NCBI GenBank assembly: GCA_002720095.2
Contig: PBGP02000002.1
Coordinates: 38,434-102,433 of the forward strand
Reading direction: 5' to 3'
DNA from: Methanobacteriota archaeon
GTDB taxonomy: Archaea; Thermoplasmatota; Poseidoniia; Poseidoniales; Poseidoniaceae
DNA: 64,000 bases
This document shows, piece by piece, positions 1 to 64,000 of the stretch. How positions within the stretch are numbered: the stretch's first letter is position 1; every line of letters begins with the position of its first letter. The notes beneath the pieces are model-generated. The model saw nothing but the letters and a program-made list of their open reading frames with translations, did no database searches and had not been told where the DNA came from. Made by a program: the position numbers and the translations under genes.

Positions 1-573
1 GGATTAGCGCATGAAAACGCCACTATTGAATGGATTGACGGAAATATTGGTTCAAAACTAACAATGAAATACCCTGCGGTTGTACTCAAGGGTGAAGGTT
101 CGCACGCTGAGATTATTTCAGTCGCATACGCCAGTGAAGGAATGCATCAAGACGCAGGATCAAAAATTCATCATCTTGCGAATAACACTACCAGTAATAT
201 TTTATCTAAATCAATTTCTAAAAATGGAGGTAGATCTTCGTATAGAGGTTTAGTAAAGGTCTCAAAAACAGCAGATAACTGTAAATCTAACATCATATGT
301 GATGCACTACTTTTGGATGAAGAGAGTCAGTCAGATACTTACCCTACCATGGAAGTTCTAAATTCTAGCTTTGATATTCAGCATGAAGCTAGTGTTGCAA
401 AAGTATCTGAAGAACAACTGTTTTACCTGATGAGTAGGGGTCACAATGAGCAAGAAGCTATGTCAATGGTTGTTAATGGATTCTTTGAACCATTTACACG
501 AGAATTACCAATGGAATATGCGGTTGAATTGAATAAATTACTAGAAATTGAGATGGAAGGATCGATAGGCTGA
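1..573 (+). CDS. sufB: Fe-S cluster assembly protein SufB, C-terminal part (5' truncated by window edge)
   Basis: Frame is open from base 1 ([44 protein letters not shown]...), SufB core motifs; the ORF-track ATG at 64 is internal. Confidence 0.93.
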
Positions 574-582
574 GGTGAAACA

Positions 583-1674
583 ATGGGACTTGTTAATCAA
601 TACCTCAAGCAGCCAAAGCCACTCAAATCGAACCATCTTTGGAGATATACATCTTGGTCAAGAATGCATCCTTTAGGAGAATACTCCCAAATTCCCGAGG
701 ATGTGTCACTGCCTACAATTAAACTAACATATCTGGACGGAACAATCCCTGAAGGATTTACAATTGAACAACGTGAACATGAGTCGGAAATCAGTGAATT
801 AGAACCTGACGTCTCAGCTTCATTTATTAGGGCGATTTGTGCTGGAAAATTTCTGAACCTAGAGATTCCTAAAGGAGCTGTTTTCGATAAACCAATATTG
901 ATTGATATTCATGTCACAGACAAAATTTCTGCATTGAACTTGAAAATTGATAATTTCTCGATGAACAAGTTAGAACTGATTACTAAAATTAGTGGTGATG
1001 CGGAGTGGTTTGGGTTATTAAGAGAAGGTGAGCTAGGAAAAAACTCTAAACTCAAAGAATTGTTTGTTAACAAATTAGATTCAAACTGTAAATTTTTAAG
1101 ATCCGAAAATTTCCATTTATTTAATGATGCTAAATATGAATCAGCGACAATGTCACTAGGTGGATTTAGGTGCAAATCAGATATAAGGGCAGTAATTAAA
1201 GGTCAAGGAGTTGACTATAATCAGAAAGTTGCTATTCACGGAAGAGATAAGAGAAATGACGATATTCACCTAAGGATATTTCATGAAGCTAAAAATAGTA
1301 ATAGTCGTGTTATTGCACATACGATATGTGATGATTCAAGTAGGAACACCATTACAGGAAAATTAATTATTAACAAAGAAGCACAGAATACAGATGCTGG
1401 ACAAAAATTTCTGAATCTACTTCTATCAGAAGATTCTAAAGTTAACTCAATCCCAGAGTTAGAAGTATTAGCGAATGAAGTTTCTGCGGCACATGGTGCT
1501 TCAAGTGCACCAATTAATAAAGAACAATTATTTTACATGAGAAGCAGAGGTTTAAGTCTTGATGAAGCAAAAGCGATGATTATAGACGGTTTTTTGATGT
1601 CAACATTTCAAAACTTTTCAAGTAACAAACTTGTAGAATATTGTAAATCTGAACTCGAAGCACATTTGAACTGA
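583..1674 (+). CDS. sufD: Fe-S cluster assembly protein SufD
   Basis: SufBD-family C-terminus (AAHGASSAPINKEQLFYMRSRGLSLDEAKAMIIDGFL), directly after sufB. Confidence 0.88.
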   Translation: MGLVNQYLKQPKPLKSNHLWRYTSWSRMHPLGEYSQIPEDVSLPTIKLTYLDGTIPEGFTIEQREHESEISELEPDVSASFIRAICAGKFLNLEIPKGAVFDKPILIDIHVTDKISALNLKIDNFSMNKLELITKISGDAEWFGLLREGELGKNSKLKELFVNKLDSNCKFLRSENFHLFNDAKYESATMSLGGFRCKSDIRAVIKGQGVDYNQKVAIHGRDKRNDDIHLRIFHEAKNSNSRVIAHTICDDSSRNTITGKLIINKEAQNTDAGQKFLNLLLSEDSKVNSIPELEVLANEVSAAHGASSAPINKEQLFYMRSRGLSLDEAKAMIIDGFLMSTFQNFSSNKLVEYCKSELEAHLN

Positions 1675-1683
1675 GATGGTAAC

Positions 1684-2919
1684 ATGAAACTTAACTCTGA
1701 CCTAGAAGAAATAAGATCCCAATTTCCGATTTTAGAAAGAGTTTTGCCCAATGGTAAAAAATTAATCTATCTGGATAATGCAGCAACATCCCAAAAACCT
1801 GAATGTGTAATAAATGCAATGAGTGATTTTTATTCCAGATATAATTCTAATGTACACAGAGCTGTTCATTCGTTATCTGGCGAAGCTACTGAAGCATTTG
1901 AGTTGGCTCGGGAAAATGTAGCCAAATGGTTTGGTTTACCAGACGAAGGTAAAGTGATTTTCACTAGTGGTACGACTCATGCGCTAAATTTATGCGCTTT
2001 TGGATGGGCTAGAGTTAATTTGAAACCTGGAGACGCTATTGTTCTGACTGAGATGGAACATCATTCAAATATCGTTCCATGGCAAATGATAGCCGAAGAA
2101 AAAAATTTAGAATTAAGATGGGTTGATGTTAATCAAGAAACATTTGAATTGGATTTCGAAGATTATAAATCTAAAATTATTGGTGCAAAACTGGCATGTA
2201 TAATTCATACTTCTAACGTACTTGGCACCAGAAATCCTGTAGAAATAATGGTTGAAATGGCACATAATGCAGGTGCAAAGATAATATTAGATTGTGCGCA
2301 AGCCGCAGCTCATGAAAGATTAGATATGGATTCAATAAATGCTGATTTCTTAGCAGTTACGAGTCACAAGATGTGCGGACCCACGGGGGTCGGTGCTTTA
2401 CTAATTTCATCCGATGTTTTTGAAGAAATGGAGCCAGTTGAAGGAGGAGGTGATATGATTTTAGAGGTTTTCAAAGAATACTCAACTTATCAAGAAAACG
2501 AACATAAATTTGAAGCGGGGACTCCTAGAATTGCAGAAGCTATAGGTTGGTCAGCAGCTATAAAATGGATGGAAACCCTAGACATCGAAGAAATGCATCG
2601 TCATACCTTAAAATTAGCAAAAAATGCTTCAGATGGATTAAAGCGAATACCTGGAATTACCGTATATGGAGATCACTCAAAAGAAGATGTAAGTGGAGTA
2701 GTTTCATTCTTACACGAAACTCTACATGCTGAAGATATAGCCCGTTTATTAGACTCTATGGGAATTGCAGTACGCACTGGTCATCATTGTGCTCAACCTT
2801 TAATGCGAAGATTGGGTGTGAAAGCTACAAACCGAGCGTCATTTTACTTTTACAACACTCTTAAAGAATCTGAAGCATTTGTTAACGCAATTAAAATGAT
2901 AGTTGAAAAATTTGCATAG
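1684..2919 (+). CDS. sufS: Cysteine desulfurase SufS (class V aminotransferase fold)
   Basis: YLDNAATSQKP, TEMEHHSNIVPWQ, PLP-Lys motif TSHKMCGPTGVG, active-site Cys loop RTGHHCAQPLM. Confidence 0.96.
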   Translation: MKLNSDLEEIRSQFPILERVLPNGKKLIYLDNAATSQKPECVINAMSDFYSRYNSNVHRAVHSLSGEATEAFELARENVAKWFGLPDEGKVIFTSGTTHALNLCAFGWARVNLKPGDAIVLTEMEHHSNIVPWQMIAEEKNLELRWVDVNQETFELDFEDYKSKIIGAKLACIIHTSNVLGTRNPVEIMVEMAHNAGAKIILDCAQAAAHERLDMDSINADFLAVTSHKMCGPTGVGALLISSDVFEEMEPVEGGGDMILEVFKEYSTYQENEHKFEAGTPRIAEAIGWSAAIKWMETLDIEEMHRHTLKLAKNASDGLKRIPGITVYGDHSKEDVSGVVSFLHETLHAEDIARLLDSMGIAVRTGHHCAQPLMRRLGVKATNRASFYFYNTLKESEAFVNAIKMIVEKFA

Positions 2920-2927
2920 GTGAAAGA

Positions 2928-3344
2928 ATGACTAAATGGCCACCAAGAATTCAAGAAATAATCAATGATTTCTCAGAAGCATTAGATCAAATGGAAAGGT
3001 ATGAAATGTTGTTCGAGTATGCTAGTGAAATTGATGAATTGAAAACTTCAGAATGGTCGAATAAAACACGAGTTGTTGGTTGTCAATCAGAAGCTCATAT
3101 TTTAGTACAGTTCAAGAATAATGGTTTCCACTTAAAGGGTGGCTCTGATTCACAAATAATTCAGGGATTAATGGCCATTACTGCAATTGCTTTAGAAGGC
3201 ATGACTCCCGAGGAGGTTACAGGTTTCTCACCTAATTTTGTATCGGAGATGATGGTTCTTCAAACCTTAACTCCAAATCGAGCTAACGGTTTTTTAAATA
3301 TGTTCATGAGGATCCAAGATGATGCGAGGGAAATGCTAGGGTGA
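2928..3344 (+). CDS. sufE: SufE-like sulfur acceptor protein
   Basis: SufE-like start (PPRIQEIINDFSEALDQMERYEMLFEYA) and acceptor-Cys motif VVGCQSEAHI; follows sufS. Confidence 0.88.
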   Translation: MTKWPPRIQEIINDFSEALDQMERYEMLFEYASEIDELKTSEWSNKTRVVGCQSEAHILVQFKNNGFHLKGGSDSQIIQGLMAITAIALEGMTPEEVTGFSPNFVSEMMVLQTLTPNRANGFLNMFMRIQDDAREMLG

Positions 3345-3349
3345 TTTGA

Positions 3350-3664
3350 ATGGTTAATGAAGAAGAAATTAGAGATGCATTACAAACGGTTGAAGATCCT
3401 GAAATGGGAATTTCAATTCAAGAATTGGGATTAGTATATGGAGTTAGATTTGAAGATAAAGACCAGGGGTTATTTTGTGAGATTGATTTAACTTTAACCT
3501 CTCCAGGATGTCCTGTTGCCCCTGAGATTATGGCTGCGGCACATAGAGCAATTCTATCCGTAGAGGGAGTTTCAGATGCTCATGTTAATTTAGTATGGAC
3601 CCCTCGGTGGGATCCGAAGATTCATGCTTCTGAGGACGCAAAAATGGACATGGGTATTTGGTAA
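3350..3664 (+). CDS. DUF59/MIP18 family Fe-S assembly protein (SufT/PaaD-like)
   Basis: EEIRDALQTVEDPEMGISIQELGLVYGV...LTSPGCPVAPEI, classic DUF59 pattern. Confidence 0.9.
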   Translation: MVNEEEIRDALQTVEDPEMGISIQELGLVYGVRFEDKDQGLFCEIDLTLTSPGCPVAPEIMAAAHRAILSVEGVSDAHVNLVWTPRWDPKIHASEDAKMDMGIW

Positions 3665-3667
3665 AAA

Positions 3668-4399
3668 TTAATTTAACCAATCGTTTACTAAATTAGGTAA
3701 AATTTTACCTGCTTTACCCAAGTGAATTTCATCAAATTCAGAGGCATTAGCTGGTGAATCAAAGTTAACTAAAATTGTTTTCGCACCACAAGAATTTGCT
3801 ATATTGACCAAACCAGCAGCAGGATATACATGCCCAGAACTTCCAATTACAATGAAATAATCACAGTTTTCAACTGCTTCATAAATTTCTTCTAGGTGCA
3901 TTGGCATTTCTCCAAACCATACTATATCTGGTCTCAAACGATTGGGTTCTACGCAACAATTACACAAAAGAAAATCATCACCTAAATCGTCTTTTTTCAT
4001 TCTTTCTTCATGTTTTTGACTTATCTCACATCGTAAGGTACGTAATCTTCCATGCATGTGAAATACATTCGTACTTCCTCCTCTTTCATGTAAATCATCT
4101 ACATTTTGGGTTATTAAAGTAAATTCTTTCACATCATCTTCAAGTTTGGATAGTGCAATATGAGCTAGATTAGGTTCAACCTCCAATAATTGTCTTCTTC
4201 TAGTTTGATAAAAATTCCAAACTAATTCAGGGTTTTTTTGCCAAGCAGTAGGAGTTGCTACATCTTCTATGCGATGATTTTCCCATAATCCGCCATTATC
4301 TCTAAAAGTACCAACTCCTGATTCTGCAGAAATTCCAGCCCCACTTAAAACTACAACTGAAGATACGGGCATACTAGCCATATGATTTGGAGAAATCAT
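3668..4399 (-). CDS. Sir2-family NAD-dependent protein deacylase (CobB/SIRT5-like class)
   Basis: VVLSGAGISAESGVGTFRDNGGLW, TQNVDDLHERGG..HMHG, DIVWFGEMP; FYQTRRRQL matches the class III Tyr-x-x-Arg motif. Confidence 0.93.
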   Translation of the reverse strand: MISPNHMASMPVSSVVVLSGAGISAESGVGTFRDNGGLWENHRIEDVATPTAWQKNPELVWNFYQTRRRQLLEVEPNLAHIALSKLEDDVKEFTLITQNVDDLHERGGSTNVFHMHGRLRTLRCEISQKHEERMKKDDLGDDFLLCNCCVEPNRLRPDIVWFGEMPMHLEEIYEAVENCDYFIVIGSSGHVYPAAGLVNIANSCGAKTILVNFDSPANASEFDEIHLGKAGKILPNLVNDWLN

Positions 4400-4406
4400 T
4401 TTTCAA

Positions 4407-7400
4407 TTAATCTTTCCATTCTTCCCACTGTTTTGTTCTCTTATTTTTAATAAACCATCTTCCACTATTTTTTGGCCATTGTATATATTCATAACCATCA
4501 TTTTCATTAATTTCACCACTTATAGAATCTGGGGGATTATTTTTATTGTACACATTATCATCTAAGTTACTAATTTTTTCATTCTTCGTATCTTTCATAG
4601 CAATATTTTTAGATAAATTTGATTTTCTTTGTTTAATTTTAGTTGTTCCCATTAAACCAAAATATGATTCATCATTTGCAATTCTTTCTAATTCTGAAGA
4701 ATCCATTGTTAATAAATCAGAAATTAATAGGTTTATTTTCTCAAGTGTTGCTTTTTTAATTTCATTATTTGTATATTTAGCAGTAATTTCTGATTTGTAT
4801 GATTTTAATTCCTCTTCAAAAATTTCTTCTTCATCATGATATGCTCTTAAGACTGATTGCAAATATGTTAATTCTTGAGTTTCTTCTCTTGTAAGTTTTG
4901 ATTTTTTACGTAAAACTTGCAAACCTCTTAGTGTATCTGGAAGAAATGCTGCTAAAAGATTAGATTGTAAAAATCCAATAAGTGCGATAACTACAGCACC
5001 TATCCCTACAGTTGTAACCACAGTTTCTTGATCACCAGAAAGAAGTTGTTGCATATAATTTTCAGATTCTTCATTTGAATCTGAATTAATAATCGTACAT
5101 CCCTCCACATTTACTTCTTCACCTTGAGGTGTATCATTACATAAGTCAAATTTATCAACGACTCCATCCCCATCAGAATCAGTATCAATACAACCTAATT
5201 CATTTACTAATTCGACTTCTTCGGGTGGAGTTTCTGGACATAAATCTAAATCATCACTAATTCCATCTCCATCTTCATCATTAACAACAGGTTCTTCTTC
5301 ATCAGGGCTATCATATATGTCTGCAATTCCATCTCCATCTTCATCAGGGCATCCAAAGAAACCATCTGCTGTTGAAGTTCCAAATTCAGTAGGACAATGA
5401 TCAGCAAGTACAGTATCCTCTATGAATTGCCCTGGCCATACAAATAATCTAGTAGAATTCCAGGAAGAATTACCCCAATTGTCTCCATAGCCATCACCAT
5501 CTGAATCATCCCATTGGGTGATGTTATTGACAAACAAGTCTGGATTATTTCCATTTTGATTATCACCATATCCATCTCCATCAGTATCATTCCATTGAGT
5601 TTCATCGAATGGTAATTCATCACGATTATCTCCATATGTATCATTATCAGAATCAATCCATTCATTAGGGTCTGTAGGGAATCTATCTTCATTATTCCCA
5701 AATCCATCATTATCAGAATCTATTATTTCACTGGCATCTAATGGAAAGTCGTCTTCAATGTCTGCTAATCCATCCCCATCTGTATCAATACATCCCACAA
5801 GATTCATATTCGAAGTTCCCCAAGTGTCTGGGCAATCATCTTCTAAATTATCATCATAACCATCCAAATCTGAATCACGATTACGGGTGAAATCTGATGG
5901 GAAATCATCTTCGCTGTCTGCCCAACCATCTCCATCACTATCAGGGCAGCCTGTTAAATTCATATTTGATGTTCCAAATTCTTCGGGACAATCATCATCT
6001 ATTACGTCATCATAACCATCCAAATCAGAATCTCCACCTCTAATTGGGTCATAAGGGAAATCATCATCCATGTCTGCTAATCCATCTCCATCAGCATCAG
6101 GACAGCCCAAGTTAGTTATTGTTGAATTACCCCATACTTCTGGACATGCATCATGATTATAACCAAACAGATTATCCCCATATCCATCACCATCAGTATC
6201 ATTCCATTGAGTAGGTTCATATGGAAAATAATCAGGATTATTCCCACTAATGTTATCCCCATATACATCACCATCAAAATCACTCCATTGGGTTTCGTCT
6301 TCGGGAAACATATCAGAATTATCTCCCACTCCATCACTATCAGAATCTGTAGCTTCGAATGGATCTAGAGGAAAAGCATCACCAGAATCACTGACACCAT
6401 CTCCATCACTATCTATACAACCAATTAAATCAAAAGTAGAGTTTCCAAAGATATATGGACAATCATCATTATTATCTGGAATGCCATCTCCATCAGAATC
6501 ATATGCATCATAAGTAAATGAAAATGGCATACTAATGTTAGTTCCATTTTCAAGCCAAATTTTGATATTACTTACTACGGCTCCAGATTGAGGTCCTGGA
6601 GGAGAAACAAAGGTGATTGTAGTATCATCTACAACAGTGCCCGTAATATTACCATAATTGCCGAATTCTATTGTCAAATCACCTAGTGTATTTTCTGGTA
6701 AACTTATCATTTTTGCATACTTAAGGTCATAATATGTTCCTTCATGATATGAAATATGAACATCATCTTTTGAATCTGTAGCTAATGATGTGTAGGAAGC
6801 TCCAGCCGGTGTATCATCTAGAGTTGAGTTTGACCAAGCATTACCATCAAAATATGCATATTTTAAGTCTTGCTCTGTATTATCTTCATAAGAAATATGT
6901 ATGTTATTCAAAGAATCAACTTTGAGTGATGAATGCCTACCTACCGATCCCTGACTATCAACTATAGATGTAATCCAACTAATGCCATCATAATAAGCAT
7001 GTTTTAAATCGTCAGTACCTCCATAAGTGGAGTAAGAAACATGTACTCCATCATTAGAATCAATGTCTAGAGAAGTATAGGATCCACACGGGCAATCTGG
7101 ACCAGAGTCAATATTATGATTTGACCAAGATATGCCATCAAAATATGAATGTCGAAGTACTTCTGGTGTTCCATAACCTTGATGTGAAATATGAATATTA
7201 TCATTTGAATCAATTGCTATAGCGGTAAAACCACCCACGGCGAACGGATCTACGTCCGTTTTTGTCCAAGACACCCCATCATAGAATGCATGCTTGAGAG
7301 TATTAGTAGCATTTTGTTGTTGATATGAGATATGAATATTATCATTTGAATCAATTGCAATTGAATTATAATATCCTGCATCAGGACCTGAATCAACAAC

Positions 7401-10067
7401 TGTTGGCTGACTCCATGTGCCGATAAAATCATCATAATAAATATACATGAGATTCTTATTTGTATTTTGAAAATACGAGATATGAATGTTATCATTTGAA
7501 TCTACAGCAATTGAATTATGTGTGCCACTACCTAGTGTAGTAAATGTCCATGAATTGCCATTATAATTTGCATATTCCAATCCACTTGTTCCTTGATCCT
7601 CAAATGAGATGTGAACATTATCATTTGAATCTAATGCAATTGAACTATACTTTCCTCTATTATTATTTGTACCACCTGGAACGATAAAAGTCTCCCAGGG
7701 ATTAATGAGTTCTAATTGAAATAAGGATTTGGCATATCTTATACCATAACTCTCATCTACATATGAAGCATATAAATTGCCATAAGAATCTAGTGCTAAA
7801 CTTGAGTGGCCATCATCATCTCTATCTGTAATTAAATCAATACTACTTCCATCATCAATTGTAGAATTTATCCAGTAATTTCCGTCATTTGTCACGTATT
7901 TTAATTCACCTAATTGTAAATTATGATAGGAAATATGTACTTGCCCATTGAAATCTAATAATATTGAAGTATCGGCGTATGAATAAGGCATAGAATCAGT
8001 AGGTGTATCCATACTTTCTATTACCGTTTTAGTCCAAGAATTGCCATCATATGTGGCATATTTCAAAGAACCAAAATCAATATTGTAATTAGTATAAGAA
8101 ACATGTAAATTATCATTCGAATCAATATCGAGTGAATTGTGACAACCGAATTGTGATTGCATTGGATCAATACCAAAACCAAAAGAATCTATTGTAGAGT
8201 TAACCCAAGCCCAACCATTTTTAGATGCATGTTTAAGCTCTTGATCATTATACTCATGATAAATAATGTGAGGGATATCATTTGAATCGATATCTAAAGA
8301 GATACTAGTTCTACATTCAACAGTTCCCGTATTTACTACCATTGAAGATGTCCAAGTAGGATTTGGGAAGAGAGAGGTGTCATATGTTCCATAGTATAAA
8401 TCATCACAAGAATTTTTACAATACGCTATATGTACTACATCATTAGAATCAATTGCTAAAGAGGGATACTTTGCATCACATTCTAGTATAGTAGTAGTCC
8501 AGGATATTCCGTCATATTTTGCATATTTCAGATTATTACAATTTCCACTTTCAGTGTAAGCAATATGAATATTATCATTTGAATCTATTTTTAATGAAGA
8601 ATATAATCCTACATTTCCTACGTCATCAACATTTGTGAATGACCAAGACTGACCATCATATTTTGCATGACCTAGATCGTTATAAATTGTTGAATAATAT
8701 GAGATATGAATATTATCATTTGAATCTATAGCCATTGATGATTGATCCTCTCCAGAACCTGATGGAAAAGTCGGGAGTATCCATCCCATAGTTTCTAATT
8801 TAGCATATTTAAGATCACCATTAGTTTGATCGTGATATGAAATATGGATATTTTCATCACTATCAAAGACTAATGATGAATACCATCCAACATTACCAAC
8901 ATTATCAATTGTTGAAGTTGTCCAATTAAAACCATCACTAGTGGCATATTTTAGATCTTGATTCGTGACGTCAAGATATGATATATGTACAAAATCGTTA
9001 GAATCTACATTTATTGATGTCATTCTACCAACATCGCCAACACTATCGATGATTTCAGGTATACTCCAAGAATTTCCATTATTTTTCATATATTTCAAGT
9101 TACCATTTGCTATGTCGTAGTATGATATGTGTACTCCATTATTTGAATCAGTAGCAATCGAGGTCCAGTGACCTACCAGATAACTATCTATTGTAGATGT
9201 TGTCCAACTAAAACCATTAAAATGAGCGTATTTTAGTATGTCTGTAGCATCACCTTGGTAATATGAAATATGTATATTGTCATTTGAATCTACCGCTATT
9301 GAAGTATGTTTTCCTGAATCTAATGAGTTATCTACAACAGTGGTTACCCATGATTGACACGCCCCCGACGATTGAATACAATTTGCATATTTCAATTGTC
9401 CATTACCCACATCCCAGTAAGAAATATGTATCTTATTATTAGAATCTACGGCTATAGAAGTATATTGTCCTACTCCTGCTCCTATTGATCCGCCCATTTC
9501 AACGGTTGAAGTTCCAAAAGAGTTTCCGTTATTTGAATTTGCGTACTTAAGAGATCCATCGTCATAATTATAATATGAAATGTGAATGTTGTCATTTGAA
9601 TCAATGGCAATTGAAGAATATTGACCTACACTACCGCTGCTATCAATTATCGAATTAGTCCAAGAAATACCATCAAATGTAGTGTAAAGCAAATCTGCAT
9701 TAATAAAATCAAAATGAGAAATATGCAAATTTCCTTGAGAATCAATCGCCATAGATGAATGTGTGCCTACATCATGTGATTGTGACCAGCCACCATCAAT
9801 TGTATGTAATTCCGTACTAAAATTACCCTGATACCAAGGATTTATTTTTTGAGTTTCAAAAAATGACGAAAAACCATCACCATTTATCGTAAGATGTGTG
9901 CCTCCATGATGCGAACCATTAGTGGGTGACAAAGTCCAATTTGATGAATTAAATGAGAAATTCTTTGGTGAATTCTCAAAAGAAAGTTCTTGTGAATTTA
10001 AAGAGATTGCTGAATAACTTGAGCCGATTAATAATAAAATAATCAAAATTGACAGTTTATCTTTCAC
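4407..10067 (-). CDS. Giant secreted/membrane-anchored protein: split IPT/TIG domain, 21 ~45-aa SxAxDSNDNxHISY repeats (putative beta-propellers), thrombospondin type-3-like Ca-binding repeats, TM helix, cytoplasmic coiled tail
   Basis: Signal-like N-terminus; repeats counted by eye; DSDGDGxxD repeats; TM TVVTTVGIGAVVIALIGFL near the C-terminus. Confidence 0.85.
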   Translation of the reverse strand: MKDKLSILIILLLIGSSYSAISLNSQELSFENSPKNFSFNSSNWTLSPTNGSHHGGTHLTINGDGFSSFFETQKINPWYQGNFSTELHTIDGGWSQSHDVGTHSSMAIDSQGNLHISHFDFINADLLYTTFDGISWTNSIIDSSGSVGQYSSIAIDSNDNIHISYYNYDDGSLKYANSNNGNSFGTSTVEMGGSIGAGVGQYTSIAVDSNNKIHISYWDVGNGQLKYANCIQSSGACQSWVTTVVDNSLDSGKHTSIAVDSNDNIHISYYQGDATDILKYAHFNGFSWTTSTIDSYLVGHWTSIATDSNNGVHISYYDIANGNLKYMKNNGNSWSIPEIIDSVGDVGRMTSINVDSNDFVHISYLDVTNQDLKYATSDGFNWTTSTIDNVGNVGWYSSLVFDSDENIHISYHDQTNGDLKYAKLETMGWILPTFPSGSGEDQSSMAIDSNDNIHISYYSTIYNDLGHAKYDGQSWSFTNVDDVGNVGLYSSLKIDSNDNIHIAYTESGNCNNLKYAKYDGISWTTTILECDAKYPSLAIDSNDVVHIAYCKNSCDDLYYGTYDTSLFPNPTWTSSMVVNTGTVECRTSISLDIDSNDIPHIIYHEYNDQELKHASKNGWAWVNSTIDSFGFGIDPMQSQFGCHNSLDIDSNDNLHVSYTNYNIDFGSLKYATYDGNSWTKTVIESMDTPTDSMPYSYADTSILLDFNGQVHISYHNLQLGELKYVTNDGNYWINSTIDDGSSIDLITDRDDDGHSSLALDSYGNLYASYVDESYGIRYAKSLFQLELINPWETFIVPGGTNNNRGKYSSIALDSNDNVHISFEDQGTSGLEYANYNGNSWTFTTLGSGTHNSIAVDSNDNIHISYFQNTNKNLMYIYYDDFIGTWSQPTVVDSGPDAGYYNSIAIDSNDNIHISYQQQNATNTLKHAFYDGVSWTKTDVDPFAVGGFTAIAIDSNDNIHISHQGYGTPEVLRHSYFDGISWSNHNIDSGPDCPCGSYTSLDIDSNDGVHVSYSTYGGTDDLKHAYYDGISWITSIVDSQGSVGRHSSLKVDSLNNIHISYEDNTEQDLKYAYFDGNAWSNSTLDDTPAGASYTSLATDSKDDVHISYHEGTYYDLKYAKMISLPENTLGDLTIEFGNYGNITGTVVDDTTITFVSPPGPQSGAVVSNIKIWLENGTNISMPFSFTYDAYDSDGDGIPDNNDDCPYIFGNSTFDLIGCIDSDGDGVSDSGDAFPLDPFEATDSDSDGVGDNSDMFPEDETQWSDFDGDVYGDNISGNNPDYFPYEPTQWNDTDGDGYGDNLFGYNHDACPEVWGNSTITNLGCPDADGDGLADMDDDFPYDPIRGGDSDLDGYDDVIDDDCPEEFGTSNMNLTGCPDSDGDGWADSEDDFPSDFTRNRDSDLDGYDDNLEDDCPDTWGTSNMNLVGCIDTDGDGLADIEDDFPLDASEIIDSDNDGFGNNEDRFPTDPNEWIDSDNDTYGDNRDELPFDETQWNDTDGDGYGDNQNGNNPDLFVNNITQWDDSDGDGYGDNWGNSSWNSTRLFVWPGQFIEDTVLADHCPTEFGTSTADGFFGCPDEDGDGIADIYDSPDEEEPVVNDEDGDGISDDLDLCPETPPEEVELVNELGCIDTDSDGDGVVDKFDLCNDTPQGEEVNVEGCTIINSDSNEESENYMQQLLSGDQETVVTTVGIGAVVIALIGFLQSNLLAAFLPDTLRGLQVLRKKSKLTREETQELTYLQSVLRAYHDEEEIFEEELKSYKSEITAKYTNNEIKKATLEKINLLISDLLTMDSSELERIANDESYFGLMGTTKIKQRKSNLSKNIAMKDTKNEKISNLDDNVYNKNNPPDSISGEINENDGYEYIQWPKNSGRWFIKNKRTKQWEEWKD
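6700..9800 (-). repeat. Protein-coding tandem repeat array (21 units, ~140 bp each) within the 1886-aa protein
   Basis: Recurring DNA motif close to 'atatgaatattatcatttgaatc' (coding DSNDNIHIS) with variable flanks. Confidence 0.85.
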
Positions 10068-10126
10068 AAATCTTCTATTTTAGGTATGCATATAATATTT
10101 TCTTAAGGAATTAAATTTCAATTAAT

Positions 10127-11242
10127 TCACTTTCGTGTAATAATAGTTAACAAATCACCATCTTTTAATCGGTGTTCTAAACCAACTCTCTGCCAATCAA
10201 ATTTAGCACTTGGACCTTTAACTCTAGAATACCTAAACTTTCTTACAAAGTCCCTGTGTAATGTATTACAAATATCTTCTACAGTACTCGTATCTTTAAC
10301 AATTAATGGTTCTACCAAATCAGCTTCTTGGCCTTGAGGTTTTAGGTATATGCTCATAAATCCTAAATTGTCATAAATGAAATCTTTTAATTCATCAATA
10401 CCATCACCATTGAATGCTGAAATTCTCATTACTGGCCAGCCATCTGGGAGTGCTTTTTCAGCTGAAACTAATTCTTCTTCATTCGCTAAATCAATTTTAT
10501 TTATTGCAATAACTGCTCTATTGTATATTCTATTTTCAGCTAATGTATCAACAATCATTTCTGCATTAACATTAACACGTAAAGTGACTAATGCTGAAAC
10601 GATACCAAAGGAACGTATAATGTCTGCAATTTCATTTTCACTCAAAATAGTCTGCTCAACAGTAGATCTAACATCAATACCACCTCTCAATGTTCGTGTG
10701 ATAAATACTTGAGGCTTTTTCTGGTTTAACCTGATTGCAGACATATCTAGTTCTTTATGTAAGACATTAAAATGGGCTTGCTGGAATGGATCTACAACGA
10801 ATAATACCATGTCCGAATTTCTAATTACTCCAAGAATTTCTTTACCACGACCTTTACCTTCAGAGGCTCCTTTAATTAATCCTGGTAAATCCAAAATTTG
10901 TATTTTCGCACCTCTATGTGTCATTAGTCCTGGGATGCAAGTAAGAGTTGTGAAAGCATATGATCCAGTTTCAGACTCAACATCAGTTATTTTCGATATC
11001 AGTGTAGATTTTCCTACAGAGGGGAATCCAACAAGTGCAACTGTAGCGTCACCAGATTTTTTAACCTCAAATCCCTTTTTTGGTCCACTAGATTTTGCAT
11101 GTTGCAGAACTTTTTCTCTTTGTAATTTTAATTTTGCAATTTTAGCTTTTAATTTTCCAATATGGTGTTCAGTAGCTTTATTTTTTTGAGTCTTATCAAT
11201 CTCAGCCTGAATCTCTTTAATTTGGTCTTCTATTGTGGCCAA
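10127..11242 (-). CDS. DRG-family GTP-binding protein with C-terminal TGS domain
   Basis: VALVGFPSVGKSTLISKITDVESETGSYAFTTLTCIPG, DLPGLIKGASEGKGRGKEIL, C-terminal TGS-like region. Confidence 0.95.
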   Translation of the reverse strand: MATIEDQIKEIQAEIDKTQKNKATEHHIGKLKAKIAKLKLQREKVLQHAKSSGPKKGFEVKKSGDATVALVGFPSVGKSTLISKITDVESETGSYAFTTLTCIPGLMTHRGAKIQILDLPGLIKGASEGKGRGKEILGVIRNSDMVLFVVDPFQQAHFNVLHKELDMSAIRLNQKKPQVFITRTLRGGIDVRSTVEQTILSENEIADIIRSFGIVSALVTLRVNVNAEMIVDTLAENRIYNRAVIAINKIDLANEEELVSAEKALPDGWPVMRISAFNGDGIDELKDFIYDNLGFMSIYLKPQGQEADLVEPLIVKDTSTVEDICNTLHRDFVRKFRYSRVKGPSAKFDWQRVGLEHRLKDGDLLTIITRK

Positions 11243-11327
11243 TTGATTCCCCTCAAACTATTCTGTCCGTATTTGGTTATCAAGTATAATGTTCAGAAAA
11301 TAGAATAGCGTAATCTTCTAGCATTGA

Positions 11328-12062
11328 ATGAGCGGGCCTAAATTGAGCATAGATATGACTGTACATTTAGTAGATATAACTACTTTTGAAAAAATCGGTA
11401 ATTTGGGTTGGAATGAAGTCTATGACCATGCACAGAATGGGACACTGAGAGAGTTTAGGCCGCCACCGGATTCGAAATTAATCAGAAGTCATGATATTGA
11501 CTCTGAGGTAGAATTACTAGATTGGATGGATTCGGTTGAATTAGAAGACAATGGATTTAATTTTTTGACAACAATTAGAAATGCGATTACTGAGAGGATA
11601 ATAAATTTTGAAGTAGGTTGTGATGGTATTCATCATTTGGTAGAAGTTTGCAGCATTGGGTATTGGGAAGTTTGGGAGTCAAGATCATACTTATATTTTG
11701 AAAAATTACTAGGTATTAAAGTTGAAAATATTGAGGAGCTTTATGCTGAAGAAATTTGGTTAAGTTTAACAGACAAAATGTCTGAAATAGCAGCAGATAA
11801 ATTTTCTGAGCTTGTAATAATGGATTGGATGAGAAGAAGGGAAGAATTAGGGGAGACATTAGATGAAAAACAAGATCCGAGAATAATACCAACTATGGCT
11901 AGCCACAAGAAATTAACAAATTCATTTCATTATCTTCTCAACACTTGCAGAGAGAACCCATCACTAGAAATTATTGTGGGTAGAGATCATTTGGAAAAAT
12001 CTAAATGGGGTCATGGAAATTGGAATATTGGAGAGATTATTCTTCAAAATTTGAAAAAATAG
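11328..12062 (+). CDS. Hypothetical protein
   Basis: 244-aa ORF ending before grpE; no family recognised. Confidence 0.65.
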   Translation: MSGPKLSIDMTVHLVDITTFEKIGNLGWNEVYDHAQNGTLREFRPPPDSKLIRSHDIDSEVELLDWMDSVELEDNGFNFLTTIRNAITERIINFEVGCDGIHHLVEVCSIGYWEVWESRSYLYFEKLLGIKVENIEELYAEEIWLSLTDKMSEIAADKFSELVIMDWMRRREELGETLDEKQDPRIIPTMASHKKLTNSFHYLLNTCRENPSLEIIVGRDHLEKSKWGHGNWNIGEIILQNLKK

Positions 12063-12109
12063 ATTATAATTATCGTGAACTTCAAAAGAAGTACTTTTGT
12101 CGGGCCTGT

Positions 12110-12697
12110 ATGACTGATGAAGAAAACGCCAATCAAGAAGATTTAGAACTTGATGAAACATCAGAAGTTATTGAAGCCAAGGAAACACCAGAGCAATCTG
12201 ATTCTGAAGAGATCGAAGAAGAACATGAAGAAAAAGAATTAACTCTGGAACAAAAATTTGAACAACTCGAAGAAAAATTAACAAAATCTGAATCAGAAAT
12301 AGGTTACAGGGATGCAGAAATAATTAACATTCGTAAAAAAATGAATGCGGAAAAATCATCTTTAATCCGTTACTCAGGATTTAATTTATCTAGAAGAATA
12401 TTAGGTGTACTAGATGATGTTGATAGAGCTTTAACCATGATTGATGATGAAAATAAATCTCCTGAGGCTGAAGGATTGCGTTTAATTAGAACTAAATTAT
12501 GGCAACAATTGAGTTTGGATGGTGTATCTCATATTGATGCAATTAATTCTGATTTCGATCCTAATCTACACGAAGCAATTACTACTGTACCTCCAACCGA
12601 AGAATTCCCTTCAGGAAGAATCGTTCAAGTATTAGAAGAAGGTTATATGTACAAAGATAAATTATTAAAAGCATCAAAAGTAGTAGTTTCTAGTTAA
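12110..12697 (+). CDS. grpE: GrpE nucleotide exchange factor
   Basis: Acidic/coiled N-terminus then FNLSRRILGVLDDVDRALTM...FDPNLHEAITTVPPTEEFPSGRIVQVLEEGYMYKDKLLKASKVVVS. ATG at 12110 preferred over the ORF-track start at 12005, which overlaps the preceding gene. Confidence 0.92.
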   Translation: MTDEENANQEDLELDETSEVIEAKETPEQSDSEEIEEEHEEKELTLEQKFEQLEEKLTKSESEIGYRDAEIINIRKKMNAEKSSLIRYSGFNLSRRILGVLDDVDRALTMIDDENKSPEAEGLRLIRTKLWQQLSLDGVSHIDAINSDFDPNLHEAITTVPPTEEFPSGRIVQVLEEGYMYKDKLLKASKVVVSS

Positions 12698-13318
12698 CTA
12701 ACCTACATGCTCGACTGGCGGACCAATGAATGGTAAACGAGTTAAACGATCTTCTTCTACTAACCAATCCACGACCGACTCATGAATTGATAGACTTAGG
12801 ATTTCCTTTACAGAATCTATCTCATTGACAGTTGAAAGCATTTTACAAGTCTCCCTGACTCTCCAGCCTTCTAAAGAATCTCTATTTTGGAATTCAAATA
12901 ATTCAACAATCCAATTTTTCATTTCATACAATTTTTTTGTTTCTATGTCGCTTGTAATTAAAACACCTGATTCACCATGATATTGGTTAGCGTGCCTAAC
13001 CCAATTTGGAGGGTCATTAATATCTGGAATCGCAACAATTTCTACTTCCCAATCTGGATGACACTTTTTTTTCCAGATTTCTATCATTTCTTTCCTTTCC
13101 TTCCAATCCCACGGATTCTCAGGTGAAGTGACTCTATTAGATGAACCGATTGCAATTCTTAGAGTACTGGTATGTTTTTTACTGTATGCCCATTCTATTA
13201 ATGCAATATGTCCTCTATGAAATGGTTGAAATCTACCCAGTACTACAGTACTTGGTGTAGGTTTCATTTTTGGAGGAAGAGGTTCTAACTTTAACTCTTC
13301 ATTTGGAATTTGATTCAT
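12698..13318 (-). CDS. nadM: Nicotinamide-nucleotide adenylyltransferase (archaeal NadM type)
   Basis: VVLGRFQPFHRGHIALIEWA, IAIGSSN, nucleotidyltransferase (H/T)xGH motif. Confidence 0.86.
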   Translation of the reverse strand: MNQIPNEELKLEPLPPKMKPTPSTVVLGRFQPFHRGHIALIEWAYSKKHTSTLRIAIGSSNRVTSPENPWDWKERKEMIEIWKKKCHPDWEVEIVAIPDINDPPNWVRHANQYHGESGVLITSDIETKKLYEMKNWIVELFEFQNRDSLEGWRVRETCKMLSTVNEIDSVKEILSLSIHESVVDWLVEEDRLTRLPFIGPPVEHVG

Positions 13319-14550
13319 AAAAAGTAACTCTCCACATCTAAATCTGATAGTTTAATTCCAAAATCTGAAAAACAAGATATCATTCTTTTGCAACCTTCAA
13401 TCATTTCTTCTTTTTCTGTAATACCCATAGAACCAATCCTAAACATTTTTCCTTTCAAATGATCTTGACCTCCAATTACGTAGGTATTATATTTTACAGC
13501 TAACTCATTTCTCCATTTATCGTCTATTCCATCTGGATACAATATTGCAGTTGCAGTATTCGACCGTTGAGATGAATCTGCAAGTAACGTGAAGCCTAAA
13601 TCTGAAAATAAATTCTGAACTCCTTTAGATAATTTTTCACATCTTGACCATCTATTTTCTAAACCTTCTTCATTCAATTCACGTAAAGCTTGAATCCACC
13701 CTATTGTTAGATTAATCGCAGGGGTCCAAGAAGTTTGGTCATCAGCTGCTCTTTTTAATGCAGGAATTAAGTCTAAATAATACCTGGAGGATAATTCATT
13801 ATTTTCATTTTTTTCCATTACATTCTTGATGAATGAATTATTTATTGCGATTGCGGATACACCACTAGGTCCTGCGGTACATTTTTGTGCTCCGACAACT
13901 ATAGCTTCAGCATTCCACTTTAAGGGATGAACAGGTAATCCTCCAACGCTTGTAATTCCATCGATGATTAATGCAACTTTATATTTTTCAGCTATTTTAG
14001 ACAATTTATCAGCGTCCTGAGTAATTCCAGTTGAAGTCTCATTATGACAAAATGCAATTCCGGAGTAATTGCCTTTAGATAATTCATTTTCTAATTTTGT
14101 TAAATCAAATGATTTCCCCCATCCAAAATCAATATGTTTTACGTTAGAAAATTCTCTAGTCATGTCCGCAACTCTTTCTCCAAACTTTCCATTAGTCGGC
14201 ACTAAAACAATATCTTTTTTTGAAAATCTATTGGATATTATCATTTCCATAGCAGCAGTTCCACTCCCGCTTACAACAATTGTTGAATAACCATCATCTC
14301 CTTCGAATGATTTTACACCAATATCATAACTTGTAGGTGAGAGATTAAAGGCTATTCTTAATAAACCATTTAACTCAGCCATTATCGCTTTATATTCAGA
14401 TCCTCTTGCAGTTATTACTGGGTGAGACATTGATTCTAGTGTTTTACTAGACATTCTCACTGGTCCTGGAACTAAGAAACAATCTTTTTCATACTTTTTT
14501 GATATTCCATCCGAAAAATTAGGTTTTTCACCAGACAACCTCTCCTCCAT
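13315..14550 (-). CDS. Class V aminotransferase (alanine-glyoxylate / serine-pyruvate type)
   Basis: LVPGPVRMSSKTLESMSHPVITARGSEYKAIMAEL, VVSGSGTAAMEM, CHNETSTGI, VVGAQKCTAGPSGVSAIAI. Confidence 0.88.
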   Translation of the reverse strand: MEERLSGEKPNFSDGISKKYEKDCFLVPGPVRMSSKTLESMSHPVITARGSEYKAIMAELNGLLRIAFNLSPTSYDIGVKSFEGDDGYSTIVVSGSGTAAMEMIISNRFSKKDIVLVPTNGKFGERVADMTREFSNVKHIDFGWGKSFDLTKLENELSKGNYSGIAFCHNETSTGITQDADKLSKIAEKYKVALIIDGITSVGGLPVHPLKWNAEAIVVGAQKCTAGPSGVSAIAINNSFIKNVMEKNENNELSSRYYLDLIPALKRAADDQTSWTPAINLTIGWIQALRELNEEGLENRWSRCEKLSKGVQNLFSDLGFTLLADSSQRSNTATAILYPDGIDDKWRNELAVKYNTYVIGGQDHLKGKMFRIGSMGITEKEEMIEGCKRMISCFSDFGIKLSDLDVESYFL

Positions 14551-14610
14551 GAACCTACAGTTTACAGAAGGTTATTCAATAAACCGTAAGAAGCACTCAT
14601 ATGTAATTAC

Positions 14611-15315
14611 TTGAAGGCTCTAACAGTGGTAATTAAAATTGGGTTGGCAATGATTCAAGGAGCGCGTTTTGAACATGAAGATTGTTTAAAATATGCTGCA
14701 ATGGAATTAGGTCTTGATATAGAGGTTATTTATCTTAATACCGCAATGGATTTATTGGGTTCAAAGCTTGATGCTTTAGTTTTACCTGGAGGTGAGTCTA
14801 CTACTATGAGAAAAGTTTCAGATAAAAATGGATTATTTCCTGCAATCTATGACTATTTAGAAGAGAAACCTTCAATTCCTGTTTTAGCAACATGTGCAGG
14901 TGCAATATTATTAGTTGATCCTGGTCCACGAAGAAAACCATTTCTAGATGCCAGTATTGATAGAAATTACTACGGAAGTCAAAAAGAATCATTCCAAGCC
15001 AATTTAAGGATTGAAAATATTATTATTCCATCTTCAGTAAATAATGAGAATTTTAATCCTTTACATTTGGGTAATAATGAAAAATCCCTGCCTGTCGAAT
15101 TTGACAAAAATAAATTAGAAAGTACTTTTTTCCCAGGAATTTTTATTAGAGCTCCCCGGTTCAATCAAATTAGCTCTGCCGTAGAAAGAGTTGTATTTCA
15201 TGGAGATGAAGTTGTGGGAATACTCCAAAATTCTAAGTTAGCGCTAACTTTTCATCCAGAGTTATCGACTGATTTTTCATTTCATAGGTGGTTATTAAGT
15301 CAAGTATCAAAATAA
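14611..15315 (+). CDS. pdxT: Pyridoxal 5'-phosphate synthase glutaminase subunit PdxT
   Basis: LPGGESTTMRK, nucleophile VLATCAGAILL, catalytic LTFHPELS; TTG or a nearby alternative start. Confidence 0.9.
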   Translation: MKALTVVIKIGLAMIQGARFEHEDCLKYAAMELGLDIEVIYLNTAMDLLGSKLDALVLPGGESTTMRKVSDKNGLFPAIYDYLEEKPSIPVLATCAGAILLVDPGPRRKPFLDASIDRNYYGSQKESFQANLRIENIIIPSSVNNENFNPLHLGNNEKSLPVEFDKNKLESTFFPGIFIRAPRFNQISSAVERVVFHGDEVVGILQNSKLALTFHPELSTDFSFHRWLLSQVSK

Positions 15316-15325
15316 TGGTGGAATT

Positions 15326-16432
15326 ATGTCAATTAAGTTACCTGTTGTTGAAAGTACGATATTACCTCCTGAAGAGGGAGAAACACAGGGTTGTATACAA
15401 TGTCAAGCAGGATCTAAATTGGTGTTATTTGTAACTGGAAAATGTCATTGGATGTGTGATTATTGTCCGCTTTCAGACAATCGTAGAGAAATTGATATAA
15501 TGTATGCAAATGAAAGACCGTGCCTTGACTTTTCGGATGTAATTGAGGAAGCTAAAGCAATGAATGCTTCAGGCACAGGTATCACAGGGGGTGATCCAAT
15601 GATGGCAAGAAATAGATCTATTGAAGCCATTAAAACTCTAAAAAATGAATTTGGAGAAGAGCATCATATTCATCTTTACACTAGTATACCATTTAATCCA
15701 GATTTTGCGACAAACCTTAAGATGGCAGGTCTTGATGAAATAAGATTTCATTTGCTAAAGTTTGAATTAGAAAAATATATTCCTACAATCGAGGCATGTG
15801 CAAATGCAGGAATTTTGACAGGTGTAGAGCTACCAGCAGAACCAGATAAAGGAAAAATTCTGGAAGAGTTGTTAGACGAATTAAACGAAACACCTATTAA
15901 ATTTGTCAATTTAAACGAGTTAGAAATTACTGTTGGAAATTACGAGAATATGGAATTAAGAGGCTTTAACATCAGCAATGAAATTACTGCAGGTGCAGAA
16001 GGAAGCGCTGAGTTAGCCACTAAATTAAAGGAAAAAATAAATTATGGAAACTATAACTATCACCTCAAATTCTGCACATCTAGGTATAAAGATGCAGGTC
16101 AATTAAGAGCTCGTTTCTCAAGAAGGGCTAAAGCAAATCTTCAACCATGGGAGGAAATCTCGGACGACGATACTATTGTATTGGGCGCAATTTATTCTGA
16201 AGAAGATAGCTACCGTAAAATTATTTCTGATTTAATCAATTGGTATAGGATTGATGCTCGTTGGATAAACTGGAATAAGGATTATCAACGGATCGAATTA
16301 CCTATTTCAATAGTCGAAGAAATTTGTGATGAAATTGAAGTTCCTTGTGCTCAAATAGAGATTCATCCTACTCATGAGAGATTAGAAGTAGGATTGGTTT
16401 GGTTGAATGATTTTAGGATTCAATTGCCGTAG
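15326..16432 (+). CDS. Radical SAM protein
   Basis: CHWMCDYC (CxxxCxxC) cluster motif, GTGITGGDP motif; function not assigned. Confidence 0.88.
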   Translation: MSIKLPVVESTILPPEEGETQGCIQCQAGSKLVLFVTGKCHWMCDYCPLSDNRREIDIMYANERPCLDFSDVIEEAKAMNASGTGITGGDPMMARNRSIEAIKTLKNEFGEEHHIHLYTSIPFNPDFATNLKMAGLDEIRFHLLKFELEKYIPTIEACANAGILTGVELPAEPDKGKILEELLDELNETPIKFVNLNELEITVGNYENMELRGFNISNEITAGAEGSAELATKLKEKINYGNYNYHLKFCTSRYKDAGQLRARFSRRAKANLQPWEEISDDDTIVLGAIYSEEDSYRKIISDLINWYRIDARWINWNKDYQRIELPISIVEEICDEIEVPCAQIEIHPTHERLEVGLVWLNDFRIQLP

Positions 16433-16479
16433 AACCATTAATCTCATTATGGCAAACTCAATCGGAGTGCTGAATTAAA

Positions 16480-17925
16480 GTGTTAGATAGCATTCAAAAA
16501 CGCACTGGAATGGATTTAAGAGTCTTTTTTCAAGTTCGAACTTGGCAAGCTTTTTTAATATCCATTGTCTTATTTTCAGTTATTGCTTATTCAGGATTAA
16601 CTGTTTTTGGAATCACCACCTCAAAATTCGGAGTATCAGAAGATGCCCAAAAAGCACCTAATTTTGAAATGATTTCATTGAATAGAACTGGAATTGAATC
16701 AAACTATACTAATGAAACAGGATGGTTTGAATTAGAACAACATTTGGGTAAAGTGATAATTTTAGATTTTATGGCTCATGATTGCCTAGCATGTCATGGA
16801 GTTCAAGCTCATCTTGAGGAAAATATGCAATACTGGGCGGATTTGGATACAGAATATGAATTGTTAATTGTGGCTGTTGGAGCATGGTACAACGAGCCTT
16901 TTGATTATCTAAATGAGACTTCGGGTGGTTATCATGTTCCATATTATTTTACCGGTAAAGGTAGTGTCGAGTCAGTAATAGTAAATGAGACATCTAATGA
17001 AAGAGGTGACCTAAGAGAATATTATAATGCTTGGACAATTCCAGTAGTATATGTTGTTGATCATGAAGGATACTTAATTGCAAAAAACACGGGTACTGGT
17101 TTAGAATGGGACGAATTTGATTCGGCTGTAGAGTTGGCATTAAACGGAGATGCAGAGGAATTAAGATTCGGTTTATCAAAAGTTGACACAACCTCAATGT
17201 TGGCGATTTTTTCATTAGGATTATTTCTTTCAATTCTAGTCTATTTTTCACCATGTGCATTTCCAGTTCTGCCTAGCTTTATTACGTATTATCTTTCATT
17301 AGGGTCAAGAGAAGAAGAGTTAATTGAACAAGGTAAGTTAACTAGGAAAATGCCTAGAGCATGGTTTATTGGTTTACTTTCGGGTTTAGGTATGTGGACT
17401 TTCTTCTTATTAATTGGTGGAATTGCAATCATAATGGGGGAAGCATTTGAAAAGTCAGGAATAATTACACAAATTGCATTTGCAATTGCTTTACTATTGG
17501 TGGTTCTAGGTTTTTTTATGCTAACTGGTGGAACTGCACATTTGATGGGATGGGTGCAAAAATTAATTGATAGATGGAGCACTACAGAAAATGATGAAAC
17601 TTTTACTCCAAGAAGGAATATGTATCTGTATGGAATTGGGTATGCTGCTGCATCAATAGATTGTACTGCCGCTGCAGTGCTACCTTTCATAATTTATTTA
17701 TCCACACAGGGCGGTAACTCAGTCACATTTGGTTTAATGGGTTTGATGTTAGGGCTGTTATTATTGATGATTTTCGTGACGGTAATTATCAGCTTAGGCC
17801 GTCAAGTAATGATTGACTTTTTGAGAAGATCAACAGGAATGATTAAGATGGTTGGATCTTGGATGATGATGTTCGCTGGAATTGGTTTACTTATGTTAAT
17901 GTCAAACCCAGAACTGTTAGGTTAA
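16480..17925 (+). CDS. Thioredoxin-like domain fused to CcdA/DsbD-type transmembrane thiol transporter
   Basis: CxxC in MAHDCLACHGVQAHL; CcdA-type SPCAFPVLPSF and ASIDCTAAAVLPF membrane cysteines; GTG start. Confidence 0.87.
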   Translation: MLDSIQKRTGMDLRVFFQVRTWQAFLISIVLFSVIAYSGLTVFGITTSKFGVSEDAQKAPNFEMISLNRTGIESNYTNETGWFELEQHLGKVIILDFMAHDCLACHGVQAHLEENMQYWADLDTEYELLIVAVGAWYNEPFDYLNETSGGYHVPYYFTGKGSVESVIVNETSNERGDLREYYNAWTIPVVYVVDHEGYLIAKNTGTGLEWDEFDSAVELALNGDAEELRFGLSKVDTTSMLAIFSLGLFLSILVYFSPCAFPVLPSFITYYLSLGSREEELIEQGKLTRKMPRAWFIGLLSGLGMWTFFLLIGGIAIIMGEAFEKSGIITQIAFAIALLLVVLGFFMLTGGTAHLMGWVQKLIDRWSTTENDETFTPRRNMYLYGIGYAAASIDCTAAAVLPFIIYLSTQGGNSVTFGLMGLMLGLLLLMIFVTVIISLGRQVMIDFLRRSTGMIKMVGSWMMMFAGIGLLMLMSNPELLG

Positions 17926-18761
17926 CTCTCTAATTTTTCTATGAATTCATCAAAATTATCTTTTCTGTCCATAATACATTTCTTTAGAACAATTATTGAC
18001 ATTACTGCAATTATTATTCCAGTTATAAAGTCGAAAAAATAATGCTGCTTTGTTGTCATAGTACTGACTGCAATTGAAATTGACAAACACCAAATACACA
18101 TTGGTATCAGATAACGAGATAAAAGGTCAATTTGTTTTATTTTTTCAGGTAATCTAAGAATTCCTTCTCCTTTTTTAATCCATCTAATTAAAATCCATGA
18201 AATAAATATAGAGTGTGAAACATGTAAAGATGGCCATGAATTATAAGGAGGGTCAGCGGAGTATAGAATTTCATACAATCTTAATACGAGTCCTTTGCCC
18301 AAATCTAAGCCATCTCTGGTATCAATTTTTATAGGCATTAAAACAAAAATAATGAAACAAAATGTGCTCAGTGTTATTAGTACCTGATAAGTGAATATAC
18401 ATTCCATTAAACCTTTCTTATTAAGAGGTACTGAAACAGCCATCGCTATGAATAGCAGGTAATATGCCCCATAAATGAATATTGAGTTTTTGATAAATGG
18501 AATATTTTCGTCGATAATAGAACTAGAGTCAAATATGGAATAATCTCTCCACTCTGCAAAATGAATCGTTAATGCGTAGACTAATGAGATATAAATTGTA
18601 GAAATAATAAATGCTGCAATCGGTAAGTAAATTTTTGATTTTGATTGAACCTTCCAAACGGGCTTCCATAATCTCCAAGGGGTAAATAAGAACTTCTCGA
18701 CAATCTTTTTAGAGATTTTATCACCCCTCAAGAGCGTCAATAATCTGGTGCGCTCTATCAA
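17922..18761 (-). CDS. PAP2-superfamily membrane protein
   Basis: Multiple TM segments; PSLHVSHSIFISW and H...HYFFDFITGIIIA PAP2-like motifs. Start uncertain (annotated ATG overlaps the upstream gene by 41 bp). Confidence 0.75.
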   Translation of the reverse strand: MIERTRLLTLLRGDKISKKIVEKFLFTPWRLWKPVWKVQSKSKIYLPIAAFIISTIYISLVYALTIHFAEWRDYSIFDSSSIIDENIPFIKNSIFIYGAYYLLFIAMAVSVPLNKKGLMECIFTYQVLITLSTFCFIIFVLMPIKIDTRDGLDLGKGLVLRLYEILYSADPPYNSWPSLHVSHSIFISWILIRWIKKGEGILRLPEKIKQIDLLSRYLIPMCIWCLSISIAVSTMTTKQHYFFDFITGIIIAVMSIIVLKKCIMDRKDNFDEFIEKLES

Positions 18762-19566
18762 TTAATTCGATTGGGTTGGAAGCCAAAATGTAAAGGGTCG
18801 GCACCCACCCAAAATCTCCTTCATCTATAACTATCTGAGCATCTTTAGATTTTTCATCAGGAATACTCTTTGGGGCCATTGCAATATTTAAATTCAGATT
18901 CTTTGCAGCTTTTCTAATTTTTTTTATGGAATTTTTTGGTAAAGATAGATTAATTATTGCATTAGCTTTTGAGCCAAATTTTTTAATTTTTAGCAGTAAC
19001 TCTGCTAAATGTTTACTAGCTCCAAATTCAGGGGATGAAAGATACTTTATTTTTTCATCAATAATCCATAATCTTCCTGGAAATGCCGCTACATCATTAA
19101 TATCCTCAGCATCATTTGTGGATGCTGCAACATTCATTCCTACGGCAGGTTGCCAATTCTTGATTTTTTGAATGATAAACCTTTGAGTAATCCACTCCAG
19201 TCTTCTGATTAAACTAGCTCTTGTTTGTCCTTTATCTAAATCAGTTCCAGTTAAAATTTTATCAAACCTGATATTCCTTCCGTCATCAAACAAAAACTCA
19301 ATAACATATCTTTGCTGTTTTAATTTTGCCTCAGGCCCTAAATTAGATAATAATTGTGTCATTTCACTAGCCCAACTGTCAATAACAGATTCATCAGCAC
19401 TTCCTTTAAGAGGTGGCAAAGGTCTTCCTCTTTGTCTACTAATTGTACTCTGGGTCATGCCAATCATTTTTGAGATACTTTGCTGACTCCAGCCTTGAGC
19501 TTGTAATGATCTCGCAACCTGCATTTGTAGCCTATCAATCCATTTTGTGCCATCTTCACCTAGCAT
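18721..19566 (-). CDS. HTH transcriptional regulator with C-terminal ThiN-like (thiamin-phosphate-binding) domain, ThiR-like
   Basis: ARSLQAQGWSQQSISKMIGMTQSTISRQRGRP HTH; C-terminal EGDFGWVPTLYILASNPIELIDRAHQII ThiN-like. ATG at 19566 preferred over the upstream ORF start at 19617, which lies within the likely promoter. Confidence 0.8.
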   Translation of the reverse strand: MLGEDGTKWIDRLQMQVARSLQAQGWSQQSISKMIGMTQSTISRQRGRPLPPLKGSADESVIDSWASEMTQLLSNLGPEAKLKQQRYVIEFLFDDGRNIRFDKILTGTDLDKGQTRASLIRRLEWITQRFIIQKIKNWQPAVGMNVAASTNDAEDINDVAAFPGRLWIIDEKIKYLSSPEFGASKHLAELLLKIKKFGSKANAIINLSLPKNSIKKIRKAAKNLNLNIAMAPKSIPDEKSKDAQIVIDEGDFGWVPTLYILASNPIELIDRAHQIIDALEG

Positions 19567-19606
19567 TGAGCTACTGTAGAAGTGGTAGTTATTCAATGTG
19601 ACGCAA

Positions 19607-19625
19607 TTTATATGCAATCCGCATA
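19607..19625 (-). promoter_or_regulatory. Candidate promoter/operator of the ThiR-like gene: minus-strand TATA element (ATATAAA) overlapping dyad TATGC-AATCC-GCATA
   Basis: Perfect 5-bp inverted repeat at 19611-19625 overlapping the TATA-like element at 19607-19613, ~41 nt upstream of the ATG at 19566. Confidence 0.45.
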
Positions 19626-19629
19626 CAGT

Positions 19630-19956
19630 TTATTTAAGGTCAACAACCACCGGCTCGATATCTTGTTTTGAAGGATCTATTTGAGCCCAAGATAATATGA
19701 ATAGTTCATCGCCAACTTGAGCGTGTCTTGCTGCGGGTCCGTTCAGTGCAAAGATTCCACTACCAGCTTCACCTTTGATTACATATGTCTCAATTCGGGA
19801 CCCGTTGTTAAGATTAACCACTAGTACTTTTTCATTCTCAGTTAATACAGCACTTTTCATTATATTTTCATCAATTGTAATGCTTCCTACATAAAATAAT
19901 TCGGTTTGAGTAACTTTTGCATACGCAATTTTTGATTTTAGTTTGGTGATTAACAT
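19630..19956 (-). CDS. panD: Aspartate 1-decarboxylase precursor (pyruvoyl-dependent PanD)
   Basis: [29 protein letters not shown] with Gly24-Ser25 processing site when started at ATG 19956; [36 protein letters not shown]. Confidence 0.92.
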
Positions 19957-19981
19957 CTTATACAACACCCCTAAAAGTAGG

Positions 19982-19990
19982 TTATATAAA
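19982..19990. promoter_or_regulatory. Shared near-symmetric TATA box (TTATATAAA) for divergent panD (-) and gcvT (+)
   Basis: TTATATAAA on plus, TTTATATAA on minus; centre ~30 nt from the panD ATG (leaderless geometry) and ~55 nt from the gcvT ATG. Confidence 0.55.
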
Positions 19991-20003
19991 TTGAAATCGG
20001 TTT

Positions 20004-20021
20004 AGGTATTATTGAATACCT
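20004..20021. promoter_or_regulatory. Perfect inverted repeat AGGTATT-attg-AATACCT at the predicted gcvT transcription start region
   Basis: 7-bp perfect dyad, 4-nt spacer, ~26 nt downstream of the TATA centre. Confidence 0.5.
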
Positions 20022-20040
20022 CCCGCGCTTAGAGTGTAAC

Positions 20041-21228
20041 ATGGATGTGGATGATGGCGAATTATCGAGAACTTCTTGCTATAATGAACATGTACTAGCT
20101 GGAGCAAATATGGTTGATTTTCATGGTTATGAATTACCGATGTGGTACTCCAGTATTATGGAAGAACATCTGGCAACGAGATCTAAAGTTGGATTATTTG
20201 ATGTATCTCATATGGGTTTTTTTTGTTTTCATGGGGATAACGTGAGAGAATGGTTTGAATCAATAGCTACTCAAAAAGTAACATCCATAGTTGTTGGAAA
20301 ATGCGGATACACTCATTTTTTAGACTTCGATGGAAATATTATTGATGACATGATTTTCGCCGTAACTAATGATGAAGAAATGTCCATGTTTAGGAAGAAT
20401 TGGAACAACACAGGTAGCCCTGTAATTTTAGGAGTACCTAATGCAAGTATGATTGATGTTATGATGGATTGGTATACAAGTTTGCTACCATCAGATGGAT
20501 CGATAACTATTGAAAACCTCTCTGATGAATATAGTATTCTTGCATTGCAAGGTCCAAATTCAAAAGATGTATTAATCTCAGTTCTCGGTGTTGAAAATAA
20601 TGTTAATCGTTTTAGTTGTCAAGCAATTAAGGAAAATGAATTAGGAATTTCTGGATGGATTCAAGGGACTGGATATACTGGTGAATTAGGATTTGAAATT
20701 TTCATTCCAAATTCTCAAGCACCCGTGATATGGTCAGAAATTCTCAAGGATAAATCTGATTCAGGAGTTACACCCGTAGGTTTAGGAGCTAGAGATACAT
20801 TGAGACTAGAAATGGGTTATTTGTTGTCAGGTCAAGATTTTTACTGGCCAGGTCTAGGAGACTCAGATTCCAATACAAATTTAATTAGAAACAGTCTTGA
20901 AACTCAAATTCCTTTTGGGTTAGAACTTGAGCATGACTTTTTGGGTAAAGAAAATATGATTGGAAAACAAAGTAACGAACATTTATTTGGTTTGGAATAC
21001 CTAGAGCGAGGGCCAGCACCAAGACCGGGACATTCTGTTTATTCAGACTCAAGTATTAACTCTGAAAGTTTAGGAATAATTACCTCTGGAGCACCAAGTC
21101 CAAGTTTGGGGAATAAAGGTATAGCTTTAGCATACCTAAATCAAGTTAAAATTGGTGATATTGTGTACGTTGCTGCGAGTAAAAGAAAACTAATTAAAGC
21201 AAAAATTGTTGTACCTCCATTTATCTAG
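20041..21228 (+). CDS. gcvT: Glycine cleavage system aminomethyltransferase (T protein)
   Basis: VDFHGYELPMWYSSIMEEHLATRSKVGLFDVSHMG; GYTGELGFEIFIP; GLGARDTLRLEMGY. Confidence 0.95.
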   Translation: MDVDDGELSRTSCYNEHVLAGANMVDFHGYELPMWYSSIMEEHLATRSKVGLFDVSHMGFFCFHGDNVREWFESIATQKVTSIVVGKCGYTHFLDFDGNIIDDMIFAVTNDEEMSMFRKNWNNTGSPVILGVPNASMIDVMMDWYTSLLPSDGSITIENLSDEYSILALQGPNSKDVLISVLGVENNVNRFSCQAIKENELGISGWIQGTGYTGELGFEIFIPNSQAPVIWSEILKDKSDSGVTPVGLGARDTLRLEMGYLLSGQDFYWPGLGDSDSNTNLIRNSLETQIPFGLELEHDFLGKENMIGKQSNEHLFGLEYLERGPAPRPGHSVYSDSSINSESLGIITSGAPSPSLGNKGIALAYLNQVKIGDIVYVAASKRKLIKAKIVVPPFI

Positions 21229-21268
21229 AAATACAAATATTCATACTTCGTTTTGAAATGGGTAGTAC

Positions 21269-22639
21269 ATGGACCAACTGCCTAACTTAGGTCGGGAAAA
21301 TGAAATGCTGTCTCTGATGGGGATGAACTCGATTGAAGATTTATTTTCTGATATACCAGAAAATGTTCGTTACGAAGGTAAATTACCATTAAGAGCCCCC
21401 CAATCTGAAGAAGAAATATTGTATGATGCAGAGAATTTATTGAACTCAAACATCACATCAAAAGATAAAATCAGCTTCCTAGGTGCGGGATTATACCGTA
21501 ATTATGTACCTTCCTTAGTCGGACAACTCATTGGTCGCGGTGAATTTCTAACATCCTACACTCCGTATCAACCAGAGGTTAGTCAAGGTATGTTACAGGC
21601 AATGTGGGAATTCCAAACAATGGTTAGTGAGCTAACAGGATTACCCATATCCAATGTTAGCGTTTATGATATTTCTACCGCAGCTGCAGAAGCCATAACA
21701 TGTTCCGTCAGAGTGCATAATAAGAAGGCTACTCAAAAAGATACAGTTTATGTTTCAGAATTAATTCCACCAGATAGACTTTCTGTAATAGAAAACTACA
21801 CAATGGGTGGAGGAATTTGCATAAAAAAGCTGAAACATTCTGAGAATGGGTTAATTGACATTGAAGGAATTAAAAATGCATCGGGTTCATGTGCAGTTTA
21901 TCTTGAACAACCTAATCCATTAGGAATACTTGATGAAGGAATCACCGAAATTAAACAAATTATTGGACAGAATACTGCTTTGATAATTGGTGTGAACCCT
22001 ACTTCGTTAGGAGTTTTAGAGGCACCAGGAAATTATGGTGCGGACATTGTTGTAGGTGAAGGTCAACCTTTAGGAGTTGGAATGACAGCTGGCGGCCCAA
22101 TTTACGGTATTTTTGCCTGTTCGAAAGCATACCTCAGACAAATGCCTGGTCGGATAGTAGGAAAAAGTAATGACGACAAAGGAAGAGTCGCATTCTGTTT
22201 GACTCTTTCAACACGAGAACAACACATTAGAAGACACAGAGCCACATCTAATCTGTGTACAAATGAAACTTTAATTGCTTTGATGGGTGCAATGCACATG
22301 TCTCTTTTAGGCCCTAAAGGAATTGAAAAACTTGGGCTAAGAAACTTTGCAGCAAGACAATTATTGCAACAAGAACTTTCTGAAGTAGAAGGATTAGAAA
22401 TGCCATATGCTATGAATAATCATTATAATGAGTTTGTAATTAAATTACCTCATGATTCTAAAACTGTGTTAGACTGGTTGGATGAACAGGGTGTAATTGG
22501 CGGATTAGCCTTGTCCGAATGGTATGAAAACTCAGAAAATGAAATCTTAGTTTGTGCTACAGACCAAACAACTAGTAGAGAAATCGAAATATTTAGAAAT
22601 AAGCTTGAAGAGTTTCTGGAGGTGAATTCAAATGAGTAA
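21269..22639 (+). CDS. gcvPA: Glycine dehydrogenase (decarboxylating) subunit 1
   Basis: FLGAGLYRNYVPSLVGQLIGRGEFLTSYTPYQPEVSQGMLQAMWEFQTM; TLSTREQHIRRHRATSNLCTNETL. Confidence 0.96.
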   Translation: MDQLPNLGRENEMLSLMGMNSIEDLFSDIPENVRYEGKLPLRAPQSEEEILYDAENLLNSNITSKDKISFLGAGLYRNYVPSLVGQLIGRGEFLTSYTPYQPEVSQGMLQAMWEFQTMVSELTGLPISNVSVYDISTAAAEAITCSVRVHNKKATQKDTVYVSELIPPDRLSVIENYTMGGGICIKKLKHSENGLIDIEGIKNASGSCAVYLEQPNPLGILDEGITEIKQIIGQNTALIIGVNPTSLGVLEAPGNYGADIVVGEGQPLGVGMTAGGPIYGIFACSKAYLRQMPGRIVGKSNDDKGRVAFCLTLSTREQHIRRHRATSNLCTNETLIALMGAMHMSLLGPKGIEKLGLRNFAARQLLQQELSEVEGLEMPYAMNNHYNEFVIKLPHDSKTVLDWLDEQGVIGGLALSEWYENSENEILVCATDQTTSREIEIFRNKLEEFLEVNSNE

Positions 22640-24140
22640 CATCTTCGAATTCGAAGGAGTCGATGGAATGGGATATTCCCAACCTGATTTATTAGTGGAA
22701 GAATCAGATCTAAAATTACCAGTTGGTTTACTAAGAAAAAAATTACCAAGGTTACCTCTACTATCTGAACCAGAAGTCGTACGTCATTATACCTGGTTAT
22801 CAACAAGAAATTTTGGAATTGATACAGGTTTTTATCCTCTAGGATCTTGCACAATGAAGCATAACCCTAGGGTAAACGAAGTAATCGCTGCGATGCCAGG
22901 AATTACTGAATTACACCCACTACAAAAAGAATCTCATCTTCAAGGCTTGTTATCCATAATGTTCGAGATGCAGGAAATGCTAGCTATTTGCGCAGGAATG
23001 GATTCAGTAACGCTACAACCTGTAGCAGGAGCGCAAGGAGAGTTCACTGCAATCAGATGTATTCAGGAATATCATAAATCAATTGGAGAAGGTCACAGGA
23101 ACAAAGTAATTGTACCCGATTCTGCTCATGGAACCAATCCTGCAAGTGCGGCAATGTGTGGGTATGAAATTATTGAAATACCATCTGGAGAAGATGGACT
23201 GTTGGATTTAGACGCTCTAAAATCTGTAGTGGGTAACGATACTGCAGCAATGATGATTACCAATCCTAACACTCTAGGGATATTTGAACATGAAATTTCA
23301 AAGGCAGCGGATATAGTGCATTCTGCAGGAGGACAAATGTATTATGATGGTGCTAACTTTAATGCAATACTTGGTAAAACAACACCTGGGTTGATGGGTT
23401 TTGACGCAGTACACTACAACCTTCACAAAACATTTAGTCAACCTCACGGAGGTGGAGGGCCAGGCTCAGGTCCAATTGGTGTTAAATCACATCTTGCAGA
23501 GTTCCTTCCTTCGCCTATGATTTCTAGAAGAAAGAAAAACAAAGATGATGGTAATGGAGTTGATGGAGATTGGTGGTATGTAAAGGTGCAACCAGAAAAT
23601 TCAATTGGAAAAGTGCAACAGTGGATGGGTAATTCTGGAGCAATTGTAAGATGTTGGGCTTTTTATCGTAGGTATGGGTTCCAGTTAGAAAAAATGAGTG
23701 AGCATGCAGTTTTAAACGCAAATTATTTGAGACATATTCTAATGAATCCAAACGAAGAAATTGCATCTAAAATACCAGTAATGCCAGTCGATGGTTCAAA
23801 TGTCAAATTTTGTAAGCACGAGTTTACTATCAGTGCGTTACCACTTAAGGAAAAATCAGGAATAACAGCGATGGATCTTGCTAAAGGGCTATTGGATAAG
23901 GGTTACATGGCACCTACTGTTTATTTCCCTTTAGTGGTGCCTGAATGTATGATGATCGAACCAACAGAGACAGAATCTAAGAAAACGCTTGATACATTTG
24001 CTTCTAAGTTTCATGAAGTACTAACCGAGGATTCTGAAACATTACACAATGCACCAGTGACAACCCATGTAGGTAGAGTGGATGAAGTATTAGCGGCAAG
24101 AAATTTAATATTGAAATATGAATTTGAAGATATGGATTAA
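22632..24140 (+). CDS. gcvPB: Glycine dehydrogenase (decarboxylating) subunit 2
   Basis: YPLGSCTMKHNPRVNE; PLP-Lys region HYNLHKTFSQPHGGGGPGSGP; 8-bp overlap with gcvPA. Confidence 0.96.
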   Translation: MSNIFEFEGVDGMGYSQPDLLVEESDLKLPVGLLRKKLPRLPLLSEPEVVRHYTWLSTRNFGIDTGFYPLGSCTMKHNPRVNEVIAAMPGITELHPLQKESHLQGLLSIMFEMQEMLAICAGMDSVTLQPVAGAQGEFTAIRCIQEYHKSIGEGHRNKVIVPDSAHGTNPASAAMCGYEIIEIPSGEDGLLDLDALKSVVGNDTAAMMITNPNTLGIFEHEISKAADIVHSAGGQMYYDGANFNAILGKTTPGLMGFDAVHYNLHKTFSQPHGGGGPGSGPIGVKSHLAEFLPSPMISRRKKNKDDGNGVDGDWWYVKVQPENSIGKVQQWMGNSGAIVRCWAFYRRYGFQLEKMSEHAVLNANYLRHILMNPNEEIASKIPVMPVDGSNVKFCKHEFTISALPLKEKSGITAMDLAKGLLDKGYMAPTVYFPLVVPECMMIEPTETESKKTLDTFASKFHEVLTEDSETLHNAPVTTHVGRVDEVLAARNLILKYEFEDMD

Positions 24141-25447
24141 TAAATAATTTTTTTGATAATTCGATTTTTTACCTCTATTTCTTTTTCTGATAACTGTAGA
24201 CAATTAACTAATTGTTCCGAGATATTTAACTCTGAATCGTGATAAATGGTAGCCCATGGTTCATTTTTATCTAAAAAATCACCTAATTTTACATGTAATT
24301 CTACACCTACATTATGATTGATTTCTTCCTCCATAAACCTTCTGCCACCACCATTTTCCAAAATAAATTGAGCAACAACCATTGCATCTATTGATGAAAT
24401 AAATCCAGAATTTTTCGAGTAAATTTTTGATTTAAACTTACAATTTTCAATTAGTAAGTTAGGTTCTAAACATATTTTTTTTGCTAATTCTTTATCTACA
24501 CCTTGGCAGATTATCATTTCTTTGAATTTTTCAAGAGCCTTTCCATTATTTAATACATTTTTAATAGCTTTTCTTGCATCATCATGATTATTTTTAATGC
24601 CAGAGAGGAGTAGTAATTCTGCACCTTGATTTATTATTAGACTAATGCAATCTTGTGGTCCTTGACCTTTAAGAATCCTGATTGATTCTATTATTTCTAA
24701 AGCGTTTCCAGACATGTAACCCAGCGGATTATTCATTTCTGTCAGTAAAGCACTGGTTTTAATCCCCATCAAATTACCAGTTTCTACCATGCACTTTGCT
24801 AGTATTTCAGCGGATTCAATGTCTTTCATAAATGCAGCAGAACCAACTTTAATGTCGAGTACTAAACTAGAAATCCCCTCTGCAGCTTTTTTAGAGATTA
24901 TTGATGCCGTAATCAATGGAATTGATGCCACTGTAGATGTTAAATCTCTTGATGAATAAAGAATTCTGTCAGCTGGAATCATTTCTTCGGTCTGAGTTGT
25001 AATTACACAACCTACATTGTCTATAATTTTTTTAATTTGTATTGGACTTAATCTTGTATTAAATCCTTTAATCGATTCTAGTTTATCTATTGTTCCTCCA
25101 GTATGTTCTAGTCCTCTACCTGCAATCATTGGTACTTTTAGACCGCATGCTGCTAATGCTGGTGTTAGTGGAATACTAATTTTGTCTCCTACCCCCCCTG
25201 TAGAATGTTTGTCCACAAATTTTTCATTATTTTCCCACTTGAATATAAATCCCGAATCTTTCATAATTTCGGTCAATGATATTGTTTCATTTGTACTCAT
25301 TCCATTGAGATATATTGCCATTAGCAATGCACCAATCTGTTCTTGTTGAATTGTCCCTTCACAAATTTCTGTGACTACATATTTTAGTTCAGAATTTGTT
25401 AGAATTTTAGCATCTCTTTTTTTGGCTATCAAATCTTGAATTCTCAA
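24137..25447 (-). CDS. Thymidine/pyrimidine-nucleoside phosphorylase
   Basis: DKHSTGGVGDKISIPLTPALAACGLKVPMIAGRGLEHTGGTIDKLESIKGF signature. Confidence 0.93.
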   Translation of the reverse strand: MRIQDLIAKKRDAKILTNSELKYVVTEICEGTIQQEQIGALLMAIYLNGMSTNETISLTEIMKDSGFIFKWENNEKFVDKHSTGGVGDKISIPLTPALAACGLKVPMIAGRGLEHTGGTIDKLESIKGFNTRLSPIQIKKIIDNVGCVITTQTEEMIPADRILYSSRDLTSTVASIPLITASIISKKAAEGISSLVLDIKVGSAAFMKDIESAEILAKCMVETGNLMGIKTSALLTEMNNPLGYMSGNALEIIESIRILKGQGPQDCISLIINQGAELLLLSGIKNNHDDARKAIKNVLNNGKALEKFKEMIICQGVDKELAKKICLEPNLLIENCKFKSKIYSKNSGFISSIDAMVVAQFILENGGGRRFMEEEINHNVGVELHVKLGDFLDKNEPWATIYHDSELNISEQLVNCLQLSEKEIEVKNRIIKKIIY

Positions 25448-25456
25448 CTTAAAACC

Positions 25457-26398
25457 TCATGAATCTGCTAAACCTATTTCAACTAACCTTTGATGAAGAT
25501 ATTCTCCAGCAGATATACTTTGAAACTTTTGAATTCCGCCAGTCATTTCAATAAATTTAGGTAATGGAGTAAGGTCAATTTCATTGCGTGGATGTACAAA
25601 CATTGGCATAGAAAACCTTCTTAAATTTGAATTATTAGGATTTACTACACGATGAGTAGTAGATTTAAACATGCCGTTTGTTAGATTTTGAATCATGTCT
25701 CCAGAGTCAACTATAATAAATTCTGGACCAGTTTCTACCTTAAACCAGCTTCCATCGTGATCCATCACTTCTAATCCTGATTCGGTAGATGCGCAGAGTA
25801 GTGTGATGAGATTAATATCTTCATGTTGGGCCGATCTAACACTGTTAGGATCTCTTTCTTCAGGTAATGGTGGATAGTGAATAACTCTTAGAATTGTATT
25901 TCCATTCAAAGTCATCGAACTTAACCAATCCGTTGGCATTCCAAGGTAAATTGAACATGCGTCTAATAATTTTTTACTGCAATTTTCTAACTTAGAATAA
26001 AGACTGCTTAATTTATTTTCAAATTCTGGAATTTCATCTGGCCATACATTTTCTAAGATTACATCACTATCAACATTGTTAGGGTCATAACTCCTCCCGA
26101 TTTGGTAGAATTCTTTTAAATCTGGTGCTGGATTATCTTTAGAGTGTTCTTTTCCGAATTTAGTGTATCCTCTTTGACAATGAATTTCTGTTTTTTCGTA
26201 TTTGGATTTTATATCATAATCTAGGTTAAAAAATGCTTCTGAATTATTGTAGCATTTTGAAAGTAATTCTGTATCTATGCCGTGGCCTTTTAAGGCAAAA
26301 AACCCAATATCTTCGAGAGCCTTCCCCATTTGATTTACAAATTCGTCCTTGTTCTCCTCAAAATCATTCAAATCTAACTCAACTAATTCTCTTGCCAT
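25457..26398 (-). CDS. 2-oxoglutarate/Fe(II)-dependent dioxygenase, isopenicillin N synthase-like
   Basis: IGFFALKGHGI N-terminus, HxD (SAQHEDINLITLL), distal His (STTHRVVNP), RxS (RRFSMPMF). Confidence 0.93.
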   Translation of the reverse strand: MARELVELDLNDFEENKDEFVNQMGKALEDIGFFALKGHGIDTELLSKCYNNSEAFFNLDYDIKSKYEKTEIHCQRGYTKFGKEHSKDNPAPDLKEFYQIGRSYDPNNVDSDVILENVWPDEIPEFENKLSSLYSKLENCSKKLLDACSIYLGMPTDWLSSMTLNGNTILRVIHYPPLPEERDPNSVRSAQHEDINLITLLCASTESGLEVMDHDGSWFKVETGPEFIIVDSGDMIQNLTNGMFKSTTHRVVNPNNSNLRRFSMPMFVHPRNEIDLTPLPKFIEMTGGIQKFQSISAGEYLHQRLVEIGLADS

Positions 26399-26446
26399 TA
26401 TCTCGTGGTTTTCTATTTAATAGAATAACTTGTCGTAAGAAATAGG

Positions 26447-29400
26447 TCAACTATTTTCATTATGCCATTCTTTAAGCTGTTCCATCGTCCAACCATCAGC
26501 AATGTATGACTCAATTAGTTCCTTAGTCCATCCCGGTAAATCTACTGATTCCCCATTTTCATCATACTCAATAGAATTGGATCCATCAAGAATGGGTGCC
26601 GAGAACACTGCTTGTCTTTGTTCATCATCTGAAGTAGTCATTCCAGTGACGGCATCTAAGATTGGTGATGCATACTCTATGCTTTCGTTTTTATCAACAT
26701 AGGGAATTTCCAGTTCTTTTGCTGCGTTATCAACAGCATCGTTTGTTAGATCTGCAAAAATTTCATCAGTGGGGCTATTTCTATTTATGACGAATATAAT
26801 TATAGATAATACGAAGGCTACAGAAGCTATACCCATAAAGAAGAGTAAAATTAGTGATAGTTTGTCATCAGCTGCTGCTCCATTACCCAGTCTATTTTCT
26901 TCATCCTCCTCCTCATTTAGCTTCTCCTGTGATGGAGAACAACCTGTACTTCCAACTATACTTCCAGGAATTGTACCTGGACATTTGTCGTTTGGGTCTA
27001 TGATTCCATCATTGTCAATGTCACTGCATCCATTTTTATCCACGGAAAGGCCCGCTGGTGTATTCAGACATGAATCTGAAATATCAATTACTCCGTCACT
27101 ATCTAAATCATCTTCAGCTATTATTTCACAACCCGTAGAATCAACAATTGTATTAGGCATCGTATCTGCACAAAGATCCAGTATTTGCCCTGAATTATCA
27201 TAATCAAAAATACCATCACTGTCTGAATCAAGAGGGCATCCATTCACATTTAATAAATCCCAGAATTCTTCAGAGGTATTCGGGCAATCGTCATTAATAT
27301 CTGCGACTCCATCACCATCTGTATCAGTTGTAGTATCAACATCAATATCAGTGAGTTCACTTCCACAATTAGTTTCAATTCCATCATCAACGTTATTATT
27401 GTTAGCATCAGCACTTTTCATGGCATTCCTAGCACTTATACCTTCTTTTTGAGCAAAAGCAAGTTCAAGAATATCAAGGATGCAGTCACCATCTGTATCA
27501 CTTGACAAGGGATTACCTGCATTTTCATACTCTTCTAGATTATTTAACCCGTCGCCATCAGGGTCATAAGAGTGTTCGCTAATTGCTGTTCCTGGAATAA
27601 TTGATGTTGTCCTATTGAGTCCAAAAGCTACTTCCCAATAATCAGGTAATCCATCACCATCAGTATCAGTCCATAAATCAAGACGATTCCAGTCTTGCTC
27701 CCAACTAGATAGGTAATAATTGGCTAGGTCAATATTTTTAAAAATTAACCCATATTCTCTGTTTTGCAGTAATGAATTTGATCCCCAGTTCATTGATCCT
27801 ATTAGTAACGTTTCTTTGTCAACAATCATTCCTTTATTGTGAAGCTTGAGAATGCCGTCTCCAGCAGACATCATTACGGCTGCAGTATCTAATCCATAGG
27901 TTTGATTCCAAACCTCATTAAATAAGTTTGTAGCCTGCTGAACTTCAGGTGATTCGTCAGAATAATACTCGTTAATAATTAATCTGATGGCTACTCCTCT
28001 TTCTGCTGCTTTTTCCAATTCACTAACTATGATACTGTCTCCCCAAGGATTAGATTCTTCTGACCACCCATACCACCAATCTAAATCTAAATATTGAAGT
28101 GATAAATAAATAGAAGATTCTGCATCTCTAATTTCTGAGATAATTGAGTCAGCACAATCATCTGGACAGGTAACTAATTTAGTTTCAATATCTCCTGTAA
28201 ATTCTGGAATGTCATACAAGGGAGGGTCTACAGGAAGATTAATTGTTGGTAATCCAGACCATGATTCAGGTTTATCGAAATTTTCTTCATTTGGATCATA
28301 CATTTCAACATGAGGCAAATTTAGATTTTCATCCCATGCCATTCTTTTGAGAAGTTTATCGGCTATATCAGATGAATTGACAAAAATTCCCCACTCCCTG
28401 TTTGCATCTTGACCGAATAAGACAACTTCACCATTCGTTTCGTATTGTTGTCTATTAGGAAAACTGCTGTCCTTGAAGTTTCCACTTCCAATCCAAACTT
28501 CTTGATTGTCTTTTACTATTGCTTTTGCATGATTGTAGGCATATGCGTCAATTTCTCCACCAAACCAAATTATATTAGCACCAGCATTATCTAATTCATA
28601 AAGGATACCTCGGGTGGTTGACAAATCATAGTTTGAATAAGGATTTTTTTCAATTACCACGGTGGTATCTACTCCTCTGTTAATAGCATCTATCAATGAT
28701 TTGGCTAGTTGAAGGCTCGTAAATTCATACATGTGTACATGAAGACTAAATTCGGCATCGTTTAACCAATTAATCATTTGATAAAGACTGTCATTTGGAC
28801 CCAGCATAGGAGTTATTTTAGCATTATTTAACATCTGAAATTCATTACCACAAAATTCGCTTCTTCCAGACTTACTCCAATGCGTCTGCCAATCTGAACT
28901 GGTATTTGTATCTGGTAAATATTCACAACCATTACCCCTCACAAAAATTATTCTACCTTCATTGGAAATTGAATTCGGTAGGTTAATTGCAGTACCATCC
29001 CAGCCGTAAAATGGTGGGCTACTGTCTGGTAAAGCAACAGAATCTATGTAAGTAGAATTTGGATTTTCTAGTGATAGAAGAGAATCATAATGGATGCACG
29101 TTTTTTCCCACCAATCCAAATCGAGTAAACTTGAGTCAATTATATCTAAGATGGAATAATCGATTTCGACACCTCCTTCAGACAATAAATAATCTTGTGG
29201 GTTTCCATTCCAAACCTTTCCTGTCTGAATAATTATTGACTCCTTGGAATCTAATGAAATATCCCTGAAAATTAATTCGTCAATATTTTCTTCGGAGTCA
29301 AAGAAATTTAATCCGTTATAACTTAATTTCCATCCATGCAATGTTCTAGATAAATTATCCATATTAGTTATTTTAACGAAACTCAAGCAATTTTGATTAG

Positions 29401-30994
29401 AATTTGTATTTTTATTTGCTAGAACCTTAGTGATTAAAAATCCAGCATTATCGTCATAGTTGGGGGGTGGTTCAATGTTTGGAGCACCAGGAGTTGGCAT
29501 AAATGGTATCCACGAATCATTAGAAGTCCCGTTTTCATCAGGTATTAATCCTAGACCGATAGTTGAAGAGTTCCAATGAACTGCTTGAACAACTTTTTCT
29601 TCAGGAGTAATTAACCATAAGACTTCGTAGTAATTTTGTATTAAGAAATCAGTGTGATTTCCAATGATTAAGTACTCTCCAGGGTCTAACAAACCTGTGG
29701 AAGAATTACCCCCTTCTACAACATAATTACTAAGTACAATACTGTTCCAACTACCGTTTCTAATTTTCCAACCTTCAATGTTGATTGGAGAGTTTCCACT
29801 GTTAAAAATTTCAATCCATTCTCCGTTAGGATATGATTTATTGTTGTTTGATTCAGGAAATGCCATTACCTCACTAATTATCAAATCAGAAGTACCATTA
29901 ATAGAATCAACTAAGTTTTGAGGATTTTGCCATCCAGGGGTCATATATGGGGGTCTTACCCAAATAGTTTCAGAAGAACCATTTTGTTGTTCCACCAAAC
30001 TAATTCCTGATGGAGCATTAGTCCACTCAGCGGTATGAGCAAGCGAGCCATCAGATCTTTTTAGACTAATTTTATCTCCACTATTTCTTAAACTAAAACT
30101 AGTAGATCCGTTTAAGCTTAGTACTAGGAATTCATTTGATTCTAGAGTCCAATCACCCTCATTTCGTTCATCAAAATTAATAACAAAGTTTAGTAAATTA
30201 TTAGAATTATCACCACTTTCAAGGAACATACCCCATCCAGACAGGTTTACTGAGTTAGATCCATTGTTGTAAAGTTCTATCCATTCACCGTTTGGCCAAG
30301 CTCTAGAGTCATCACCCATTGGGTTGGGCAAGACTTCGTTCACACAAATATCTGTACAAGGTACTGAGTCGGGAATGGTAGAATTTCCATTAGTTTCGCC
30401 TGGAGTTAATTGATTTGTTTCTACCCAATCAGCAGATGAATCCGTAGAATTTTCAATTAATGATACACCTTCTGAGACTGAATAACTCCAAGTAACTACA
30501 TGTACAGAGTTACCATTTTGGTCAACGAGTGATGCAGAACGTGTGGTTGTTGCTCCGTTATTTGAGAGGCAAAAACCGCATCCAGATCCGTCACCATTTC
30601 TGGCAACTACTAAATATCCTCCTGCAGGAATTAGCATGTCTGTTGCACCTTGCGGTTCAACGATTCTAGATGTGTCGAGCTCCATTTCTCTATTCATGTT
30701 ATCTTTTAGAGACCATCCCGTTAAATCTACGGTGTTCTGGCCATTATTGAATAGTTCTACCCATTCTCCTGCTACCCAATTAGATGAACCAACTGCCCCC
30801 GTTTCACTACTTCCTTGGGCATTGACTAATAATTCGTTAATACATATCTCGGAGGAACAAGATGTCGAGCGGCTATCAACATAATTACTTTCGTTCTTAG
30901 TATATTCATCTAAAATTTGTATTGAAATTAAATTTCCTAACATTAACAAACAAATTACTATTGGTATAATCATTAAATTATATTTTTTTATCAT
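26447..30994 (-). CDS. Secreted/anchored multidomain protein: lamin-tail domains, paired PLD (HKD) domains, TSP3-like repeats, C-terminal TM
   Basis: Lamin-tail-like repeats (INELLVN..GEWVELFNNG..DLTGWSLKD; VNEVLPNP..GEWIELYNNG; ISEVMAFP..GEWIEIFNSG; one degenerate); HKD1 HAKAIVKDNQEVWIGSGN; HKD2 HNKGMIVDKETLLIGSMN; DTDGDG repeats; TM LSLILLFFMGIASVAFVLSIIIFV. Confidence 0.88.
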   Translation of the reverse strand: MIKKYNLMIIPIVICLLMLGNLISIQILDEYTKNESNYVDSRSTSCSSEICINELLVNAQGSSETGAVGSSNWVAGEWVELFNNGQNTVDLTGWSLKDNMNREMELDTSRIVEPQGATDMLIPAGGYLVVARNGDGSGCGFCLSNNGATTTRSASLVDQNGNSVHVVTWSYSVSEGVSLIENSTDSSADWVETNQLTPGETNGNSTIPDSVPCTDICVNEVLPNPMGDDSRAWPNGEWIELYNNGSNSVNLSGWGMFLESGDNSNNLLNFVINFDERNEGDWTLESNEFLVLSLNGSTSFSLRNSGDKISLKRSDGSLAHTAEWTNAPSGISLVEQQNGSSETIWVRPPYMTPGWQNPQNLVDSINGTSDLIISEVMAFPESNNNKSYPNGEWIEIFNSGNSPINIEGWKIRNGSWNSIVLSNYVVEGGNSSTGLLDPGEYLIIGNHTDFLIQNYYEVLWLITPEEKVVQAVHWNSSTIGLGLIPDENGTSNDSWIPFMPTPGAPNIEPPPNYDDNAGFLITKVLANKNTNSNQNCLSFVKITNMDNLSRTLHGWKLSYNGLNFFDSEENIDELIFRDISLDSKESIIIQTGKVWNGNPQDYLLSEGGVEIDYSILDIIDSSLLDLDWWEKTCIHYDSLLSLENPNSTYIDSVALPDSSPPFYGWDGTAINLPNSISNEGRIIFVRGNGCEYLPDTNTSSDWQTHWSKSGRSEFCGNEFQMLNNAKITPMLGPNDSLYQMINWLNDAEFSLHVHMYEFTSLQLAKSLIDAINRGVDTTVVIEKNPYSNYDLSTTRGILYELDNAGANIIWFGGEIDAYAYNHAKAIVKDNQEVWIGSGNFKDSSFPNRQQYETNGEVVLFGQDANREWGIFVNSSDIADKLLKRMAWDENLNLPHVEMYDPNEENFDKPESWSGLPTINLPVDPPLYDIPEFTGDIETKLVTCPDDCADSIISEIRDAESSIYLSLQYLDLDWWYGWSEESNPWGDSIIVSELEKAAERGVAIRLIINEYYSDESPEVQQATNLFNEVWNQTYGLDTAAVMMSAGDGILKLHNKGMIVDKETLLIGSMNWGSNSLLQNREYGLIFKNIDLANYYLSSWEQDWNRLDLWTDTDGDGLPDYWEVAFGLNRTTSIIPGTAISEHSYDPDGDGLNNLEEYENAGNPLSSDTDGDCILDILELAFAQKEGISARNAMKSADANNNNVDDGIETNCGSELTDIDVDTTTDTDGDGVADINDDCPNTSEEFWDLLNVNGCPLDSDSDGIFDYDNSGQILDLCADTMPNTIVDSTGCEIIAEDDLDSDGVIDISDSCLNTPAGLSVDKNGCSDIDNDGIIDPNDKCPGTIPGSIVGSTGCSPSQEKLNEEEDEENRLGNGAAADDKLSLILLFFMGIASVAFVLSIIIFVINRNSPTDEIFADLTNDAVDNAAKELEIPYVDKNESIEYASPILDAVTGMTTSDDEQRQAVFSAPILDGSNSIEYDENGESVDLPGWTKELIESYIADGWTMEQLKEWHNENS

Positions 30995-31013
30995 TTTTTC
31001 ACCTTATTTCTAA

Positions 31014-32531
31014 TTAAATAAATCCGAATGGATCGCCATATTTTTGCATGAATGTATAAATCATAATCGGAACAATAATTATCCCCATTCCGTGACTTCT
31101 TCTAATACCTATTCTAGGTGGCATTAAACCCATGACAGTACCCACAATGAGTACTCCTATACCAATCCATCCCGTAGAAAACCACACCAGTAATGTTACA
31201 AAAATTATGACCGACATTAGCATTGTTTGTAGAGGTATCATTTCATGTAATTTTAGCACACCCTTTCCTACTTGAAACATAATCGGAATGGCTAGTAGTC
31301 CAGAAACGATTGTGACAGTTAGTAGTCTCAAGAAATCTGCAGTGGGTTCTAACTCGTACCATGTGTCGATAGGATACATCATCTTTAGTGCTAATGTCGC
31401 ACCACTTCTTGATCTTCCTATCACGTACAAGAATCCTAGAACACTTACTGTAACAGCAGTGTTTACCGCTGATAAGATTGAGATAATCTCCATATCCCTT
31501 TCTTTGTAAACTTCATCCAATGGAATTTCCTCTGAATCAGCTGCAGCTAGCGCTCTTTCCATAAGATCATCATCACTAATTTCTGGCATTGTCATATTTT
31601 CAAAATCTAAGCCCCATCCTTCTTCACCTCTAGCCCAAGCAGCTAAATTTCTTCCACTCATTACCATTACAGTTGCTTGTGCAGCAGTCATACCAGGTAA
31701 CACAGCCATAACTGTACCAGCTACGCTGGATAGAAAACAAGGAACCATTAATGGCCCAGCAGGAGGCATTTCCCAGTCTTCTTTCTGGGGGGGTAATTCT
31801 TGCGTTGTTGAGTAAATGTCTATTAAATTAGCTATACCAAAAAGTCCAGCTAATGATGGTAATAATAAACTGGCATTTGGCATGCCGACTGGGCTGTATG
31901 CTGGTAATTTAAAAACAGCAAACCCATAAAATCCACAGAGTACGAAATATGCTGTTGCTACAATAAAACCAGTTACTCTTGAATCATCTCCCAACTTGCC
32001 TTTTGTAATACTTTGCATCCATGATGGCCATGGCAATCTGGTCGTTTCTGTTATCAACAAAAGGAAAGAGATAGTCAAAAGTATCCAAGGAAGTGAACTC
32101 CTCATGTCGTCGTATAAATTCAGTTCTGGACCGAAGAAAATCCTGATGAAAATTAATAATGGTAATGTAAGAAATAGCCCTAACTGACTCCCTCTAGCAG
32201 AATAAGCTACTCCCTTAGTTGCTTCACCTGCTAGTAGCATCCTGTGCCCAGGAAGTAAGGATAAAGCTTGATCAGCATCTGGAGCACCTATCAATGCAGA
32301 TGGAATATAATTTAAGAAAGTGTGAACTGTACCGCAAGCGACAATAATCGACGCCACTGCAAACAATGGAATCCCAAGCGCTAGAAATGAGGGGGTTAGT
32401 GAGAGTAAAATTAATGCTACATTATTGACATGAAATCCGGGAATTAAGCCGGTCATAGAACCCAAACCTATTCCAAAGAACATAGATCCTAACATCCATG
32501 CCAAAGATAACCAGTAATCCACTTCAAACAC
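31014..32531 (-). CDS. TctA-like (tripartite tricarboxylate transporter permease family) membrane protein
   Basis: GLGSMTGLIPGFHVNNVALILLSL, GAPDADQALSLLPGHRML, VAGTVMAVLPGMTAAQATVM. Confidence 0.78.
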   Translation of the reverse strand: MFEVDYWLSLAWMLGSMFFGIGLGSMTGLIPGFHVNNVALILLSLTPSFLALGIPLFAVASIIVACGTVHTFLNYIPSALIGAPDADQALSLLPGHRMLLAGEATKGVAYSARGSQLGLFLTLPLLIFIRIFFGPELNLYDDMRSSLPWILLTISFLLLITETTRLPWPSWMQSITKGKLGDDSRVTGFIVATAYFVLCGFYGFAVFKLPAYSPVGMPNASLLLPSLAGLFGIANLIDIYSTTQELPPQKEDWEMPPAGPLMVPCFLSSVAGTVMAVLPGMTAAQATVMVMSGRNLAAWARGEEGWGLDFENMTMPEISDDDLMERALAAADSEEIPLDEVYKERDMEIISILSAVNTAVTVSVLGFLYVIGRSRSGATLALKMMYPIDTWYELEPTADFLRLLTVTIVSGLLAIPIMFQVGKGVLKLHEMIPLQTMLMSVIIFVTLLVWFSTGWIGIGVLIVGTVMGLMPPRIGIRRSHGMGIIIVPIMIYTFMQKYGDPFGFI

Positions 32532-34562
32532 CTATTCTTCTTCTAAAACTTTATTTGTTTCAATATAATTAGTATCTTTATTGTTGTTTAATCTAACATA
32601 AACTAAAAATCCTAAACTTAGAATTGCGAACAAAACGGTCCACATTATTATTGTAAAATAATCTATTTCCTCTGAAGTATTCAACTCACTGGGAACATTA
32701 TTAATTTCAGAAGTGTTATCATTTGTAATATTTTCTTGTTGTATGTCGGAGTTACTAATCTCAGAGATAATGTTTGTAAATGTACTATCACTCAAAGGAT
32801 TTGTGCCCTCTGAAACCTCCTGCCCGTCATCAATTCCGTCTCCATCAGTGTCACTCATCGATGAATTTGTTCCCAATGTTAGTTCATCTTCAAAACTCAG
32901 AAGATCTCCATCAATATCTGGTGACGTGCTATCTAAACACATCTGAATTGAACCAGATTCTGCAGTATTCTTCTGGTATAGTCTTCCAATAAAGGTATAG
33001 GTATTAGATGACCTATTTTCACCCTCATCAAGAATTTCTGAGACATCATAATTCGGATCTAAAGCTACACAGAGTTTTTTATTCGAACCAGGTTGTTCTA
33101 TAAATGCTCCGTCTTCAGTGATGTTTAAATATCCAGAAATATACACTCTAGAACCTCCTAGAGCATCCCAAAACCACGATGTTGGTCCATCAAACCAACT
33201 TAATTCAGATGGAAGAGGTATTGCATAAGTTGGAATTCCGTTTACAGTCCAAAAATCCAGAGGTTCCAAAGTATCTACTTCTAAGACCATTGAAGTTGAT
33301 GAAACATCCCATACTACCTTTCCTTTAACCCGAACTCTTAACCCTTCTTCTAGAAATTTTTCTCTCGATCCACTAAGATGAATATTTAATTCTGTATTTC
33401 TCGTGTTCCATGTGGGTCCGTCTCCTATCGAACCTTCATCATAAGTCGGACTAATAGTTGTAGTTAGCCAACCCTCAACCGTGATAGTTTCATTATTACC
33501 GATCCAGAGGTGTGGGTTATTTACAATTTCAGTTAATGTTTTCGAAGTGATTAAAGTAACAGAACCTGCATCGACTCCCATCATCAGACAATTGTATGAT
33601 TTATCTTCTGGCCACATGAATCGTCCAATCCATGAATCTGTCTTATTAAGTATGGAAGAAGCATTATTTTCTAGTTGGAAACTGCTAGGTGATGCACAAA
33701 TTTTATCATCTTCATTAGGTCCTAAAATCCACCATTCTCCATCAGAGTTTACGGTCATTTTTCCGTATACAGAAACTATACTGTATACTTCATACTGCCA
33801 ACTGGATGGGTCATTCCAATCTAGAGTTCCGATAACACTTTGGTATGAGTTATCTACTTCTATTTCTGTACCTTGTGCATATAATACCCATCTCAAATCA
33901 CGTTCGCTGTAAACTATCGTCCCTGTAACATTAACTTTGGAGCTAGATTCTATCCATGCATCCGTTGAACCAAAAACAATCACTTTTAAAAAATAATTAC
34001 TACCACTATATTCGGGGTGGTCTCTTAAGTCAAAAGTTCCAGTTCTTGAATCTGGATTAATTGTTTTTGAAATGTGGCCACTAATTGTTATCAACTGCCC
34101 AGAATAGTTTTCAGGGTTCATAGATAGAGTAGTCAAATACGAACCAACATTTGTTGACTCTATGACATCTTCTGCTTTCCATGTAACAGATCCACTCCCT
34201 GTTGACATGATATACATGTATCCGCTAAATTCCATTACATCTCCAGCAGCCTCAATAGTCGATCCAACTGGTGGAAGTGGTTGATGTTTCATCCATCTAA
34301 CTTCAACAACACCAGTATCGTCTTGAATAATAATGTCCATTCTTTGATCACCAGAATTCCAGGGATCTTCAATCCAAGATACAATTTTACCGCGAACCTT
34401 AACAACTGAATTCACATGCTCATGTAACTCTTCGATTTCTACAACATCAGGTTCCCTAACCACAGCATACCAATTCATTGTTGCGACTAACAAAACACAG
34501 AAAAAGAACATTGACCATAGTTTGGACATGTTACACCCCAAAGGTTCTAGTATGTTATGCAT
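32532..34562 (-). CDS. Membrane-anchored extracytoplasmic protein with tandem OB-fold-like domains
   Basis: Repeating VVKVRGKI..IIIQDDTGVVEVRW / LITISGHI / RVRVKGKVVW / RVYISGYL strands; C-terminal TM (IIMWTVLFAILSLGFLVYV). Start may be the internal MSKLW. Confidence 0.72.
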   Translation of the reverse strand: MHNILEPLGCNMSKLWSMFFFCVLLVATMNWYAVVREPDVVEIEELHEHVNSVVKVRGKIVSWIEDPWNSGDQRMDIIIQDDTGVVEVRWMKHQPLPPVGSTIEAAGDVMEFSGYMYIMSTGSGSVTWKAEDVIESTNVGSYLTTLSMNPENYSGQLITISGHISKTINPDSRTGTFDLRDHPEYSGSNYFLKVIVFGSTDAWIESSSKVNVTGTIVYSERDLRWVLYAQGTEIEVDNSYQSVIGTLDWNDPSSWQYEVYSIVSVYGKMTVNSDGEWWILGPNEDDKICASPSSFQLENNASSILNKTDSWIGRFMWPEDKSYNCLMMGVDAGSVTLITSKTLTEIVNNPHLWIGNNETITVEGWLTTTISPTYDEGSIGDGPTWNTRNTELNIHLSGSREKFLEEGLRVRVKGKVVWDVSSTSMVLEVDTLEPLDFWTVNGIPTYAIPLPSELSWFDGPTSWFWDALGGSRVYISGYLNITEDGAFIEQPGSNKKLCVALDPNYDVSEILDEGENRSSNTYTFIGRLYQKNTAESGSIQMCLDSTSPDIDGDLLSFEDELTLGTNSSMSDTDGDGIDDGQEVSEGTNPLSDSTFTNIISEISNSDIQQENITNDNTSEINNVPSELNTSEEIDYFTIIMWTVLFAILSLGFLVYVRLNNNKDTNYIETNKVLEEE

Positions 34563-34661
34563 TACTGATGATTAGAAACTAAAATTTTTTCGAAACAGTG
34601 TATGCTGAGATTATTTTCATGCGTAAAAAACATATTGTGAATACTTGACGGTGTACATAGA

Positions 34662-34736
34662 GGGCCCGTAGCTTAGTCCGGTTAGAGCGCTTGGCTCATA
34701 ACCAAGTGGCCGCTGGTTCGAATCCGGCCGGGCCCA
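34662..34736 (+). tRNA. tRNA with CAT anticodon (elongator Met or lysidine/agmatidine-type Ile2), no intron
   Basis: GGGCCCG acceptor pairs CGGGCCC; anticodon arm TTGG-CTCATAA-CCAA; T arm GCTGG-TTCGAAT-CCGGC; discriminator A. Confidence 0.93.
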
Positions 34737-34802
34737 CTTTTAAATCAAATTTTAAATTTTTAAAGAGGTTAAATCCATCAATGATGCTGCAATGGGGAAT
34801 AC

Positions 34803-36995
34803 ATGAGCGGAATGATTATCGCATCTTTTTTACTCTTTATGGGTCTTTTTGCTGGAGTCGGCATGGCGTCTATTTTGGTTAAAAAGGATACAACCGATGA
34901 TTACTTAGTCGCGGGAAGAGGCATGCATCCTGCACTTGCAGCACTTTCTGCAGTTAGCACATGGAATTCCGGGTACATGTTTATTGGATTTATCGGATTT
35001 ACTTACCTAACTGGATACAACGTAATATGGTTAGCATTATTTTCAACAATTGGGCAAGTTCTCGCATGGGCTTGGTTGTACAAATTTATTCAGGAAGAAG
35101 GGCAAGAAAGAGGGGTTAGATCACTTTCATCTCTTGTATCTGAAAAAGCTGGTGCTCCTGAGGCCAAATTAGCCGCTATCCTTTCGGTTTTATTCTTGAG
35201 TATATATGCGGCTGCTCAACTTACTTCAGGGGGTAAAGCACTGTTAGTGATGATGGGCTGGCCTGAAATGACTGGTATTTTGATAGGATTTGTTTTAGTA
35301 GTTGCATATTGTTATGCAGGAGGAATAAGAGCATCAATCTGGACTGATGCAGTTCAATCGTGTGTTATGATTGTTGGTTCAATAATCTTATGTGTAATTG
35401 CATTAAGTGAAGTCGGTGGTTTGTCAGGACTTAATTCAGGGCTTGAAACTCAGAGTTCAGCTCTAACAAGTTTGTGGCCCCAAGATCTTAGATTTGGTTT
35501 TTCAATGTGGGTCTTTGCTTTTTTCCTAGGAGGATTGGGTGTTGCTGGTCAACCACAAGTAGTTTCTAGAGTAATGACATTAGGTTCAGATAATGACAGA
35601 AAACAAGCGATGATTTGGTTTTTCGTTTGGCAAACACCTTTTATTATTATAATGTTCATTATTGGTTTAGTAAGCAGAGTTTTGTTTAATTCAATAAGTG
35701 ATTTTGATCCAGAATTGGGTCTCCCTCAACTTGCAATGGATACTATGCCCGCTATTGGAGTTGGTATGATATTAGCTTCAATTTTTGCTGCGACTATGTC
35801 CACTGCGGATAGTCAGGTTTTGGCTTGTACTGCGGCTATCACAGATGATATCAAACCAGAGTGGAGAGATGACCACAAGACTACCAAAAAAGTCACAATT
35901 GTTGTAGCAATATTTGCGACATTAATTTCGATAGGTGGATTATATATCCCTGGAGGAGACTCAGTATTTCTGTTAGTGGTACTCGCCGTTTACGGACTCG
36001 GTGCTATTTTTATTCCACTCTTAACCATAAGGTGGATGGGATATAAACCTGATTCAACTCATTCATTGATTATGATGAGTTCAGCCTTTGTAGGTGTTAT
36101 ACTGTGGACATTACTAGATTTTGGTGGGGCTAACGGTATTTTCCCCTCTGTCCCAGGAATGGGTTGTGCATTCTTTGCTCACTATTTGATGTGTCAGTTT
36201 AGGGATGAGTCAGATTCTTCATTTTTTGCAAATATTAATATTCCAAAACCTATGTTTGATCAGGGAGTATTTACAATTGTAGTTTTGATTTTACTTTCCG
36301 AAGTGGGCTACATGTTAGTATCTCCAAGTGGTGATAATATGGAAGATACTCCCCGAAATTATCTCATAACAATTAGTGAAGATTTGATTCCATTTTATTC
36401 AGATTCAGAATATGTGGCAGATGGAGAAACATTACAAATACCAATTAATACAGAATCTATTCAATCTTGGCCTAACGGAACAAATGTCGTTGGAATTCGG
36501 GTGCTCTTGACTTTCGGCGAGGATGAGACAAGTAGTGGAATAGGTTGCGCATTAGATGGTGAACCTGCAACAGATATTGTATCAGGAACAATTAGCCATA
36601 GTTTACCAGATTATCCAGATTGGAATTCTAGTGGTTCAAATTTTGATGGAAATGAAGGAGAAGATTTCGTCAGCCTCCCTGGTGGCGGAGACACACCTTC
36701 ATTCATTTTTGGCGACCTTGGATTCTATGCTTGGTCTCTTGCAAACACAAATCTTAGCATCGGAAATTACTCAAAATCTGAAATTGAAACAGTAATTAAT
36801 CTTGGTGATTCAGGACTGGGAGATTATCTTCTTGAAATTAATGTTGATGCTCAAGAGGGAGGAAGTTTTCAGTGTCAGCATACAGATGAGGGAGAACAGA
36901 TAGATTTTGAGATAACTTTAATCACGTGGGATTATGAAATTATGGCATGTGATGGATGTTTAGTGGGTTTCAGCAAGGAAACTGTAATTGATTAA
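34803..36995 (+). CDS. Sodium:solute symporter (SSF) family transporter with C-terminal extracytoplasmic extension
   Basis: DDYLVAGRGMHPALAALSAVSTWNSGYMFIGFIGFTY; AATMSTADSQVLACTAAITDDI; ~200 residues after the last TM. Confidence 0.9.
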   Translation: MSGMIIASFLLFMGLFAGVGMASILVKKDTTDDYLVAGRGMHPALAALSAVSTWNSGYMFIGFIGFTYLTGYNVIWLALFSTIGQVLAWAWLYKFIQEEGQERGVRSLSSLVSEKAGAPEAKLAAILSVLFLSIYAAAQLTSGGKALLVMMGWPEMTGILIGFVLVVAYCYAGGIRASIWTDAVQSCVMIVGSIILCVIALSEVGGLSGLNSGLETQSSALTSLWPQDLRFGFSMWVFAFFLGGLGVAGQPQVVSRVMTLGSDNDRKQAMIWFFVWQTPFIIIMFIIGLVSRVLFNSISDFDPELGLPQLAMDTMPAIGVGMILASIFAATMSTADSQVLACTAAITDDIKPEWRDDHKTTKKVTIVVAIFATLISIGGLYIPGGDSVFLLVVLAVYGLGAIFIPLLTIRWMGYKPDSTHSLIMMSSAFVGVILWTLLDFGGANGIFPSVPGMGCAFFAHYLMCQFRDESDSSFFANINIPKPMFDQGVFTIVVLILLSEVGYMLVSPSGDNMEDTPRNYLITISEDLIPFYSDSEYVADGETLQIPINTESIQSWPNGTNVVGIRVLLTFGEDETSSGIGCALDGEPATDIVSGTISHSLPDYPDWNSSGSNFDGNEGEDFVSLPGGGDTPSFIFGDLGFYAWSLANTNLSIGNYSKSEIETVINLGDSGLGDYLLEINVDAQEGGSFQCQHTDEGEQIDFEITLITWDYEIMACDGCLVGFSKETVID

Positions 36996-37126
36996 CTGAG
37001 ATTATATTCTTAACTAAATATCTCTGAGTAAACTATCTATTGAAATAACTTTAGTTTTAATATTTGACTTAATAAGGGCTAGTTTTCAAGTAAGGGTTAA
37101 GTGTATGTTGGTACTCGGAATATACA

Positions 37127-38056
37127 GTGAATACAATGCGTGTCGTTAGGTTACCTCTATTTTTACTAAGTATCTATGCAATTAGCGTGCTATCTATGGC
37201 AGCCCCAGCAGCCGCACAGTCTCCAAATCCCGATATTGATATTCAATGTTCTCCTTCGAACATTCCAATCGATGTATATCCTGGATCAACTAGAGTCGGA
37301 ATAACATATTGTACTGCAACAAATCCAACTGGATATTCTGAGACCGTAAGAATAACAATTACTAGCGGAGGACTTGCATTTGCAGGCCCAGGTTCAGTTA
37401 CAGTTGGAGCAACCTCTTCTATAACCTTTGAAGTTACAGTAAGAGGAGATCTAAGGATGCCAGAGACTACTCGTGTAGTATCTATTGCTGGAACTGTCGA
37501 AACATTCAACGGTGCACCTAATCCTAACCCAGTACAAAAAACTGCTAATGTAATGGTCGTAGTTAAGCAATTCAGTAGGTTACAAGTTGAAGCATCGGAA
37601 CCATTCAAACAATTAAGGCCTAAGGTTGACTATTACTTTGAATTCAAAGTATACAATCAAGGTAATGCATTAGACAAATTCAATATTGAAGTTGCTAACA
37701 GAGATGAACTTGAAGAAGCAGGTTTCCAGATATCTTTGCCATTGATTTCTACTGAAATTGATGCACAAGCACCAGCACAGAAAGTTAACGTTTTAACTAG
37801 AACTCCAAAGATTCAAGGATGGACAGATAATTATTACCAATTGCAGTTTAAAGCAACAAGTGATTTCTCGGTAAGAACTGAAGGAATCCCGAATTATCAA
37901 ACACAGATGGTTACGGTTTACGTTAGAGGTGTCTATCTTCCTGGTTTTGAAATAATCCCTACACTGTCAATGTTTGCTTTAGCTGCAGCAGTAGCTTATC
38001 GCAGATCTGATGATGATGTTGAGCAAATTGAAAAACTTGCAGATGTGGACAATTGA
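37127..38056 (+). CDS. Secreted/anchored Ig-like-fold protein (C-terminal TM)
   Basis: Signal peptide ...SMAAPAAAQS; NEW3/CARDB-like text VYNQGNALDKFNIEV; C-terminal FEIIPTLSMFALAAAVAYRR. Confidence 0.7.
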   Translation: MNTMRVVRLPLFLLSIYAISVLSMAAPAAAQSPNPDIDIQCSPSNIPIDVYPGSTRVGITYCTATNPTGYSETVRITITSGGLAFAGPGSVTVGATSSITFEVTVRGDLRMPETTRVVSIAGTVETFNGAPNPNPVQKTANVMVVVKQFSRLQVEASEPFKQLRPKVDYYFEFKVYNQGNALDKFNIEVANRDELEEAGFQISLPLISTEIDAQAPAQKVNVLTRTPKIQGWTDNYYQLQFKATSDFSVRTEGIPNYQTQMVTVYVRGVYLPGFEIIPTLSMFALAAAVAYRRSDDDVEQIEKLADVDN

Positions 38057-38126
38057 AATAATTTCTGCACTATCGACAATTCATTTGATAAACCTTTACC
38101 CACAGTGCATTATACAGAGGGATTGA

Positions 38127-39455
38127 ATGAGTGGCTTGTTGGATAAAGCGAAGGCTAAAGAAGATGAAATAATTAATAATTCTGACAAAGAGAATAATTC
38201 TGTTGAGGGAGTTAAAAAAGAACATAAGAAAAATAAAAGTGTAAATAATAACGTTGAATCAAAATTATTGATGAAAAATCCAATCTTTATCTCTGGAATT
38301 ATTGGTTTATTAGTAAGTATGGTTGGTTTGTATTATCTTAAATATATTCCTGGTATTGCGGTTCTAGGAATCTTTCTTTGTTCATACATTGCTGCAGGAT
38401 ATTCATTCACAGGTGGATTTAAAATTGATTCAGAATCAAAAAAGAAATGGATTTCTTTAGGAGTAATATGGTTATTGTTCGGAGCGTTACCGTATTTGGG
38501 AGGTGCTAGTACAGGAGGTAATATTTCTCTACTATTAGATTCAGAAAATCCGTTTGACGAGTCAACAAATACTATCAATATGGTTTATTACTCTTCGGGA
38601 GGATTATTTGGTAGCGGTATCGGTGAGGATGTTATTTCAGTCACAGTAAAACAAGATGGAGAAAGCCTTTGGACAGGTGAAGTCAATGGTAAGCCATCCG
38701 TTACCAATGTGAATAATGGTAAAATATCATTAGACATTGATGATTTTTACAATCAAAATGCATTATACGTCAGTGATATACAAGAAGTATCTCATCCCGA
38801 GCTGGGACTGTTAGATGCACCAGTTATGTCTTCGATGGAATATACAGTAATAATTGAATCAGCGAGTGGTATATTAAGTAACGAAATGAAAATTACTGAT
38901 TCAATTATTACCAGAACTATTACTGATATTGATGGAGAATTATCTTTGTTTGTGGATTCAAATGACCTAAATGGGGATGGTGACACCGAAGATAGCGGAG
39001 AAAAAAGTGAAGGAGTTATCTTGAGTGGTTGGTTTGGGCATATGGCTGATTCTTTTGATGGTGCTTTACGTCCAGGTGCAGTTCAAAGTGAATACACAAT
39101 TACAACATCTATCAGTTTTGATGGGAGCGTTGTGTTTGATTATCCACTAATCACAGTTAGTGGAACTACCGCATTATGGGATGATTCAGTTTACGGAGAC
39201 GGAGCAGGTAAAGTAGGGGAGACCTCTTCAGATTTTGAATATCAGGGAGATCAAATTACATCATCTGGAATTAGTTACATCAGTAAAGACAAGATTTATG
39301 ATGGTGATGGATGTTATACTCTAACCATTACTATTTCTAATTCTGAAGCCTATTCATCACCCGATTATTTTCCAAATGTTATAGAAGAAGTGAACTATGA
39401 TTGGAAAGGTGGAGAGACTGACGAAGAGACTTTAGAAAAAGTAAACACTTGCTGA
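38127..39455 (+). CDS. Hypothetical membrane protein (cytoplasmic Lys-rich N-terminus, ~3 TMs, long ectodomain)
   Basis: TMs at PIFISGIIGLLVSMVGLYYL, IAVLGIFLCSYIAAGYSF, WISLGVIWLLFGALPYL; no family recognised. Confidence 0.65.
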   Translation: MSGLLDKAKAKEDEIINNSDKENNSVEGVKKEHKKNKSVNNNVESKLLMKNPIFISGIIGLLVSMVGLYYLKYIPGIAVLGIFLCSYIAAGYSFTGGFKIDSESKKKWISLGVIWLLFGALPYLGGASTGGNISLLLDSENPFDESTNTINMVYYSSGGLFGSGIGEDVISVTVKQDGESLWTGEVNGKPSVTNVNNGKISLDIDDFYNQNALYVSDIQEVSHPELGLLDAPVMSSMEYTVIIESASGILSNEMKITDSIITRTITDIDGELSLFVDSNDLNGDGDTEDSGEKSEGVILSGWFGHMADSFDGALRPGAVQSEYTITTSISFDGSVVFDYPLITVSGTTALWDDSVYGDGAGKVGETSSDFEYQGDQITSSGISYISKDKIYDGDGCYTLTITISNSEAYSSPDYFPNVIEEVNYDWKGGETDEETLEKVNTC

Positions 39456-39511
39456 TGATGTTCACAAATTTTAATCTGGTTAAATTATATCATAAATTAA
39501 GTAATTCGTCA

Positions 39512-41155
39512 TCAATCCTCTAAAGGATCAGTTTTTTCGTCTTCAGTATAACCCGTACTTTTACTAGTTTTATTGAGATAAGTTATTAATCCTATAATTC
39601 CAATGAATAGAACAACTATGACTATTATCGAACTGATTGCATTCTCAGATGAATCAGTCAAAGACTCCCATACAATCATTTCACTAGTAACAGTTCCATT
39701 GCCAAGTAATTCAGAATTTTCAAAACCTGATGGTTTAAGGGTTTTACATGTAAGAGATTCATTGCCTTGATTACTATTTCTCCAGTCAACCAAAGCAATA
39801 CCCGTTTCACCAGCCGCAATTAGCACCGTTTGACCAAACGGAGTTATATCAGCATCACTTCCATCAGACAATTTACATTCAATAGGTACTAATGCAGAAT
39901 TTGAACCAGTATTTTCTAGTGTCAATGTAACTTCAATTGGTTCATCAACAATAGATAAATTTTTATTCAATTCCATAGAAATAATGTTTACTTGGGGTAA
40001 ATCTAGACTAATTTCAATTGAGCTTTCAAAACCTATCGAAACGTTTTGAACACTATAATTTCCCCATGGAGAGTTCCACCATGCAGCCTCAATAAATGCA
40101 TTTTCTAAGTAAATTTCACCTTTCGAATTTACAATTTCAACCATTCTATAATTTGAATCACACATTATATCATACTCTCCCTCAGAATTAGTGGTATCCA
40201 TAATAGGTTTACTTGTTCCATACCAAGAAATATCTCTAATAATGAAATTAATTTCAGCAGGGGGAAAAGTTATTTTTTGGCACGAAAGGGTTTTAATCCA
40301 TCTATCAGCATCTCCAGTTGATTCAGCATCAGTCCAGTTTATCTCCATACCCCACGGTCCTTCGATATATTCATCTGTTTCGGTTCCATCTAATCCACCT
40401 CCCTGAAGATTGAACTCAGATTCTTCTGTAAGCATAATAGGTGAACTTAAGTTGTAAAAACTATTCACAGAGTTAAAAATACCCGAACCGCTAATATTAG
40501 CACCAACAATTTCTGAATCTTGTAAATTTATTACTCCTTCGTTAATTAGATTCCAATTTCTAGAATTATAAGGTCTTAGACCTTCTTGATCAAAATACCA
40601 TGGGCTTTCATCAATTACTTCAGAATCATCAACAGATAGAATAATCGAGTTAATAATTGATCCGTATATGTTATTACCTAACATATGGATTAAGAGTGGG
40701 TCATCATTGTACGAAAAAGGTACTGTGATAGTAAATTTACTTTCATTTGTAATATTTTCCCAATTTTCATTCCAAAAAATACTCGGTCCGTACTCGTAAT
40801 CTGAATCTAAATTAATCGTAATTTCTACAATTTTTGTTCCTGATGTTACAATGTTTGGAATTAATATACTCGAGTTTACTCCATATGGTAATAATGTAGT
40901 GCCAAAGTTTGTTCCTTGAATTTTACCTGACACATTCAAAATACCTCCTTCTTTAATTTTAATTTCTACTCCATCATTAACGATCACTTCGTCAGTAATG
41001 ATTACTAATTCTCCATCATTAATGATTATGTCAGAATTAATTTCTCCTCCATTAATGTATGATGTAGTTGTTTCTTCACCATTGGAAATAGGAGTAAATA
41101 TCAGTAAGTTTAGCAATAATAGGACAATGATAAAACTTCTTGGTTTTCTTCGCAT
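39512..41155 (-). CDS. Secreted, C-terminally anchored surface protein (CARDB-like)
   Basis: Signal peptide FIIVLLLLNLLIFTPISNGEE; VTLTLENTGSNSALVPIECKLSDG; C-terminal TM AISSIIVIVVLFIGIIGLITYL. Confidence 0.7.
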   Translation of the reverse strand: MRRKPRSFIIVLLLLNLLIFTPISNGEETTTSYINGGEINSDIIINDGELVIITDEVIVNDGVEIKIKEGGILNVSGKIQGTNFGTTLLPYGVNSSILIPNIVTSGTKIVEITINLDSDYEYGPSIFWNENWENITNESKFTITVPFSYNDDPLLIHMLGNNIYGSIINSIILSVDDSEVIDESPWYFDQEGLRPYNSRNWNLINEGVINLQDSEIVGANISGSGIFNSVNSFYNLSSPIMLTEESEFNLQGGGLDGTETDEYIEGPWGMEINWTDAESTGDADRWIKTLSCQKITFPPAEINFIIRDISWYGTSKPIMDTTNSEGEYDIMCDSNYRMVEIVNSKGEIYLENAFIEAAWWNSPWGNYSVQNVSIGFESSIEISLDLPQVNIISMELNKNLSIVDEPIEVTLTLENTGSNSALVPIECKLSDGSDADITPFGQTVLIAAGETGIALVDWRNSNQGNESLTCKTLKPSGFENSELLGNGTVTSEMIVWESLTDSSENAISSIIVIVVLFIGIIGLITYLNKTSKSTGYTEDEKTDPLED

Positions 41156-41188
41156 TGAACAACCGACAATTAACTATGTTTTAAGTTG

Positions 41189-41968
41189 TTAGTAATCTAC
41201 ATCCTTCCATCCCATTTTATATCCGAACATGTTGAAAGCTCTATGCAAGAATGGAGTGGTTAGTAACAATAAAAACCCCGCAAGAACTACTCTAGGAGCA
41301 CCATAAGGGGAGTAAAATAAATCCACATTTCCCCATTTGATGATTGAATTTCCCATAAATAATCCTCCAAAAACAAACAATGCGATGGCGAATGGTAAAG
41401 TGTCAAGCAAAGGAGCTCTACTAGTTTCTTTTCCTTCCCTAATCAGTCCTTTTCTTCTTTTGAAAAATGAACCCGTTGCATCTCCGAAAAGACAAACCAT
41501 CCCGAGCAAAGTACCAATGAAGAATGATGTAGTCCATTCATTACCAATCCAAAACCATGCATCTTCACTAACTCCAGCTAGGATATCTATGAATGGAACT
41601 TTATAATTCCCATTACTCAGTGCATGAATTATCATTGCCAGAAAACCGCTTGATATAGAACCACCTATGAAACCATTCCATGTCTTGCCGTCCCCTAAGA
41701 TTCTCTTTCCGTCCCATGCTTTTTTACCCATATCAATAGGCCAAGGGCCGTATCCATACTTGGGAGGCAGCCTGCCCCAAATCATGGCAAATGTATTTGC
41801 TAAGTATCCAGGCATGTAAATCCACAAAACAACAATTACAATTGTTGAGAATCCTATCATTCCATCTAAGGTAAGAGCATAACTGATATCCTCTCTCGTG
41901 GGCACTAATGTGTCCAACATGGGCTGGGTCAAATTAAACGGGCACTTAAATAATACAGTGTGCGACAT
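41189..41968 (-). CDS. carS: CDP-archaeol synthase-like protein (CarS)
   Basis: MPGYLANTFAMIWGRLPP..PIDMGKKAWDGKRILGDGKTWNGFIGG; polytopic. Confidence 0.88.
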   Translation of the reverse strand: MSHTVLFKCPFNLTQPMLDTLVPTREDISYALTLDGMIGFSTIVIVVLWIYMPGYLANTFAMIWGRLPPKYGYGPWPIDMGKKAWDGKRILGDGKTWNGFIGGSISSGFLAMIIHALSNGNYKVPFIDILAGVSEDAWFWIGNEWTTSFFIGTLLGMVCLFGDATGSFFKRRKGLIREGKETSRAPLLDTLPFAIALFVFGGLFMGNSIIKWGNVDLFYSPYGAPRVVLAGFLLLLTTPFLHRAFNMFGYKMGWKDVDY

Positions 41969-42028
41969 AACACTTATTGTAATTCTAGATGCGATTTAAT
42001 TATGGAGTATGTTTGATTAGATTGAATT

Positions 42029-43282
42029 ATGGGCAAAAATATATTGGTAATAGGTGGTGGGGGCAGAGAGCACTCTATCTCGTTAGGTCTCAAAAAAAGT
42101 GCTAAGGTAAATGAGATCCATATAGCACCTGGTAATGCTGGGACGTTGAACGTAGGGAAAAACCATGAAATTGACATTTTAGATAACGAACAGGTAATAA
42201 ATCTGGTTAATGAATTTAGCATAGATTTAGTAATAATTGGCCCTGAAGCTCCGTTAGTAAATGGATTATCAGATAGATTAAGCCTGGAGAAAGTACTTTG
42301 TTTTGGCCCTTTTTCAAGTGGTGCTAAATTAGAGGGTTCTAAGCAGTATGCCAAGGAGATAATGAAAAAATTAAATATTCCCACCGCAAATTCAACAGTA
42401 ATCACAAATTCATCCGATATAGAGAAAATTTTGGATGAATATGGGCCAAATTGGGTCATAAAAAGAGATGTACTAGCTGGTGGGAAGGGAGTTACAGTCA
42501 CGAGTGAAAGACATCTTGCAGTGAATTCGATACTAGAAGGACTTAATCTAGATGGTTTTGTTCTAGTCGAAGAATTTCTTGAGGGTGAAGAAGCAAGCAT
42601 GTTAGTAATCATGGATGAATCTGGCTATGTTTGTTTACCTGCAAGTCAAGACCACAAAAGACTTACGGATGGTGATAAAGGACCCAATACAGGGGGAATG
42701 GGCGCGTATGCACCTGCACCAATAATATCTAAATCTGTAACAAATAAGATTCTTGAAAGAATAGTTCAGCCCATGCATATGTGGTTATCTTCATGTGAAG
42801 ATAAATACAGAGGGTGTTTGTATGTCGGTTTAATGATTGACAAATCTGGTGATCCTTCTGTCGTTGAATATAATGTTCGTTTTGGAGATCCAGAGACTCA
42901 AGTGACAATACCATTAATTTCCTCTGATTTATACGATTTATTTTCTTATACTGCTGAAGGTAGAATTAAAGATTTAGATGTGACTTTTTATGAAAAGCAT
43001 GCTTTAACAGTGGTATTGGCATCAGAAGGTTATCCAAAAAAACCAGTAATTAACAGAAGGATTTCAGGTCTTAAAGATGACTCAGAAAATATTGTAGTTC
43101 ACCATGCAGGAACTAAGATTGATGATAACGGAAATTTGGTCTCAAACGGGGGAAGAGTATTATCTGTTACAGGTATTTCTGATTCACTTTCAGAATCTGC
43201 GAGGATATCTTATGAGTTAATCAATAATATCACTCTTGAAGGTTCACATTTTAGAAAAGACATAGGTTTCAGAACACTTTGA
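42029..43282 (+). CDS. purD: Phosphoribosylamine--glycine ligase
   Basis: NILVIGGGGREHSISLGL, DLVIIGPEAPLVNGL, VVEYNVRFGDPETQ. Confidence 0.96.
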   Translation: MGKNILVIGGGGREHSISLGLKKSAKVNEIHIAPGNAGTLNVGKNHEIDILDNEQVINLVNEFSIDLVIIGPEAPLVNGLSDRLSLEKVLCFGPFSSGAKLEGSKQYAKEIMKKLNIPTANSTVITNSSDIEKILDEYGPNWVIKRDVLAGGKGVTVTSERHLAVNSILEGLNLDGFVLVEEFLEGEEASMLVIMDESGYVCLPASQDHKRLTDGDKGPNTGGMGAYAPAPIISKSVTNKILERIVQPMHMWLSSCEDKYRGCLYVGLMIDKSGDPSVVEYNVRFGDPETQVTIPLISSDLYDLFSYTAEGRIKDLDVTFYEKHALTVVLASEGYPKKPVINRRISGLKDDSENIVVHHAGTKIDDNGNLVSNGGRVLSVTGISDSLSESARISYELINNITLEGSHFRKDIGFRTL

Positions 43283-43336
43283 AAACTTCACTTACAAGGG
43301 TCACGGTTAAAACTAGAAGGCGGGTCGCTTGGGCGC

Positions 43337-43353
43337 CATAGCCTTAGGCTATG
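43337..43353. promoter_or_regulatory. Perfect hairpin CATAGCC-tta-GGCTATG just upstream of the AglB start
   Basis: 7-bp perfect stem, 3-nt loop; overlaps the ORF-track ATG at 43351, which is therefore probably not the start. Confidence 0.5.
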
Positions 43354-43368
43354 CGTGAGGGAATTAAA

Positions 43369-46300
43369 ATGGAAAACGAAAATGAAGAGACAATCGCCGT
43401 CTCATTTGGCCGATTTGGTGACGTTGGAAGGCTTCTAATTGCACCTTTTGCTATATTAATTGCACTTTTCGGTGGAATGTTATTCGGCGTAAATATCGAC
43501 TTGAATGATTTCGTGGTTCCTCTCGTAGTACTTGGTTGTGCTTCAATGATGGCCACGGCTCCAATTTTTGGAGAAAAATTCATCGGAGACAAATTATCTT
43601 CTAATCTAATAGTTGGTTTATATCTTATCTTAGCAATTGTTGTTAGTTCAATTGTAGCGAACATCTTTGGTGGAGTTGTTGGATTTTTGTTTACATTGAC
43701 ATCAATCATTGGATATATTTTTGTTAGGTTAAACAAAAACGAGGAGTTTGTTATCTTGACATTCTTCTCAATTGGTTTTTATGCATCATTGGGTGTTGCT
43801 GGAGCCGTAGAATCAATGCTTCCTGAAATTGATTACACTGCTACATACACTAATGAATTAAATGAACTAAGGGGAGTCACAGCAGAAATGTTCTTTACTT
43901 TTTTATTCATAATGACATCGTTAGGAATCATTTTTGCTATTTTGCAAAGGAATATTTTACAATCTCCTGGTTCAGGTTCTTGGTTTAAGTATCTTCCAAA
44001 CGTTGAAGAGGGATATAAGCCTGTAGGGCCGTTATTGGTCGCATTATCTATGTGGTCATTTGCGCATATTTTGACATTAATTCATTTCGCCTTATTAGGT
44101 GGAATTTCGGACGAAGTAGTTCAGGATCTGGGAATGACTGGAGAACAGATTAGAATGTCTGGTCAATATCTTTCGGTTTGGTGGGCGTTATTTACAGGAA
44201 TAATCGCAATAATCACAGCATTCTTTTATTCAGAGAGATGGTTTACTAGATCGATGTTGATTAGTGCGACTTGGATACTATATTCATTTGGAAGGTTCCA
44301 AGAACAAGGGTATTTTGAACAGTTCATTAGTCCGAACGAAGATGGGGCAAGATGGATAGATTTACTCAGCGAAGGCATTGGAATGTGGTTATGGCTTGGG
44401 ATCACTTTCTTTACATTTGTACTCGTATTTTACTTCTCAACTCATGAGAAATACGGCAACAAAATGAACAGGACCATAGGTGATATTGGTAATGCTAGGG
44501 CATTTTGGAATGAAAATTGGGCTTCGGTTTTAATTGCTGGAGCTTTCGCGTTTGGTCTGACAATCAGAGTTGTTTGGAATGTACTTCCAGCAATGAATGC
44601 AATAGGTACAGGAGGATGGGATTTAACTGGTGGATCGGACCCATGGTACATGAAAAGGGCGATTGACTACATTATTGCAGAAAGAGCACATTTCATATTC
44701 GATGCAGATAGAGCGTATCCTATTGGTGACATAAACCCGAGACCTCCTTTATTTACGTGGAGTCTTGCTTTAGGAGGATTGATTCTAGCCCCAATCTTAG
44801 GAATTTCAGCTGAAAACGCCGTATGGTGGAGTATTGGTGCATTGCCTGCAATTTATGGAGCATTGATAATTTTCCCAGTAGCAGGCATGGCTAGAGAAGT
44901 ATTCGGTAAAGGTGCAGGAGTTTTAGCTGCTTGGTTAATAGCGTTCATGCCAGGACATGTTAGTCACACAACATTTGCTTTAGCTGATCACGATGCATTC
45001 GTATTACTATTTGCTACAGTAGGTTTTTATTACTATATTATGTCTATGAAAAATATTAACGAAGATAAAATTTTAATTAAATCAGGCTGGAATCCTACTA
45101 ATCTGCTACTAGGATTCTCTAAGGTCTGGGAAAATCAAAGATTGGCAACTTCTTACTCAATCCTATCTGGTGTTTCTTTTGCTATTGTCGCGTTAGCTTG
45201 GAAAGGTTTCATTTACGCTCCATCTATTATTTTTGTATTTTTCATGATACAGATTCTGTTTAACTTGTTTAGACGTAGAGATAGTATGGCAATTACAGTG
45301 TTAACTGTCACTATGTTACTGGCACTGTGGTTAACCTCGCTTCCGTTTTACATGCATCCAGAATTAGGATTGTTACTAAATGGAGAATTTCAGGCTATGT
45401 TTTATATCTCAGGATTAATATTGGTATCTGGGTACATTGTTTGCTCTGCTAGGGATAAACCATGGCTATTGGTAATTGGAACAGGCACTGTTCTAGTAGT
45501 CATACCACTATTTTTGGTATGGTTACAGTGGTTACTAGGATATTCTGACGCAGGTTCAACTCTGTTTACTGGTGGAGGTTATTTCTCAAAAAATAAAATT
45601 TTTGGTACCATTGCTGAAGCACAAGCTCCATCCAGAGGATTGCTATTTGGAAGTTTTGGAGCTATAATTTTTGTTTCTGCTTTGGCACGAGGATTCGGAC
45701 TATCATGGTCTGGGCTGCGACATAGAAAAGTTCCTGAATTATTACTCGCAGTTTGGGTTTTATTGGCTTCATACATGGCATGGTCTGCAGGTAGATTCGT
45801 ATACAATGCTACACCAGTAATGGCCATAGTTTCAGCCGGAGCTTTTTCGTGGTTGTGGGCTAATTCAGGTTGGGACGGGTTAGTGAAACAGTGGAGAAGA
45901 ATGGGAATTAACACGCCGGGTGCTAGATTTACCTCTGGAAGGAAAGTATTGTTCAAAAGCCCAGGATTTATTGCGATTTTCATGATTTTCATAATGGTGT
46001 TTTCTCAACATGCAACATATGGTCTCGATGCGGCTATTCCTAGAGGTAGCGATAAAGCTAGTGATGTTGACGAAGAATTGTACAATTTAATGCCTGACTT
46101 TTTGAGGTGGAGTAATATTATTGATGGGACTGCTTACGAAGATGTTCAGGGTTATTGGTTCCTAAATTCATTTGGCCCAGGTTTTAATGATTATTATTGG
46201 AATGCAGCCTATGATTGGCTTTCAGAACAGGATAAAATCCATACGGGAGTTAATGACGAAGTATCATGTAATGAACTTGAAGGTAATTGGAATTCAGAAA

Positions 46301-49300
46301 CTAAGACATGTGGGATGAAATTTTCAGATAAACCTGCGTTTGTATCTTGGTGGGATTATGGATTTCAAGCAATGTCACAAGGTGATCATCCAACAGTTGC
46401 GGATAATTTCCAGACTGGAATTCCAACAGCTGGTAACATGCTTCTAGCTCGTAATCAAGACGATGTAGTTGCAATGTTCATCACTAGATTAGGAATAGGT
46501 GATGTAGTTTGGAGTGGAGGCAATCACTATTCAAATTCCTTCAAATCAATAATTGAAAGTAATCTTGAAACACCTCAATATGAAGAATTCTATTTAGTGA
46601 CGAGGGGATTAACTCAAGAAATAGCCAAAGAAAGAATGTTTGAGGTTTACGAATGGACCGAGGCCACGACTAATCAAGGGGTATTGGCTTTATCTAGAGG
46701 ATATGTTGTTGAAGATGGAGTAAAAACCGATAATTACGTTTATAGAATTTATGAAGGAGAAAAGCAACTCGGAAATGATTATCTGACTGAGGCAGAAGCA
46801 AAATCAGCCTTCGAAGATCGAGTAGCCAACAGAGATGTAATTACAGAATATTTCGACGAGGACTCTGGACAGACATTTGGAGCAAGTCATTATGTGGTTG
46901 GGGATTATTGGTATACATCTGACATCATCGAGAAGTTCGATGATGCTGGAACATCAATCCACAGACAGAATTCTCAAATTGCATTAGCAACGCAAGTTTT
47001 GACAGGCTCTCTAGATTCTGAACAAATTAATGATTTGTACAACGAAATAATTCAATTAGATATCTATGAAGTTCCAGACAGTGAAGGAGCTCCCGGTCAG
47101 ACAATTACGAGAAATCATGAGATATCTTATTTTGCAATAGATACTCGACTTTATCCTCTTGGAGGAGGGGCGTACTTAGATACATCTTTCAATAGGAAAA
47201 ACCCTACAGGGATATTTTATGCTCCAACAATCCTTTCTGGACAAGATCCAGCGCATTTTATGAATACCATTTACGAAACGCAAAGAGGTACTGAGAGTAT
47301 AATTGAGCGAACAGCTGAGGATTTTAATGAACAATATAAAATGGATGTTTTGAGAAGTCAAAGCGGTGGAGATGTTGAAATAATAGAGTTGGTAGATGTA
47401 AGATACGACCATTCAGAATCATTTTTTGATACTATGCTAGCGAGAACATATGTAGGCTATGGAGCTTCAGATTTAGGTCTCACTGACTACACTGGAACAG
47501 TATCGGCCACCCCTAAAACAATGTTATCTTCCGCATCTTCAGGAACTCCTGGCTCTGCTTTAGAATCTGCATGGCCTCTTCCTGGAGCAATGATGAATCA
47601 CTTTGTAATCGCAAATTGGTATGACGAAAGAGGAGATTTCGAGAATTTTGGACTAGGAGAAGCTAATTTTGGCGTTAAGGTGATGAAATATTATGCAGGA
47701 GCAGAATTATGTGGTTCAGTAACTGTCCCAGAATTAGATACACCTATTGCAGGGGCCACATTACTTATCGAAAGAGACGGATTCAGTGGTGAAGGTACTG
47801 AAGATCTTGATAACAGGACTTATTGGATTCCTATTGGAACAACTACTACTGATTCTGGTGGAAATTATTGTTTTACAGCACCGGCTGGTAGAATTAGAGT
47901 TACAGCTTTAACAGGAGAATTTGATAGTTCTGCAGATTTAATCACAATACAATCTGGTGAACTTGATGTATATTCAATGAATTTAGATATCATTGGACAG
48001 AATACAGGTGAACGAGTTGTCAATCCAATTACGGGGTTACTATCAGAAGTATCAGGAATGATGTGGTTAGGTGAAAATGAGATAAATATTACTTCTGAGC
48101 AGGCTGAAAGAAAACCAAATGCCGAGGTTTCCAAGTTAGACATTGAATTAGAAACATCATCTGCTTCAGGTGTCGTAAATTGGGAAGGTGAAGGACAATT
48201 CTCTGGATTACCCCTAGTTGAAACTGAATTCGTACTGCAGAATGTTTGGAATGAAGAAATATCTTATAATGTTAGCACGATAAACAAAACAGTTTCTGGG
48301 GAGGATTTAGTAATTGAGGGGGAAGGTATTGCTGTTTACACAGAAACTGATGGTGTTGTACAATCGCTAAATAATGAGAACCTCAGAGTTTCAAACTTTA
48401 TTGGGAATTACTCGAGATATTTGTCTACTGGTCAATCATACACAGGTAATGGAACATGGAGTGGTAAGGGAATTCTTGAAGCTTCATGGTTAGAAGATAC
48501 AAATATAAGCGAATGTATCAATTCGACAGTTCCGAATGGTTCAGAAGTATGTCTGGGTGTTGATGGTAAATATTTGATAAATGGAACATTAGTTGCAAGT
48601 GGAAGATTTACTGCAGATGAATTGACTGAACTAACAACATTTTTGGATAATGCAACATTTGAAGCGTCAGGAAAATTCGTAGGAACGGGAGTCTTTGAAG
48701 GTACAGCTCAGTATTCTGGTGTTGGAGATTACAGTGGAGATATGGTTGTTCCTGGCACATTTTATGCCAACGATATTGCCCCTGGTGAGTATAAAATGTA
48801 TGCAATATTTAACAACGGAAGAACATCAGACGTTATTGAAGAAATTACTGTAGGTTTAGAACACACAGGAGATCTTGAATTATCTCTAACTGGTTTACAA
48901 GTATCTGGTTTAATTTTCGATGAATCAGGAGATGCAGTAAATGCTACTGTCGAAATTATCGATTTGGACCTAGATACACAAACATGTACTGAAGTTAACC
49001 TCAATAATGACGGAATTTGGGTAGACAGTACTCAATCTTTATTCAGTCCTGCTATTAATTGTCTAAAATTTAGTTCAGGAGAAGAAGGTAATGTCAGTAT
49101 AGGGCCTCTATCACCAGGTAATTACTCACTTCGAGTAGATTTAGATGGTGATTTGCAGTATGAATTAAACTCCACTCTAAATGAGCAAAATAATCAACTG
49201 ACATTTATTGGTGAAATATTGGAACATGGAGATGTAGAATTTTCTATTAGTCCAGTGGTTATTAACGAATCCAATATTAATCAACCAGATATAATTGATG

Positions 49301-52300
49301 TTAGTAACACTTTAGTCACATTTACTTCAGTAGATGATGGCACAGTTGTAAATATTTCATCAGATGAAAATGGTGTTGTAAATGCAGAACTGCCACTTGG
49401 TGATTGGATAATGAAAAGTAAAAGCGGTAATGATTTACTACTTTGGCAGGAATTCAATCTAAATAGTGAAAATTTAAATCTTGAGGATATTAAATTCTCC
49501 CGTTCTATTCTGGTGCAAGGTTCGTTAGAAACCCAAGTTCGTGATGACAATAATCAACTAGTACTTCAGCCTTTAAATGGTATTTCAGTTAAATTTAGAA
49601 GTGGAAGTATACAGGTGATTGTGGAATCAGACAATAATGGTGAGTTCGATTTAGAATTACCTTCTGGAATGGAGTTTGACGTAACTACTGAAACTCCAGA
49701 CGGTATGGTTTCTGCAACTAACGTGAACATTTCAAAAGATATGGATAATGTTAATCTCATAATTTTCGCAAAGCAAAGTGTGAGCTGGTATCATTCGGGT
49801 AAAGTACTCTTAAATCCGAATAATGTGACTTATGATAACTCAATCCCTGATTTCGAAAATTTTGAGGTTTATGCGACATATCTTGATAGTGGAGGAGATG
49901 AATTTTTAGATTCATTCATTGGAGTCACTTGGGTATCCGAGGTAGATGACTCTGGAAGATTTGAGTTCTTACTCCCTCTAGGGAATTATTCATTGATGGC
50001 AAGTGAGGAAATTTTACAGGTCTCTGAGACCATTTATACCTCAAACAGCACTGTGGGTGACTCATTGGATTGGAATTTAGAAGCTAATCCTTTACCTGTA
50101 AATGTTGAAATTAGGACATTTATTGATGACAATGGAGACCAATCATTTGATAATGGTACTCCTGTGAATATTGACTTTAGAATAGTCCCAACAGATTCGA
50201 GCCAAGATCAAATAAACATTACTTCAGAATTATTCGATGAAGATGGTATACTAAACGTTGACCTTCCGTTTGGCGAATATTTCATAGAAATGGATACACA
50301 AAATATCGATAACGGAAGTGAATTTGATACATTATTTGTCTCAACACCCGCTCCAATTAAGATAGGTATATCTGGTATTGATGAGCCTATTGATTTAGGT
50401 TTAGTTCCTACTTGGAAGCTTGATGTAGAGCTTGTAGATCAAAAATTTGAACCACTGGATAATGTATCCGTAATATTTGAAAGTTTAGACGAAAATTCAA
50501 TATCAACTGATGTGATACTTTATGCAGATGAAAATGGTACAATTTTGGAATACGTTCGTTCTGGGAATTACTCGGTTACAACAAGATTAATTGATGTTGA
50601 AGGAACATCACAAATCTTTAACGCTAAGATAAGTATTGACGAGAATCCTGATAATAGAACTTTTGTATGGAGAACTTTAGAGGTAGCTAATTTAAATTTG
50701 ACGTTGATAGATACTAATTTAGCTGAAAATAATTCTTTACCACCTTTAAGTCTCATAGCGGTATCTAATGATGGTCTTCATGAAGTAAATTTACCATTCA
50801 ACAATGAATCTGGTTTTGTCAGCGCACAGTTATATCCTGGTAATTGGAATCTAGAATTAAACCACACTGATTCGAAAGATGGTCTGAGATGGGTTTTAGA
50901 AAATTTTGAGTTGGGAGAGCTTTCAGCGAATGAGACAATAGTTACTAATGTCGAGTTAAACCGATTTGTAGAGGTCAGTGGTACTGTATTCTGGGATTTC
51001 AATGAAGATGGTGAATATCAATCAAATGAAGCTCTAGGGAATTCAGAAGTTAGGATCGAATCTGATGGCTTCGAGACACTGAATATGACGACTGATGAGG
51101 AGAATGGAAATTGGAACTTTTATGTACCAGCATCAAAAGATTATTCAATTAATGTTACAAGAACAGGTTTCAATTACAATAATTCATTATTTGTAAAGGT
51201 GCTGAACACTTCTATAAACAGTAATTCTGAAGATTATTCAACGGATATTTCTTTGGATGCAGATAACGTAACAGTATCAGGAAGAATTGACCTTCAGTAT
51301 GGTTTTGAAAGTATCTCTAATCAAATCTACAGTGATTTAATGATTGAATTAATTCCAGCAGCAGATGAAGGGTACGAGAGAGATAGTGTAGAAATAATAT
51401 TTGAAGAAAATGATGAGGGAGAACTTATTTGGAGTGCAGTTGTAGAACCTGGAAAATGGATTTTACATGCTGAAGCGACAAATTTCCACATGGTTGTTTA
51501 TGATTCATTTGAGGCAGAAATCATTGATGGCGCGGAATATAATACTACTCTGAAAGCAGGAGGTTACGTCCCAATAAGTACTAGATGGACTGACTTTTCT
51601 GGAGATGAAAGGAATATTACTACCTTACAATCTACAAATTCAACTATCACAGATATAGTTTATCTGACTATGTCATTTAATGATGCAAAATGGAATATTT
51701 CTCTTGCTGAAGAAATTGAAACATACTTAGTTCCGGCAGGTACATTACAAATTTCAGGGGAATTTACAGTCCTGGAAATGGGAATGGAGATGGAATATAC
51801 AGGTGATGTAATTACAGGAGCATCATCTCCTGGTTTAGCTGATGACGGGACACTTTCGACCGTTACTTCTGCTGAAGCAGTCATAGAGTTTAATAGAATT
51901 TTAGTACATAAAATCGATTATTCAGTGAATCAAATAATATCCAATGACGAAGAACATGAATTCAATGATGGAGATATGATTAATGCGAAAATAAAAGATA
52001 TTAACGGTGATGGTATTACTGATACTTACCATGATATTTTAATTAAGTTAAATTTAGAATACGCAGGTAATTTAGCTAAAGAGAACTATACGTTTACAGC
52101 ATCAGTTGCGGGTGCAGATAGTGAGTTCTGGCAAATTGACTTCGAAATCAGTGAAGATGAGTTTGATACCTCGAAAAACATGACATTTGGAATTTCAGAA
52201 TCACTGAACAGTAGTGAAATCATTATGAAAATCAAATTACCCGATGGTGAAAATTCTATTTCATATGATACTGGACACAATGTTAGAGTTATCGCTACAT

Positions 52301-53115
52301 CTGAGACAGGTGAATCAAGTAACTATGACTTAAAGGTTCATATACCTCAAGAATATTCAATTGAAGCATCAGCTCCATATCAAGTAGGTATCACATCTGG
52401 AGGAGGTTCCAGTTCTTTTGATGTTTCAGTAAAGAATCTTGGAAATGGAGATGATAACATCCAGTTTGATATAGATAAATCTGATCTACCTAGTGATTGG
52501 ACAGTTTCTCAGCCTCAGCCAAGAATAATTCCTCCTAATGGCACCTCTGAAGTAGGAATTTCAGTCATTATGCCTGAAAATACTTTTGAAGGACAATATG
52601 TTTTACACGTTAACGTAACGAGTGAATCAGGAGAAACAGAGGTTATTGATGTAATAGTGTTAGTATCTAAAGCGAAGTTAAGAATGGATACTCCAAGTAT
52701 GGGCGCTGGTGGCGGGGTTGTACGTCAGCCTGTTGACTTTTCGATTGTAGTACACAATGATGGGTTAATCACCGCTGAAGGAGTAACTATTGAAGGTTAT
52801 TTAGTAGAACTAAATATCAGTGCAGTTTCAATGCCTGTCAATATTTTACCAGGTCAAAATGAAACAGTTACTGTTCTATTTGATACTAATGAAATTGTAG
52901 CTGGTGATTATAAGTTTGAGTTTACTCTAGATGCAGGAACTACTCCATTAGATAATGAATCAAATTTAGAAGTTGAGCTAACAAAGGTTAAATTCTCAGT
53001 TCAAGATTCTGCAGGAAGTGGGAATATTGTACCTATCATTATTATCTGTATTTTTGCAATCGGAATTTATTCATTTGTTAGAAGCAGAAGAACAGGTACA
53101 GGCCCAGGATTCTAA
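43369..53115 (+). CDS. aglB: STT3/AglB-family oligosaccharyltransferase with N-terminal extra membrane domain and giant sequon-rich C-terminal ectodomain plus terminal TM
   Basis: GGSDPWYMKRAIDYI and ADHDAF acidic motifs, WWDYG (FVSWWDYGFQAM); many CarboxypepD_reg/SdrB-like modules; C-terminal IVPIIIICIFAIGIYSFVRSRR. Start at ATG 43369 behind GAGG. Confidence 0.9.
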   Translation: MENENEETIAVSFGRFGDVGRLLIAPFAILIALFGGMLFGVNIDLNDFVVPLVVLGCASMMATAPIFGEKFIGDKLSSNLIVGLYLILAIVVSSIVANIFGGVVGFLFTLTSIIGYIFVRLNKNEEFVILTFFSIGFYASLGVAGAVESMLPEIDYTATYTNELNELRGVTAEMFFTFLFIMTSLGIIFAILQRNILQSPGSGSWFKYLPNVEEGYKPVGPLLVALSMWSFAHILTLIHFALLGGISDEVVQDLGMTGEQIRMSGQYLSVWWALFTGIIAIITAFFYSERWFTRSMLISATWILYSFGRFQEQGYFEQFISPNEDGARWIDLLSEGIGMWLWLGITFFTFVLVFYFSTHEKYGNKMNRTIGDIGNARAFWNENWASVLIAGAFAFGLTIRVVWNVLPAMNAIGTGGWDLTGGSDPWYMKRAIDYIIAERAHFIFDADRAYPIGDINPRPPLFTWSLALGGLILAPILGISAENAVWWSIGALPAIYGALIIFPVAGMAREVFGKGAGVLAAWLIAFMPGHVSHTTFALADHDAFVLLFATVGFYYYIMSMKNINEDKILIKSGWNPTNLLLGFSKVWENQRLATSYSILSGVSFAIVALAWKGFIYAPSIIFVFFMIQILFNLFRRRDSMAITVLTVTMLLALWLTSLPFYMHPELGLLLNGEFQAMFYISGLILVSGYIVCSARDKPWLLVIGTGTVLVVIPLFLVWLQWLLGYSDAGSTLFTGGGYFSKNKIFGTIAEAQAPSRGLLFGSFGAIIFVSALARGFGLSWSGLRHRKVPELLLAVWVLLASYMAWSAGRFVYNATPVMAIVSAGAFSWLWANSGWDGLVKQWRRMGINTPGARFTSGRKVLFKSPGFIAIFMIFIMVFSQHATYGLDAAIPRGSDKASDVDEELYNLMPDFLRWSNIIDGTAYEDVQGYWFLNSFGPGFNDYYWNAAYDWLSEQDKIHTGVNDEVSCNELEGNWNSETKTCGMKFSDKPAFVSWWDYGFQAMSQGDHPTVADNFQTGIPTAGNMLLARNQDDVVAMFITRLGIGDVVWSGGNHYSNSFKSIIESNLETPQYEEFYLVTRGLTQEIAKERMFEVYEWTEATTNQGVLALSRGYVVEDGVKTDNYVYRIYEGEKQLGNDYLTEAEAKSAFEDRVANRDVITEYFDEDSGQTFGASHYVVGDYWYTSDIIEKFDDAGTSIHRQNSQIALATQVLTGSLDSEQINDLYNEIIQLDIYEVPDSEGAPGQTITRNHEISYFAIDTRLYPLGGGAYLDTSFNRKNPTGIFYAPTILSGQDPAHFMNTIYETQRGTESIIERTAEDFNEQYKMDVLRSQSGGDVEIIELVDVRYDHSESFFDTMLARTYVGYGASDLGLTDYTGTVSATPKTMLSSASSGTPGSALESAWPLPGAMMNHFVIANWYDERGDFENFGLGEANFGVKVMKYYAGAELCGSVTVPELDTPIAGATLLIERDGFSGEGTEDLDNRTYWIPIGTTTTDSGGNYCFTAPAGRIRVTALTGEFDSSADLITIQSGELDVYSMNLDIIGQNTGERVVNPITGLLSEVSGMMWLGENEINITSEQAERKPNAEVSKLDIELETSSASGVVNWEGEGQFSGLPLVETEFVLQNVWNEEISYNVSTINKTVSGEDLVIEGEGIAVYTETDGVVQSLNNENLRVSNFIGNYSRYLSTGQSYTGNGTWSGKGILEASWLEDTNISECINSTVPNGSEVCLGVDGKYLINGTLVASGRFTADELTELTTFLDNATFEASGKFVGTGVFEGTAQYSGVGDYSGDMVVPGTFYANDIAPGEYKMYAIFNNGRTSDVIEEITVGLEHTGDLELSLTGLQVSGLIFDESGDAVNATVEIIDLDLDTQTCTEVNLNNDGIWVDSTQSLFSPAINCLKFSSGEEGNVSIGPLSPGNYSLRVDLDGDLQYELNSTLNEQNNQLTFIGEILEHGDVEFSISPVVINESNINQPDIIDVSNTLVTFTSVDDGTVVNISSDENGVVNAELPLGDWIMKSKSGNDLLLWQEFNLNSENLNLEDIKFSRSILVQGSLETQVRDDNNQLVLQPLNGISVKFRSGSIQVIVESDNNGEFDLELPSGMEFDVTTETPDGMVSATNVNISKDMDNVNLIIFAKQSVSWYHSGKVLLNPNNVTYDNSIPDFENFEVYATYLDSGGDEFLDSFIGVTWVSEVDDSGRFEFLLPLGNYSLMASEEILQVSETIYTSNSTVGDSLDWNLEANPLPVNVEIRTFIDDNGDQSFDNGTPVNIDFRIVPTDSSQDQINITSELFDEDGILNVDLPFGEYFIEMDTQNIDNGSEFDTLFVSTPAPIKIGISGIDEPIDLGLVPTWKLDVELVDQKFEPLDNVSVIFESLDENSISTDVILYADENGTILEYVRSGNYSVTTRLIDVEGTSQIFNAKISIDENPDNRTFVWRTLEVANLNLTLIDTNLAENNSLPPLSLIAVSNDGLHEVNLPFNNESGFVSAQLYPGNWNLELNHTDSKDGLRWVLENFELGELSANETIVTNVELNRFVEVSGTVFWDFNEDGEYQSNEALGNSEVRIESDGFETLNMTTDEENGNWNFYVPASKDYSINVTRTGFNYNNSLFVKVLNTSINSNSEDYSTDISLDADNVTVSGRIDLQYGFESISNQIYSDLMIELIPAADEGYERDSVEIIFEENDEGELIWSAVVEPGKWILHAEATNFHMVVYDSFEAEIIDGAEYNTTLKAGGYVPISTRWTDFSGDERNITTLQSTNSTITDIVYLTMSFNDAKWNISLAEEIETYLVPAGTLQISGEFTVLEMGMEMEYTGDVITGASSPGLADDGTLSTVTSAEAVIEFNRILVHKIDYSVNQIISNDEEHEFNDGDMINAKIKDINGDGITDTYHDILIKLNLEYAGNLAKENYTFTASVAGADSEFWQIDFEISEDEFDTSKNMTFGISESLNSSEIIMKIKLPDGENSISYDTGHNVRVIATSETGESSNYDLKVHIPQEYSIEASAPYQVGITSGGGSSSFDVSVKNLGNGDDNIQFDIDKSDLPSDWTVSQPQPRIIPPNGTSEVGISVIMPENTFEGQYVLHVNVTSESGETEVIDVIVLVSKAKLRMDTPSMGAGGGVVRQPVDFSIVVHNDGLITAEGVTIEGYLVELNISAVSMPVNILPGQNETVTVLFDTNEIVAGDYKFEFTLDAGTTPLDNESNLEVELTKVKFSVQDSAGSGNIVPIIIICIFAIGIYSFVRSRRTGTGPGF

Positions 53116-53138
53116 TTTAAGATATTAGAGGTATATTG

Positions 53139-54365
53139 GTGAGTAGAGAATTGGAACATTTAGAATTGATTCCTGAGTCAAATGAACCTAGGATTTTAAC
53201 TGCAGTTGATCCACAAACATTGCACGATGATGATGATGAATTTCGTACGACATCTACTGGATGGCCGACTGATAGATTAGCGTTAATACATGTCAGCAAT
53301 AGAAGAATTAGACCCTCAGGTTTTCTACTATTTTTGACGATGTTAATTGTAACTTGGATATTATTACAACCAATTTATTCTATTTTAGATGAAGTACAAT
53401 CTCCAAATTCTGATTGGGCTTATCAATATGTCGGAATACGACAAGCACAACAACTTGGATTATATGGTGGTGGAATAAATGTATGTGTCGTAGATACTGG
53501 AGTTGATTTAGTTCACCCTGATTTGGAACACCTCTCAAAAACAATACTCTACAAGGACTTCGTTTCTGATAGTATTGAACCTGTAGACTATGCAGAAGAT
53601 GGTCATGGAACGTTAATAGTTGGATTGCTTGCAGCAAACGGTAGTCTGGTAGGTTCTGCACCTGGAGTCAAACTAATGGTTGCTAGTGCATTGGGTGAAG
53701 ATGAAATGGGTAGTGATGAAGCAGTTGCTAATGCAGTAGATTGGTGCAAGTCTAACAGAGCAGATATAATTAGTCTTTCTTTAGGAGGTAGTCAAGATAT
53801 CGAAGATCCTTTGGATAATTTGGCTGTTAAATCTGTTCAAGATGCTATAAATTTAGGAATCTATGTTGTAGCAGCTGCTGGAAACGATGGTGGAATTAAT
53901 GATGATGGACGTGTTTCAGTGCCTGCGAACGTACCAGGTGTAATTTCAGTAGGTGCTCTTAATCCTGATGGTTCTTTGTGGGAAAAAAGTAGTAGGGGTG
54001 ATAATCTGGCAGGTAACGGAGAAAACCCCCGAGAATCTCCCAATAAAAAACCAGAAATTACTGCTCCAGGAGTAAATGTAGTATCTACTTGGATTGATGG
54101 AAAATTCTCATCGAGTACTGGTACTAGTGATTCTACTGTATTCGTGACTGGAGCTCTCGCTTTGGCATTAGAATCTAACTCCCAATTAAAGCCAACTTGG
54201 GACAACACGGATAGGAGTAATTGTATTCAGGTTGTAAAAAAAGCGCTTATGGATAGTGCAAATCCGTTTGAAGCTCAGGCAATACCTCATGATGACAGAT
54301 ATGGTTATGGAGCCTTAAACACAATAGGATTGATTGAACTTTTGGGGAATGTTGAGGATTGTTAA
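53139..54365 (+). CDS. Membrane-anchored S8 (subtilisin-like) serine protease
   Basis: Asp VCVVDTGVDLVHPDL, His DGHGTLIVGLLAA, oxyanion VAAAGNDGG, Ser GTSDSTVFVTGALAL; N-terminal TM GFLLFLTMLIVTWILLQPIY. GTG start at 53139 (or TTG at 53136). Confidence 0.9.
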   Translation: MSRELEHLELIPESNEPRILTAVDPQTLHDDDDEFRTTSTGWPTDRLALIHVSNRRIRPSGFLLFLTMLIVTWILLQPIYSILDEVQSPNSDWAYQYVGIRQAQQLGLYGGGINVCVVDTGVDLVHPDLEHLSKTILYKDFVSDSIEPVDYAEDGHGTLIVGLLAANGSLVGSAPGVKLMVASALGEDEMGSDEAVANAVDWCKSNRADIISLSLGGSQDIEDPLDNLAVKSVQDAINLGIYVVAAAGNDGGINDDGRVSVPANVPGVISVGALNPDGSLWEKSSRGDNLAGNGENPRESPNKKPEITAPGVNVVSTWIDGKFSSSTGTSDSTVFVTGALALALESNSQLKPTWDNTDRSNCIQVVKKALMDSANPFEAQAIPHDDRYGYGALNTIGLIELLGNVEDC

Positions 54366-54432
54366 CATCCTAATTATTCATATTCTTAGGGATGGATTTT
54401 AGATAGATAACTTCTCGCTTACGGCGTTAGGC

Positions 54433-58935
<4,503 letters not shown>

Positions 58936-58947
58936 TGTAGTCATTAA

Positions 58948-58960
58948 CCATTATATATCA
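58948..58960 (+). promoter_or_regulatory. TATA box for the downstream STAND-type regulator
   Basis: AT-rich 'accattatatatcac' ~40-50 nt upstream of ATG 58998. Confidence 0.45.
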
Positions 58961-58997
58961 CTGTATTCATAATTAAAATACAAAGAGGAACGATAAA

Positions 58998-61517
58998 ATG
59001 AGTAGTCCGAAGCCAGGAGTCCAAGAGAGAATACTGTTGCATTTAAGAGACTATGTCGCATTTTCAGAATCTGTTGAAGTTCCATTTGCATTATCACAGA
59101 TGGGCATCGCAAACGCTGTAGCAATAGCCAGAAGTAATGTTCCAAGGGCAATTTCAGGTTTGAAGGAACAAGGTTTGCTTATTGAAAAGCAAGCTCATGT
59201 TCACGGAGTAATGAGAAAGAGAAAGTCATATTTTTTGACCACAATTGGTTCTGAGGTTGCGGAAGAAACTTGGAATCGATTAAGTCAACATAACTTTGAA
59301 ATTTTATTACCTGACGAAAGACGTGTAAAAACTGAACTTGGAACCTGTAATGAGAAATTACCTTTTCCCATTAGACCTGTTGATATTTTAAGATATTTGA
59401 GGGATGATGGAGTCTTGGATATTTCAAAATTATCTCCAGAGCTAATTGAGCGTGATTTGACCAAAAGAGTTGAAAAACAATTATCTTCATCTTTGGGAGA
59501 TTTACCAAGGTTGAGACACTTTTTCGGAAGAGATACTGAGATTGATGGAATTTCTGAGATATTAGATTCAGGTTCTAATGCTATATTGATACCTGGAATA
59601 GCAGGAATTGGAAAAACCAGTCTAGCAGCAAAATTGTTAGAGAAATACACATTTAGGAGGAATTTGATTTACCATAGATGTCAATTAGGAGCAGGAGGTC
59701 GTCCATTCTTAGAGGATTTAGGTGGTTGGTTAAGTTCCGTAGGAGTTGAGGAATTAAATGATTATCTCGAAGCAAGTCCAGTGCCTAGAATTGATGAAAC
59801 TGTAGAACTTTTAGTTAGCAGTTTAAAAAATGTTTCAGCTCTTATCGTAATTGATGATTATCACAAAAATGATGAAGATATATTTTATAAAATAATTTAC
59901 AATTTCGTATTGAGGATTAACGAAATGAATAATGAGTTGGGATTGGTGATATTTTCTAGATCTTACCGACCTGTCTTACCTTTAAGAAATGAAAAAGGTC
60001 AAAATGTCAGTAAAATTTTACCATTGGATGGACTAGATCCTGATGCATCTAAAAATATTCTGGATTCTTTTAAGAGTATATCAGATGATGAGTATAAAAG
60101 AATATACGGAATCTCCAAAGGACACCCCTTAGTACTTGAATTAATTAACAGGGGGGCTTCTACAATTGAGCATAACTTAACACTAGAAAACTATGTGTCT
60201 ATGGAAATATTTGATAAATTATCCGCCGAAGAAAAAAGATTGTTACAATCATTATCAATATTTAGAGAACCAGTTCCGCTTGAAGCATTAACTAATTTAG
60301 ATTTAGATTTAAATACCCTGGATAACTTAGTTGAACAGGGGTTAGCTAGAAGAGTAGATTCTGAAAATTACGATGTGCACGATCTTATCAGAGAATTTAC
60401 ATTTAACGGAATTGATGAGCAAGTAGCAATCCCTTTACATACATCAGCTGCAAAATGGTACAAGAAAAAATTAAATTCCCAGCAGGATCTTATCGAGTAT
60501 TTACATCACAAAATAAGTTATGCGGATTCAGAGATTGCTGCTGAAGAAGTTGCAATAAATGGAGATGAGTTAATCAATAATGGACAATTAGAGCTATTAG
60601 GTTTAATCAACAGATTAATTGACTCGAAAGGAAATCCAAAAATCTGGGGTAAATTATGGTATCTCAGAGGAAAAATACTATTTCTATCTGGAGATTTTGG
60701 TGGTTCAGAAGCATCTTTTACCGTGGGGATGAATCTTGCTAACCAAGCTAAAGACATTAATCTGGAGAGTATTTTGCTGTCTAACTTGGCAGAATTAGCT
60801 TGGAAGAGGGGAGATAGTTCTACAGCTTTAGACCTTCACAGACAAGCTTTAAAACGTTTTATAGCAACTAAAGATTCCATTGGAGCGTGCAATACTTACA
60901 CAAAAATGAGTTATATTTTCAGATCACAAGGGAAAAAACAGTTGGCTATGGATGCACATTCTGAGGTCGAGCATATTCTTTCAACAGAAGTAAACCCTGA
61001 ATTAATTTATTCAAGAATTAATTTAGCAAGGTCTTATTTAGAGATGGGCGAATTAGAATTGGGTCGTAAACATGCATTAACTGCTTTTGATAGTACCCAG
61101 AATGAAGATGAAATTACACATTCAAGAGCTAGAGCTGTATTAGGCAGATATTATGCATTAATTGGTGATACAGATTTGGCATTAAATCATTACTTAGAAA
61201 CACTACAATCCTTGAGTAACAGAGATGATGTTGAAATCCGCGTAGAATTAATCATTCTAATGGGTGAAGTTCTGGAAGATTCTGGGAAAAGAGATGAAGC
61301 TGTAGAACGTTATCTAGAAGGATTGGCATTGGCAGAATCTAGTAATCAACCGCTTTTAGTCGGTGAATTATTATCAAGACTAGGTAGTACAGGATTGGAA
61401 AAACAACGAAGAATGGAGTATTTACAAAGAGCTCTAAATGTATTTAGGGAGGTTGGGGCTACTAGGAAGATGCAAGAAGTGCAAATGATGTTCCATAAAG
61501 CAATTACTGGAAATTAA
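58998..61517 (+). CDS. Winged-HTH / STAND-like P-loop ATPase / TPR protein (MalT/AfsR-like architecture)
   Basis: N-terminal HTH; Walker A GIAGIGKTSLAAKLL; Walker B ALIVIDDYH; C-terminal TPR-like repeats. Confidence 0.85.
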   Translation: MSSPKPGVQERILLHLRDYVAFSESVEVPFALSQMGIANAVAIARSNVPRAISGLKEQGLLIEKQAHVHGVMRKRKSYFLTTIGSEVAEETWNRLSQHNFEILLPDERRVKTELGTCNEKLPFPIRPVDILRYLRDDGVLDISKLSPELIERDLTKRVEKQLSSSLGDLPRLRHFFGRDTEIDGISEILDSGSNAILIPGIAGIGKTSLAAKLLEKYTFRRNLIYHRCQLGAGGRPFLEDLGGWLSSVGVEELNDYLEASPVPRIDETVELLVSSLKNVSALIVIDDYHKNDEDIFYKIIYNFVLRINEMNNELGLVIFSRSYRPVLPLRNEKGQNVSKILPLDGLDPDASKNILDSFKSISDDEYKRIYGISKGHPLVLELINRGASTIEHNLTLENYVSMEIFDKLSAEEKRLLQSLSIFREPVPLEALTNLDLDLNTLDNLVEQGLARRVDSENYDVHDLIREFTFNGIDEQVAIPLHTSAAKWYKKKLNSQQDLIEYLHHKISYADSEIAAEEVAINGDELINNGQLELLGLINRLIDSKGNPKIWGKLWYLRGKILFLSGDFGGSEASFTVGMNLANQAKDINLESILLSNLAELAWKRGDSSTALDLHRQALKRFIATKDSIGACNTYTKMSYIFRSQGKKQLAMDAHSEVEHILSTEVNPELIYSRINLARSYLEMGELELGRKHALTAFDSTQNEDEITHSRARAVLGRYYALIGDTDLALNHYLETLQSLSNRDDVEIRVELIILMGEVLEDSGKRDEAVERYLEGLALAESSNQPLLVGELLSRLGSTGLEKQRRMEYLQRALNVFREVGATRKMQEVQMMFHKAITGN

Positions 61518-61533
61518 TTAATTGAATATTAAT

Positions 61534-62007
61534 TTAGTTATTAGGGTTATTAGAGATTTCAATAATCCCGTTTGAGAGGTGAACCCAAACTGAAGACTCA
61601 CCTTTGATATTTAATTCACCATTATGACTTGAGGGTGAAGCAGAACTTATTTTATAAACAAAATTTTCTTTAAAATTAGGGTGTATGATCGTAAGAGATT
61701 CTTCATCTAACATCATTATAACGTCTGTGGATGTTTGTTCAACATTTAATAACTCAATATTCTCGGTGTAAGTTGCATTTGGATTCATCCTCGCTACTGA
61801 TTCAGCTCTTTCAATTGCATTCCCAACTCTCTCAATATTTTCCGTCAAGGCTACCTCTGACCATCTTTCTCTGGTAGAATTTTCAATATCCCAGGCCCAA
61901 AAAGAATATAATGAGAGTAGAAGTAAACCTAGGAGAAAAGTAAAAACATAACCTAACTCAGTTGCTGCAGCATTTTCATCATTTCTAAAAACATCTGTAT
62001 TTTTCAT
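61534..62007 (-). CDS. Archaeal type IV pilin-like / single-TM secreted protein
   Basis: Short charged N-terminus then hydrophobic helix (NAAATELGYVFTFLLGLLLLSLYSFWAW). Confidence 0.55.
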   Translation of the reverse strand: MKNTDVFRNDENAAATELGYVFTFLLGLLLLSLYSFWAWDIENSTRERWSEVALTENIERVGNAIERAESVARMNPNATYTENIELLNVEQTSTDVIMMLDEESLTIIHPNFKENFVYKISSASPSSHNGELNIKGESSVWVHLSNGIIEISNNPNN

Positions 62008-62009
62008 TT

Positions 62010-64000
62010 TTATCCACCTTCCTCTTGTGCTTCATAAGAAATTGCAGTAAATGTTAAGGAAAAATCAATTTGATTATTGGGGCTATGATAAGTTGCTTCA
62101 CCATCTCCTCCTTTAATCCAACCTGTGTAGTCCGAAAGCAAATTATATTGGTTTGGAAATGAAATCCAATCCTCAGAGTATTCTAAATCCTCAGATAACC
62201 AGTTTATAATGCTGTCACCGTATAATCCGTTCCATCCCATTCTGACCTCCATGCTTTTTTCATTTGTGCATAAAATATTATCAATTACTTTGAGTTCTAT
62301 TTTTAACTTAGAAGACCCACTAATTACACTTTGAGGGGTTGGTGTTGTTATCGGGAGATGAATTCCAAGTAAATTTTGATTTCCTTTTGCATCCAATGCT
62401 GAATGAATTAATGATGATTTTCCTTCTGGATGATTTGTTGTAACGAAACCACCTTTATTCACTACTTCTAGATTAGAAATACTACTTGAAAATATATACT
62501 TCATCGCAGGTACCTGAATTATCCATGCATTAGCAAGATTAGAAAATAATGTATCTTTGGATTTCCCAATTAACTGTAAATTTGCTCCAGAATGATGAAT
62601 TCCATTCTCCCAAGCTTCTCGAATGCCAGCTAACGTAAGCTCACTTACATCATACCACGGTAGATTAACGCCAATCCATCCAGATGCAAAAATCTCAAGT
62701 GGAAGGCATCTCTTTGAACCTTTATCAATCAACTCTGTCATTCCATCAGAACCTATTATTTGCATAACCCTAATTGATTGACCATTATCTACTGACAAGT
62801 TAAGTTTTCCTTCACCTGTAGATGATGAGAGGTAGAGTGAATTGTCCGTCAGACTATCTAGTTCTCCAGTTGCATTAAAAATTCCTGAGAAATTTACTGA
62901 AGCCTTAGAACCAGCTAATGTAGCATAAATGTATGCTTGATTATCATCCACATAATTCCCCGTCCAAATTGTAGAAAATAATTGTCCAGAAAGCGATCCA
63001 GTATCACTTGGTACTAGATATGATATTCCAGAAGTTAGAAACCCTTCGTTATTAAAATCATTTTTGGAAAATCTAATTTCCACGTCTGATTTACTAGTAA
63101 TCTTTGTAACTCCATTTGTCCCTGCTAATGGCCAATCTAATTTCATCATTCCATTACCTGGGATTGAAAATTTAGAACCTTGAATATCTATTTGATTTGG
63201 AATGAGTTCATAATTCGATATAACAAGAGTTCCTTCTAACTTGGGTATTAAAAATTCACTGCCTAATAGTAATCCTTCATACGTAGGCCAATTCGTAGTA
63301 CCATTTTTAGAATCTTTATTTAAATCAAGTAATAATTTAGCGCTATTTGTTGATTCAACAGTAATCATGGTTGGTGAATCTAAGTCAATATTTTTCGACC
63401 AAATTGAACCATCTCCAACTTTTTCAATATATTCTGATAATTCTGGGTTTTGACCCAGTTTCCAAGTGATGATAGTATCTTTTTCTGAAATTAAATTAAT
63501 AGTATTTTCACCTGTTGGCAAAGGAATTTTCCAAATAGTTCCTGAACCTCTGTGATCTTCATTGTTAGCTTTAATGAATGAAATGCCGCTATTTCCATTG
63601 ATTAGCAAGATTGACAATTCTACATCACTGGTTATTTCTGATTGATCTCCGAGATCAGAGCGTGTAATGTCAATTTCTATGATTTCATTGTTTGTTAATT
63701 TATATTTTATGATTTCTTCGTTATGAACTAATACAAACGATGATCCCGTGAACTCGGTGGAAAGTTTATTTTTTTGAGAAATTATCAATTTTCCTTCTAT
63801 GTCGGGTATTGCATAAATCCATTTAGATTCAGGTTGAACATGTAAATCATCCATACAGTAAGATGTTATTTCTGAGTTAGGATATTTAATGTCAAATTGA
63901 TTGTTGAAGTTTCCAGGATTTCTTAAACTTAGTCCGGATTGGTCTTTCCATGAAGATGAAAACCAAATACCTGAATTTTCTAAATCCCAGTCTAATTTTC
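62010..64000 (-). CDS. Large secreted/surface protein, 5' end beyond window
   Basis: Reading upstream of the ORF-track ATG (63854), the minus frame stays open to the edge (...KLDWDLENSGIWFSSSWKDQSGLSLRNPGNFNNQFDIKYPNSEITSYC-MDDLH), so the ATG is likely internal; 2-nt spacing to the downstream pilin-like gene. Confidence 0.75.
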   Translation of the reverse strand, partial: KLDWDLENSGIWFSSSWKDQSGLSLRNPGNFNNQFDIKYPNSEITSYCMDDLHVQPESKWIYAIPDIEGKLIISQKNKLSTEFTGSSFVLVHNEEIIKYKLTNNEIIEIDITRSDLGDQSEITSDVELSILLINGNSGISFIKANNEDHRGSGTIWKIPLPTGENTINLISEKDTIITWKLGQNPELSEYIEKVGDGSIWSKNIDLDSPTMITVESTNSAKLLLDLNKDSKNGTTNWPTYEGLLLGSEFLIPKLEGTLVISNYELIPNQIDIQGSKFSIPGNGMMKLDWPLAGTNGVTKITSKSDVEIRFSKNDFNNEGFLTSGISYLVPSDTGSLSGQLFSTIWTGNYVDDNQAYIYATLAGSKASVNFSGIFNATGELDSLTDNSLYLSSSTGEGKLNLSVDNGQSIRVMQIIGSDGMTELIDKGSKRCLPLEIFASGWIGVNLPWYDVSELTLAGIREAWENGIHHSGANLQLIGKSKDTLFSNLANAWIIQVPAMKYIFSSSISNLEVVNKGGFVTTNHPEGKSSLIHSALDAKGNQNLLGIHLPITTPTPQSVISGSSKLKIELKVIDNILCTNEKSMEVRMGWNGLYGDSIINWLSEDLEYSEDWISFPNQYNLLSDYTGWIKGGDGEATYHSPNNQIDFSLTFTAISYEAQEEGG

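Follow-up and report, generated by a model that had tools for sequence, protein, structure and literature searches.

The window, that is, the whole 64,000-bp stretch of DNA analysed here, belongs to a draft Poseidoniales genome (23 contigs, 82% complete) and contains one long open frame in which the motifs of an oligosaccharyltransferase (OST) precede a very large extracellular part. This raises the question of whether the OST and its ectodomain are indeed a single protein and, if so, what such an ectodomain would be good for. Among the archaea that live at the ocean surface, Poseidoniales (Marine Group II) are probably the most common.

The aglB frame and its catalytic core

The open frame occupies positions 43351-53115 (3,254 aa) and codes for 3,248 aa when counted from the ATG at 43369, the start used for all AglB residue numbers below. 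The gene and the features of its enzyme part, all on the plus strand, are:

43369..53115, +, aglB, coding for the fused oligosaccharyltransferase of 3,248 aa (frame, domain matches, orthologues)
43369..44478, +, N-terminal 10-TM module, aa 1-370, predicted N-in (AF2, positive-inside pattern)
44491..46038, +, STT3 multi-TM domain, aa 375-890 (Pfam STT3, PDB 3waj)
44635..44649, +, SDPWY, aa 423-427, first acidic motif, EL1 (motif inspection)
44983..44997, +, ADHDA, aa 539-543, second acidic motif (motif inspection)
45607..45630, +, TIAEAQAP, aa 747-754, TIxE motif, EL5 (motif inspection)
46039..47688, +, C-terminal catalytic core and linker, aa 891-1440 (AglB_core-like, sub-threshold)
46348..46362, +, WWDYG, aa 994-998 (motif inspection)

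A sequence-only reading of this DNA had proposed one gene for an OST and its ectodomain, and the frame is indeed single and intact, with all the catalytic motifs, about 1,800 extracellular residues and a C-terminal anchor. SDPWY and WWDYG, which that reading had placed near residues 429 and 1000, lie at the positions listed, the offset being explained by its count from an earlier start, and both motifs are kept in 35/35 orthologues. The Pfam STT3 domain (PF02516) is matched at 5e-15 (56.3 bits, above the cut-off of 24.5), while the AglB core family PF22627 gives 16.8 bits against a cut-off of 27, with 27.7 and 28.9 bits in the relatives L065 and L079. The NCBIfam model archaeo_STT3 (TIGR04154, archaeosortase A system-associated STT3) matches at 5e-52 with 177.3 bits, under its curated cut-off of 450, and the window's genome encodes an ArtA-family protein. 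In the PDB, the match is Archaeoglobus fulgidus AglB (3waj, 5.6e-14), the alignment beginning at residue 375. This enzyme and TIGR04154 share with the window's AglB the STT3 TM domain and the acidic, TIxE and WWDYG motifs, but the 875-aa chain of 3waj has neither the 10-TM N-terminal module nor the anchored ectodomain of about 1,800 aa. Only one STT3 was found in the window's genome at its 82% completeness. Judged by its domain matches and motifs, the protein is the STT3/AglB-type oligosaccharyltransferase of the cell.

The N-terminal module

The module of residues 1-370 that precedes the STT3 domain had been overlooked in the earlier reading. AlphaFold2 predicts about ten long helices (pLDDT 80, pTM 0.81), and in 35 sequences the mean number of Lys and Arg residues per loop is 0.9-3.8 for loops assigned to the inside and 0.0-0.6 for those assigned to the outside, so the predicted topology is N-in with ten helices and the STT3 motifs facing outside. 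The module was matched in 24 Poseidoniales genomes and in none of the sampled other genomes of the phylum. A Pfam search gave no match, the PDB yielded nothing at E ≤ 0.001 either by sequence or by fold, and no paralogue was found in the 8 genomes searched. It is conceivable that this order-specific module docks AglB to a membrane partner, e.g. the translocon or the lipid-linked-sugar machinery, and we consider such a docking role probable.

The ectodomain

The C-terminal side of the protein contains the following features:

47713..47961, +, CarboxypepD_reg domain, aa 1449-1531 (Pfam, 4e-16)
48289..48738, +, beta-rich insert, aa 1641-1790 (Cys conservation, structure prediction)
48751..52068, +, array of transthyretin/Ig-like beta-sandwich modules with most of the sequons (alignment, AF2, fold matches)
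52090..52638, +, choice-of-anchor-T/NEW3-like Ig domain, aa 2908-3090 (NCBIfam, 5e-12, below cut-off)
53005..53112, +, C-terminal TM anchor, aa 3213-3240, followed by a basic cytosolic tail with a final Phe

The AF2 model, which covers the N-terminal two thirds of the ectodomain, is all-beta (pLDDT 84), in line with the Ig/carboxypeptidase-regulatory-like modules proposed earlier; since its pTM is only 0.44, the overall shape may be either a rod or an arch. The second anchor noticed at the extreme C-terminus corresponds to the TM at 3213-3240, and a C-terminal TM is found in all 35 orthologues. The top structural neighbours are sortase-type pilins and adhesins, namely TIE protein, BcpA, RrgB, SpaA and Cna B repeats, and the model thus supports a surface-type, "beads-on-a-string" shaft. 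Pilins and adhesins of this type (BcpA, RrgB, SpaA, SdrD, Cna) are likewise surface shafts of CnaB/TTR-like beads, but they are bacterial and wall-anchored and have no enzyme fused to them. A single-sequence phmmer search with one ectodomain gave no matches.

The beta-rich insert has long predicted strands and belongs to the most conserved stretches of the ectodomain, its cysteines C1716 and C1728 being invariant in 35/35 orthologues; in the profile-profile comparison it did not align to other Thermoplasmatota ectodomains. The cytosolic tail (53089-53112, +) has a final Phe in 34/35 orthologues (..APF, ..KRF, ..PGF).

Conservation in Poseidoniales

The AglB core was detected in 56 of 57 Poseidoniales genomes, mostly within frames of about 3,000-3,300 aa. 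The 35 unbroken orthologues come from both Poseidoniales families and are 3,124-3,324 aa in length, the ectodomain being 1,838-1,919 aa long with a single exception, while the mean identity of the shaft between genera is only 21-38%.

It might be suspected that an assembly or annotation error fused two genes, given the draft state of the window's genome and the fact that the frame is split in G014, the sole single-contig genome of the window's family in the sample. The split, however, is a 15-N filler, and both halves align contiguously to one relative. Moreover, unbroken long forms are present in the single-contig genomes G087, G114 and G194 and in the chromosome records CP070748 and CP070736. 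With 35 full-length orthologues free of any break and the split in G014 being a filler, assembly error was rejected, and we regard an artefact of this kind as extremely improbable. Independent assemblies, which the earlier reading had named as a check, therefore bear the fusion out, and at 12 AglB loci of short or other form no adjacent gene encodes the missing ectodomain, as two separate genes would have it. The architecture is a real, conserved and unusual Poseidoniales-wide variant of a known enzyme family.

Sequons and N-glycosylation

The ectodomain had been estimated by eye to have roughly 50 N-x-S/T sequons, and 50 of the 52 sequons of AglB were indeed counted after residue 1440. Shuffled ectodomains contain 25.6 ± 4.5 sequons, and the observed number was reached in 0 of 2,000 shuffles. 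For the ectodomains of the 35 Poseidoniales proteins the sequon O/E is 2.41 (above 1 in 35/35) and that of the reversed motif S/T-x-N is 1.01, while the enzyme part of six AglB proteins gives a sequon O/E of 0.62. In sampled proteins, split by a simple hydropathy rule, the secreted ones of the window's genome have a value of 1.21 and the cytosolic ones 0.93, the corresponding values for genome G014 being 1.70 and 1.05, which means that sequon enrichment is not unique to AglB. About 9% of the sequons coincide with a structural turn motif of the domain itself.

Within the genus, conservation is 93% for sequon Asn vs 52% for other Asn, and in 11 sister pairs the figures are 75% and 50%; whole sequons are retained in 72% of cases in the sister pairs and the reversed motif in 37%. 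At N2262 the sequon is kept in 34/35 orthologues and at N1573 in 33/35. These comparisons support the view that the shaft has an excess of sequons on which purifying selection acts, and that in this it goes beyond an average secreted protein encoded by the window's genome; they also provide good comparative evidence that the shaft would really be N-glycosylated.

Since AglB is the only STT3 found in the genome, it most likely glycosylates its own ectodomain. H. volcanii AglB (HVO_1530), also an archaeal OST, is itself N-glycosylated with an AglB-dependent glycan, only two glycosites having been found (PMC8241124). From glycosylation by AglB, transfer in cis is a further step that we infer. The idea of a cis substrate, put forward in the sequence-only reading, gains from the age of the fusion, the selected sequons and the single STT3, but it does not hold as a universal purpose: in some lineages the same stalk shows no sequon enrichment (O/E of 0.98 in L198, 0.96 in L158, 0.95 in L190 and 1.01 in L065), so glycosylation, or a substrate role, is not its only and universal purpose.

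Gene neighbourhood

The genes flanking aglB are:

42029..43282, +, purD, upstream neighbour of aglB (Pfam GARS)
53136..54365, +, membrane-anchored S8 subtilase (Pfam Peptidase_S8, 7e-43)

The gene purD was recognised upstream of aglB in many Poseidoniales loci, and it also adjoins aglB, on the opposite strand, in three loci of family f30 (L067, L068, L075), an old neighbourhood.

The subtilase gene, which starts 20 bp downstream of aglB and was overlooked in the earlier reading, has a homologue directly downstream of aglB in 33/34 other Poseidoniales loci and in none of the non-Poseidoniales loci examined. Its product has a single TM, at the N-terminus, and a triad of the D120/H157/S331 type, the D, H and GTS motifs being mostly conserved. 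Full-length orthologues adjoin aglB in G000, G014, G136 and G047, and genomes outside Poseidoniales have S8 proteins that are only about 30% identical, or none. The subtilase can be considered a candidate functional partner of AglB.

Such a kept neighbourhood, together with the TM segment and the largely conserved triad motifs of the protease and its distant or missing counterparts outside the order, would fit a polyprotein in which AglB glycosylates the shaft and the adjacent subtilase cuts, leaving the enzyme and a surface coat glycoprotein separate when mature; one published paper on Poseidoniales, moreover, makes no mention of an S-layer gene. Yet the cleavage site is hypothetical, the C-terminal TM would in any case retain the shaft on the cell after cleavage, and this protease is missing from non-Poseidoniales genera that do carry the shaft. 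The genomes also encode, elsewhere, a second subtilase paralogue, which implies other roles for the family, and the neighbourhood alone does not identify AglB as the substrate. We therefore hold such a polyprotein to be rather unlikely. Its stronger version, that in Poseidoniales the OST itself is the principal glycoprotein of the surface (an S-layer equivalent), a self-glycosylating polyprotein with a cis-glycosylated, subtilase-matured shaft, seems very unlikely; the features seen that would suit an S-layer protein are the shaft fold and the sequons.

Two further proteins of the window deserve mention. The product of 54433-58935 (+) and another protein of the window's genome (L240, C17) have a common C-terminal motif, ..EAYIQQLISQGY..ARxYAxQ.xDRF, which is a candidate sorting or attachment tail. 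The 1,515-aa protein encoded at 26447-30994 (-) combines a signal-like segment at its N-terminus with three lamin-tail domains and with domains resembling phospholipase D, and is possibly an extracellular hydrolase.

Distribution and evolution in Thermoplasmatota

Many families of Thermoplasmatota have anchored AglB proteins of 2.0-2.7 kaa, also in single-contig genomes, with Aciduliprofundum, DHVE2 and Methanomassiliicoccales among the named MAGs. Like the window's AglB, they have STT3, a CarboxypepD_reg array, a C-terminal TM and a homologous ectodomain, but the full forms sampled are 2.0-2.7 kaa long and without the N-terminal module, some families have shorter, unanchored forms, the subtilase was not found adjacent, and the beta insert is unaligned. 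H. volcanii AglB is far shorter than the window's protein. The earlier statement that archaeal AglB proteins are usually far shorter thus stands for the characterised enzymes and fails for Thermoplasmatota, in which an anchored AglB of 2.0-3.3 kaa is the usual one.

With the exception of the beta-rich insert, the Poseidoniales ectodomain can be aligned across 837 columns to those of other phylum members (hhalign E 3e-47), showing, at the level of sequence profiles, that the ectodomains are homologous and that the shaft is common to most of the phylum, with varying sequon content. In the AglB core tree, which is unrooted, the unanchored short forms fall into two groups nested within the anchored forms; this fits a shaft lost or shortened twice, gains being possible as well. 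Gene fission in the short-form families was rejected, as the missing part is absent from the neighbouring genes of the examined genomes. The fusion is supported as both real and old.

The AglB of genome G061 (L079, family f7) has a PGF-CTERM-like C-terminus (..KGMPGFEALGLVSSLAAAALLLGRRRRWAG), and an ArtA-family protein is present; the sorting-signal models match this tail only below cut-off.

Resemblance to NOMO

A similar layout, an Ig-like TTR array followed by a C-terminal TM near the translocon, is known from NOMO of the BOS complex, a rod with 12 Ig-like domains (PMC12262048, PMC8327139), which, however, is a separate protein without an OST core. By analogy, the shaft could be a chaperone or presentation scaffold at the translocon exit, its glycans being incidental shielding. 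The profile of 22 phylum ectodomains matches human NOMO2 at 2.9e-33, far above all else, all five sub-threshold NOMO_5th matches in 99 genomes fall within AglB frames, and the stalk is kept where sequons are at chance level. Nevertheless, a control profile built from non-AglB archaeal CarboxypepD_reg repeats matches NOMO2 equally well (1.2e-37 vs 2.4e-36). The sequence match is therefore not specific, homology to NOMO was rejected as fold-generic, and the resemblance is one of layout only. As a scaffold role would also leave the sequon selection unexplained, it appears unlikely.

Proposed role of the shaft

The explanation that we favour as a whole, with reasonable though far from full confidence, is an AglB-type OST with a shaft that is probably a self-glycosylated, glycan-shielded spacer. 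AglB would keep a normal STT3 core, its C-terminal side being extended into the transthyretin/Ig-like shaft, which would re-enter the membrane via the C-terminal helix. The N-in topology predicted for AglB would place its active site on the outer face of the membrane together with the shaft, and AglB itself would probably glycosylate many of the approximately 50 shaft sequons, either in cis or between neighbouring copies. The resulting glycan-shielded stalk or arch may keep AglB and the clients of the enzyme at a distance from the outer coat.

No description of an OST with an anchored shaft was found in the open-access literature searched, most subscription journals lying outside it. The view of archaeal AglB as having a modest C-terminal domain is revised, since in Thermoplasmatota it usually has a membrane-anchored shaft, and if the proposed explanation is true, AglB would exemplify in nature an OST with a built-in substrate. 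The literature found says little about the cell envelope of these marine archaea, which are abundant and uncultured, and an OST joined to a selected, sequon-rich shaft gives searches of existing metaproteomes a concrete target, namely a candidate surface glycoprotein of very large size.
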